A DNA stretch of 39,019 bases from a bacterium (lineage in GTDB: Bacteria > JAHJDO01): contig JAUSPT010000032.1 in the NCBI GenBank assembly GCA_030652805.1, positions 70,973 to 109,991 on the forward strand. Reading direction: 5' to 3'. Each line of letters begins with the position of its first letter. Within the stretch, counting starts at the first letter, position 1. The position numbers and the translations under genes are program-made. The notes under the pieces are model-generated. The model saw nothing but the letters and a program-made list of their open reading frames with translations, did not search any database and was not told the DNA's origin. Below are positions 1 through 39,019 of this stretch, one piece after another.

Positions 1-320
1 AACGCTTCAACGCTCAACCCGGTAGTGCCGACAATTAACGCTTTCTTATACTTTGCGCAGACACTGGCAGAAGCAAGAGCTCCGTCTGTGGATGAAAAAT
101 CAACCACAACATCTGCATCTTCTATAATGTCATTAATACACGAAATCACACTTACATCTAATTTATCAATGCCTGCCACTACGCCAGCATCTTTTCCTAT
201 GTCTGAATGAGATGGAATCTCAACTGCTCCGCAAAGATGTAAGTCTTTTTGAATGGAGAGGAGTTTTATTATTCTCCTGCCCATTCTTCCGCATGCACCA
301 TTAACAACTACATTAATCAT
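1..320 (-). CDS. dapB: 4-hydroxy-tetrahydrodipicolinate reductase, N-terminal part
   Basis: This is the 5' part of dapB; the rest lies beyond the window edge. DapB reduces the dapA product with NAD(P)H in the diaminopimelate/lysine pathway in the cytoplasm. The translation begins MINVVVNGACGRMGRR, the Rossmann nucleotide-binding loop typical of DapB, and continues through VVVDFSS and IVGTTGL, which match the family. The ATG at 320 overlaps the dapA stop in an ATGA, so the two genes are translationally coupled. About 106 residues are visible and there is no frameshift in this part. Family identity is seen directly; function follows from the family and from the dapA neighbour. Confidence 0.93.
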   Translation of the reverse strand, partial: MINVVVNGACGRMGRRIIKLLSIQKDLHLCGAVEIPSHSDIGKDAGVVAGIDKLDVSVISCINDIIEDADVVVDFSSTDGALASASVCAKYKKALIVGTTGLSVEA

Positions 321-1186
321 GACAAAACTCCTATGTCAATCAATACTCCTCTCAATCTTTCTGCGTTTTCCTTCTTCATTTCGCAAAGAGGCAGTCTTAA
401 TTGAGGGCTAATCTTCCCCATCATTCCAAGAGCTGTTTTTACAGGTATTGGATTTGTTTCATAGAATAATGCCTTAAATAGCGGAAACAAGTTGAAATGA
501 ATTTTTCTGGATTCTTCTAAATTACCATTCAAAAAACTCTTTACCATTCTAGCCACATGCTTTGGAACTACATTTGCTGCGACTGATATTACTCCTTTTG
601 CTCCAAGCGCCATCATAGGCAAGGTTAGGGCGTCGTCTCCTGAAAGAACAGTTATATCACATAGATTTATTATATCGCTGACCTGATCCAAGCTCCCGCT
701 TGCTTCCTTTATACCAATAATATTATCAATCTTTGAAAGTTCAGCAACTGTTTGAGGCAAAATGCTTATGCCTGTTCTTGAAGGCACATTATACAGTATG
801 ATAGGGATATCCACTGCCTTTGCTATCTTCTCATAATGCAAGTACTGTCCACCAGGAGTTGGTTTATTATAGTATGGAGTAATCAGTAGGGCTCCATCTG
901 CTCCAGCTCCTTTGGCGGATCTTGTAAGCGCTAGAGCTTCTTCAGTGCTATTTGAACCCGTTCCGGCAATTACAGGAACTCTCTTATTAACAATATCAAT
1001 AACTAATTTTATCATGTATTCCTGTTCTTTGTGAGTAAGCGTAGCCGCCTCTCCCGTACATCCGCATGGAAGAATCGCGCTTGTGCCCTCTGAAATATGA
1101 AACTCAATAAGTTCTGATAATCTCTGTTCGTCAATCTTATCATCTTTAAATGGCGTAACTATTGCAACTATTGACCCTTCAAACAT
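317..1186 (-). CDS. dapA: 4-hydroxy-tetrahydrodipicolinate synthase
   Basis: DapA condenses pyruvate with aspartate semialdehyde, the first committed step to diaminopimelate and lysine. The 289-residue protein has the normal family length. Visible motifs are GCTGE (residues 42-46), YYNKP (105-109), YNVPSRTG with the catalytic Tyr132 and Arg138, and KEASG with the Schiff-base Lys160. The first Thr of the usual GTTGE loop is Cys43 here, with a further Cys at 41; the second Thr (44) is kept. A GGAGGAG ribosome site lies just upstream of the ATG, inside the 19-base gap to the FHA gene. The stop overlaps the dapB start by 4 bases. Probably co-transcribed with prfB and the FHA gene. Confidence 0.96.
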   Translation of the reverse strand: MFEGSIVAIVTPFKDDKIDEQRLSELIEFHISEGTSAILPCGCTGEAATLTHKEQEYMIKLVIDIVNKRVPVIAGTGSNSTEEALALTRSAKGAGADGALLITPYYNKPTPGGQYLHYEKIAKAVDIPIILYNVPSRTGISILPQTVAELSKIDNIIGIKEASGSLDQVSDIINLCDITVLSGDDALTLPMMALGAKGVISVAANVVPKHVARMVKSFLNGNLEESRKIHFNLFPLFKALFYETNPIPVKTALGMMGKISPQLRLPLCEMKKENAERLRGVLIDIGVLS

Positions 1187-1205
1187 GTTCTCTCCTCCGC
1201 TATAA

Positions 1206-1889
1206 TTATACCTCTAACTTGAATATTATTTCTGTATATCCTATTCCAATTCTGTCATTATGTCTAAGACGATGTCTCTTTATCTTTATAGCGTTAACCC
1301 TGGTTCCTCCCTTACTAACCAAATCATAGAGAATGTACCCCTCTTTTTCAGGCCTGATTTTTGCATGAAGCCTGGATACTCTGGGTTCCTTAATCGCAAT
1401 GTTACAGGTATCGCTCCTTCCGATAGAAAATTCTTTATTAGAGTGTAATTTATGTTCTTTTAAAAACCCATGCTGACTTCTAGCAATTAATCTGGCAGAA
1501 GGCAGGGAAAGGGCTTGTTCAACACTCCCTTCAGGAATTTTAGTGAATAATTCGTGTTTTTCTTCATCTATCTTCAAATGTTCTTTTCTTTCTTTAACAA
1601 TATCTATTTCTGCTTTGCCAAAATGGAATATGTAAAAAACTATCCAATAAATAAATAAAGCGCCTACTACAGGACCTATAATTGAGAAAAATAATCCTAC
1701 GGGATGCTCTATTACGAATTTTTCAATTTTACTAACAGCAAAAGCATGCTGGCAAAACACCAACACAATAAAAACGATCAAAGGGCAGATACATAGATCT
1801 GCCCCTACATTCCGATTTTCACATTGTAGGGGCGAACCTGTGTGTTCGCCCATCCCCATTCTAAATTTTTGCATTTTGTTATCTGGCAT
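1206..1889 (-). CDS. membrane-anchored FHA-domain protein
   Basis: The 227-residue protein has two hydrophobic segments (about 36-52, signal-like, ending CQHAFA, and 64-90, membrane), a charged linker, and a C-terminal forkhead-associated domain (about 150-225). The FHA domain shows the phosphothreonine-recognition pattern IGRSDTCNI, VSRLHAKI and GGTRVN. FHA domains bind phosphothreonine, so the protein is likely a cytoplasmic signalling adaptor held at the membrane. Residues 13-36 are encoded by a pair of inverted palindromic repeats (1783-1851) directly before the hydrophobic segment. The start at 1889 has no clear ribosome site; ATGs at residues 6, 11 and 13 are alternatives. The specific role is unknown, and a link to the pilus genes is only positional. 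Confidence 0.8.
   Translation of the reverse strand: MPDNKMQKFRMGMGEHTGSPLQCENRNVGADLCICPLIVFIVLVFCQHAFAVSKIEKFVIEHPVGLFFSIIGPVVGALFIYWIVFYIFHFGKAEIDIVKERKEHLKIDEEKHELFTKIPEGSVEQALSLPSARLIARSQHGFLKEHKLHSNKEFSIGRSDTCNIAIKEPRVSRLHAKIRPEKEGYILYDLVSKGGTRVNAIKIKRHRLRHNDRIGIGYTEIIFKLEV
1783..1851. repeat. paired palindromic element inside the FHA gene
   Basis: Two hairpins face each other. The first has stem arms GGGCAGAT (1783-1790) and ATCTGCCC (1797-1804) followed by CCTACA. The second begins TGTAGG and has arms GGGCGAAC (1830-1837) and GTTCGCCC (1844-1851). The inner edges, GCCCCTACA at 1801-1809 and TGTAGGGGC at 1825-1833, are themselves inverted. The unit is 69 bases, exactly 23 codons, so it is neutral to the reading frame. 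Single, more degraded relatives lie at 9360-9385 and 10240-10265. Confidence 0.85.
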
Positions 1890-1922
1890 TTAGTTTTCGC
1901 TATTGCTTTGTGCTTTGAATAA

Positions 1923-1951
1923 AGTCTAGCATACAGCGTATAGGTGCGCAA
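1923..1951 (-). promoter_or_regulatory. candidate promoter for the FHA-dapA-dapB group
   Basis: On the minus strand TTGCGC (1946-1951) is followed after 17 bases by TAGACT (1923-1928), with TG one base before the -10, giving an extended -10. It lies in the 75-base gap between prfB and the FHA gene. The -35 is weak, so this is tentative. Confidence 0.4.
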
Positions 1952-1964
1952 TAGAAAAGGGAGA

Positions 1965-3054
1965 TTATTTTATCTTTAAAAATGCTTCTATAAATTTATC
2001 AATATGTCCATCCATAACTGCCTGGACATTTCCTGCTTCAATTCCTGTCCTGTGATCCTTAACAAGGGTATAGGGCTGGAATACATACGAACGGATCTGA
2101 GAACCCCATTCTATCTTCTTCTTATCTTTATTGTATTCCTGCATCTCTTCTTCCTTCTTCCGCATGTGGTATTCAACCAGCCGTGCTTTCAGAACCTTCA
2201 TTGCAGTCAACTTGTTTTTAAGCTGAGAGCGTTCATTCTGGCATTGTGTGACTATGCCTGTTGGCAGATGTGTAATACGCACAGCAGAGTCAGTGGTATT
2301 GATATGCTGTCCTCCATGACCGCTTGCACGGTAAGTATCAATTCTTAGATCGTCTTCCTTAATATCAACATCAATTTCGTCTTCTACCTCCGCAATCACA
2401 TCAACTGAACAGAATGAGGTATGTCTTCTTTTGTTCGCGTCGAATGGAGATATTCTTACAAGCCTGTGCACACCTATTTCCGAACGCAGGTAGCCATATG
2501 AGTAATCACCCTTAATCATAATCGTCACGGTTTTTATACCAGCTTCTTCACCTGCCAGAATGTCCGCGATCTCTGTTTTAAAACCTCTTCTTTCCGACCA
2601 CTTGATATACATTTTCAGCAGCATCTCTACCCAGTCGCACGCTTCCGTCCCTCCTGCGCCTGAATGAAGAGTCATAATAGCGTTATTTCCGTCATACTTA
2701 CCGCTTAAAGTCAATTTTAATTCAAAACTTTTATAATCCTTCTCCAGTTTCTCAAGTTCCTCGGTAATCTCAGAAGAGATTGTGTTATCCTTCTCTGATA
2801 AGGCGAGTTCAACCAGCTCTAAAGCGTTATCTGTTTCTCTAATGAGGGTATCAAGAGGCGCAGTAATACCTTTTAAGATTTTAATCTGTTTTATAATACT
2901 GGCGGCTTTTTTGTTATCTGACCAGAAACCCGGCCTTGAAGTCTCTTTTTCTAACTGTTTTATTTCTTCCTGTTTCTTGGGGTAGTCAAAGATACACCTT
3001 TGCGTGATCCAAATTCTTTCTCAATATATCCAATCTTTGTTTTAGATGCTCCAT
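1965..3054 (-). CDS. prfB: peptide chain release factor 2, with programmed +1 frameshift
   Basis: RF2 releases the peptide at UGA and UAA codons. Frame 0 starts with ATG at 3054 and runs 22 codons to an in-frame TGA at 2986-2988. After a +1 shift the sequence continues as DYPKKQEE and runs to the TAA at 1965, for about 362 residues, the normal RF2 length. The shifted product has the RF2 anticodon-like SPF motif (about 202-204) and the catalytic GGQ (about 247-249, in ASGHGGQHINTTDSAVRITH). The start lies 6 bases after the gspK stop. Autoregulation by RF2 level is the known consequence of this arrangement. A naive gene finder would call only the downstream 249 residues from 2714. Confidence 0.95.
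2985..3000 (-). promoter_or_regulatory. prfB programmed +1 frameshift site
   Basis: Read on the minus strand this is AAGGTG TAT CTT TGA C. It has a Shine-Dalgarno-like AAGGTG (2995-3000), three bases, then the slippery CTT followed by the TGA stop and a C. The arrangement and spacing match the well-known E. coli prfB site. Confidence 0.93.
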
Positions 3055-3060
3055 CAATGC

Positions 3061-6000
3061 CTATCTTTCATAAATAACAGTGATCTTCCTCTCCCCGAGC
3101 ACCTCGTCGTCAGTATCAAAAGTCCCGTTCCCATTCTTATCCAGAACTGACTGGCCTGTGCAGATTATTTTAAATACATTGGATTTTGTTGTTATGAGGT
3201 TGGAGATAGGTTGAAATGTTGTAGTACCTATAGTTGCTGTTGGAGCAGTAACAAGATGTCCAATAGTTTGGAATGGCCCGTCGTCAATAATTTTCTGTGC
3301 TGTGGATGCACCTATGTTTTTTAGTCCATTAAGCACAGGAACAGAAGCTGTATTTATATTTATTCTGCCATATGTCTTTGACGCAGGGGTGAGAAGGACA
3401 TAATCAAAAAACACAGAGTCTGCGCTTGAAGCATCTGCTTGAATAGCAACGCTCAATGTAGTATCTGACACAACAACCTGTCCAAACCGCGCGCCGTAAT
3501 CTGTGCTTGGAGTAATAAGCGCAGTGTCATCATCAACTCTCACCCTCATTGCCCCGCCTTCTCTTCCGTAAACATACATAATATAAGTATCCGCTTCAAA
3601 GCGGTCTATTGTTGTGTACCATGTCCATGTATCCTCATTCGTAGATGCGGAAGCATCTGCTTTAAACCAGTACAGTTCATCAGTTGCCTCATTAAGCTCT
3701 CTCCCCCCATATTTACGTTTTGTCTCCTCATCATCACCTAAGAGACTCTCTAAAGTCCAGTTTGAAACTTGCGTTAAATCCGCAAACTCAGCGTCAAGCC
3801 GTCTTCCCGAGACAGTGATCCTGTCTGCGATGTTTCGTATTATATGCTCTCCACCGCTATGTTCGGTAGTGTTTCCTATGTTCACCCATTTTTCTCTGCT
3901 GAATGATACATCTGCTACCTCTCCTATGTTTGCAAACGGAGAATTCTTCACTTTAATATTGGTTAATGCAGCCCCATTGTTTGCCGCTGCCGGGCTGCCT
4001 TTAGTATTTGCGCTTATCAGCCATGTATCGAAGATGCCTGAATCATTCAATACATCGTCTCCAACATAAGCTGGATCGTCTCTCTCCATAGAATAAAAAT
4101 CATTATCCTGTATTATTGAACTATCCCATAAAACTTGATCAACTATATGTCCCGCAGGAGTAGCTATTCCTGTCGTCGGATCTGTTGTTGGCGTGATGGA
4201 GTCGTCATAAAGCCGCAAAGGACTGTCTATTAAAACCGTATCTGAAATAATATCGTCCAGAACGTCATTTGTAAAACCAAGCTGATACACATTGCTTAAA
4301 CCTGGATATGTCTTTGTAAAATAAATACCATTATTGTACACTTCAGCTCCATTATTAACATCTGAATCAGCCATGTCTACAGCAAGAACACAATATCCGC
4401 CACTTGCAGCAATACTCGTCCCGCTGGGAATAGTTCCAACCTGCCCATTCGGAAACTCAAGATGCCAGCCGTTCATTGTAACTGCATTTTCGGAAATATT
4501 CACAAGCTCAACATATTCACAGTCAGGGGATTGGGAGAGCTCAATGCGGTACCAGGACCAAGGGCCTGCACCAGCTGATGGTGTTTTTATTTCCAAATGT
4601 AACTTTTTATTCGATGATATTATAATTGTATCAGCATCTGTTCCCTCTGCAGTCAAATCAACTGCTCCTACACTTTTCCAATATCCAACTCCTGTATCAT
4701 CCGATACAGCTGTCTTTACAATTACATCATCGCCACTTCCAAATATTTTTAATTTATAACTCCCTTCTTCCAAATCTGAACCTGACCACATCCACATACC
4801 ACTGTCATTATTATCCGTGGATCCCCAATTAGGTGCGCTATAACTCCATCCACCTGCTGGAGCTAAAGATTCATAACTTGAAGTCGCATCTTTCCTGAAC
4901 ACAGGCCTTACCATAACCTCATTTATTCTTATTCCTTCAACGCCGTAGCGGGTAAGGACAGTGCCGCCTGGCCCTTCAATATCAATTCGCGTTGAGCCGT
5001 TATCACGATCCCTAAAATCAATTATGTTCACTGCCATTTGAGCAAGCTCTGCTGTTGTAGCAGAAGTTCCCCAATAATCAAAGGCGTCCCTCAGAGTTGA
5101 ATATAATTCCATTGCAGAGCTTACAGCGTTGATGTTTAAGCGCGCCAGCCCTGAATCCGTAAGGTTTTTGTCAGAAGAAAAGGTTGTGATGTAAGAATCA
5201 AAATCACTATACTCACTACCTGTTACGTCCGCAAGTGAAACAACCTCAGCAGGAGTCAGATAAGGCGTATCAGCGCTGAGATTGCTGGAAGCAGTGTATG
5301 GCCTGGCAATATAAAACTCCGCTGAATCGTCTACCCCCTCATCTCCTTCGTCAGCAAAACTATCTCCATCATTATCTATCCCGTCATTATTCAGAACAAC
5401 GCTGTCAGCATTATCGTCATAACCCGAAATCCCCGCACAGCCGTCTGTTCCATAGCGTACTTTTATAATTTCCCTGCCTTTTGCATCACTAACTCCTGCA
5501 ATATCGCAAACCGGTTTGATATTTATCTCACCTGTTGTCCATCCCTCATTTCCAAAGGAGCCATGGCGTCCTGTGTTTATATTTATCTTGCCTGACTCAT
5601 CAATGACCAGAACAGCGTATCTGCCAATCAGGTGTCCCTGCGAATCAGTTAGATATACCCAGCGGGAGTCTGACCCGGCAACTGCCGCGCCTGTTGAAGC
5701 CACATCATCATCATTGCTCACGCAGGAATCTGCATCAGCGCCATAGGCGCCGAAAAGCGTAGAATCATACCCCCAGTCATCGCCATACCAGTCATATCCT
5801 TCATAACTGCAATAAGCTGGCGGCTGATTTGAAGGGTCGCCATCCAGTTTCAAAACGCCAATTGCGTGCTGAATGCCCGCTTTCGCAATGTAGTCCGCTT
5901 TTATCCCACTCATATAATTGGCTGCTGCGCGCTGGTCCATTATCATGCTGTATGAAAAAGCAGCAGCAATAGAGGCAAGAACAGCCATAATGGAGACAAC

Positions 6001-6183
6001 TATTATGAGGGCAATACCATTTTTATTAGGGCAAATCCGAAATCCTAAATCCGAAATCCTAAACAAATTTAAAATTCTAATTCTCAAAATTCTAAACCCC
6101 GTTTTGAACATTTGTATTTTTGTCATTTGATATTGTTTCGTATTTCGTGCTTCGTGCTTCGAATTTAATGCTTTTGTAATCAT
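3061..6183 (-). CDS. gspK: GspK-like minor pseudopilin with inserted lamin-tail domain
   Basis: The 1040-residue protein is far longer than an ordinary GspK (about 300-350). A prepilin-type helix starts after Gly56 (NG|IALIIVVSIMAVLASIAAAF) and lacks the usual Glu5, as is normal for GspK. GspK-like parts are DESGKININT (195-204) and a C-terminal helix-hairpin-helix (GRININTA, about 940-985). Between them lie Asp-rich calcium-type repeats (about 267-287), a lamin-tail domain (INEVM at 420 to about 735, with EYVELVNIS at 556) that appears split by a beta-rich insert (about 430-550), and another beta-sandwich-like stretch (835-935). The ATG overlaps the gspJ stop (ATGA), which supports this start even though residues 4-50 are encoded by the long repeat R1. 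Probably the tip of the pseudopilus. Confidence 0.85.
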   Translation of the reverse strand: MITKALNSKHEARNTKQYQMTKIQMFKTGFRILRIRILNLFRISDLGFRICPNKNGIALIIVVSIMAVLASIAAAFSYSMIMDQRAAANYMSGIKADYIAKAGIQHAIGVLKLDGDPSNQPPAYCSYEGYDWYGDDWGYDSTLFGAYGADADSCVSNDDDVASTGAAVAGSDSRWVYLTDSQGHLIGRYAVLVIDESGKININTGRHGSFGNEGWTTGEINIKPVCDIAGVSDAKGREIIKVRYGTDGCAGISGYDDNADSVVLNNDGIDNDGDSFADEGDEGVDDSAEFYIARPYTASSNLSADTPYLTPAEVVSLADVTGSEYSDFDSYITTFSSDKNLTDSGLARLNINAVSSAMELYSTLRDAFDYWGTSATTAELAQMAVNIIDFRDRDNGSTRIDIEGPGGTVLTRYGVEGIRINEVMVRPVFRKDATSSYESLAPAGGWSYSAPNWGSTDNNDSGMWMWSGSDLEEGSYKLKIFGSGDDVIVKTAVSDDTGVGYWKSVGAVDLTAEGTDADTIIISSNKKLHLEIKTPSAGAGPWSWYRIELSQSPDCEYVELVNISENAVTMNGWHLEFPNGQVGTIPSGTSIAASGGYCVLAVDMADSDVNNGAEVYNNGIYFTKTYPGLSNVYQLGFTNDVLDDIISDTVLIDSPLRLYDDSITPTTDPTTGIATPAGHIVDQVLWDSSIIQDNDFYSMERDDPAYVGDDVLNDSGIFDTWLISANTKGSPAAANNGAALTNIKVKNSPFANIGEVADVSFSREKWVNIGNTTEHSGGEHIIRNIADRITVSGRRLDAEFADLTQVSNWTLESLLGDDEETKRKYGGRELNEATDELYWFKADASASTNEDTWTWYTTIDRFEADTYIMYVYGREGGAMRVRVDDDTALITPSTDYGARFGQVVVSDTTLSVAIQADASSADSVFFDYVLLTPASKTYGRININTASVPVLNGLKNIGASTAQKIIDDGPFQTIGHLVTAPTATIGTTTFQPISNLITTKSNVFKIICTGQSVLDKNGNGTFDTDDEVLGERKITVIYER
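6033..6175. repeat. long dispersed repeat, copy R1 (coding, gspK leader)
   Basis: About 143 bases beginning AAATCCGAAATCCTAAATCC and ending with repeated CGTGCTT units. It is largely built on a 7-base period (AAATCCG/AAATCCT at one end, TCGTATT/TCGTGCT at the other). Here it lies entirely inside the 5' end of gspK and is read in frame. Further copies, all in this orientation, are at 8836, 19240 and 23009. Confidence 0.9.
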
Positions 6184-6947
6184 TCTGCTCCCGGCATAAA
6201 CACAGTGGTCTCAAAGGTCTGAGTATCTTCTCTCGCCTCTTCGTCACGGGTTTTGAGAACTATCTTTATCTTTTTTGGCAATTTATATAAATAGGTATCT
6301 GCGTCTGAATCATTAGAGCCCCAGTTCACATGAGAGTCTTCGTCATCACAACCATCATCACCATAATAATAAAAGCGAAGATCTGCGACTGCAATGCCGA
6401 GTGAGTGATTATTAGTGGCATCTATATCTGACTGAAAGATGAAATCAAGATTACTAACCTGACGATGCTTAATAAGTTCCGTATCATCCTTTACCCAGTA
6501 TCCTAATTCGCACATATCAGATTTAGTGGTATTTGAAGAGTCTTTTATATCAGACATTGGATATACAGGGGCTATAAAAAATAATTCGTCTGCTGTGCTT
6601 CTTACATCATCCTTTACTTTACCAGATTCAGATTTATCCACTCCCAGCATATATATCTTTCTCGCCTCGTTGACCATTGCGCATGATATCTCTCTTGACA
6701 TCATCTCCAGAATCGCTCTTGCGTTCTGATACCGCTCCATTCTTACATTGCCCTTTGTCCATGAATCGGTACCGCCCTTAAAAATAGAATAAATGCCTGT
6801 TATCAATAAAGCCAAAACCGCTGTTGTAATCATGATTTCAATCAATGTAAAAGCAGAAGTAGACCATAGACCATAGACCATAGACCATGGTTTTGTACTG
6901 TCGTCTGTCGTCTGTGGTCCGTCGTCTGTTTTTATTTCACATAGCAT
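6180..6947 (-). CDS. gspJ: GspJ/PilW-like minor pseudopilin
   Basis: The 255-residue protein has a prepilin N-terminal helix STSA|FTLIEIMITTAVLALLI with Glu5, so it should be processed by prepilin peptidase and inserted in the inner membrane. The position between gspI and gspK and the size suit GspJ (PilW in pilus nomenclature). The -1 residue is Ala rather than the usual Gly. The leader of 32 residues is unusually long and is encoded by two arrays of four 7-base units (6861-6927). A Met inside that array (WSMVYGLW) is an alternative start. The ATG at 6947 overlaps gspI by 16 bases. The link to secretion or piliation is inferred from the family. Confidence 0.85.
   Translation of the reverse strand: MLCEIKTDDGPQTTDDSTKPWSMVYGLWSTSAFTLIEIMITTAVLALLITGIYSIFKGGTDSWTKGNVRMERYQNARAILEMMSREISCAMVNEARKIYMLGVDKSESGKVKDDVRSTADELFFIAPVYPMSDIKDSSNTTKSDMCELGYWVKDDTELIKHRQVSNLDFIFQSDIDATNNHSLGIAVADLRFYYYGDDGCDDEDSHVNWGSNDSDADTYLYKLPKKIKIVLKTRDEEAREDTQTFETTVFMPGAE
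6861..6927. repeat. two heptanucleotide arrays in the gspJ leader
   Basis: Four perfect AGACCAT units (6861-6888) are followed after 11 bases by four GTCGTCT-type units (6900-6927; the third is GTGGTCC). Both are in the coding part of gspJ, upstream of the prepilin cleavage point. Loss or gain of one unit would shift the reading frame. Confidence 0.92.
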
Positions 6948-7351
6948 GTTACAAACTCCTCAATTCTGGTATCGCCTCTATCATTACAGTAAATCAATAC
7001 AGATGCATGATATAGGTTTGTGAGTGTTAAATCCTGAGTAATTGTTTGTATCCATGAGAAAGAAGAATAATCAGGATCAGCGCCGGGAACAGAGAAAAAA
7101 GTGTTACTTGTTGTGCTATCAATAGGTTTTTCCTGCTCAATATCACTCATTTTCTGCTGACCGAGAAATGTCATCATTGTATGATCTCCTGCATGCTTGC
7201 TTGCCCTGAGTCCTACAGGGAACATTTGAATAAGTCCAAGAAGCGCAATAGACAGAATAGCCATTGAAATAACAAGTTCAAGAAGACTAAATGCTCCGAC
7301 ATTCATCGGAACAATTTTGAATTTTGAATTTTGAATTTTGAATTTACTCAT
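6932..7351 (-). CDS. gspI: GspI/PilV-like minor pseudopilin
   Basis: The 139-residue protein has a prepilin segment VGA|FSLLELVISMAILSIALLG with Glu5, then RASKHAGDHTMMTFLGQQKMSDIEQ, resembling the GspI/PilV pattern. The -1 residue is Ala. The first 12 codons (KFKIQNSKFKI) come from a CAAAATT heptamer array. A second Met at residue 16 (7306), just after the array, could be the original start (MNVGA|FSLLE), in which case the array would be leader RNA; neither start has a strong ribosome site. The first ATG forms TAATG with the gspH stop, favouring coupling. Role: a priming subunit of the pseudopilus tip, by family. Confidence 0.84.
   Translation of the reverse strand: MSKFKIQNSKFKIVPMNVGAFSLLELVISMAILSIALLGLIQMFPVGLRASKHAGDHTMMTFLGQQKMSDIEQEKPIDSTTSNTFFSVPGADPDYSSFSWIQTITQDLTLTNLYHASVLIYCNDRGDTRIEEFVTCYVK
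7313..7345. repeat. heptanucleotide array at the gspI 5' end
   Basis: Four perfect AATTTTG units (7313-7340) plus a partial fifth, ending 3 bases before the gspI start codon in coding orientation. Read as CAAAATT on the coding strand. Confidence 0.93.
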
Positions 7352-7929
7352 TATTCTCTACTCGTTTTTATCCTGCCTGTAATTCCTGTTATTCCAATAC
7401 ATGAGGTGTCTTCATGTGTTCCATCACTAATCAAAATTGCTGACCCATCAGTCTCTGATGCCCCACCTGTAGGTGTAAAATAAATGTATTTTACAGTAAG
7501 AGCAGCTGGATCTGAATCATTCGGAAATGGAATCACATTAGGACCGTATGTATCCAAACCTCCTGTTACTCCATCTGTCATAATTATTGTCTTGGGCAAA
7601 GTTTTCCAATTAGTTACTGAACCTCCTTTAATATAGTCGTCAGGATCCCAATAAATTTTTACTGCATATCCAATATTATGTGTATCCGTATTGAAGTTAA
7701 AAAGAACTGCGCATCTTTTTCTTCTCTTTATCGCATGACTGCGCGCAGTGCGAAGAGCGGAAACAACGATCTGCGCTCCGCTTTTAATCCTGGAATTTCT
7801 TGTGAACTGAACAAAGGAGGGTATTGCCGCAACAAGCATAATGCTCATAATTGCAAGAACGATCATGAGCTCTACTGCTGTGAAAGCGCGGCAACCACTG
7901 GTTGCAATTTTTAATTTTGAATTTTTCAT
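7351..7929 (-). CDS. gspH: GspH/FimT-like minor pseudopilin
   Basis: The 192-residue protein carries the prepilin segment CRA|FTAVELMIVLAIMSIMLVAAIP with Glu5, followed by a region like GspH/FimT (IVVSALRTARSHAIKRRKRCAVLF, and a C-terminal ISDG). The -1 residue is Ala. Codons 2-8 (KNSKLKI) are three 7-base units placed directly after the ATG. No other Met precedes the cleavage site, so the repeat is probably translated. The gene follows gspG by 2 bases and its stop forms TAATG with gspI. Expected to be an inner-membrane minor pseudopilin. Confidence 0.85.
   Translation of the reverse strand: MKNSKLKIATSGCRAFTAVELMIVLAIMSIMLVAAIPSFVQFTRNSRIKSGAQIVVSALRTARSHAIKRRKRCAVLFNFNTDTHNIGYAVKIYWDPDDYIKGGSVTNWKTLPKTIIMTDGVTGGLDTYGPNVIPFPNDSDPAALTVKYIYFTPTGGASETDGSAILISDGTHEDTSCIGITGITGRIKTSRE
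7906..7926. repeat. three heptanucleotide units at the gspH start codon
   Basis: Three AATTTTK units (AATTTTT, AATTTTG, AATTTTT) abut the gspH ATG (7927-7929). The array is exactly 21 bases, or 7 codons, so three units keep the frame. Confidence 0.85.
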
Positions 7930-7931
7930 TT

Positions 7932-8408
7932 CTAGCTTGTCTCAGTATCCCAACATGCTATGTCATCGTCCCCACCATCAGTCTTATCTTTTCCATATGA
8001 CCAGAGGTCATAACCGCGATTTGTCAGTGGATTGTTATAATTACTCGCAGTTCCTCCTGGAGCTCTATATCTGTATTTTGTTCCATAAGGGTCATTGGGA
8101 ATATCCTTTGAAAGATAAGGTCCGCGTCCATTAGTTCCTACTGCCTGTAACATTCTCTCCAGGCTAGTCATATTTCCATCTGAAATACTAGTATATAAAT
8201 CTTCTCCACTTTGCCCTGGATATACCCCCCAATCAGTCTGATACATTGCTAACGCGTTCTCAAGACTGTGGATATCGGCTCTTCCGCGCGTTTTCTTCGC
8301 CTTATCAATCGACTTCATAAAGTTAGGCATTACAATACCTGCAAGAAGCACAATGATGCCTATTACGACCAAAAGCTCAATAAGCGTAAACCCGGATCTT
8401 TTCCTCAT
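7932..8408 (-). CDS. gspG: GspG-like major pseudopilin
   Basis: The 158-residue protein has a short canonical leader MRKRSG|FTLIELLVVIGIIVLLAGIVMPNF, then the GspG pattern: ADIHSLENALAMYQTDWGVYP, GPYLSKDIPNDPYG, and a C-terminal YDLWSYGKDKTDGGDDDIACW, which resembles the calcium-binding end of GspG. This is the best evidence that a type II secretion-type pseudopilus is involved and not only a pilus. It lies 11 bases after pilA with a GAGGGGA ribosome site just upstream of the ATG. No repeat has entered this leader, unlike its downstream neighbours. Confidence 0.9.
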   Translation of the reverse strand: MRKRSGFTLIELLVVIGIIVLLAGIVMPNFMKSIDKAKKTRGRADIHSLENALAMYQTDWGVYPGQSGEDLYTSISDGNMTSLERMLQAVGTNGRGPYLSKDIPNDPYGTKYRYRAPGGTASNYNNPLTNRGYDLWSYGKDKTDGGDDDIACWDTETS

Positions 8409-8419
8409 TTTCCCCTCCT

Positions 8420-8767
8420 CTAAAAATTAATTGTCTCTGATATGCCCTTACTGCTTCCATCAGTTATTGTGTAGCTGTTTTCTGTTGCTGTATATGAATA
8501 GCTTCCTCCCCATGGATCAGTAGGGACTGCTTTGCTTAAATATTTCTGAGAAATTAAAACAGCAAGGCTGTCCGGCAAAGTCCCGCCATTATCAGCTCTG
8601 AAAAGGTCAACGCTTTTTCTCAAAAGTACCACGTCTGCCGTTGCCTTTCCAATCTTTGACTTCTCAAGCCCTTTAAAATAATTAGGAACTATTATTGAAG
8701 CAAGCAATGTGATAATTGCCACTACAACCAACAACTCAATTAACGTAAAACCTTTTTTGAATTTCAT
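8420..8767 (-). CDS. pilA: type IV pilin / PilA-like major subunit
   Basis: The 115-residue protein starts MKFKKG|FTLIELLVVVAIITLLASIIVPNYF, a textbook type IV prepilin N-terminus with Gly at -1 and Glu5, followed by a short globular part (LRKSVDLFRADNGGTLPDS, VPTDPWGGSYSY). I place the start at 8767 because AAGGAGGTG lies immediately upstream; an in-frame ATG at 8788 would put this ribosome site inside the gene. It is the first gene after pilS and has its own sigma-54-like promoter, the usual setting for the PilR-controlled pilin. It could alternatively be a second GspG-type pseudopilin, since the PTDPWGG stretch resembles GspG. Confidence 0.87.
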   Translation of the reverse strand: MKFKKGFTLIELLVVVAIITLLASIIVPNYFKGLEKSKIGKATADVVLLRKSVDLFRADNGGTLPDSLAVLISQKYLSKAVPTDPWGGSYSYTATENSYTITDGSSKGISETINF

Positions 8768-8794
8768 TTCCACCTCCTTTTCATCCACTATATT

Positions 8795-8823
8795 ACTATA
8801 CTATAAAGCAACATTTATGCCAA
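8795..8823 (-). promoter_or_regulatory. sigma-54-type promoter of pilA (overlapping sigma-70-like match)
   Basis: Minus strand reads TTGGCATAAATGTTGCT (8807-8823). The GG (8820-8821) and GC (8808-8809) are 10 bases apart, as in the -24/-12 consensus TGGCAC-N5-TTGC. The ribosome site and ATG follow about 40 bases on. The same TTGGCA followed after 17 bases by TATAGT (8795-8800) also fits a sigma-70 promoter, so the two readings overlap. The neighbouring pilR encodes a sigma-54 activator. Confidence 0.75.
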
Positions 8824-8835
8824 ACATTAAAGAAT

Positions 8836-8968
8836 AAATCCGAAATCCGAATATCGAAATCCTAAACAAATTCTAAATTCAAATTTTCGAAATTTCAAAC
8901 TGTTTTGAATTTTGTATTTTTGTCATTTGATATTGTTTCGTGCTTTGTGCTTCGAATTTAGTGCTTTT
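8836..8968. repeat. long dispersed repeat, copy R2
   Basis: Same family and orientation as R1, about 133 bases. It fills the region just upstream of the pilA promoter and runs into the 3' end of pilS, supplying its last 14 or so codons and its TGA. Compared with R1 it lacks one 7-base unit (TATTTCG) near that end. Confidence 0.9.
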
Positions 8969-10080
8969 TCTCTCCAAGTGTGTGCGGTTTTTCTCACTGG
9001 CAAACTAATAGTAAAACTTGTTCCCTTTCCAACTTCCGATTGAACAGAGATATCTCCATTAAGACTTTTTATTAATGAGTTACAGATGTAAAGGCCAAGT
9101 CCTGTTCCCTTTCCCGGCTCCTTTGTCGAAAAAAACGGAGTAAATATTTCCTTTAAATTTTCAGGCGCAATCCCACAGCCTGTGTCATTGAAAACAATTT
9201 CTATTCGGGATGCTTCTGCGTCAACATCTGTATATATCGTAAGTCTCCCACTGTCTCCCATAGATTGATAGGCATTGGCAATTATATTTAAAAATACCTG
9301 TTTCAACTGACCTGGATTGGCTCTTATTCGCGGTAATCTTATAGCATATTTTTTCTCAAGGGCGGGTTTCAAATCTGCCCCTACAGATTCAAAAGACATT
9401 ATAGCATCGTCAAGCACCTCATTAACATCAATCATCTCCACATCCTTATCCTTGGATACTGAAATTCTAGAAAACTGGAGTAAATCAGTAACAAGTTTAT
9501 TAATGCGGTCTGTCTCCTGAAAAAGGATTCCAATCTGCTCTGATACTTCAGAACCCGGCTTCTTAAAAGCATTCTTGAGAAAAAACACTGCATTATTAAT
9601 AATCGCAAGAGGATTCCTGATTTCATGCGCCAGTTTTGCCGATATTTCTCCCATAGAGGAGAGCTTGTCCCGCTCCATAAGTTCAAACTCTGTAGCAAGC
9701 AATTCCCTATTGACTTTCTTTAGCTCTGATGTCCTATTCTCTACCCTTTTTTCTAGCTCCTGAGACCATTTTTTAAGTTGTTCCCTTGAGTTAACAAGAG
9801 GTTGCAGGCTACTCTCTTGAACAAGGGGTTTTTGAACAATGGGTTTAAATCCCTTGTTCAAAGATCCAAATATTGGCTGAAGAACAACCTTCCATATATA
9901 AGCAAAGGCAACAAACCCCAGAGAAAAAAAGATAATTGTAATAAAAAAATCCCTGTACTGGAGAAGCGGAGTCTTCCATACAATCACAGCAACGTATATA
10001 AGAAAAATGGCTAACCCGGTTAATATAAATAGGTATGCAAGCCGCGAAAACAGAGAAAAAAATTTATCTTTTAATTCCAT
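8923..10080 (-). CDS. pilS: PilS-like sensor histidine kinase
   Basis: The 385-residue kinase has two membrane segments (about 14-33 and 44-66), a linker, a coiled coil (about 98-135), a dimerization/phosphoacceptor domain with His152 (AHEIRNPLAI), and an ATP-binding domain with N box (FLNIIANAYQS), DTGCGIAP and GKGTGLGLYI. It should phosphorylate the adjacent PilR-like regulator; its ATG lies inside the end of pilR (17-base overlap). It has two rather than the six membrane segments of classical PilS, so the signal may differ. Three repeats have entered it: a palindrome at residues 74-88, another at 232-241, and R2, which encodes the C-terminal tail KALNSKHKARNNIK. Confidence 0.86.
   Translation of the reverse strand: MELKDKFFSLFSRLAYLFILTGLAIFLIYVAVIVWKTPLLQYRDFFITIIFFSLGFVAFAYIWKVVLQPIFGSLNKGFKPIVQKPLVQESSLQPLVNSREQLKKWSQELEKRVENRTSELKKVNRELLATEFELMERDKLSSMGEISAKLAHEIRNPLAIINNAVFFLKNAFKKPGSEVSEQIGILFQETDRINKLVTDLLQFSRISVSKDKDVEMIDVNEVLDDAIMSFESVGADLKPALEKKYAIRLPRIRANPGQLKQVFLNIIANAYQSMGDSGRLTIYTDVDAEASRIEIVFNDTGCGIAPENLKEIFTPFFSTKEPGKGTGLGLYICNSLIKSLNGDISVQSEVGKGTSFTISLPVRKTAHTWREKALNSKHKARNNIK
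9360..9385. repeat. palindromic element inside pilS
   Basis: Ends in CTGCCCCTACA, the same signature as the FHA-gene element, with a degraded left arm (GGGCGGGTTT against AAATCTGCCC). It encodes residues 232-241 (around SVGADLKPAL), at the N-terminal edge of the ATP-binding domain. Confidence 0.75.
9817..9861. repeat. second palindrome class inside pilS
   Basis: TTGAACAAGGG (9817-9827) and CCCTTGTTCAA (9851-9861) are perfect inverted arms. The inner 30 bases (9832-9861) are themselves a near palindrome (13 of 15 pairs), preceded by a partial direct copy. It encodes residues 74-88 in the linker between the second membrane segment and the coiled coil. Confidence 0.82.
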
Positions 10081-11425
10081 ATAACTTCATCTTCTCATAG
10101 AAATGGCGCCTGCTTATGCCAGCTTTCTTTGAAGCAAGGGATATATTTCTATTTGCCTTTTTTAATATATTGATTAAAAACCCCTTTTCAAAGGCAGTTC
10201 GTGCTTCACGAAATTTCTCTCCTGTAATTGCGGGGATGTGGGCAGGTTGAAAACCTACCCCTGCAGGCAAATCCTCAGGAAGAATACATGCTCCTTCCTG
10301 CAATGTTACTGCGCGTTCAATTGCATTTTCCAGCTCTCTAACATTACCCGGCCAGTCAAAGTTTATAAGTAAATCCATAGCTTCAGAGGAAATTCGTTTA
10401 GACGCAACTCCCTTAGATTTTAAGGGATTATACTTTTCTAAAAAGTGCTTTACTAAAAGAGCTATATCATCTTTCCTTTCTCTGAGAGGAGGCATATCAA
10501 TAGCAATTACATTTATTCTGTAATATAAATCTTCTCTAAACAGACCCTCTTTTATACGGTCTTCTAAATTCTTGTTAGTTGCGCTTATAATCCTCACATC
10601 AACCTTAATTTGCCGAGTTCCTCCCACTCCTCTAAATTCTCCATCCTGAAGAACGCGCAATAATTTCATCTGTGTAGCTAAAGAAAGATCTCCTATTTCA
10701 TCAAGAAAAATAGTCCCTTTATCAGCCGCCTCAAATATTCCTTTTCTACTGCTTATAGCGCCTGTAAATGCGCCTTTCTCATGACCAAATAATTCACTTT
10801 CCAACAGATTCTCCGGCAAAGCTCCGCAATTTATAGCAAGAAACTTGTTGTTCTTACGCTGACTGTTATAATGAATCGCACTGGCTATTAACTCCTTACC
10901 AGTTCCGCTCTCCCCTCTTATTAGTATAGCAGCATTGGCGTTAGAGACCTTTTGCACCAGTTGATAGACCTCCTGCATTTTCTTATTATTCCCTATTAAT
11001 CCCCTAAAACTAAATTTTTCTTTCAGCTGATTATGTAAATATAAATTCTCGCTTATCAGCTTTTCGTGTTCTACCGCCCTATGCACAGAGAAAAGAATCT
11101 CCTCTGGCATGCATGGTTTCCTTATGTAATCATAAGCCTTAAGCTTTACTGCATCAATTGCTGAATCCACTGTAGCGTTCCCTGTAATAATTATAACAGG
11201 TATTTCCTTGTTCTTCTTTCTTACGGTCGACAACATAGTCATTCCATCCATACAAGGCATCTTTATGTCAGTGATTATTAAATTGAATTGCTCGGTGTCT
11301 AAAATTTCTATGGCTTCTTTTCCATCCCCACATACTTTGACATCATAGCCCTCCTGATGAAGGATACCAGAAAGAGACTTGCGCATATTTAGCTCATCAT
11401 CTACAACTAGGATTTTTGGCTTCAT
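10064..11425 (-). CDS. pilR: PilR-like sigma-54 response regulator (NtrC family)
   Basis: The 453-residue activator has a receiver domain (1-120) with phosphoacceptor Asp53, an AAA+ domain with Walker A GESGTGKE (171-178), the sigma-54 contact loop GAFTGA (218-223) and Walker B GTIFLDEIGD (237-246), and a C-terminal Fis-type helix-turn-helix (about 425-450). It should activate a sigma-54 promoter when phosphorylated by the adjacent kinase, and one lies directly upstream of pilA. Residues 387-396 (PAGVGFQPAH), in the linker before the DNA-binding domain, are encoded by a palindromic element. Named pilR from context; another NtrC-type role is possible but less likely here. Confidence 0.88.
   Translation of the reverse strand: MKPKILVVDDELNMRKSLSGILHQEGYDVKVCGDGKEAIEILDTEQFNLIITDIKMPCMDGMTMLSTVRKKNKEIPVIIITGNATVDSAIDAVKLKAYDYIRKPCMPEEILFSVHRAVEHEKLISENLYLHNQLKEKFSFRGLIGNNKKMQEVYQLVQKVSNANAAILIRGESGTGKELIASAIHYNSQRKNNKFLAINCGALPENLLESELFGHEKGAFTGAISSRKGIFEAADKGTIFLDEIGDLSLATQMKLLRVLQDGEFRGVGGTRQIKVDVRIISATNKNLEDRIKEGLFREDLYYRINVIAIDMPPLRERKDDIALLVKHFLEKYNPLKSKGVASKRISSEAMDLLINFDWPGNVRELENAIERAVTLQEGACILPEDLPAGVGFQPAHIPAITGEKFREARTAFEKGFLINILKKANRNISLASKKAGISRRHFYEKMKLYGIKR
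10240..10265. repeat. palindromic element inside pilR
   Basis: GGGCAGGTT (10240-10248) and AACCTACCC (10252-10260) form a 9-base stem with one mismatch, followed by CTGCA in place of the family's CTACA. It belongs to the same group as the elements at 1783-1851 and 9360-9385. Confidence 0.75.
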
Positions 11426-11445
11426 ATTTTTAGTATTAAGTGGTA

Positions 11446-11457
11446 AGGATTAATCCT
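11446..11457. promoter_or_regulatory. 12-base perfect palindrome upstream of pilR
   Basis: AGGATTAATCCT lies in the 35-base gap between pilC and pilR. It could be an operator or a small hairpin. There is no independent support beyond position and symmetry. Confidence 0.3.
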
Positions 11458-11460
11458 GAT

Positions 11461-12732
11461 TTATACAATCGCTGTAGCTAGCTTAATTAAGGGTAAGAAT
11501 AACGCAACAACTATAAAACCCACAACTCCCCCCATACCTACAATCATAATTGGCTCTATTGCACTTGTCAAAGCTGCTACTGCGGCATCTACTTCTTGAT
11601 CATAAGCATCTGCTACTTTAAGCAGCATCTTATCTAAGGCTCCTGTTTCTTCTCCAACATCCACCATATTGGTAACCAGCGGCGGAAATATCCCGCTTGC
11701 TTGAAGGGGGCCTGCTATTGATTCTCCTTCTCTGATACTATCACGAACAGACGCCATTGCCTGAGCTATCACGTCATTGCCTGATGTATCCTTTACAATT
11801 GTAAGCGCCTGAAGTATTGGAACCCCGCTTCCGATCAGGGTTGCAAATGTTCTTGCAAATCTGCCAATAGCTGTTTTTCTCGCCAAAGGACCAATAATAG
11901 GGATATACAATTTAAGTTTATCTGAATAATACAGCCCTTTCTGTGTTTTTCTAATAAGCTTGTATATTATAAATAGTCCAACTAATGATCCTAGAACAAC
12001 AAGAATATTTCTCCAATCCTTGAAAACATCCGACATTTTTAGCAGCATTACAGTAGCGCCCGGCAGCTCTGTATTAAAATCTTCAAACATCTTTTTAAAG
12101 GTTGGTATAACTACTATAATCAAAAAAGTAAGTATTCCTGCAGCCGCAACAGTAACGAGTATAGGATAAACCATAGCAGCTTTAATCTTCTTTTTTAATG
12201 CTTCCTCTTTTTCTGAAAACTCGGCCAACCTTTCCAAAACCGCCTCTAAAATCCCTCCAACTTCACCAGCTTTTATCATATTAACAAAAAGTTTTGAAAA
12301 GCTTTTGGGATATTTGGCAAGCGCATCTGAAAACGTAGCACCTCCTTCAATATCTGCAGCTATCCCTGAGAAAGTTTCTTTCATAATACCAGGTTTAGCC
12401 TGATCCTTCAGAACATTAAGACTCCTCAATAAAGGAAGCCCTGCGCCAAGCAAGGTTGCCAATTGTCTGACAAAAACCGCTAACTGTCTGGGCTTTATTC
12501 TATCACCAATTCCTGGCAGTTTAATCTGAATATTCATACTTGTAGAACTACCAGCCTTTGCTGATTTAGCAGATGTTGAAGTACCAGAAGCTGGAGACTT
12601 TTCATAAACCTTCGTGGGGAAATAGCCCATATCTCTTATCTGGGATATTGCCAGAGTAGAAGTTTCTGCCTCAACACTTCCACTTATCTCTTTACCGCGA
12701 TTATTCATCGCAACATAAGCATAAACAGCCAT
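11461..12732 (-). CDS. pilC: PilC/GspF inner-membrane platform protein
   Basis: The 423-residue protein has an N-terminal segment typical of the family (YVAMNNRGKEISGSVEAE), a low-complexity Ser/Ala linker (about 45-65), then two repeated GspF domains. The first begins RQLAVFVRQLATLLGAGLPLLRSL and the second FARTFATLIGSGVPILQAL; hydrophobic segments lie near 190-215, 245-262 and at the C-terminus (IVGMGGVVGFIVVALFLPLI). It anchors the assembly ATPase at the inner membrane. It starts 3 bases after the second pilB-like gene. Only one copy is present for the two assembly ATPases in this block. Confidence 0.93.
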   Translation of the reverse strand: MAVYAYVAMNNRGKEISGSVEAETSTLAISQIRDMGYFPTKVYEKSPASGTSTSAKSAKAGSSTSMNIQIKLPGIGDRIKPRQLAVFVRQLATLLGAGLPLLRSLNVLKDQAKPGIMKETFSGIAADIEGGATFSDALAKYPKSFSKLFVNMIKAGEVGGILEAVLERLAEFSEKEEALKKKIKAAMVYPILVTVAAAGILTFLIIVVIPTFKKMFEDFNTELPGATVMLLKMSDVFKDWRNILVVLGSLVGLFIIYKLIRKTQKGLYYSDKLKLYIPIIGPLARKTAIGRFARTFATLIGSGVPILQALTIVKDTSGNDVIAQAMASVRDSIREGESIAGPLQASGIFPPLVTNMVDVGEETGALDKMLLKVADAYDQEVDAAVAALTSAIEPIMIVGMGGVVGFIVVALFLPLIKLATAIV

Positions 12733-12735
12733 ATA

Positions 12736-14460
12736 CTATATCTCCACTCCCTGTGTCTCTCTTGCTACTTCCTCAATAGTAGTGATGCCCATCCATATCT
12801 TCCTCAATCCATCTTCTCTTAACATTGACATCCCTTTTTCGTGAGACTTTTTTCTAAGGTCACCAGCAGTTGCCTTATCAACAATAAGAGTTCTTATTTC
12901 ATCATTAACAACAAGTATCTCAAAAATACCTATTCGCCCCTTATATCCAATACCATTACATATTTCGCATCCTTTGCCCCTATAAAACTTCTTGCCTTTC
13001 ACGTCCTCAGACTTAAGTCCAATTAAGGATAATTCTTTCACATCTGGAGAATACTCTTCTTTGCAGCTAGAACATATTTTCCTAACAAGTCTTTGCGCAA
13101 CAATAGCCTCCAGCGTTGATGTTATAAGAAAAGGCTCAATATCCATATCAATAAGCCTGACAATTGTACTAGCTGCATCATTAGTATGCAACGTGCTCAG
13201 CACTAAATGCCCTGTAAGTGAAGCCTGAATAGACATTTCTGCAGTCTCCAGATCGCGGATCTCTCCTACTAAAATCTTATCAGGATCCTGTCTCAATATA
13301 CTTCTGAGACACTTGGAAAAAGTTAAACCTATATGGGCCCTTATTTGCACTTGTATAATACCTGCCAAATCATACTCAACAGGGTCTTCTGTGGTAATTA
13401 TCTTGTCTTCCGGAGAATTAATTTCTCCTAAAGCAGAATAAAGAGTCGTAGTCTTGCCACATCCTGTTGGACCTGTGACTAGAATAATGCCATTAGGCTT
13501 TTTAATTAAACTTCTTAATATCCTTAAATCTTCCTCTAAAAGCCCTACCTGCTCCAGAGAGAGCATAACGGCTCCTCTATCCAATATCCGTATCACAACA
13601 CTTTCTCCATGAGTTATTGGTAAAGTTGATATACGAAGGTCTACTTCTCTTCCACCCATATTAAGCTGGATCCTTCCATCCTGGGGCAATCTTCTCTCTG
13701 CAATGTCCATTCCTGCCATGACCTTAATCCTTGAAGTTACTGCTAAAGCCAAATGCCTAGGCGGCGGAATCATTTCGTAAAGCATCCCATCCACACGATA
13801 TCTGATCTTAAATTGGTCTTCAAATGGCTCAAAATGCAGATCACTAGCCTTATCCTTTATTGCCTGAATAAGCACTAAATTAAGCAATTTAACTACAGGA
13901 ATCTGATGCGCAAGTTCCTGAAGAGTTGCTACATCATGAACATCTTCATCCTCATCCTCAATGCTCCCCTTGATTTCTATGGCTCCTGTTTCCATCTCTT
14001 TTAACACGTCCTGAACAGTCTCTGTTTTTTCTCCATAATATTTAACAATAGCTTCTTCAATATCCTTCTCATTGCTTATCATACCCCTTACTTCACATTC
14101 CAACATGAACCGCAAATCGTCTAAGACGTTAATATTTAAAGGATCTGACATAGCTATATATAGAATATTCTCTTCCATTTTTACAGGAATAATCTTATAT
14201 ACTTTTGCGATTGGAGCTGAAACTTTTTCCAAAACTTCTGGAAGAATATTCATTTCAGGTAGATTTGCAGCAGGCATTCCGGTCTGTGCCCCTAATGTAG
14301 ACAAGATGTCTGCTTCTGTCACAAAACCAAGATCTACCAAAATTCTGCCAAGCAAGCCGCTGGATTTTTGTTGCTCATTCAGAGCAAGTTCTAACTGCTC
14401 AGGTGTTATTAGCCCCTTCTCAAGTAATAACTGTCCAATAGGCTTCTTTTTGCTAGGCAT
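12736..14460 (-). CDS. pilB: PilB/GspE-type assembly ATPase (second copy)
   Basis: The 574-residue ATPase has an N-terminal MshEN/GspE-N domain (IGQLLLEKGLITPEQLELALNEQ, then LLGRILVDLGF), a hexamer ATPase core with Walker A GPTGCGKTT, Walker B region ILVGEIRDLETAE and HLVLSTLHTNDA, and a zinc-binding tetracysteine (CSSCKEEY and CEICNGIGYKG). It should extend the pilus or pseudopilus. The Walker A Ser seen in the paralogue is Cys here. The ATG overlaps the pilT end by 8 bases and pilC follows immediately, so this copy is the one most tightly linked to pilC. It may be the GspE of the secretion-type machine. Confidence 0.92.
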   Translation of the reverse strand: MPSKKKPIGQLLLEKGLITPEQLELALNEQQKSSGLLGRILVDLGFVTEADILSTLGAQTGMPAANLPEMNILPEVLEKVSAPIAKVYKIIPVKMEENILYIAMSDPLNINVLDDLRFMLECEVRGMISNEKDIEEAIVKYYGEKTETVQDVLKEMETGAIEIKGSIEDEDEDVHDVATLQELAHQIPVVKLLNLVLIQAIKDKASDLHFEPFEDQFKIRYRVDGMLYEMIPPPRHLALAVTSRIKVMAGMDIAERRLPQDGRIQLNMGGREVDLRISTLPITHGESVVIRILDRGAVMLSLEQVGLLEEDLRILRSLIKKPNGIILVTGPTGCGKTTTLYSALGEINSPEDKIITTEDPVEYDLAGIIQVQIRAHIGLTFSKCLRSILRQDPDKILVGEIRDLETAEMSIQASLTGHLVLSTLHTNDAASTIVRLIDMDIEPFLITSTLEAIVAQRLVRKICSSCKEEYSPDVKELSLIGLKSEDVKGKKFYRGKGCEICNGIGYKGRIGIFEILVVNDEIRTLIVDKATAGDLRKKSHEKGMSMLREDGLRKIWMGITTIEEVARETQGVEI

Positions 14461-15517
14461 TTCCCGTCTCTCCAGCCTTCACTTCAGCATCTGCTACACT
14501 ATAACAACGTGTAATATACTCTTCATAGCTTATTATTTTACTGTTGTAAAGCATTGTTAGAGAATCATCCATTGTTTTCATGCCAAGCTTTTTCCCTGTT
14601 TGAATGGATGAAATTATTCTATAGCTCTTCTTTTCCCTTATTAAATTCTTTATAGCTGAAGTAGCAACCATTATCTCATAAGATGCTATTCTTCCCCCTG
14701 TGGTCCTAGGAATCAACTGCTGGGAAATTACTGCCACAAGAGACTCTGATAATTGTGTTCTTATTTGTTCCTGCTGCGCAGTAGGAAAAGCATCTACTAT
14801 TCTGTCAACTGTGGCTGCAGCGCCTGTTGTATGCAAGGTTGCAAATACCAAATGCCCGGTTTCCGCGGCTGAAATAGCTGCCTCCATTGTAGCCAGATCT
14901 CTCATCTCTCCCACCATTATAACATCCGGATCCTGTCTTAGGGCTCTGGTAAGAGCTTCAGAGAACGAAGGAACATCCACCCCCAATTCTCTTTGAGACA
15001 TAACACCGTTGTGATGAGTGTGGTAATACTCTATAGGGTCTTCAACTGTTATTATATGAGTATCTCTGTTTCTCGCTATATAATCAATCATTGTGGCAAG
15101 TGTCGTTGTCTTACCACAGCCAGTTGGACCAGTTATCAGAACTAAACCACGCGGTCTGTACATAAGCTGTTTAACTTGCTCCGATAATCCCAGCTCATCA
15201 AATGTCAGAAGCTTCATAGGTATAAGCCTCATTGCAATTGAAGTATTTCCTCTTTCTTTATAAATAGCTACACGGAATCTTGCTATATCTCCAAAAGAAA
15301 AACCAAAATCTGTTCCTCCCATCTCTTGTAATTTTTGCTGATGATGTTCTGAGGTAATACTTTTCATTAACTTCTCTGTGTTCTCGTTTGTCAACTCCTC
15401 AAAGTCAAGAACATCCAGTCTTCCATCTATACGCAAAACAGGAGGCTTCCCTACTACTAAGTGTATGTCAGAAGCATTCCTGTCTACAACGATTTTCAGC
15501 AGTTCATTCATCTCCAT
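14453..15517 (-). CDS. pilT: PilT retraction ATPase
   Basis: The 354-residue length and motifs are those of PilT: DIHLVVGKPPVLRIDG at the N-terminus, Walker A GPTGCGKTT, the Asp/His region HIITVEDPIEYYH, Walker B PDVIMVGEMRDLATMEAA, HLVFATLHTTGA, and the C-terminal SAIKNLIREKK resembling the PilT AIRNLIRE motif. There is no zinc tetracysteine and no MshEN domain. It depolymerizes the pilus, which argues for a true dynamic type IV pilus in addition to a pseudopilus. It sits between the two pilB-like genes, one base after the first. The ribosome site is AAGGAG upstream of 15517. Confidence 0.94.
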   Translation of the reverse strand: MEMNELLKIVVDRNASDIHLVVGKPPVLRIDGRLDVLDFEELTNENTEKLMKSITSEHHQQKLQEMGGTDFGFSFGDIARFRVAIYKERGNTSIAMRLIPMKLLTFDELGLSEQVKQLMYRPRGLVLITGPTGCGKTTTLATMIDYIARNRDTHIITVEDPIEYYHTHHNGVMSQRELGVDVPSFSEALTRALRQDPDVIMVGEMRDLATMEAAISAAETGHLVFATLHTTGAAATVDRIVDAFPTAQQEQIRTQLSESLVAVISQQLIPRTTGGRIASYEIMVATSAIKNLIREKKSYRIISSIQTGKKLGMKTMDDSLTMLYNSKIISYEEYITRCYSVADAEVKAGETGNA

Positions 15518-15518
15518 T

Positions 15519-17243
15519 TTATACTGCTCCTTCCAATTCTACATCTTTTTGAGTTACTCGTTCCACCTCAGAAAGCGTAGTCATTCCAATTACAACTTTC
15601 TCCAATCCGTCTTGCCTTAGAGTCTTCATACCAAATTCACACGCCTTTTCTCTAATTTGTGCACTTGAAGCCCTCTTAAGAATCAACGCACGAATTTCAC
15701 TATTAAGCACAAATAATTCAAAAATACCTATCCTCCCTTTATAACCTGTACGAGAGCACTTTGGACACCCTTTACCTTTATAGAACGGTGTTTTACCCAT
15801 ATCTTTTTTCTTAAACGCCCTTTCTAATTGTAAAACTTCATCTTCCCTTGGAATGTATGTTTCTTTGCATTCTGGGCAGATTGTTCTGACCAATCTCTGT
15901 GCAAGAACTGCCTGAATCGATGAAGCCACCAAGAAAGGCTTTATTCCCATATCAATAAGCCGTGTTACTGCGCTGGGAGCATCATTAGTGTGAAGCGTAG
16001 AGAACACCAGGTGTCCTGTTAAAGCAGATCTTATAGCAATTTCCGCTGTTTCATTATCGCGAATCTCTCCAATCATTATAATATCCGGAGCCTGTCTCAA
16101 TATAGACCTTAAAACATTAGCAAATGTCAATCCAATTTCGCTTTTTACATTAACCTGATTGATCCCTGTTAATTGGTATTCAACAGGGTCTTCAACTGTT
16201 ATCAATTTTCTGTCCGGCTGATTTATCTTATTGAGAGCCGCATAAAGAGTTGTTGTTTTACCACTACCTGTTGGGCCTGTGACAAGAATAATACCATTAG
16301 GCGATGCAATCAGAGATTCAAATCTTTTCATATCCTCCTTTAAAAACCCAAGTTCAGCCATGCCCAGTAATAAACTGGTTTTATCGAGGATTCTTAATAC
16401 GACACTTTCCCCATGTATTGCAGGCAGGGCTGATACACGCAAGTCAATATCTTTCCCCAATAAAGATAATCCTATTTTACCATCCTGAGGAAGTCTCTTT
16501 TCTGCAATGTTCATACCGGACATAATCTTGATACGGGAGATCACGGATTTCTCCAGTCTCTTAGGAGGAGCAGGTACTTCATGCAACACTCCATCCACAC
16601 GATATCTTACTCTAAATCTATCCTCTAAAGGCTCAATATGTATATCGCTTGCTCCGGCACGAAGCGCTTCCAATATTAATAACCCGACTAATTTTATAAC
16701 TGGCGCTTCATCAGATATCCCTTCTTCTTCCTCGGCAGCTTCACCACTAACAAAATCTATGTCCTGTTCACTCAACTCTTGAAGCATGCTGTCAATTGTT
16801 TCTTCCCTGACACCATAATATCTTTCCAGGGAACTTTCAATCTGTTCTTCTGTAGCCAACAATCCTTCAACTTCGCAATTCAGCACTATTCTTAGATTAT
16901 CCAATGCAAGAAGATTCAGTGGACTAGCCATAGCAATTGTTAAAGTATTATTTTCAAACTTCAAAGGTACAATTTTATGTTTTTTTGCAACTGATGAAGG
17001 AACTTTATCTATCACTTCCTGTGCAACATTATATTCAGATATATTTATCGTCTTCAGACCGAATTGCGAAGCTAATGCCTTACAGAGCCCTTCACTATCT
17101 ATATATCCAAGCTTTATTAGTATATTTCCAAGTCTTTCACCTGTCTGCCGCTGCTCTGCTAAAGCAGTTTCCAGCTTCTTTTCTGAGATCAAACCTATGT
17201 CCTGAAGTATTTCTCCCAGAAATTTTCTTCTATCTTCCACCAC
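15519..17243 (-). CDS. pilB: PilB/GspE-type assembly ATPase (first copy)
   Basis: The 574-residue ATPase has an MshEN domain made of two repeats (FLGEILQDIGLISEKKL and RLGNILIKLGYIDSEGL), the core with Walker A GPTGSGKTT and Walker B IIMIGEIRDNETAE, and a tetracysteine (CPECKETY and CPKCSRTGYKG). I choose the GTG at 17243 because GGAGG lies 8 bases upstream; the reading frame extends to a TTG at 17258 that overlaps the ribosome site. The MshEN repeats match the long c-di-GMP-binding pattern known for MshE, so nucleotide control is plausible. It lies 54 bases after prmC and heads the pilus block. Confidence 0.92.
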   Translation of the reverse strand: MVEDRRKFLGEILQDIGLISEKKLETALAEQRQTGERLGNILIKLGYIDSEGLCKALASQFGLKTINISEYNVAQEVIDKVPSSVAKKHKIVPLKFENNTLTIAMASPLNLLALDNLRIVLNCEVEGLLATEEQIESSLERYYGVREETIDSMLQELSEQDIDFVSGEAAEEEEGISDEAPVIKLVGLLILEALRAGASDIHIEPLEDRFRVRYRVDGVLHEVPAPPKRLEKSVISRIKIMSGMNIAEKRLPQDGKIGLSLLGKDIDLRVSALPAIHGESVVLRILDKTSLLLGMAELGFLKEDMKRFESLIASPNGIILVTGPTGSGKTTTLYAALNKINQPDRKLITVEDPVEYQLTGINQVNVKSEIGLTFANVLRSILRQAPDIIMIGEIRDNETAEIAIRSALTGHLVFSTLHTNDAPSAVTRLIDMGIKPFLVASSIQAVLAQRLVRTICPECKETYIPREDEVLQLERAFKKKDMGKTPFYKGKGCPKCSRTGYKGRIGIFELFVLNSEIRALILKRASSAQIREKACEFGMKTLRQDGLEKVVIGMTTLSEVERVTQKDVELEGAV

Positions 17244-17297
17244 TTTGCCTGCCTCCAAAATTAGTCGTATAAATTCTACCTAAAGAAACACATAATG

Positions 17298-18167
17298 TCA
17301 AGAATGGCGTGTGCAGATAATTACTCTCTCAATACCTCCGTAGTCTCTGACAATTTCAGGGGCAAAAAATGTGCCTCTTGAGGAAATAAGTTTTTTAATT
17401 CCTTCAACCTGTCCATATCCTATTTCCATAATAAGAAACCCATTTGGTTTTAAAAATTCCTCTGCACCTTTAACTAGTTCAGGATAAAAATCAATACCAT
17501 CAGTTCCACCATCAAGAGCGATTCTAGGTTCGTATTGCTTTATATCAATAGGTAATTTCTCAAAATCCGCTGAAGAAACATAAGGAGGATTTGATACAAT
17601 AAAATCAATCTTTTCGGCAAGGTTGAGACCATTAAAACTCTTGAACAAGTCTCCACAAAGAAATCTTATTGACTTTTCTACTTTGTTTTTTTCTGCATTT
17701 TTTTTGGAGATATTCAATGCATCTTCCGAGATATCAGAAGCATATATCCTGATATTCTGACTTTTGGCAAGAGCAACTGCTATATTTCCACAACCTGTTC
17801 CCATATCAATTGCTAACCATTCTCTATTTGGTTGTCCCGAAAGCATTCGGGATAATGTAGCTTCAACTAATGCTTCAGTCTCAGGCCTGGGAATTAATAC
17901 TTTTTCGTTTACTTCAAAATCAATGGACATAAACTCTTTATATCCTGTTAAATACGCAATCGGTATGTGTTTTGACCTTTCTAGAACAAGTTTTCTAAAA
18001 ATGTCTAAGGTGTGTTGGGTAAGAATGCTATCCCAATTAAGATATAAAAATATTCTTTCTTTTTTTAAGAGATATGATAGCAAAACCTCTGCATCCAAAC
18101 GAGGAGAGGGAATATTATGTTTTGCGAGATAATCTGTTGTGCATTGAACTAATTCTTTAATCTTCAA
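17298..18167 (-). CDS. prmC: release factor glutamine methyltransferase
   Basis: PrmC methylates the Gln of the GGQ motif in RF1 and RF2 with S-adenosylmethionine. The 289-residue protein has the N-terminal helical domain (RLDAEVLLSYLL, IPIAYLTGYKEF), the SAM motif DMGTGCGN (121-128) and the catalytic NPPY (193-196). The start is TTG at 18167, overlapping the prfA stop as TTGA, so it is coupled to prfA, its substrate. Residues 106-111 (SRMLSG) are encoded by a perfect hairpin (17835-17852) in the linker before the SAM domain, where other PrmC proteins are variable. Confidence 0.93.
   Translation of the reverse strand: MKIKELVQCTTDYLAKHNIPSPRLDAEVLLSYLLKKERIFLYLNWDSILTQHTLDIFRKLVLERSKHIPIAYLTGYKEFMSIDFEVNEKVLIPRPETEALVEATLSRMLSGQPNREWLAIDMGTGCGNIAVALAKSQNIRIYASDISEDALNISKKNAEKNKVEKSIRFLCGDLFKSFNGLNLAEKIDFIVSNPPYVSSADFEKLPIDIKQYEPRIALDGGTDGIDFYPELVKGAEEFLKPNGFLIMEIGYGQVEGIKKLISSRGTFFAPEIVRDYGGIERVIICTRHS
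17835..17852. repeat. 18-base palindromic element inside prmC
   Basis: TCCCGAAAGCATTCGGGA has perfect 7-base arms and a 4-base loop. It is 18 bases, exactly 6 codons, and lies in frame in the linker of prmC. It is a third palindrome class, different from those in pilS, pilR and the FHA gene. Confidence 0.8.
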
Positions 18168-19222
18168 TCCCGCTTAAAACCCACTGATAATTCAGCTTCT
18201 ATTAATTCGTCCATATCACCTTGAAGAAAAGTCTGAAGCTTATGAGAAGTAAAATTTATGCGATGATTTGTGATTCGCGCTTGGGGAAAATTATACGTGC
18301 GAATCTTTTCGCTTCTGTCTCCTGTACCAACTTGTTTTTTTCTATCCTGAGAAATCTGCTTTTGCTGATCTTCCCTAACTTTATGGAGCAGGCGTGCTCT
18401 TAATACTCTCATTGCCTTAACTTTGTTTTTATGCTGTGATCTTTCATCCTGACATTCAACAACTAGATTCGTTGGTATATGGGTTATTCTAACTGCTGAG
18501 TCTGTTGTATTAACATGCTGCCCTCCAGCTCCTGATGCCCTAAATGTATCAACTTTTAATTCTTGCGGATTTATTTTAATTTCAACATCTTCAGGTTCAG
18601 GAAGCACTGCCACAGTAACTGTAGATGTGTGAATGCGGCCGCTGGTCTCAGTAACCGGAACCCTTTGAACACGGTGTGTTCCACTTTCAAATCTCAATCT
18701 TCTGTAAACATTCTTTCCTTTTACCGCAAAAACCACCTCTCTAAAACCTCCCGATTCTCTTGAATGCGATGACAAAATTTCTATCTTCCATCCCTTCTTT
18801 TCAGCATACTTACCATACATACGAAATAGGTCTTCAGCAAAAAGGCTGGCTTCATCTCCACCAGCCCCACCCCGTATTTCCATAATAATATCTTTGTTCC
18901 AATCGCGCGCCTCCGGATCCAGTAATACCCGTAGATTATCCTCTATCTTCTCTTTTTTAGCTTCCAAATCCGCTATTTCTAACTCAACTAGTTCTAGAAA
19001 ATCCTTGTCTTCAGCGGGGTTTGAGAGAATCTCTTTGTGCTTCGATATATCATTCAAAATTTCCCTGTATTTTTCATATTCCTTTATTGTGTCCTTCATA
19101 TCGGTGTATTCCTTGGCGTACTTCTGATATTGGCCTCTATTAGATATAACTTGAGCGTCACTCATTAACTCAGTAAGTTCATCACCCCTTTTTTTTATAC
19201 TATCTAATTTGTCTAATAACAT
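18164..19222 (-). CDS. prfA: peptide chain release factor 1
   Basis: RF1 terminates at UAG and UAA. From the ATG at 19222 it has 352 residues, with the anticodon-like PVT motif at about 189-191 and GGQ at 233-235 (ASGAGGQHVNTTDSAVRITH), both at the positions usual for RF1. GGAG lies 6 bases before this ATG. The open frame continues upstream to 19273, but those extra residues (FRVSDLGFRI) are translated repeat R3 and are probably not part of the protein. It follows rpmE and is overlapped by prmC. Confidence 0.95.
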   Translation of the reverse strand: MLLDKLDSIKKRGDELTELMSDAQVISNRGQYQKYAKEYTDMKDTIKEYEKYREILNDISKHKEILSNPAEDKDFLELVELEIADLEAKKEKIEDNLRVLLDPEARDWNKDIIMEIRGGAGGDEASLFAEDLFRMYGKYAEKKGWKIEILSSHSRESGGFREVVFAVKGKNVYRRLRFESGTHRVQRVPVTETSGRIHTSTVTVAVLPEPEDVEIKINPQELKVDTFRASGAGGQHVNTTDSAVRITHIPTNLVVECQDERSQHKNKVKAMRVLRARLLHKVREDQQKQISQDRKKQVGTGDRSEKIRTYNFPQARITNHRINFTSHKLQTFLQGDMDELIEAELSVGFKRD

Positions 19223-19239
19223 AATACTCCGTTGAAAGA

Positions 19240-19374
19240 AAATCCGAAATCCTAAATCCGAAACTCGAAACAAATCCTAAATTTAAATTTTCGAAATCCA
19301 AAACATTGTTTTTGAGCATTTGTATTTTTGTTATTTGATATTGTTTCGTATTTCGTGCTTCGTGCTTCGAATTT
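19240..19374. repeat. long dispersed repeat, copy R3
   Basis: About 135 bases, same family and orientation as R1. It fills almost the whole gap between rpmE and prfA, starting 18 bases before the prfA start codon. It would be transcribed as an inter-cistronic spacer. Confidence 0.9.
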
Positions 19375-19386
19375 GCCCTTTTTTAT

Positions 19387-19584
19387 TTAGAGATTATATT
19401 TTTTCTTAAACTTTTCAACTCTTCCAGCACTGTCAATAAACTTTTGTTTACCTGTGTAAAAGGGATGACACTTTGAACAAATTTCTACTCTGATATTTTT
19501 TTTTGTAGAACGTGTATGGATAACTTCTCCACAGGCGCATGTAATGGTAGTCTCATAATATTCTGGATGAATACCTTTTTTCAT
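19387..19584 (-). CDS. rpmE: 50S ribosomal protein L31
   Basis: The 65-residue protein is the zinc-binding (C+) type of L31, with [11 protein letters not shown] at the start, CACG (Cys16, Cys18), [15 protein letters not shown] (Cys37, Cys40) and a basic end. It is a component of the large ribosomal subunit. It has its own promoter at 19621-19649 and an AAGGAAAAAACC ribosome region before the ATG. It heads the rpmE-prfA-prmC group, a common neighbourhood in bacteria. Confidence 0.96.
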
Positions 19585-19620
19585 AATGGTTTTTTCCTTA
19601 TTCTGTTTTAACTGGAGATA

Positions 19621-19649
19621 ATGATAACATACACTTTATATCGCTTCAA
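19621..19649 (-). promoter_or_regulatory. promoter of rpmE-prfA-prmC
   Basis: Minus strand TTGAAG (19644-19649), 17-base spacer, TATCAT (19621-19626). It lies about 35 bases before the rpmE start codon. The strength of both hexamers and the exact spacing make it credible. Confidence 0.65.
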
Positions 19650-19656
19650 TTACTTA

Positions 19657-19685
19657 TTGACTGAAACTGCTAAAATAGCTATCAT
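19657..19685 (+). promoter_or_regulatory. promoter of the tRNA-Cys/tRNA-Leu pair
   Basis: TTGACT (19657-19662), 17-base spacer, TATCAT (19680-19685), about 26 bases before tRNA-Cys. It is divergent from the rpmE promoter, whose -35 begins only 8 bases away. Confidence 0.7.
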
Positions 19686-19711
19686 AATTGGTAATTTAAA
19701 AGCCATAGTGT

Positions 19712-19783
19712 GGCGGCATAGCCAAGTGGTAAGGCGAAGGTCTGCAAAACCTTTATCCAGCGGTTCGAATCCGCTTGCCGCCT
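19712..19783 (+). tRNA. tRNA-Cys (GCA)
   Basis: The acceptor arms GGCGGCA and TGCCGCC pair fully. The anticodon loop CTGCAAA, on the stem AAGGT/ACCTT, gives anticodon GCA. The T-arm has GGTTCGAATCC. No CCA is encoded after the T discriminator. Confidence 0.96.
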
Positions 19784-19795
19784 CTGAGTATTACT

Positions 19796-19880
19796 GCCGG
19801 AGTGGCGAAATTGGCAGACGCAAGGGACTTAAAATCCCTCGAACTTTTAGTTCATGCCGGTTCAAGTCCGGCCTCCGGCA
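19796..19880 (+). tRNA. tRNA-Leu (TAA)
   Basis: This 85-base class II tRNA has acceptor arms GCCGGAG and CTCCGGC, anticodon loop CTTAAAA (anticodon TAA) on the stem AGGGA/TCCCT, a long variable arm, and a T-arm with GGTTCAAGTCC. It lies 12 bases after tRNA-Cys. Its 3' end overlaps the end of the thymidylate synthase-like gene on the other strand. Confidence 0.96.
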
Positions 19881-20716
19881 CTCTGTTCCTTGTCACGTTC
19901 ATCCTTAAGTCTTCTTTTGCCCTCTTCAAAGAACGGTTCGCAGAATTCACTTGTCCATGTTCTCTCCTGAAAACTGCGGTTCTTTACAGTATTTAGAAAA
20001 TCCTGAAATTGCTCAAAATATGAACCATAAATATGAAAGCTGTCTGTTATGTCAGCATATCTGCCAACAATAACTTGTTCATGAATTTTCTTACTTATAC
20101 GCGCAGCTACTAATTTCTGTAGGTCAGTCAAGGCAAATATATTCATAAATGCTGCCTTAAAACCGTCTCTTGAACGCCAATGTGTATTCATATTCAATAA
20201 CAATCTCTTATGCTCATTTCTTGAAAGTCTAAACCAGCATCTTTGAAGACATGGCGGATCATATGTAGGTGGGTCAATTTTAGGATTCCATGTTATTGCC
20301 TGAGCTCTACGGCTATAGGGAGTCTGTGCGAGCTTATTTACAATATAATCTATCTGATTAATCTCTGTACCTTCAACCTCATATCCAAAAAGTCGCTCAT
20401 GATATGTGTATGTCCATTTTCCTTGTTCAGGACTAATCCAGTGATCATGAATACCTTCTACGACTTCCTGTCGGTAGATCTCTAACTCTTCAAGTCCTGC
20501 TGGAAAAGCGCGATGAATTCGCGGCTCAGCAAATGGATCATCCACAACCATTATCATTGTACAATCTCTGCTAGGAGGATCCTCTTTTTTATCATACTCT
20601 GTTTTTATTGCTAAACCTTTATTCCAGGTCTCAAGCACTGCTTTTTCCCACGCCTCTGCTAAAGTTCTACCTTTAACAGATATAATAGGTATATTTCCTG
20701 TATCCATTGTATCCAC
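19862..20716 (-). CDS. thymidylate synthase family protein (ThyA-type fold)
   Basis: The 284-residue protein resembles the ThyA superfamily, which methylates or hydroxymethylates dUMP/dCMP with methylene-THF. Visible are SRRAQAITWNP, the catalytic-Cys motif PPCLQRCWFRL, RSRDGFKAAFMNI (the RSxD and Asn parts) and DSFHIYGSY (the DxHxY equivalent). The sequence looks like the divergent, archaeal-type branch, so dUMP as substrate is likely but not certain. The longest start is GTG at 20716; an ATG at 20707 is equally possible. The last 19 bases, including the stop codon, are antisense to the 3' end of tRNA-Leu, and the TGA is supplied by the invariant T-loop of that tRNA. Confidence 0.8.
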   Translation of the reverse strand: MDTMDTGNIPIISVKGRTLAEAWEKAVLETWNKGLAIKTEYDKKEDPPSRDCTMIMVVDDPFAEPRIHRAFPAGLEELEIYRQEVVEGIHDHWISPEQGKWTYTYHERLFGYEVEGTEINQIDYIVNKLAQTPYSRRAQAITWNPKIDPPTYDPPCLQRCWFRLSRNEHKRLLLNMNTHWRSRDGFKAAFMNIFALTDLQKLVAARISKKIHEQVIVGRYADITDSFHIYGSYFEQFQDFLNTVKNRSFQERTWTSEFCEPFFEEGKRRLKDERDKEQSAGGRT

Positions 20717-20725
20717 TTTTATTTG

Positions 20726-21214
20726 TCACATCCTGTATTTACTAAAATCTTCTGCATTAAGATCCTTTAAAAGGCTTTTAAAATCTTCTGTTTTTCCTTC
20801 AACTCCTGTAACATTCACAGTTGTAGCTTGCTCAATTACTTTTTCATCAACAAGAATAGGAACATCAGCACGTAATGCCAGAGCTATTGCATCACTTGGA
20901 CGTGAATCAATAAGAAAGGTTCTCCTTCCCAATTTAATCTTTATCTTTGCAAAAAAGGTATTTTTATTAAAACTGTCTATGTTCACTTCCAATATTTTCG
21001 CTTTGCACACTTCAATCACAGATCTTATAAGATCATGAGTTAATGGCCTTGCCGAACTCGCTCCAACTAATTTCATTGCAATAGCACTTGCCTCAGATAT
21101 TCCTATCCATATAGGAAGAGTTCTTTTTTTATCACTATTTTTCAAGATTATAATAGGCATATTATTTGTGGGATCAATTGCCACCCCTGCGACAAACATC
21201 TCTATCATGCTCAT
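20726..21214 (-). CDS. bifunctional nuclease family protein (DUF151)
   Basis: The 162-residue protein matches the DUF151/BFN family: LPIWIGISEASAIAMKL, THDLIRSVIEVC and RPSDAIALALRADVPILVDE. Members have been reported as nucleases, but the physiological role is poorly known. I start it at 21214, where the ATG overlaps the preceding gene's stop (ATGA); the frame is open to 21247 but that would extend deep into the neighbour. It lies 9 bases before the thymidylate synthase-like gene and is likely co-transcribed with it and with the lipM-like gene. Confidence 0.88.
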   Translation of the reverse strand: MSMIEMFVAGVAIDPTNNMPIIILKNSDKKRTLPIWIGISEASAIAMKLVGASSARPLTHDLIRSVIEVCKAKILEVNIDSFNKNTFFAKIKIKLGRRTFLIDSRPSDAIALALRADVPILVDEKVIEQATTVNVTGVEGKTEDFKSLLKDLNAEDFSKYRM

Positions 21215-22032
21215 TCTACTAAATTCCTTTTTCTGCTTACATTCCAATCTGGGCTATCATACTGTAAATTATCTAGCTTTTCAACAAGAGTTATCTCTGT
21301 CTTCGTCAAACCCTCTTCCCTAACCTCAGTTTTAAACAGCTCTTCAAACCCAAGACATATTGCGCGTTTTAATTTGCCGAGATCAATAGAATAACCTAAC
21401 TCCTGTTTTAGAGAGGTTACATTATTTACAAAATCTTTATGAAACTTTCCGAATGGCAAGTTAGTTTTAAAAATACTGTGCATTTTCCCTATATCAAAAT
21501 CAATCAGAATAGAACCGTGTTGAATAAGCCTATCTTTAACCCTTCTTTGTGCGCTGCCTACTATTTTCCTTTTCCGAACTACAATATCATAATTCGATGA
21601 TTCAACAAAACATACTGGCGACTCTCTTTCTCGCAATTTTACTTCTCTTTTTCTGTTTCCTGCATTAATTCCTAATGACTTCAAACCAATAATAATAGCT
21701 CCACATATGACTTTATATGATTCGCAAATATCTATGGGGATAATCCCCCCAGTGTTGGCAGTAAATGAATAGGTTAATTCCATATCGTGCAGTATTGCTC
21801 CTCCTCCAGTAGGCCTGCGTACATAGTTCATGCCCAAGCTCTTACAATTTTCCAGATCAATTTCCTTATGTAAATCCTGAAAATATCCAATTGAGACAGC
21901 AGGAGGAGTCCATGTATACAGACGTAATGTATATTCAAAACCTGTTTCGGCATGACGAGAAAAGATAGCTTCATCTATTGCCATATTTCTTGAGGCAGTG
22001 TCGCCTTCTGAATCAATAAGCCTGAATACCAT
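21211..22032 (-). CDS. lipM: lipoate/octanoate-protein ligase family (LipM-like)
   Basis: The 273-residue protein has the biotin/lipoate A/B ligase fold: RPTGGGAILHD for substrate binding, then VCFVESSNYDIVVRKRKIVG with a Cys in the place used by LipM octanoyltransferases, and SAQRRVKDRLIQHGSILI. It likely moves octanoyl or lipoyl groups to carrier proteins such as GcvH. LplA-like lipoate ligase activity is an alternative, but the length without an accessory domain and the Cys favour LipM. The ATG forms TAATG with the sugar kinase stop. Confidence 0.83.
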   Translation of the reverse strand: MVFRLIDSEGDTASRNMAIDEAIFSRHAETGFEYTLRLYTWTPPAVSIGYFQDLHKEIDLENCKSLGMNYVRRPTGGGAILHDMELTYSFTANTGGIIPIDICESYKVICGAIIIGLKSLGINAGNRKREVKLRERESPVCFVESSNYDIVVRKRKIVGSAQRRVKDRLIQHGSILIDFDIGKMHSIFKTNLPFGKFHKDFVNNVTSLKQELGYSIDLGKLKRAICLGFEELFKTEVREEGLTKTEITLVEKLDNLQYDSPDWNVSRKRNLVE

Positions 22033-22979
22033 TAGAAAGGGCCTTGTTTATGATCTTCTATAAACTTAATCGTCTCATCAAAGCTTCTGATACCTGCTTT
22101 AGCCCCCATAGCTTCTACACAGCATGCTCCAACAGCACAGGCAAACTCAGCCGTCTTTTTCATATCCCAACCATTCAGAACACCCATTAGGAATCCTGCT
22201 ACAAATGCATCGCCTGCGCCAGTAGCATCTACTGCGTCAATATTAAAAACCGGAAATTTCACAACTTCACCTTTAGAAGACTTAACAAAACAGCCTTCAC
22301 TGCCCATTTTTAAGCCAACAATTTTCATCCCATATTTAAGAAAGTAATCCGCTATCTCTTCTGCTGACTCTAAACCTGTTATCATTCTTGCTTCCTCAAT
22401 ACTAGGCAGGAATATATCTATATACTTCAGAGATGGCTCAATGGTTTTACGCCATTTTCCCTTAGCATCCCATGCAGTATCCAAGGATGTTGTAATGCCC
22501 ATGCTTCTCGCTTTGTTTAAAACATGCGCTGTTTGAATTCCGTCAAAGGTTGGCATAAGGAAACTTCCCGCAATATGAAGAATTTTACACCCTTTAATTA
22601 TATTCCAGTCAATATCACTCTCCCTAAATGTTCCGTCTGCGCCATAGCAATGTATAAATCTTCTTTCCCCATCATCCTCAACCAATGCCAATGAACACGA
22701 TGTATTTACATTATTGTCCCTTTTTATGCCATGAATATTTAATCCGCATTGAGACATCTCTTTTATGAGATAATCTCCAAAACCATCATTCCCAACCTTT
22801 CCAATCAGTGCTGTATCAACACCAAGCTTTCTCAGAGCTGCTCCTGTGTTACTTGCACATCCCCCTGTATGAAGTTCAATCTTCTCAACAATGCCAAGCT
22901 TTCCTCTCCCAGGAATATCATTAACAGGTTTCGCAACAACATCAGCAACAAGAATACCAAGACATACTACCCTCGCCAT
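22032..22979 (-). CDS. PfkB-family carbohydrate kinase
   Basis: The 315-residue ribokinase-fold protein has the N-terminal signature GGCASNTGAALRKLG with LIGKVGNDGFGDYL, and the C-terminal catalytic signature DATGAGDAFVAGFLMGVL. It phosphorylates a sugar or nucleoside; the substrate cannot be read from the sequence. GGAGG lies 8 bases before the ATG at 22979. The frame is open upstream into repeat R4 (FRVSDLKFRI), which should not be counted as protein. It is followed directly by the lipM-like gene. Confidence 0.9.
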   Translation of the reverse strand: MARVVCLGILVADVVAKPVNDIPGRGKLGIVEKIELHTGGCASNTGAALRKLGVDTALIGKVGNDGFGDYLIKEMSQCGLNIHGIKRDNNVNTSCSLALVEDDGERRFIHCYGADGTFRESDIDWNIIKGCKILHIAGSFLMPTFDGIQTAHVLNKARSMGITTSLDTAWDAKGKWRKTIEPSLKYIDIFLPSIEEARMITGLESAEEIADYFLKYGMKIVGLKMGSEGCFVKSSKGEVVKFPVFNIDAVDATGAGDAFVAGFLMGVLNGWDMKKTAEFACAVGACCVEAMGAKAGIRSFDETIKFIEDHKQGPF

Positions 22980-23008
22980 AACATAATCCTCCTTAAATTT
23001 CCCAAATA

Positions 23009-23142
23009 AAATCCGAAATTTCAAATCCGAAACTCGAAACAAATTCTAAATTCAAATTTTCTAAATTCAAAACATTGTTTTGAACATTTGTATTTTGGTC
23101 ATTTGATATTGTTTAGTATTTCGTGCTTCGTGCTTCGAATTT
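23009..23142. repeat. long dispersed repeat, copy R4
   Basis: About 134 bases, same family and orientation as R1-R3. It occupies the gap between the RarA fusion gene and the PfkB kinase. It supplies the last ten codons (IKFEARSTKY) and the TAA stop of the fusion gene. Confidence 0.9.
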
Positions 23143-25062
23143 AATAGATTTCAGGACTCTTTTTTCTGTTACAATTATATGCACAGGGATATCTTTCTTC
23201 TCATGTGGAACATCTCTAATAACCTGAAAATCAAATGCAAGACCAATTAATACAGCCTTTCCTGAAACTGATTTTAAAAAATGGTCGTAATACCCTCCAC
23301 CACAGCCTATCCGATTTCCATTCCTATCAAAACAAACACCTGGAACAACAATTAAGTCAAGACTGCTTGTGTTTATAGGTCTATAACTTTCCTTTTTAGG
23401 AGACAAAATCCCGTATTTACCATTTACAAGATCCCTATCAAAATTTTTCAAAAGAGATGCATGCATTTCACGATTTCCATTTTCTATATAAGGCACACTC
23501 ACTATTTTACCCATTTTCATTGATTCTAAAACCATATCCTTTGTTTGAACCTCATCTCCTTTTCCAACATAAAACATAACCGTTTTAGATTTTCCAAAAA
23601 CATCCAGTTCGAAAAGCCGCTTCTTAATCTGTCCACTTTTAGTTGCTATTTCATCATAAGATGTCCTTTGGCGTTTCTCTATCATCTTCTGGCGTAATAT
23701 ATGTTTTGATGTATTGTTCATACCTTTATTACTCCTTTTTCTCAAAATCTCCATACGCTCTTTTATTTTTTTTTCATATCCCTGTTCAGTAGGATTATAA
23801 TACGCAGGAATATCAGGCGCATATTCCTGCTCCACATAATGGTCCTTATAGTTGTGCGTATACTTGTAATCCCGGCCATGGCCCAGAACCTGAGCTCCTG
23901 GATATGAGCCTACTTTAAGATGATCAGGTACTTCTTTTAATTTATTGCTCTTTACATCCTCTAAAGCCCTATCTATCCCAAGATAAGAAGCATTGCTTTT
24001 TGGAGCAGTCGCAATATAAGTTACTGCCTGTGCAAGAATTATCCTGGCCTCTGGTAAACCCACAAATTCAGACGACTGCAAAGCTGCATTAGCTAAAATT
24101 AGAGCATTCGGATCAGCATTGCCAACATCCTCAGAAGCGCATATAACAATTCGTCTTGCTATAAACCTTAGATCCTCACCTGCATAAATCATCTTTGCAA
24201 GCCAGTAAAGACTTGCGTCAGGATCTGAGCCTCTCATGCTCTTTATAAACGCAGAGATCGTATCATAATGTGAGCCTTCATCCTTATCGTATACTACCTG
24301 TCTTTTGCCAACAGCCTCTTCAGCCATCTTTATTGTAAAATGGATAATACCACTTTTATCGGGCTTGCCTAATAATACACCCAACTCAAGAGCATTAAGA
24401 GCCCTTCTTCCATCTCCGTCTGAACATTCAACAATATGTAACAATGCGTTATCATTCATTTCAATCTTCAATTTGCCAAGTCCTCTTTGCTTATCCTTTA
24501 ACGCATTCTCTATAATAAGCTTTATATCTTCATTGGAAAGAGAATATAATTGAAATACCCTTGATCTTGAAAGCAATGGACTGTTTATTGTAAAGAAAGG
24601 ATTATGAGTACTTGCTCCAATCAATGTTATAATATTATTTTCAACAGCGGGCATCAATCCATCCTGTTGCGCCTTATTAAACCGATGAATTTCATCAATA
24701 AAAAGTATTGTCTTTATATTGTTTATTTCCTTCCTCATTCTTGCGGATTCAATAATCTCGCGTATTTCTGAAATGCCGGATGTAACTGCATTAATTCTGT
24801 CAAAATGGGATTTTGTTACATTGGCAACAATATAAGCAAGTGTTGTTTTCCCTGTACCAGGAGGGCCATATAGTATTAGAGAGGTTATTTTATCATTATC
24901 AATGGTCTTTTTGAGAATCCCTCTCTCCCCTAGAATATGTTCCTGACCAACAAACTCTATAAGGGTTCTGGGTCTCATTCGAACAGCTAGAGGAGTGTTG
25001 CTGTCAAATTTTGAGTTTTGAGTTTTGAGTTTTGAATTTTTGTCAAAATCAAAGAGGTCCAT
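23113..25062 (-). CDS. rarA: RarA/MgsA AAA+ ATPase fused to 5-formyltetrahydrofolate cyclo-ligase
   Basis: This is one continuous 649-residue frame. Residues 1-445 are RarA, a clamp-loader-like ATPase acting at stalled forks: Walker A GPPGTGKT (66-73), Walker B TILFIDEIHRF, and the C-terminal family region (GSDPDASLYWLAKMIYAGED, SYPGAQVLGHGRDYKYTHNY). Residues 448-649 are a full 5-formyl-THF cyclo-ligase, which salvages 5-formyl-THF to methenyl-THF (PGVCFDRNGNRIGCGGGYYDHFL). An ATG at residue 448 (23721) has AAAAGGAG 9 bases upstream, so the second enzyme could also be made separately. Repeats enter both ends: a heptamer array at residues 8-19 and R4 at the C-terminus. Confidence 0.9.
   Translation of the reverse strand: MDLFDFDKNSKLKTQNSKFDSNTPLAVRMRPRTLIEFVGQEHILGERGILKKTIDNDKITSLILYGPPGTGKTTLAYIVANVTKSHFDRINAVTSGISEIREIIESARMRKEINNIKTILFIDEIHRFNKAQQDGLMPAVENNIITLIGASTHNPFFTINSPLLSRSRVFQLYSLSNEDIKLIIENALKDKQRGLGKLKIEMNDNALLHIVECSDGDGRRALNALELGVLLGKPDKSGIIHFTIKMAEEAVGKRQVVYDKDEGSHYDTISAFIKSMRGSDPDASLYWLAKMIYAGEDLRFIARRIVICASEDVGNADPNALILANAALQSSEFVGLPEARIILAQAVTYIATAPKSNASYLGIDRALEDVKSNKLKEVPDHLKVGSYPGAQVLGHGRDYKYTHNYKDHYVEQEYAPDIPAYYNPTEQGYEKKIKERMEILRKRSNKGMNNTSKHILRQKMIEKRQRTSYDEIATKSGQIKKRLFELDVFGKSKTVMFYVGKGDEVQTKDMVLESMKMGKIVSVPYIENGNREMHASLLKNFDRDLVNGKYGILSPKKESYRPINTSSLDLIVVPGVCFDRNGNRIGCGGGYYDHFLKSVSGKAVLIGLAFDFQVIRDVPHEKKDIPVHIIVTEKRVLKSIKFEARSTKY
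25007..25041. repeat. heptanucleotide array in the rarA 5' end
   Basis: Five units of the form ARTTTTK: one AATTTTG, three perfect AGTTTTG, one AATTTTT. It encodes KNSKLKTQNSKF near the N-terminus of RarA. The family resembles the arrays at gspI and gspH. Confidence 0.92.
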
Positions 25063-25995
25063 TCATTCTCCCATATTCTTTTTAATATCAATATCTGCTT
25101 TCTTTTTAAGCTTATCTACCAAATCAACATATATCCTGTCTGCTTTCCTACTAAATAGAATTCTATATATCTCATCTCTAACCTCTGATAATTTTCTCAC
25201 CTTTGATAGCTTTCTTCCTTCTAATCTTATAATATGATACCCTGTCTGTGTTTTAACTAAATCTGCAATCTCGTTAACTTTTAATTTTGATGTTGCCACG
25301 CCCAGTTCAGGCAGTAATTCGCTCACATTAATAAAACCAAGATCTTCTCCTTCCCTGGCCATGTCCTCTCCGCCTTTAATTCTTTCCAGAAGTTCATTTG
25401 CTGTTTGTTCAGCTACTTTCTCGTTATCTTCTATCTTGATAAGTATCTGCCTTATCTTTACCTGTTCAGGCTCTAAAAAATCCTTCTGATGAGCCTGATA
25501 ATACTGACTAATTTCGTATGGTTCTATTCTCACCTTTGAATTAACTTTAAATTGAATTATCTTTTTTATCATCAGATTCTTCTTATACTTCTCCTCTAAA
25601 GTTTCCAGGGTTAACCCCTCATTTCTTAACGCGTCGTAAAAATCATCTAAACTTTTAAACTTGCTTTTTGCAGTATTTACCATTTTTTCTATCTCTATTT
25701 TGTCAACTTTAATATTCTCTCTTTTTGCTTCTCCTAATAACAGGCACTCTTTAATTAAATCATCCAGTATCGATTTCTTCCTATCTCTCAGCTGCTTCTC
25801 CAACTCTTCTCCGGAATAAGCCGTTTTGTATGCTTCTTCTATTTCAAAAACACGCTGCTTAAATTGACTATAAGTAATTACCTCTCCATTGACTGTTGCC
25901 ATAATATAATCAATCACCTCGCTGAATGCATAAATAGAAAATAAGCAAAATATAAAGTTAAATACAATTGTTTTTTTCAACCAGTTCGCATCCAT
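25063..25995 (-). CDS. SurA/PpiC-like periplasmic foldase
   Basis: The 310-residue protein has a signal peptide (KKTIVFNFIFCLFSIYAFS), a SurA-N type chaperone domain (IMATVNGEVITYSQF, ILDDLIKECLLLGEAKREN) and a parvulin-like domain (EPEQVKIRQILIKIED, then GEDLGFINVSELLPEL and TQTGYHIIRLEGRK). It should assist folding of outer-membrane or periplasmic proteins. The parvulin core seems about 15 residues short: the usual FAxLAKxYSxxPSxxxGG part between KGGED and GEDLGF is missing, so prolyl isomerase activity may be weak. The ATG forms TAATG with ispA, and rarA starts immediately after its TGA. Confidence 0.85.
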   Translation of the reverse strand: MDANWLKKTIVFNFIFCLFSIYAFSEVIDYIMATVNGEVITYSQFKQRVFEIEEAYKTAYSGEELEKQLRDRKKSILDDLIKECLLLGEAKRENIKVDKIEIEKMVNTAKSKFKSLDDFYDALRNEGLTLETLEEKYKKNLMIKKIIQFKVNSKVRIEPYEISQYYQAHQKDFLEPEQVKIRQILIKIEDNEKVAEQTANELLERIKGGEDMAREGEDLGFINVSELLPELGVATSKLKVNEIADLVKTQTGYHIIRLEGRKLSKVRKLSEVRDEIYRILFSRKADRIYVDLVDKLKKKADIDIKKNMGE

Positions 25996-26843
25996 TATTC
26001 TTCCCTTTCTATTATAAACTGTGCAATTTGTCTGAGAATATCAGCTCTTTTACCAAAACCATCAAGCTTCACCAATGCTTTATTTATCAAGGCTTCAGCT
26101 CTTTTCTCGGATTCTTCTATACCCAAAAAGGCAGGATAATTAAAACCCTTCTCCCTATCCAGCTTTTCATCCAGTATGTCATCTGTAATCTGGAATGCAA
26201 TTCCTATCAACTTACCGTATTCATACAATGCATCTTCTTCCGCTTTAGCTGCTCCTGACAAAATGGCTCCAATCCTGAGAGAAACAGCAATAAGAGCTCC
26301 TGTCTTATGAGTACAAACAAACTCTAATTCAGGCAATTCAGCCTTATCCTTATCCCATGATATATCAACTACCTGTCCACCTATCATGCCAAATGTGCCA
26401 ATCGCTTTAGATATTAGATTTATTACCCTTAATGCAAGCTTGCTGTCCTTTACCTCTTCAGATAGTATTTCAAATGCGATAGTCAATAATGCATCTCCTG
26501 CAAGAACAGCTATGTCCTCTCCAAACTTCTTATGAGAAGTCAACTTCCCCCTTCGATACTCATCATTATCCATAGCCGGCAGATCATCGTGAATTAATGA
26601 GTAATTATGTATAAGTTCCACTGCACACGCAGCTGGCAACAGTTTTCTCTCTTCTTGCGAAAATATCTCTCCAGCAGCAAGCATCAAGATTGGCCTCAGG
26701 CGTTTCCCTCCTGAAAATACACTATATCTTATAGCCTCGTGTATGATCTGAGGATATTCAGTTTCCTTCGGCATATACTTATCAAGTTTGCTGTCTATGA
26801 TCTTCTTTTTTGCAGATAGATAAGTTTCCAGGTTTAAGTTCAT
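25995..26843 (-). CDS. ispA: polyprenyl diphosphate synthase (farnesyl/geranylgeranyl type)
   Basis: The 282-residue protein has GGKRLRPILMLAAGE, the first Asp-rich motif HDDLPAMDNDEYRRG, GDALLTIAFEIL and the second Asp-rich motif FQITDDILD. The DDLPAMD spacing and the length are those of bacterial IspA-type synthases, which condense IPP with allylic diphosphates. The exact chain length (C15 or C20) is not certain. The ATG overlaps the xseB stop (ATGA), a frequent bacterial pairing in which xseB precedes ispA. Confidence 0.92.
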   Translation of the reverse strand: MNLNLETYLSAKKKIIDSKLDKYMPKETEYPQIIHEAIRYSVFSGGKRLRPILMLAAGEIFSQEERKLLPAACAVELIHNYSLIHDDLPAMDNDEYRRGKLTSHKKFGEDIAVLAGDALLTIAFEILSEEVKDSKLALRVINLISKAIGTFGMIGGQVVDISWDKDKAELPELEFVCTHKTGALIAVSLRIGAILSGAAKAEEDALYEYGKLIGIAFQITDDILDEKLDREKGFNYPAFLGIEESEKRAEALINKALVKLDGFGKRADILRQIAQFIIEREE

Positions 26844-27076
26844 TTTTCCTTCTCGTTCAGTTCAAATGGTTCTTTATATGCAATGCCATTGACGTCTTTC
26901 TTAAGTATTTCCACCTTTTTTTCAACTTCTCTCAATTTAACCGAGCAAAACTTCGCTAGCTTTACTCCTTCTTCAAAGAGTTCCAGAGATTTATCTAAAG
27001 AAACACTGCCCTCTTCCATCTCCTTTACTATGTTTTCCAGCTTGTCTAGAGCCTGCTCAAATTTTAATTCTTTCAT
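26840..27076 (-). CDS. xseB: exodeoxyribonuclease VII small subunit
   Basis: The 78-residue protein shows the XseB pattern FEQALDKLENIVKEMEEGSVSLDKSLELFEEGVKLAKFCSVKLREVEKKVEIL. It binds the large subunit XseA (not in this window) to degrade single-stranded DNA. The start at 27076 lies inside the end of the pseudouridine synthase gene (20-base overlap) and its end overlaps ispA. Confidence 0.94.
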   Translation of the reverse strand: MKELKFEQALDKLENIVKEMEEGSVSLDKSLELFEEGVKLAKFCSVKLREVEKKVEILKKDVNGIAYKEPFELNEKEK

Positions 27077-28019
27077 AACCTAATTCCCTTTCCATATCTA
27101 TTAATTTTTTTATATCATCCGCTAAAGGCGCTATGAACTCTACATCCTTATTTGAAGCCGGATGAGAAAAACTAATTCTGTAAGCATGCAACGCCTGACG
27201 ATCAATCAGACTATCCAGCTTAGATACTAACCCTTTACTTTCTCCGTATATTTTGTCGCCTACAATTGGATAACCAAGATAGGCCATATGAACCCGAATC
27301 TGATGTGTCCTTCCTGTTGTTGGATAAGCGTTAATAAGTGTATTCTGATGGTAACGTTCAATCACTTTGAATTTAGTTAATGCTCTTTTTCCGCCAATAT
27401 AAGCAATTGCCATTTTTGTTCTATGCGATACACATCGGCCAATCGGTCTATCAATCTCGCCTTCATCCTGTGGGATCACTCCTCTTACAACGGCCATATA
27501 AGTCTTCTTCACCTTCCTGTTCTTAAACTGCTCTGCTAAATTAGCATGAGCACTATTGTTTTTTGCTGCAATAAGAACCCCTGATGTGTCCTTATCCAGT
27601 CTATGAACTATACCCGGACGCATAGGCCCATTCAAATCCGACAGTGTTTTGCAATGATACAATAAAAAATTCACAACTGTGCCAGAGACAACTCCCTGCG
27701 CAGGATGTACAATAATCCCTGCAGGCTTATTAATAACTATTATATTATCATCTTCATATAGTATATCAAGCGCCATATTCTCTGGCTTCAGCTTTAGCTC
27801 AGCATTATCTTGAAGCTCTGGGATAGTTATTAATATATTATCCCCTATCTTAAGAAAATATCCCGGCTTTGTTTTTTTTTCATTTACCAAAGCATGATTG
27901 GCAATAATCAAATTCTGAATGAAAGACCTGGAAACCATATCAAGCTTATTTGCCAGAAATTTATCTAATCGTTCTCCAACATTCTGCGCATCAGCTATAA
28001 ACTTATATTCCATATTCAT
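27057..28019 (-). CDS. rluD: RluD-like ribosomal pseudouridine synthase
   Basis: The protein of about 320 residues has an N-terminal S4 RNA-binding domain (GERLDKFLANKLDMVSRS) and a RluA-family catalytic domain with the Asp motif HRLDKDTSGVLIAAKN and GRTHQIRVHMAYLGYPIVGD. It probably modifies 23S rRNA. The start is the ATG at 28019 or 28013. The longer open frame to 28079 would run through tRNA-Thr and is rejected. There is no ribosome site: the 3' end of tRNA-Thr lies 2 bases before the ATG, so tRNA processing would leave a nearly leaderless message. Confidence 0.88.
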   Translation of the reverse strand: MNMEYKFIADAQNVGERLDKFLANKLDMVSRSFIQNLIIANHALVNEKKTKPGYFLKIGDNILITIPELQDNAELKLKPENMALDILYEDDNIIVINKPAGIIVHPAQGVVSGTVVNFLLYHCKTLSDLNGPMRPGIVHRLDKDTSGVLIAAKNNSAHANLAEQFKNRKVKKTYMAVVRGVIPQDEGEIDRPIGRCVSHRTKMAIAYIGGKRALTKFKVIERYHQNTLINAYPTTGRTHQIRVHMAYLGYPIVGDKIYGESKGLVSKLDSLIDRQALHAYRISFSHPASNKDVEFIAPLADDIKKLIDMERELGYERIKI

Positions 28020-28021
28020 AG

Positions 28022-28094
28022 AGCCCACGACCAGAGTCGAACTGGTGACCTCATCATTACGAGTGACGTGCTCTACCAACTGAGCTACGTGGGC
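28022..28094 (-). tRNA. tRNA-Thr (CGT)
   Basis: The acceptor arms GCCCACG and CGTGGGC pair fully. The anticodon loop CTCGTAA (CGT) sits on stem CGTCA/TGATG with one wobble pair. The T-arm is ACCAG TTCGACT CTGGT. No CCA is encoded. Confidence 0.95.
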
Positions 28095-28104
28095 ATAAAA
28101 AAAG

Positions 28105-28177
<73 letters not shown>

Positions 28178-28199
28178 AATTTGAACTTAACACACTGCA

Positions 28200-28227
28200 A
28201 TTATACAAATTTTTATATTAATGGCAA
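28200..28227 (-). promoter_or_regulatory. promoter of the tRNA-Phe/tRNA-Thr/rluD group
   Basis: Minus strand TTGCCA (28222-28227), 16-base spacer, and a perfect TATAAT (28200-28205), about 23 bases before tRNA-Phe. The -35 lies inside the 3' end of the TudS-related gene. Confidence 0.72.
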
Positions 28228-28695
28228 GCTTCTATTTAGATGCTTTACTGAAGCTACAAAATTCTTATAATCAATTTCAAGGAATTTTATGTTCTTCCCT
28301 GTTCTTTTTTTTATCTCTTCAATAAAAATTCCGTTTTCATTAACAAGTTTTTCTCCGCGATAGACCTTACTTAGCGAACATGAAAGAGAACGTGCTATGC
28401 CAATTATTATTTTATGATCTATCCCCTTAAAATCTTCCAGTGTTTTTACTACACTTTGGGCTAATCCTGTGCAATGTTCTCTAAAGCCTGCTATCTTTTC
28501 ATACTCATCCTTTGGCATTTTAGCTCGCTTCCCAAGAAAAGAGAATTCAGGACATGGCAGTTGTTCCAACAAAACATCATGTCCAGACATTAATTTACCA
28601 ACAGCCTTTACTGTATTTACGTCAGGTTTAGAAATCCCGTCTGCTCTAACTTCGGGATTTAATAGACAATGTGATACAAACAGAATAGTTTGCAT
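28213..28695 (-). CDS. TudS/DUF523-related protein
   Basis: The 160-residue protein begins MQTILFVSHCLLNPEVRADG and has LPCPEFSFLGKR, FREHCTG and IIGIARSLSCS. These spaced cysteines resemble the DUF523/TudS-related group, some members of which are thiouracil desulfidases with an iron-sulfur cluster. Function here is only inferred. I start it at 28695 because GAGGAG lies just before that ATG; an upstream ATG at 28722 is unsupported. It overlaps the end of the glycosylase gene by 37 bases. Confidence 0.72.
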   Translation of the reverse strand: MQTILFVSHCLLNPEVRADGISKPDVNTVKAVGKLMSGHDVLLEQLPCPEFSFLGKRAKMPKDEYEKIAGFREHCTGLAQSVVKTLEDFKGIDHKIIIGIARSLSCSLSKVYRGEKLVNENGIFIEEIKKRTGKNIKFLEIDYKNFVASVKHLNRSLPLI

Positions 28696-29348
28696 TTTCT
28701 CCTCAATGGACAATCTTTGCACACTGGTCTTGTTTTGCAGTAATTCTTGCCTAACTCAACCAGAAGAGCGTGAAACTCCTTATAAACTTCTACATCTTCT
28801 GGAATACTGCTTTCAAAAAAAAATTTTAATGATTCATAGTCCAACTCATGCGTTAACTGCAGTCTTTCACAGATGCGTTTTGTATAAGCATCTATTACAA
28901 AAGAAGGTTTTTCTGCAGCATAAAGAATTATTGAATCAGCGGTTTCCGGACCAATGCCCTTAAGTGACAGTAATTCAGCTCTTAAAGAACAAATTTCTTT
29001 ATTGAACAGTCTCTTTAAGCTGCTATTATATTCTTTGAAAATGTAGGTGCATATATCCTTTAGTCTTCTGGCCTTCTGTCTGTAGAAACCTGTTGGCTTT
29101 ACATAAACTTCTAATTTTTCGAGAGAAAGATTAGACATTTTACATGGATCCAGAACATGCTTGTTCTTTAAATTCTCAATAGCCTTTTCTACATTTTTCC
29201 AGGCTACCTGCTGGGTAAGAATTGTACCGACAACTACTTCAAAAGGAGTCTCTGCTGGCCACCAATGCTGCGGGCCGAAATGGGAAAGAAGAGATGTGTA
29301 AAGCTCATAAGGATTAAGAAGGGGTTGTCTCAGATTCGGTTTCCTCAA
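28659..29348 (-). CDS. endonuclease III-like DNA glycosylase (HhH-GPD, 4Fe-4S)
   Basis: The protein of about 229 residues has FEVVVGTILTQQVAWKNVEKAI, a helix-hairpin-helix LKGIGPETADSIILYA, the catalytic-Asp region SFVIDAYTKRI and a C-terminal iron-sulfur motif (CKTRPVCKDCPLRRKC). The position of the catalytic Lys of EndoIII (GVGRKTA) holds Glu (GIGPETA), as in MagIII-like relatives, so it is probably a monofunctional base-excision glycosylase, perhaps for alkylated bases. The start is uncertain: TTG at 29348 is the longest, and it overlaps the upstream gene by 35 bases. Confidence 0.85.
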   Translation of the reverse strand: MRKPNLRQPLLNPYELYTSLLSHFGPQHWWPAETPFEVVVGTILTQQVAWKNVEKAIENLKNKHVLDPCKMSNLSLEKLEVYVKPTGFYRQKARRLKDICTYIFKEYNSSLKRLFNKEICSLRAELLSLKGIGPETADSIILYAAEKPSFVIDAYTKRICERLQLTHELDYESLKFFFESSIPEDVEVYKEFHALLVELGKNYCKTRPVCKDCPLRRKCKLFCLYHIVY

Positions 29349-29766
29349 GTTTCTTTTCTTCCTGTTTAATATCTTCTGACTTTTGATTTTCTTCAGGTGT
29401 CTCTTCTTGAGGCTTTTTCTCTGGTTCTTGAACTTCTGTAGGGATTTCTTCTTGTGGTTTTTCTTCGGATGGTTCAGTTTTCTCTAATTCTTGAGTCTCT
29501 TTGACAGGTTCTTCAAGTTTCTTCTCTTCTGTTTTTGTGGCTTCTTTAGGAGCTTTCTTCTCCGGTTCTGCTTTTTTCTTCTTTGATTCTTCTTCTTTCT
29601 GTTCTTTTCGCAGAATTTCGTTTACTAGTCTTTGCTTTCTTTTTATTCTTTTCTTCAAAAGCCTTATTTCTTTATTTCCTGCTACTTTTTCTGCTTTCTC
29701 TATTTTCTCAGCAAGCTTTTTCTTTAGTGTCTCTATCTTTTGCTTTAAATCTTCAACTATTTTCAT
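29314..29766 (-). CDS. Lys/Glu-rich low-complexity protein of unknown function
   Basis: The 150-residue protein is almost entirely charged. Residues 1-65 look like an alpha-helical coiled coil (VEDLKQKIETLKKKLAEKI), and 66-150 are imperfect Glu/Pro/Lys repeats (EEKPQEEIPTE, EPEKKPQEETPE). There is no signal peptide or known domain. TAGGAG lies before the ATG, supporting translation. Its end overlaps the glycosylase start. The sequence is probably disordered; I cannot suggest a function. Confidence 0.6.
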   Translation of the reverse strand: MKIVEDLKQKIETLKKKLAEKIEKAEKVAGNKEIRLLKKRIKRKQRLVNEILRKEQKEEESKKKKAEPEKKAPKEATKTEEKKLEEPVKETQELEKTEPSEEKPQEEIPTEVQEPEKKPQEETPEENQKSEDIKQEEKKLEETESETTPS

Positions 29767-29851
29767 ACGTTTACTCCTAATGGTTTTAAGTTTACTATCA
29801 GTTCGCTACATTATCATATTTCTAATTAATTGAAAAGCTTATTTTACCTGT

Positions 29852-30979
29852 CTAAAAAATGCTACTTACATGCCGACCTATTGCTAGACAAGAGGTTAAT
29901 GCAGGAGAGTCCATGCCAATAAGATTAATCAAGCCTGGAAAGCCTTTTTCCTGCTCATGGGCAATAATAAAATCCCTTCCTGATCCTTGAAGACGTGGAC
30001 TTATTCCAGCCATATCAGGAGACAAATCTTCCAATTTTAAACAGGGAAGAAACTGTTTGCAATCTTCAAAAACCTCTTGTTTGTAAGAAGAATCAACACT
30101 ATAGTCAATTTTCTTCTCTATTTCATAATTTTTTGGTCCTAATTTTACCTGTCCTGTAAGATCAATTACTGTGTGAACTCCTACACCACTTTTGCGAGCA
30201 CGGTAAATCAGCGTATTTAGAGGTAGGGTGTTTTTGTTTTTGACCCTGAAATACTTGCCCTTTGAATAGTATAAGGAGTATCCAGCTTCTTTGGTATTTA
30301 TCCTAACCATCGCAGCTATTGTATCAGAATGCAGGCCAGCACAGTTTATCACAAATTCAGAGATAAGGCGTGTTTTTTCACCATTTGCGTCTATAACGTT
30401 TAAAACATAGCCATCCTGATGCTTATCTAGACCTGTCACCTTCGTATTATAGGAGATAATGACGTCTTTCTGAGTAGCCCTGAATTCGAGGTATTTCATT
30501 AAAGAATGACTATCAAGGATGCCTGTTGAAGGTGAATAAAGTGCTTGAATGCAGTGTAATGTAGGACAATAGCTTGCTATCTCCTCTTTAGAACAGAAAC
30601 GAAGATCTTCCACTCCATTCCCTTTACCTTGTTTCAAAAGATTTTCCAGTATCTCAATTTCATATTCATTGGTTGCAACTATCAGCTTCCCCACACGGTT
30701 ATGAGGAATACCAGCTTCTGTACATAGTTGATAGAGTAGCCTTTTCCCTTCCACACACAGTCTTGCTCTTAAGGAATCTCTTGCGTAGTAGAGTCCAGCG
30801 TGAATGACCTCACTATTTCGGCTGGAGGTGTCCTGTCCGAAGGAAGAATGTTGTTCCAAAACTATAACATCACGTTTTCGTTTGCTGATTTCAGCAGCCA
30901 CAGCCAAGCCCACTACTCCAGCACCAATAATTACTACATCAGTCTTCATCATTAATTCATTGGGTGACAAATCATTCAT
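29852..30979 (-). CDS. lhgO: FAD-dependent oxidoreductase, L-2-hydroxyglutarate oxidase-like
   Basis: The protein of about 375 residues has the FAD-binding MKTDVVIIGAGVVGLAVAAEI and the LhgO-like signature SSRNSEVIHAGLYYARDSLRARLCVEGKRLL, with VGKLIVATN, FVINCAGLHSD and a C-terminal GIRP-like GISPRLQG plus GMDSPALTSCLAIG. The family oxidizes L-2-hydroxyglutarate or a similar hydroxy acid. The start at 30979 has no clear ribosome site; Met10 or Met11 (30952, 30949) fit the domain start better. It is the last gene of the accD-folC-yjbQ group, 18 bases after yjbQ. Confidence 0.85.
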   Translation of the reverse strand: MNDLSPNELMMKTDVVIIGAGVVGLAVAAEISKRKRDVIVLEQHSSFGQDTSSRNSEVIHAGLYYARDSLRARLCVEGKRLLYQLCTEAGIPHNRVGKLIVATNEYEIEILENLLKQGKGNGVEDLRFCSKEEIASYCPTLHCIQALYSPSTGILDSHSLMKYLEFRATQKDVIISYNTKVTGLDKHQDGYVLNVIDANGEKTRLISEFVINCAGLHSDTIAAMVRINTKEAGYSLYYSKGKYFRVKNKNTLPLNTLIYRARKSGVGVHTVIDLTGQVKLGPKNYEIEKKIDYSVDSSYKQEVFEDCKQFLPCLKLEDLSPDMAGISPRLQGSGRDFIIAHEQEKGFPGLINLIGMDSPALTSCLAIGRHVSSIF

Positions 30980-30997
30980 ATCTAAATAATTTTGGAC

Positions 30998-31414
30998 CTA
31001 TTCCCCTATGATCTTTACTAAAACTCGCTTCCTTCGTTTGCCGTCAAATTCCCCATAGAATATCTGTTCCCATGGACCAAAATCAAGCTTCCCATGTGTT
31101 ACTGCAACCACAACCTCACGCCCCATTACCTGACGCTTCATGTGAGCATCTGCATTATCCTCAAAGCCATTATGCTCGTATTGAGAAACTGGTTCATGAG
31201 GTGCAATCTTCTCAAGCCATTTGTCATAATCATGAATCAGCCCCTGCTCATTATCATTAATATATACACTGGCTGTTATATGCATAGCATTAACAAGACA
31301 CAAGCCCTCTTTTATTCCACTTTCCCTGAGCGCTTTTTCCACTTCAGGTGTAATGTTTATATAATCTCGTCTGTGCGGCGTTTGGAAAACAAGTTCTTTC
31401 CTATATGATTTCAT
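30998..31414 (-). CDS. yjbQ: YjbQ/UPF0047 family protein
   Basis: The 138-residue protein shows the whole UPF0047 pattern: [44 protein letters not shown], then [35 protein letters not shown]. coli YjbQ has weak thiamine-phosphate synthase activity, but the physiological role is unsettled. The start at 31414 overlaps the folC end by 14 bases, so the genes are coupled. Confidence 0.92.
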
Positions 31415-32735
31415 TTCTAATCACCTCCAATAATTCTCCAACAAGATATAATGAGCCAGTAACACAAACCAAGTCATTTCTATTTGCTTTCTGGAATGCA
31501 TATTTTAATGATAAAGATATGTCTTTTTTTACAATAATACTACTGGTGAACTTTTGTGCCTCTTGAGCTAGAATCTCAGGCCTCAATGCACGATCAGTGC
31601 TTGTAATATTAGTAAAAACTGCGATTGAATCCTCTGAAAGAAGTATTTTTAAAATATCTCTGCGATTTTTCTCCTTCAATATTCCAATTATGAATATTAA
31701 TCTATCATATTCTATTTCAGAAATAGTCTGCTTCAGAACCCTTGCACTGCTGGGATTATGCGCTCCATCACAAATCAGCAAAGGATTTCTTCTTAATACC
31801 TGAAATCTGCCCTGCCAGATTGTTCTGCTAAGACCTGTTTTAATAGCATCTTCAGGAACTTTAAAACCAAATAATCGAAGCTTCTCTGCTACTGCAATAG
31901 CCAGTACAGCGTTAGTTATCTGATGTTCTCCAAGTAGATGAATTTCTAAATCACTATATGAATAATTATTCCCCTTAATCCAGAACCCTTGCCTGTTAAT
32001 ATTAGAACTTGTTCTTCCCCATTTATACTCAGAGTTTATGTCAACTAATCTTGCTTTTTTCTCTTTTACCATGTTGCTAATTATATCCAGCACCTTCCGT
32101 TTTCTGCTGCCGCTTATCACCACATTGTTTTTTTTTATTATGCACGCTTTTTCATAAGCTATATCTGTAATTCTCTTCCCAAGCACATCTGTGTGTTCAA
32201 GCCCAACATTAGTTATTACTGATATAATCGAATGACACACATTTGTTGCATCTAACCTCCCGCCCATGCCAGTCTCACATATCAAAACATCTATCTTCTC
32301 ATCAGCAAAATACTTAAAGGCTAGAGCAGTAATAATCTCAAAATAAGTTGGATGATTCATGCCAAGAGTATTCCTCATATGCTTGACAGCTCTCTTAATA
32401 TCAGAAACGATTGATATTACTCTTGTCTTAGGAATAAACTTTTCTATGATTTCAGATTCTTGCCTGACGGACTGCGTTTTTATACCTATTCTTTCTCTAA
32501 AATCAACAAGGTGGGGGGATGTATAAACTCCAACCTTATACCCTGATAAAGCGATTATAGAACCTGTGAATGCAGCAACTGAACCCTTGCCATTGGTTCC
32601 TGCAATATGCACTGCTTTGAACCTATAATGAGGATTTCCAAGCAGGTCAAGCAAAGTCTTTATATTATTTAATCCGAGCTTTATCCCAAAGTATTGAAGA
32701 CTATTCAGGTAGTCTAATGCCTCAAGATATGTCAT
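31401..32735 (-). CDS. folC: folylpolyglutamate / dihydrofolate synthase
   Basis: The 444-residue protein has the folC signature [13 protein letters not shown], the P-loop [10 protein letters not shown] (43-52), [27 protein letters not shown] and [11 protein letters not shown]. It adds glutamate to folates and may also form dihydrofolate. The position directly after accD is a very common bacterial pairing. It begins at the base next to the accD stop. Together with the cyclo-ligase and the thymidylate synthase-like protein it gives the window several folate enzymes. Confidence 0.95.
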
Positions 32736-33590
32736 TTACTTCTTACGAGCATCAAAATGCTTAATAATATCTACAAGTTTCTTCTTCAACTCCCTACGAT
32801 CAACAATCATATCAATCATACCATGTTCAAGAAGGAACTCTGCTCTTTGAAAACCTTCTGGAAGCTTTTGATGAATTGTCTGTTCTATTACTCTAGGCCC
32901 AGCAAATGTTATTAAAGCACGCGGTTCAGCAATTATCACATCTGCCTGAAATGCAAAGCTTGCCGAAACTCCTCCTCCTGTAGGATCAGTTAATACCGAG
33001 ATGAATGGAATTTTTTTATCACTTAAGCGAGATACAGCTACACTTGTCTTTGCCATCTGCATAAGAGAATATATCCCCTCATACATTCTTGCACCACCAC
33101 CTGAGCCTGATACACTCACAAAAGGAATTTTTTTATCTATTGCCATCTCTACTGCTCTTGTAACCTTTTCTCCAACAACAGATCCCATGCTTCCCATGAT
33201 AAATCTGTAGTCAGTAAGTGCAATAGATACTTCAAATTTCCCAATTTTTGCTTCTCCGTATAAAGCCGCTTCCCTAAGGCCTGTCTTTTTTTGTTCCGCC
33301 TTTATCTTATCCTTGTAACTCTTATAAGCATTGAAGTTCAGAGGATCAGTAGATTGCATATTTTTGTCATATTCTGTAAATGTATTTTTGTCTGTTAACT
33401 GAGCAATTCTATCCTGAACTGGTATTCTATGATGATAGCCGCATTTTGGACATACACTGAGATTTTTATTCAGATTCTTATTATAGATAATTTCCCCGCA
33501 TCCGGGACATTTTGTCCATAAGCCATCAGGAATATCTCTCTTCTTTGTAGCAGGAAGTACAGTATATTTCCGCTTACCAAACCAGGCCAT
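32736..33590 (-). CDS. accD: acetyl-CoA carboxylase carboxyltransferase subunit beta
   Basis: The 284-residue protein starts MAWFGKRKYTVLP and has the zinc finger CPGCGEIIYNKNLNKNLSVC (Cys28, 31, 47, with Cys50 following), then GSGGGARMYEGIYSLMQMAKT, LTDPTGGGVSASFA, and AGPRVIEQTIHQKLPEGFQ. It transfers carboxyl from biotin to acetyl-CoA for fatty acid synthesis, together with AccA (not in the window). GGAGG lies 5 bases upstream of the ATG, and a strong promoter follows the same order. It is the first gene of the accD-folC-yjbQ-lhgO group. Confidence 0.97.
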   Translation of the reverse strand: MAWFGKRKYTVLPATKKRDIPDGLWTKCPGCGEIIYNKNLNKNLSVCPKCGYHHRIPVQDRIAQLTDKNTFTEYDKNMQSTDPLNFNAYKSYKDKIKAEQKKTGLREAALYGEAKIGKFEVSIALTDYRFIMGSMGSVVGEKVTRAVEMAIDKKIPFVSVSGSGGGARMYEGIYSLMQMAKTSVAVSRLSDKKIPFISVLTDPTGGGVSASFAFQADVIIAEPRALITFAGPRVIEQTIHQKLPEGFQRAEFLLEHGMIDMIVDRRELKKKLVDIIKHFDARKK

Positions 33591-33615
33591 TCATGCCTCC
33601 ATATTCGTTGATTTA

Positions 33616-33644
33616 ATTCTACATAAGAAGATATATGTTGTCAA
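33616..33644 (-). promoter_or_regulatory. promoter of accD-folC-yjbQ-lhgO
   Basis: Minus strand perfect TTGACA (33639-33644), 17-base spacer, TAGAAT (33616-33621), giving a leader of about 20 bases before the accD ATG. The -35 overlaps that of the divergent xylB promoter. Confidence 0.85.
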
Positions 33645-33666
33645 GTTAACGACCTGCAGCTATATA
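33638..33666 (+). promoter_or_regulatory. promoter of xylB
   Basis: TTGTCA (33638-33643), 17-base spacer, TATATA (33661-33666), with a leader of about 62 bases before the xylB ATG. Its -35 shares five bases with the accD -35 on the other strand. Confidence 0.7.
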
Positions 33667-33734
33667 GTCTTGCTATGATCCCTAATTATTTGATAAAATC
33701 ACTCAATTCGAAAAACAAGTAAGAGGAAATAACA

Positions 33735-35246
33735 ATGGAATATGTTATTGGAATTGATATAGGCACAACAGGTGTAAAGACTCTTTTATGTAACAGCAAG
33801 GGAAAAATAATTTCAAGTGCACTTGTTGAATATCCCCTATCCCATCCAAAGCCAGGCTGGGCAGAACAAGATCCATCTGACTGGTGGATGGCTACGATAG
33901 AATCTATCAGATCCGTCCTGAATAAGACAAACATTAATAAAAAAGATATCAAAGCAGTAGGATTAACAGGGCAGATGCACGGCGCTGTTTTTCTGGATAG
34001 CAATAATGATGTACTTCGGCCAGCTATACTCTGGTGTGATCAGAGAACAAGTTCTGAATGTGATGACATAAATAGAATTATTGGAAAAGAAAATCTAATT
34101 GCACTTACCTCTAATCCAGCTCTTACAGGTTTCACTGCTCCAAAAATCCTCTGGGTCAGAAAAAATGAACTTCATATCTATGAGAAAACCAAAAAGATTC
34201 TGCTTCCAAAAGATTATATAAGATTTAGATTAACCGGAGAATTTGCAAGTGATGTCTCAGATGCATCAGGAACTTTATTGTTTGATGTGAAGAATAGGAA
34301 GTGGTCAGATGAAGTCTTAGAAAAGCTAAACATTGACAGAAATCTGTTACCTGAAGTTTATGAGTCTACAGAAATCACAGGGACACTAACTAAAGACGCT
34401 TCCGAGCTTATTGGTTTGTCAACAGAAACAGTAGTAATTGCTGGCGCTGGGGATCAGGCCGCAGGCGCAGTTGGAAACGGAATTGTAGAACCAGGCATTA
34501 TATCCTCAACAATAGGCACCTCTGGTGTTGTTTTTGCATATACAGATCAAGTGAAAACTGACCCCTCAGGTAGAGTTCATACATTTTGCCATGCAGTTCC
34601 TGGCAAATGGCATGTTATGGGAGTAATGCTTGCTGCAGGAGGATCTTTTAAATGGCTTAAGGAGATGCTTGGATCTGGTTCATATCAGCTAATGACTGAA
34701 CAAGCATCAAAAGCTCCAACTGGAAGTGAAGGATTAATTTTTCTCCCTTATCTTATGGGAGAGAGAACACCACATGCTGACCCGGACGCAAAGGCAGTAT
34801 TCTTTGGAATTTCTCCACGGCATACAAGAGCTCATATTATCCGCTCAGTAATGGAAGGAGTAAGTTTCGCGCTGAGAGATTCATTAGAAATTATTAAGGG
34901 ATTAAACATTCCCGTATCCGAAATCAGGGCTTCCGGAGGTGGCGCAAAAAGTAAACTCTGGAAACAGATCCAGGCAGATGTTAATAAAGAACCAATTTAT
35001 ACAATAAATGTTGATGAAGGCCCAGCGTTTGGAGCTGCATTACTTGCTATGGTTGGCGCAGAAATTTATTCTTCTGTACCTGAAGCCTGCAGGCATACTA
35101 TAAAAACAATAGATAAAATTGAACCTGTTACAAAGAATGCAAAAATTTATGATGAATACTATAAACTGTACAAAAGATTATATTCCTCTTTGAAAGATAA
35201 TTTTAAACAATGCTCAGAATTAATCAGACAAGGCACAAAAAATTAA
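33735..35246 (+). CDS. xylB: xylulokinase
   Basis: The 503-residue FGGY-family kinase has the N-terminal ATPase motif IGIDIGTTGVKTLLCN, GLTGQMHGAVFLD, CDQRTSSECDDI, SDVSDASGTLLFDVKNRKWS, AGAGDQAAGAVGNG, IGTSGVVFAY and ASGGGAKSKLWKQIQADV. The pattern and length are those of bacterial xylulokinase, which phosphorylates D-xylulose to enter the pentose phosphate path. AAGAGGAA lies 7 bases before the ATG. No xylose isomerase or transporter is in the window, so another ketose substrate is possible. The regulator behind it overlaps in context and probably controls the cassette. Confidence 0.92.
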   Translation: MEYVIGIDIGTTGVKTLLCNSKGKIISSALVEYPLSHPKPGWAEQDPSDWWMATIESIRSVLNKTNINKKDIKAVGLTGQMHGAVFLDSNNDVLRPAILWCDQRTSSECDDINRIIGKENLIALTSNPALTGFTAPKILWVRKNELHIYEKTKKILLPKDYIRFRLTGEFASDVSDASGTLLFDVKNRKWSDEVLEKLNIDRNLLPEVYESTEITGTLTKDASELIGLSTETVVIAGAGDQAAGAVGNGIVEPGIISSTIGTSGVVFAYTDQVKTDPSGRVHTFCHAVPGKWHVMGVMLAAGGSFKWLKEMLGSGSYQLMTEQASKAPTGSEGLIFLPYLMGERTPHADPDAKAVFFGISPRHTRAHIIRSVMEGVSFALRDSLEIIKGLNIPVSEIRASGGGAKSKLWKQIQADVNKEPIYTINVDEGPAFGAALLAMVGAEIYSSVPEACRHTIKTIDKIEPVTKNAKIYDEYYKLYKRLYSSLKDNFKQCSELIRQGTKN

Positions 35247-35251
35247 TAACC

Positions 35252-36244
35252 ATGGATCCTAAGTCAATAGATGACATTCTAAGTAAAAAACTCCTATTAG
35301 AACTCCGAAGGTTGTTTTACAAAGCAACTGGCATGACGATATCCTTTATAATCGGCAGACGAGGGGGAGATATGGATTTTTTTCCTAAGTCGGAAAGAAG
35401 CAATTTTTGTAAGATTATTCACTCAACTCCTCAAGGTAAAGCGAGATGTTTTCTTTCAGATTCAGAAGCTATCCAGATTGCTTTTAAAAACAAAAAACCT
35501 CATATTTACGAATGTCACGGTGGACTGGTTAATGTTGCTGTTCCAATAATAATGCAGAATAAATTATTAGGTTCTATATTATCTGGACAGATAGTTGCCA
35601 AAAAACCAACAAACATGAGTTTTTTATCCGTAAAGGAAAAAACAAAAGAACTAAGAATTAATTATGATAAGCTAAAAGAGGCATATAAAAAAGTTAAAAT
35701 TGTTCCTCGTGAGAAGGTAGATATAGTTGTAAAATTACTGTTCCTCATTGCCAACTTCATTGTTGAAAAGGAATCTGTAATAGTGCTCCAAAAGGAACTC
35801 ATCCATCAGCAGAAGAAGATAGTAGAAGCAAACAAAGAAAGAGAGCAGTGGAAAAAAGAATTGCGAAAAGCCATGCCTTTTATTGAAATGGAAACTGTCT
35901 CTACCAGGGAACATTCACGACATGAAAAGATTATCATGGAAGCTAAAAGATTTATTGAAACCAATTTTACAAAAACTCTGAACCTTAAAGATGTTGCTGA
36001 AGCAGTTTATCTGAGTCCTAACTACTTCAGCAATCTATTCAAACACTATACAAACTATACCTTCCACGAATATCTGATGAAGATCCGTATTGAAAATGCG
36101 AAAGAGCTTCTTAGTAGATTAAACCTTAATGTGTCACAGGTATCAAATCTTGTGGGATATGATGATCCGAACCACTTCAGCAAAGTGTTTACAAAAATAA
36201 CAGGATATTCTCCCCAAAAATACCGCCAGAACTTCTTGGGATAA
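35252..36244 (+). CDS. PocR-domain AraC-type transcriptional regulator
   Basis: From the ATG at 35252 it has 330 residues. Residues about 10-175 are a PocR sensory domain with clustered cysteines (FCKIIHSTPQGKARCFLSD, YECHGG). A helical linker (about 175-220) follows, then a C-terminal AraC DNA-binding domain with two helix-turn-helices (LNLKDVAEAVYLSPNYFSNL and VSQVSNLVGYDDPNHFSKVF). It should regulate in response to a small ligand. The start codon comes 5 bases after the xylB stop, suggesting coupling; a longer frame to 35210 overlaps xylB and is less likely. Xylulokinase is the most likely target. Confidence 0.88.
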   Translation: MDPKSIDDILSKKLLLELRRLFYKATGMTISFIIGRRGGDMDFFPKSERSNFCKIIHSTPQGKARCFLSDSEAIQIAFKNKKPHIYECHGGLVNVAVPIIMQNKLLGSILSGQIVAKKPTNMSFLSVKEKTKELRINYDKLKEAYKKVKIVPREKVDIVVKLLFLIANFIVEKESVIVLQKELIHQQKKIVEANKEREQWKKELRKAMPFIEMETVSTREHSRHEKIIMEAKRFIETNFTKTLNLKDVAEAVYLSPNYFSNLFKHYTNYTFHEYLMKIRIENAKELLSRLNLNVSQVSNLVGYDDPNHFSKVFTKITGYSPQKYRQNFLG

Positions 36245-36342
36245 AAATCGTAAGAATCTCCAGAAAAAAGTAATTTAATCTAGAGACAAACTTATGATTA
36301 TATTTTAATATCTTATATGAGAGGAACTTGAAATTACCAATA

Positions 36343-37629
36343 ATGCGAAATTCTATACAGAATAAATTAATAGAACTTGTTGAAAAAAAGAGAGATGACA
36401 TAATTCGTTTTGTCCAAAATTTAGTTAGAATTCCCAGCGTAAACAGTCCCCCTGATGGTGAGGAGAAAGAATGTCAGGAATTTATTGCCAGTAAATTGAA
36501 AAAATTAGATATGGATGTAGATATGTTTACTCCTGATGAGGTTCCCGGCATAAAAGACAGTCCTTTCTATGTTCCAAATCGTAAGTATGTCAACAGACCG
36601 AATGTCATTGGAAGGATAAAAGGTCTCGGAGGCGGGAAGAGTCTGCTTTTAACCAGTCATGTAGATGTTGTTCCGCCAGGAAAAATAAAGTGGGAACACG
36701 ACCCATGGGGCGGGGATATAAGCGAATCTAAAATATACGGCAGAGGCGCAGCTGATGCCAAAGGCGGACTTGCTGCACAAATCACAGCTGTTGAATGCAT
36801 AAAAGAACTCGGGATTAATCTTAAAGGAGACTTGCTTTTTGCCAGTGTGGTTGATGAAGAATTTGGAGGCATGAATGGCTCATTAGCTGTGTCTCTGAAT
36901 CTTGGGCGAATAGACGGTGTAATACTCTCGGAGCCGACATCTCTTTGTGTCATGCCCGGCTGTGCAGGGGGCTTGCAATATGAAATAGTAGTCAAAGGAC
37001 AGTTTGCTTTTGAAGGTCAAAAATACATGGGTGTAAGCGCAATTGATAAAATGTATAAGGTTATTAAAGGGCTGCAAAAACTTGAAAATGAACGCAATCG
37101 AAAAGTAAAAGCAAGCCCCCTGTTTTCGGAATATCCTATTAGAACTCCAATCACTGTAATATCCATAAAAGGCGGTGATTTCGAAGTGGGTGGAGTGCCT
37201 GATTCTTGCAAGATTATGGTTTGGCATGGAGCGATTCCTGGAGAGGATAAGATAGCGGTCATGGATCAGCTTCAGAATATTCTAAGAAAGGTTTGCGAAA
37301 AAGATATTTGGCTTAAAGAGAATCGTCCTGATTTCAAGGTAATCGGCACCTGGTTAGATCCGTGTGAAATACCTTATGACCACTTGTTAGTAAAGACCAT
37401 AAGTTCTAATGTCAAGAGAGTAACAAAGAAAGACACAGTTATTAAAGGGATGGAAGGAAGTTGTGATTTATCTCGTTTTGTAATCAGCGGTGGTATTGCT
37501 GCGGTTGTATTGGGACCTGGTAATATTAAACAGGCTCATGCTGTTGATGAGTCCATAGAAATTGAAGAGATAATGAAGGCAACTAAGATAATTGCTCTTT
37601 CAGCAATAGAATGGTGTAATTCACAATGA
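36343..37629 (+). CDS. M20-family metallopeptidase (ArgE/DapE type)
   Basis: The protein of about 428 residues has the two-zinc motifs LLLTSHVDVVPPG, YGRGAADAKGG and VVDEEFGG, then SEPTSL and a C-terminal AHAVDE. It probably deacylates an N-acyl amino acid or cleaves a small peptide. The dimerization-domain position that is normally His (KGxxAHAG) reads KGQFAFEG, so the His that completes the neighbouring active site in some M20 enzymes is absent. The start is uncertain: ATG at 36343 or TTG at 36328, the latter only 3 bases after an AGAGG. The stop codon shares an ATGA with the next small frame. Confidence 0.85.
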   Translation: MRNSIQNKLIELVEKKRDDIIRFVQNLVRIPSVNSPPDGEEKECQEFIASKLKKLDMDVDMFTPDEVPGIKDSPFYVPNRKYVNRPNVIGRIKGLGGGKSLLLTSHVDVVPPGKIKWEHDPWGGDISESKIYGRGAADAKGGLAAQITAVECIKELGINLKGDLLFASVVDEEFGGMNGSLAVSLNLGRIDGVILSEPTSLCVMPGCAGGLQYEIVVKGQFAFEGQKYMGVSAIDKMYKVIKGLQKLENERNRKVKASPLFSEYPIRTPITVISIKGGDFEVGGVPDSCKIMVWHGAIPGEDKIAVMDQLQNILRKVCEKDIWLKENRPDFKVIGTWLDPCEIPYDHLLVKTISSNVKRVTKKDTVIKGMEGSCDLSRFVISGGIAAVVLGPGNIKQAHAVDESIEIEEIMKATKIIALSAIEWCNSQ

Positions 37630-37691
37630 AAGCTATAATCAAGTCCAAAGCAGGCCCTGGAGCAGAGTTAAATGAAGAAAAAAGAGATTGA
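37626..37691 (+). pseudogene. N-terminal stub of a zinc-dependent dehydrogenase (Tdh-like)
   Basis: This short frame of 21 codons starts in an ATGA overlap with the M20 gene stop and reads MKAIIKSKAGPGAELNEEK. That is the N-terminal strand pattern of threonine dehydrogenase/medium-chain zinc dehydrogenases (MKAxxKxKxGxGAELxEV). It ends at TGA after the reading frame runs into the next gene, whose ATG (37672) lies inside it. The rest of the dehydrogenase is absent. I read it as a deletion scar that joined the 5' end of a lost gene to the next one. A small leader peptide is an alternative. Confidence 0.6.
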
Positions 37692-38754
37692 TACGCCGGC
37701 TTTATTATTAAATTTAGACTTATTTGAAGCAAATATTTTTCAAATGGCTCGCTACTTTGAAGGCATAAGAGCAAATCTACGTCCTCATGTAAAAACACAT
37801 AAAACTCCTATGATTGCAAAAAAACAGATTGAAGCAGGGGCAAAGGGAATTACCTGTGCCAAGCTCGGAGAAGCAGAAGTTATGGCAAATCACCAGATCG
37901 AGAACATTCTTATTGCTAATCAAATTGTTGGAAAGCAAAAGATTAAAAGGTTGATTAAACTTACCAAACGTGCGGATTTGATTGTAGCGGTAACCGATCA
38001 TGAAAATGTCCGGAACCTCTCCCTAGCCGCTGAGAAAGAAGACATTAAACTCGATGTGATAATTGAAGTAGAGGTGGGAATGAACCGATGCGGAACTGCG
38101 CCGGGACTGGAAACTCTTGAATTAGCAAGGGGAATTGTGAAGATAAAAAATTTGAATTTCAGAGGGATAATGGGGTATGAAGGTCATGTCATGGTTCCTA
38201 TGGATATTGAAGAAAGAAGACAAAAAACTTTGCAGGCGGATAAACTATTGGTTGATACTGCCAAACTGATAGAGAATACGGGAATAAAAGTTGAGATAGT
38301 CAGCGCAGGTGGAACAGGCACTTTTGATATAACTGGAAACTATCCGGGAATTACCGAAGTTCAGGCAGGTTCTTACTGCTTGATGGATTCTTCTTATCGA
38401 GAATATAAAAACCTTATGTCAAAATTTCAGTGTGCAGTTACAGTATATGCTTCAGTTATTGGAAGACCTACTGCGGAAAGAGTAGTGGTGGATACAGGAC
38501 TTAAGAGTATAAGTATTGATCAGGGTATTCCTTATCCTAAAGAAAAGAATTTTTTCAAGGTTGTAGAACTTCATGAGGAACATATGTGTCTGGAATTGAA
38601 ACGTCCTGATTTAAAAATAGATATAGGAGATAAAATAGAGTTTATTCCTTCTCATATTTGCACTACGGTTAATCTCCATGATAAATTTTATTGTATAAGG
38701 GGAAATGAGTTAAAGGAAGTGTGGGATATTGAAGCAAGAGGAAAGTCTCAATAA
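37672..38754 (+). CDS. PLP-dependent D-serine dehydratase/D-threonine aldolase-like enzyme
   Basis: The 360-residue protein has an alanine racemase-type PLP barrel, with DTPALLLNLD and the PLP Lys in RPHVKTHKTP, followed by EVEVGMNRCG and SAGGTGTFDI, and a C-terminal D-serine dehydratase-like domain with the metal-binding IPSHICTTVNLHD (His and Cys). Members act on D-threonine, D-serine or 3-hydroxyaspartate, and the exact substrate cannot be told here. GGAG lies about 10 bases upstream of the ATG, inside the dehydrogenase stub. A stub of a threonine dehydrogenase-like gene next to it fits hydroxy-amino-acid metabolism. Confidence 0.88.
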   Translation: MKKKEIDTPALLLNLDLFEANIFQMARYFEGIRANLRPHVKTHKTPMIAKKQIEAGAKGITCAKLGEAEVMANHQIENILIANQIVGKQKIKRLIKLTKRADLIVAVTDHENVRNLSLAAEKEDIKLDVIIEVEVGMNRCGTAPGLETLELARGIVKIKNLNFRGIMGYEGHVMVPMDIEERRQKTLQADKLLVDTAKLIENTGIKVEIVSAGGTGTFDITGNYPGITEVQAGSYCLMDSSYREYKNLMSKFQCAVTVYASVIGRPTAERVVVDTGLKSISIDQGIPYPKEKNFFKVVELHEEHMCLELKRPDLKIDIGDKIEFIPSHICTTVNLHDKFYCIRGNELKEVWDIEARGKSQ

Positions 38755-38780
38755 TTTTTAAAGAAAGGGGGGTCTTAAAA

Positions 38781-39019
38781 ATGAGGCTCAAAGAGAAAGT
38801 AGCTTTAGTAACAGGTGGCTCAAGAGGTATTGGTAGAGCTGTAGCTTTGGAACTGGCAAAAGAAGGGGCTGATATAGGGGTAAATTATGCAAAAAATAAG
38901 GCTGCTGCAGATGAAATTGTCAGCAAGATTCATTTACTCGGAAGAAATGCTATTCCTATTCAGGCAGATGTAGGTAAAATAACAGATATTGAGAGGATGG
39001 TAGAGCAAATTTGGGAGGA
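38781..39019 (+). CDS. short-chain dehydrogenase/reductase, N-terminal part
   Basis: The first 79 codons are visible before the window ends. The translation MRLKEKVALVTGGSRGIGRA has the NAD(P)-binding TGGSRGIG motif, and VNYAKNKAAADEIV with IPIQADVGK is typical of FabG-like SDR proteins. AAGGGGGG lies 11 bases upstream of the ATG. Being in a metabolic cassette it could be a sugar or hydroxy-acid dehydrogenase rather than a fatty acid FabG. The C-terminal part, with the catalytic Tyr and Lys, is not in view. Confidence 0.85.
   Translation, partial: MRLKEKVALVTGGSRGIGRAVALELAKEGADIGVNYAKNKAAADEIVSKIHLLGRNAIPIQADVGKITDIERMVEQIWE

Follow-up and report, generated by a model that had tools for sequence, protein, structure and literature searches.

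Dispersed repeats in the leaders of minor pseudopilins and other prepilins

The pilin operon and its repeat-built leaders

The window, that is, the whole stretch of 39,019 nucleotides of DNA from an uncultured bacterium analysed here, carries on its minus strand, from 8788 to 3061, a row of pilA/gspG-like, gspG, gspH, gspI, gspJ and gspK-like genes, close to those of GspF and GspE (Table 1). GspE, GspF and GspG are all found in the window, and the gene order is that of type II secretion/type IV minor pseudopilins. Two genes of the prepilin peptidase family (Peptidase_A24) are present in the genome. The Pfam N_methyl profile matches gspH, gspI, gspJ, gspG and pilA, and the GspH and T2SSG domains are also matched; gspJ scores 20.8 for a cut-off of 21.2 in the whole-protein scan, and lies above the cut-off in the scan that gave 33 N_methyl hits in the genome. 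The profile matches of gspK are weak and concern T2SSK/PilX_N only. A type III signal (Gly/Ala and then Phe-x-x-x-Glu, with a hydrophobic stretch) is present at the N-termini of the pseudopilins, gspK being devoid of Glu5, as is usual for GspK.

Table 1. Genes, leaders and repeats of the pilin operon (positions in the window)
Feature	Position	Strand	Remarks
gspK-like gene	3061..6183	-	1040 aa; weak T2SSK
gspK leader	6016..6183	-	56 residues; expected cleavage between NKNG and I; ortholog comparison
Repeat R1 in gspK leader	6033..6169	-	137 bp, sharp ends, degenerate heptamer periodicity
gspJ-like minor pseudopilin gene	6180..6947	-	
gspJ leader	6852..6947	-	32 residues; GAGGAG ahead of ATG
Heptamer array ATGGTCT, gspJ leader	6860..6888	-	4.1 copies; TRF
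Heptamer array ACGACAG, gspJ leader	6898..6929	-	4.6 copies; TRF
gspI-like minor pseudopilin gene	6932..7351	-	
gspI leader	7292..7351	-	20 residues
Heptamer array AAAATTC, gspI leader	7313..7345	-	4.7 copies; TRF
gspH-like minor pseudopilin gene	7351..7929	-	
gspH leader	7885..7929	-	15 residues: ~3 degenerate heptamers and palindrome GCAACCA-G-TGGTTGC
gspG	7932..8408	-	6-residue leader, repeat-free here; repeat-built in G001 and G002
pilA/gspG-like gene, from likely ATG	8420..8767	-	6-residue leader here; repeat-built in G001
R1 copy	8836..8968	-	overlaps C-terminus of histidine kinase

The initial annotation held that the leaders of gspH, gspI, gspJ and gspK are encoded largely by dispersed repeats. 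This is confirmed: the four leaders are built largely from heptamer arrays or from R1, and TRF recovers the arrays that had been named. The leader lengths of 15, 20, 32 and 56 residues, compared with six for the repeat-free pilA and gspG of the window, are likewise correct, the pilA value assuming that the start is the ATG of MKFKKG. The leaders read MKNSKLKIATSGCRA in gspH, MSKFKIQNSKFKIVPMNVGA in gspI and MLCEIKTDDGPQTTDDSTKPWSMVYGLWSTSA in gspJ, each with the expected cut before F. The gspH array (7906-7931; 3.7 degenerate copies according to TRF) is the weakest of the leader arrays.

Besides the gspK leader, the window contains R1 at 8836-8968, 19240-19377 and 23009-23151, and more copies are found elsewhere in the genome. 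The internal period of 7 of R1 is weak (54% self-match at lag 7). MITEs are recognised by terminal inverted repeats and a target-site duplication. The ends of R1 are sharp and match each other imperfectly in inverted orientation (AAATTCGAAGCAC / AAATCCGAAATCC); visual inspection of its aligned copies showed no target-site duplication.

Turnover of the leaders among close relatives

The phylum sample consists of five genomes of one genus, namely that of the window (G000) and four relatives (G001-G004). Alignment of the orthologous leaders, which the initial annotation had proposed as a check, revealed other repeats or none in the four relatives. Overall, 17 of the 30 pilA/gspG-K leaders are repeat-built, from at least five repeat families, and the leaders of orthologs are almost wholly different between the five genomes, with lengths ranging from 5 to 56 residues. 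Empty leader sites are found among them, for example MKNRA and MANKRMSG, both followed by F. The gspI leader is MKNRA in G002 and MRNRA in G004, before the same F, carries AAAATTC heptamers in G000 and includes part of R1 in G001 and G003. In gspH, the empty form MANKRM(S/L)G before F is found in G002 and G004, and in G001 R1 has been inserted directly behind ATGGCAAATAAAAGA, a segment that is also conserved in G002 and G004, where the leaders are empty. The gspG leader is 6-7 residues long in G000, G003 and G004 and contains heptamers in G001 and G002, with a palindrome in G001. Repeat-like leaders of several kinds are present on gspJ in all five genomes, and on gspK, G000 and G001 have R1, G003 and G004 have another, palindromic repeat (R3), and the leader of G002 is MKIKNQNG. 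The GspE and GspF genes nearby, like the other T2SSE-like genes, show no insertions of this kind.

A second case of turnover was found in another phylum (that of locus L032), in which the leaders of one genome (G018) measure approximately 10-16 residues and those of another (G008) mostly 21-52 residues, four of the five containing arrays. As a separate observation, five orthologous pilin leaders at locus L207 (G019:C10) are approximately 40-55 residues long and contain further dispersed-repeat-like peptides other than heptamer arrays.

Repeats elsewhere in the same genome

Repeat statistics for the genome of the window were obtained from 699 kb of stretches. These contain 15 period-7 arrays, compared with none in Markov-3 simulated sequence and about zero for other periods; the leader heptamers are therefore not due to chance. 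A heptamer array or known dispersed repeat occurs at 43 sites of the 699 kb, mostly intergenic or at gene ends. A second operon, on contig C44, comprises four H-, I-, J- and K-like pilin genes, every leader of which is heptamer-built. No repeats are present in the leaders of two further pilin clusters (C32:122-125 kb and C26:37-39 kb). Repeat-built leaders can thus not be regarded as a special property of the four minor pseudopilins, as had been suggested: pilA and gspG bear repeats in relatives, the C44 operon has them as well and two clusters of the same genome have none.

Repeats are also found in proteins that are not cleaved: RarA (N-terminal linker and C-terminus), IspG (a loop), a GltD-like protein (a linker), a PilM-like protein (N-terminus) and a histidine kinase (C-terminus); a membrane protein at C31:11972 also holds an in-gene repeat. 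The suggestion that repeats are tolerated precisely where the protein is cut away is therefore retained in part. Turnover, upstream starts, stop-free orientation and cross-phylum enrichment (see below) speak for tolerance in the leaders, and the uncleaved RarA, IspG, GltD-like and PilM-like proteins speak against ‘precisely’. Prepilin leaders are favoured as repeat sites in this genome, not exclusive ones.

Some of these sites can be described individually. The AAAACTC heptamers at 25009-25040 of the window supply part of the N-terminal linker of RarA (MDLFDFDKNSKLKTQNSKFDSN), where the relative G002 has a gap, and R1 encodes the last residues of the protein. The core enzyme IspG contains an in-frame AAATCCG heptamer array (L120, G000:C44, 3326-3357) with the peptide NPKSEIRNPK. 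The PilM-like protein has an N-terminal extension of approximately 50 residues formed by R1 (L117, G000:C32, 122125-122235); this R1-bearing gene (C32:120658-122256) was considered as a K-like pilin and rejected, its sequence being PilM-like and cytoplasmic, and now counts as a counterexample. Finally, two prepilin-like genes (L003 and L018, G000:C36 and C24) lie behind near-identical open frames of 70-80 residues that resemble a mobile-element tail.

Enrichment in other phyla

We collected 80 contigs chosen by GspE similarity, blind to repeats, and defined the prepilin leader zone as the 150 nt upstream of the prepilin cleavage site, which amounts to 2% of the DNA. This zone contains 32 of the 63 period-7 arrays (compared with 1.7 on average and never more than 8 after circular shifts), and no arrays with periods of 5, 6, 8 or 9 were found in the leader zones of these contigs. 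Outside the genus of the window, 61 arrays are distributed among prepilin zones (30), intergenic DNA (28) and other genes (three), so that 30 of the 33 non-intergenic arrays lie in prepilin leader zones. Arrays are carried by 23 of 153 prepilins compared with nine of 716 other gene starts (OR 13.9, p = 7e-12), with prepilins identified by motif, genes by a simple ORF caller and loci within one order not fully independent. With these proportions, a tendency of arrays to lie at gene starts of every kind does not suffice as an explanation. Most hosts outside the genus belong to the Planctomycetota and Omnitrophota. In one planctomycete order, sampled on its own, the trend is the same (five of 37 prepilins) but does not reach significance by itself (p = 0.15), and in the further groups sampled none of 44 prepilins carries an array. 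All sets pooled, 38 different heptamer units were counted, which argues against common descent from one leader. The repeat-in-leader pattern is thus wider than first noted, extending to the relatives and to several planctomycete and Omnitrophota genomes.

Named strains among the planctomycete loci are Bythopirellula polymerisocia and Botrimarina colliarenosi. In B. polymerisocia, the AGTTTCG unit (16 exact bases) occurs at two sites in 6.1 Mb: a prepilin leader and the inside of a ribonuclease-H-like gene. On an Omnitrophota contig (L062:13223-14968), several adjacent prepilin leaders share the repeat KSTVSF.KP..., three of them ending in RSL(T/A)G before F, which suggests that these leaders may have been copied between genes.

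Comparison with known systems

By description, the nearest known case is that of the Rickettsia palindromic elements (RPEs), repeats of about 100-150 bp that sit in frame in coding genes, so that the protein gains a translated peptide and is not destroyed (PMC10969869). The small repeats described here are also inserted in frame inside ORFs. However, RPEs are reported in unrelated metabolic genes, whereas here several unrelated families, mostly heptamer arrays, occupy prepilin leaders that would be cut off. As regards palindromicity, R3 folds strongly into hairpins (z -4.3), R1 folds weakly (z -1.9) and the heptamer arrays are non-palindromic.

Heptamers are over-represented in bacteria, and STRR-type repeats are dispersed tandem arrays of roughly four 7-base units; in Xanthomonas and Nostoc they are rich in G, lie mainly between genes and are under-represented in coding sequence (PMC4692102). 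The arrays studied here resemble the STRR/heptameric repeats of cyanobacteria and Xanthomonas in being tandem 7-base units, about four per array, dispersed in the genome, but differ from the Xanthomonas and Nostoc heptamers in having many units and in lying for one half in coding prepilin leaders: they do not avoid coding regions, since, outside the genus, 30 of 61 arrays fall within prepilin leader zones. Extra-long leaders, cytoplasmic and removed by prepilin peptidase, are known for type IVb and Streptococcus sanguinis pilins (PMC10191384). There they are described as a property of the pilin family, whereas here the length varies from 5 to 56 residues among orthologs owing to repeat insertions. 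In the part of the literature open to our search, we found no published description of repeats in prepilin leaders.

Discussion

Almost the only coding places that tolerate short dispersed repeats seem to be pilin-like leaders. The prepilin leader is cytoplasmic, of variable length and cleaved after Gly/Ala (PMC10191384). We consider it probable (about 0.74) that this cytoplasmic and length-tolerant leader offers in-frame repeats a safe harbour, by survivorship. Repeats of several unrelated families, both heptamer arrays and small elements like R1 and R3, would insert at many sites of the genome and be purged from nearly all coding DNA, or be confined to spacers, tails and loose linkers. The leader of the type III (prepilin) signal peptide would be exempt, being cytoplasmic, of any length and removed by prepilin peptidase, which would need mainly a Gly/Ala at position -1 and the hydrophobic stretch. 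Where pilin operons are so dense that gene ends overlap the next start, the DNA from the start codon to the -1 residue may be almost the only DNA free in length. In-frame stop-free insertions in leaders would survive there, be translated, be cut away and later be lost; such survival followed by loss would result in a fast turnover of the leaders. The computations show the repeats themselves, place them behind the start codon and reveal their turnover, stop-free orientation and enrichment in leaders; translation, cleavage and neutrality we infer. Survivorship would account for the mixture of unrelated repeats, for the turnover and for the stop-free orientation. Against the safe harbour stand the in-frame repeats in the uncleaved RarA, IspG, GltD-like and PilM-like proteins of the same genome, the two pilin clusters of this genome without repeats and the absence of arrays from all 44 prepilins of the further groups.

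The repeats might instead lie in 5′ untranslated regions, with true starts downstream and long leaders arising as annotation artefacts. In gspI, a second in-frame ATG after the array, just ahead of the cut, would give a 5-residue leader like the MKNRA of relatives, and in prfA and a sugar kinase gene R1 does precede the true start. However, this gspI codon has no Shine-Dalgarno sequence, and the starts of the four genes lie upstream of the repeats. Those of gspI, gspJ and gspK are fixed by their overlap with the end of the preceding gene; the ATGA of gspJ/gspK, which the initial annotation had invoked for translation, is real and places the gspK start upstream of R1, and gspJ has GAGGAG 8 nt before its ATG. 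More generally, 29 of the 35 array-bearing prepilins have no in-frame ATG, GTG or TTG between the array and the cleavage site, typically 3-24 nt away, and 26 of the 35 have a Shine-Dalgarno-like start upstream of the array. Because 7 cannot be divided by 3, all three frames of a perfect heptamer array yield the same peptide, and a stop-free unit is therefore open in any frame; 39 of 41 leader-zone arrays are free of in-frame stops in their actual orientation, compared with 25 of 41 if reversed (discordant 15:1). Because of the missing starts and this orientation, the leader repeats are very probably translated. Mis-annotated starts are rejected for most cases, and untranslated repeats are a very improbable general explanation.

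A more active role can be imagined for the arrays. Array-bearing leaders often keep only 1-8 residues between the array and the processed bond, so a functional role may be considered: gain or loss of a 7-base copy shifts the frame, and selected arrays could thus serve as a slippage switch (phase variation) or as an expression tuner, or leader cassettes could be gained and swapped in a targeted manner, switching or tuning pseudopilin synthesis in several phyla. The restriction of leader enrichment to period 7, which is not divisible by 3, and the recurrence of arrays with unrelated units in prepilins of several phyla agree with a switch, and heptamer repeats can drive phase variation elsewhere, as for HMW1A of Haemophilus (PMC8262952). 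Yet the same leaders are occupied by the non-tandem R1, R3 and R4, many orthologs are without arrays, and between the genes around them, too, seven is the common period of tandem repeats. Moreover, the arrays have few copies, and 3-5 heptamers are too few for fast slippage. We regard this role as unlikely. Leader cassettes might also be copied from one pilin gene to another through recombination or gene conversion, with the homologous pilin gene start as target, and a single insertion would then spread along the operon. This would fit the leader parts common to gspH and gspI of G001 (FRICSTRA), to pilA and gspG of G001 (IVPKAFG), to gspJ and gspK of G003 and G004 (R3) and to several L062 leaders (KSTVSF.KP). 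But the units mostly differ within one operon (three heptamers and R1 in G000), and the same repeats are present at unrelated intergenic sites; as the explanation of the pattern such copying is highly unlikely, and it may operate alongside survivorship.

If slippage or cassette swapping did take place, prepilin leaders would be an evolved hypermutable control element. If they are a safe harbour, as we favour, the prepilin leader would be a natural landing zone for in-frame repeats in several phyla and a clean test bed for the origin and spread of heptamer repeats, and it would show how little prepilin peptidase demands of the leader. Leader length would then be a poor character for pilin classification in these groups, and the starts of repeat-bearing prepilin genes would easily be miscalled in annotation.
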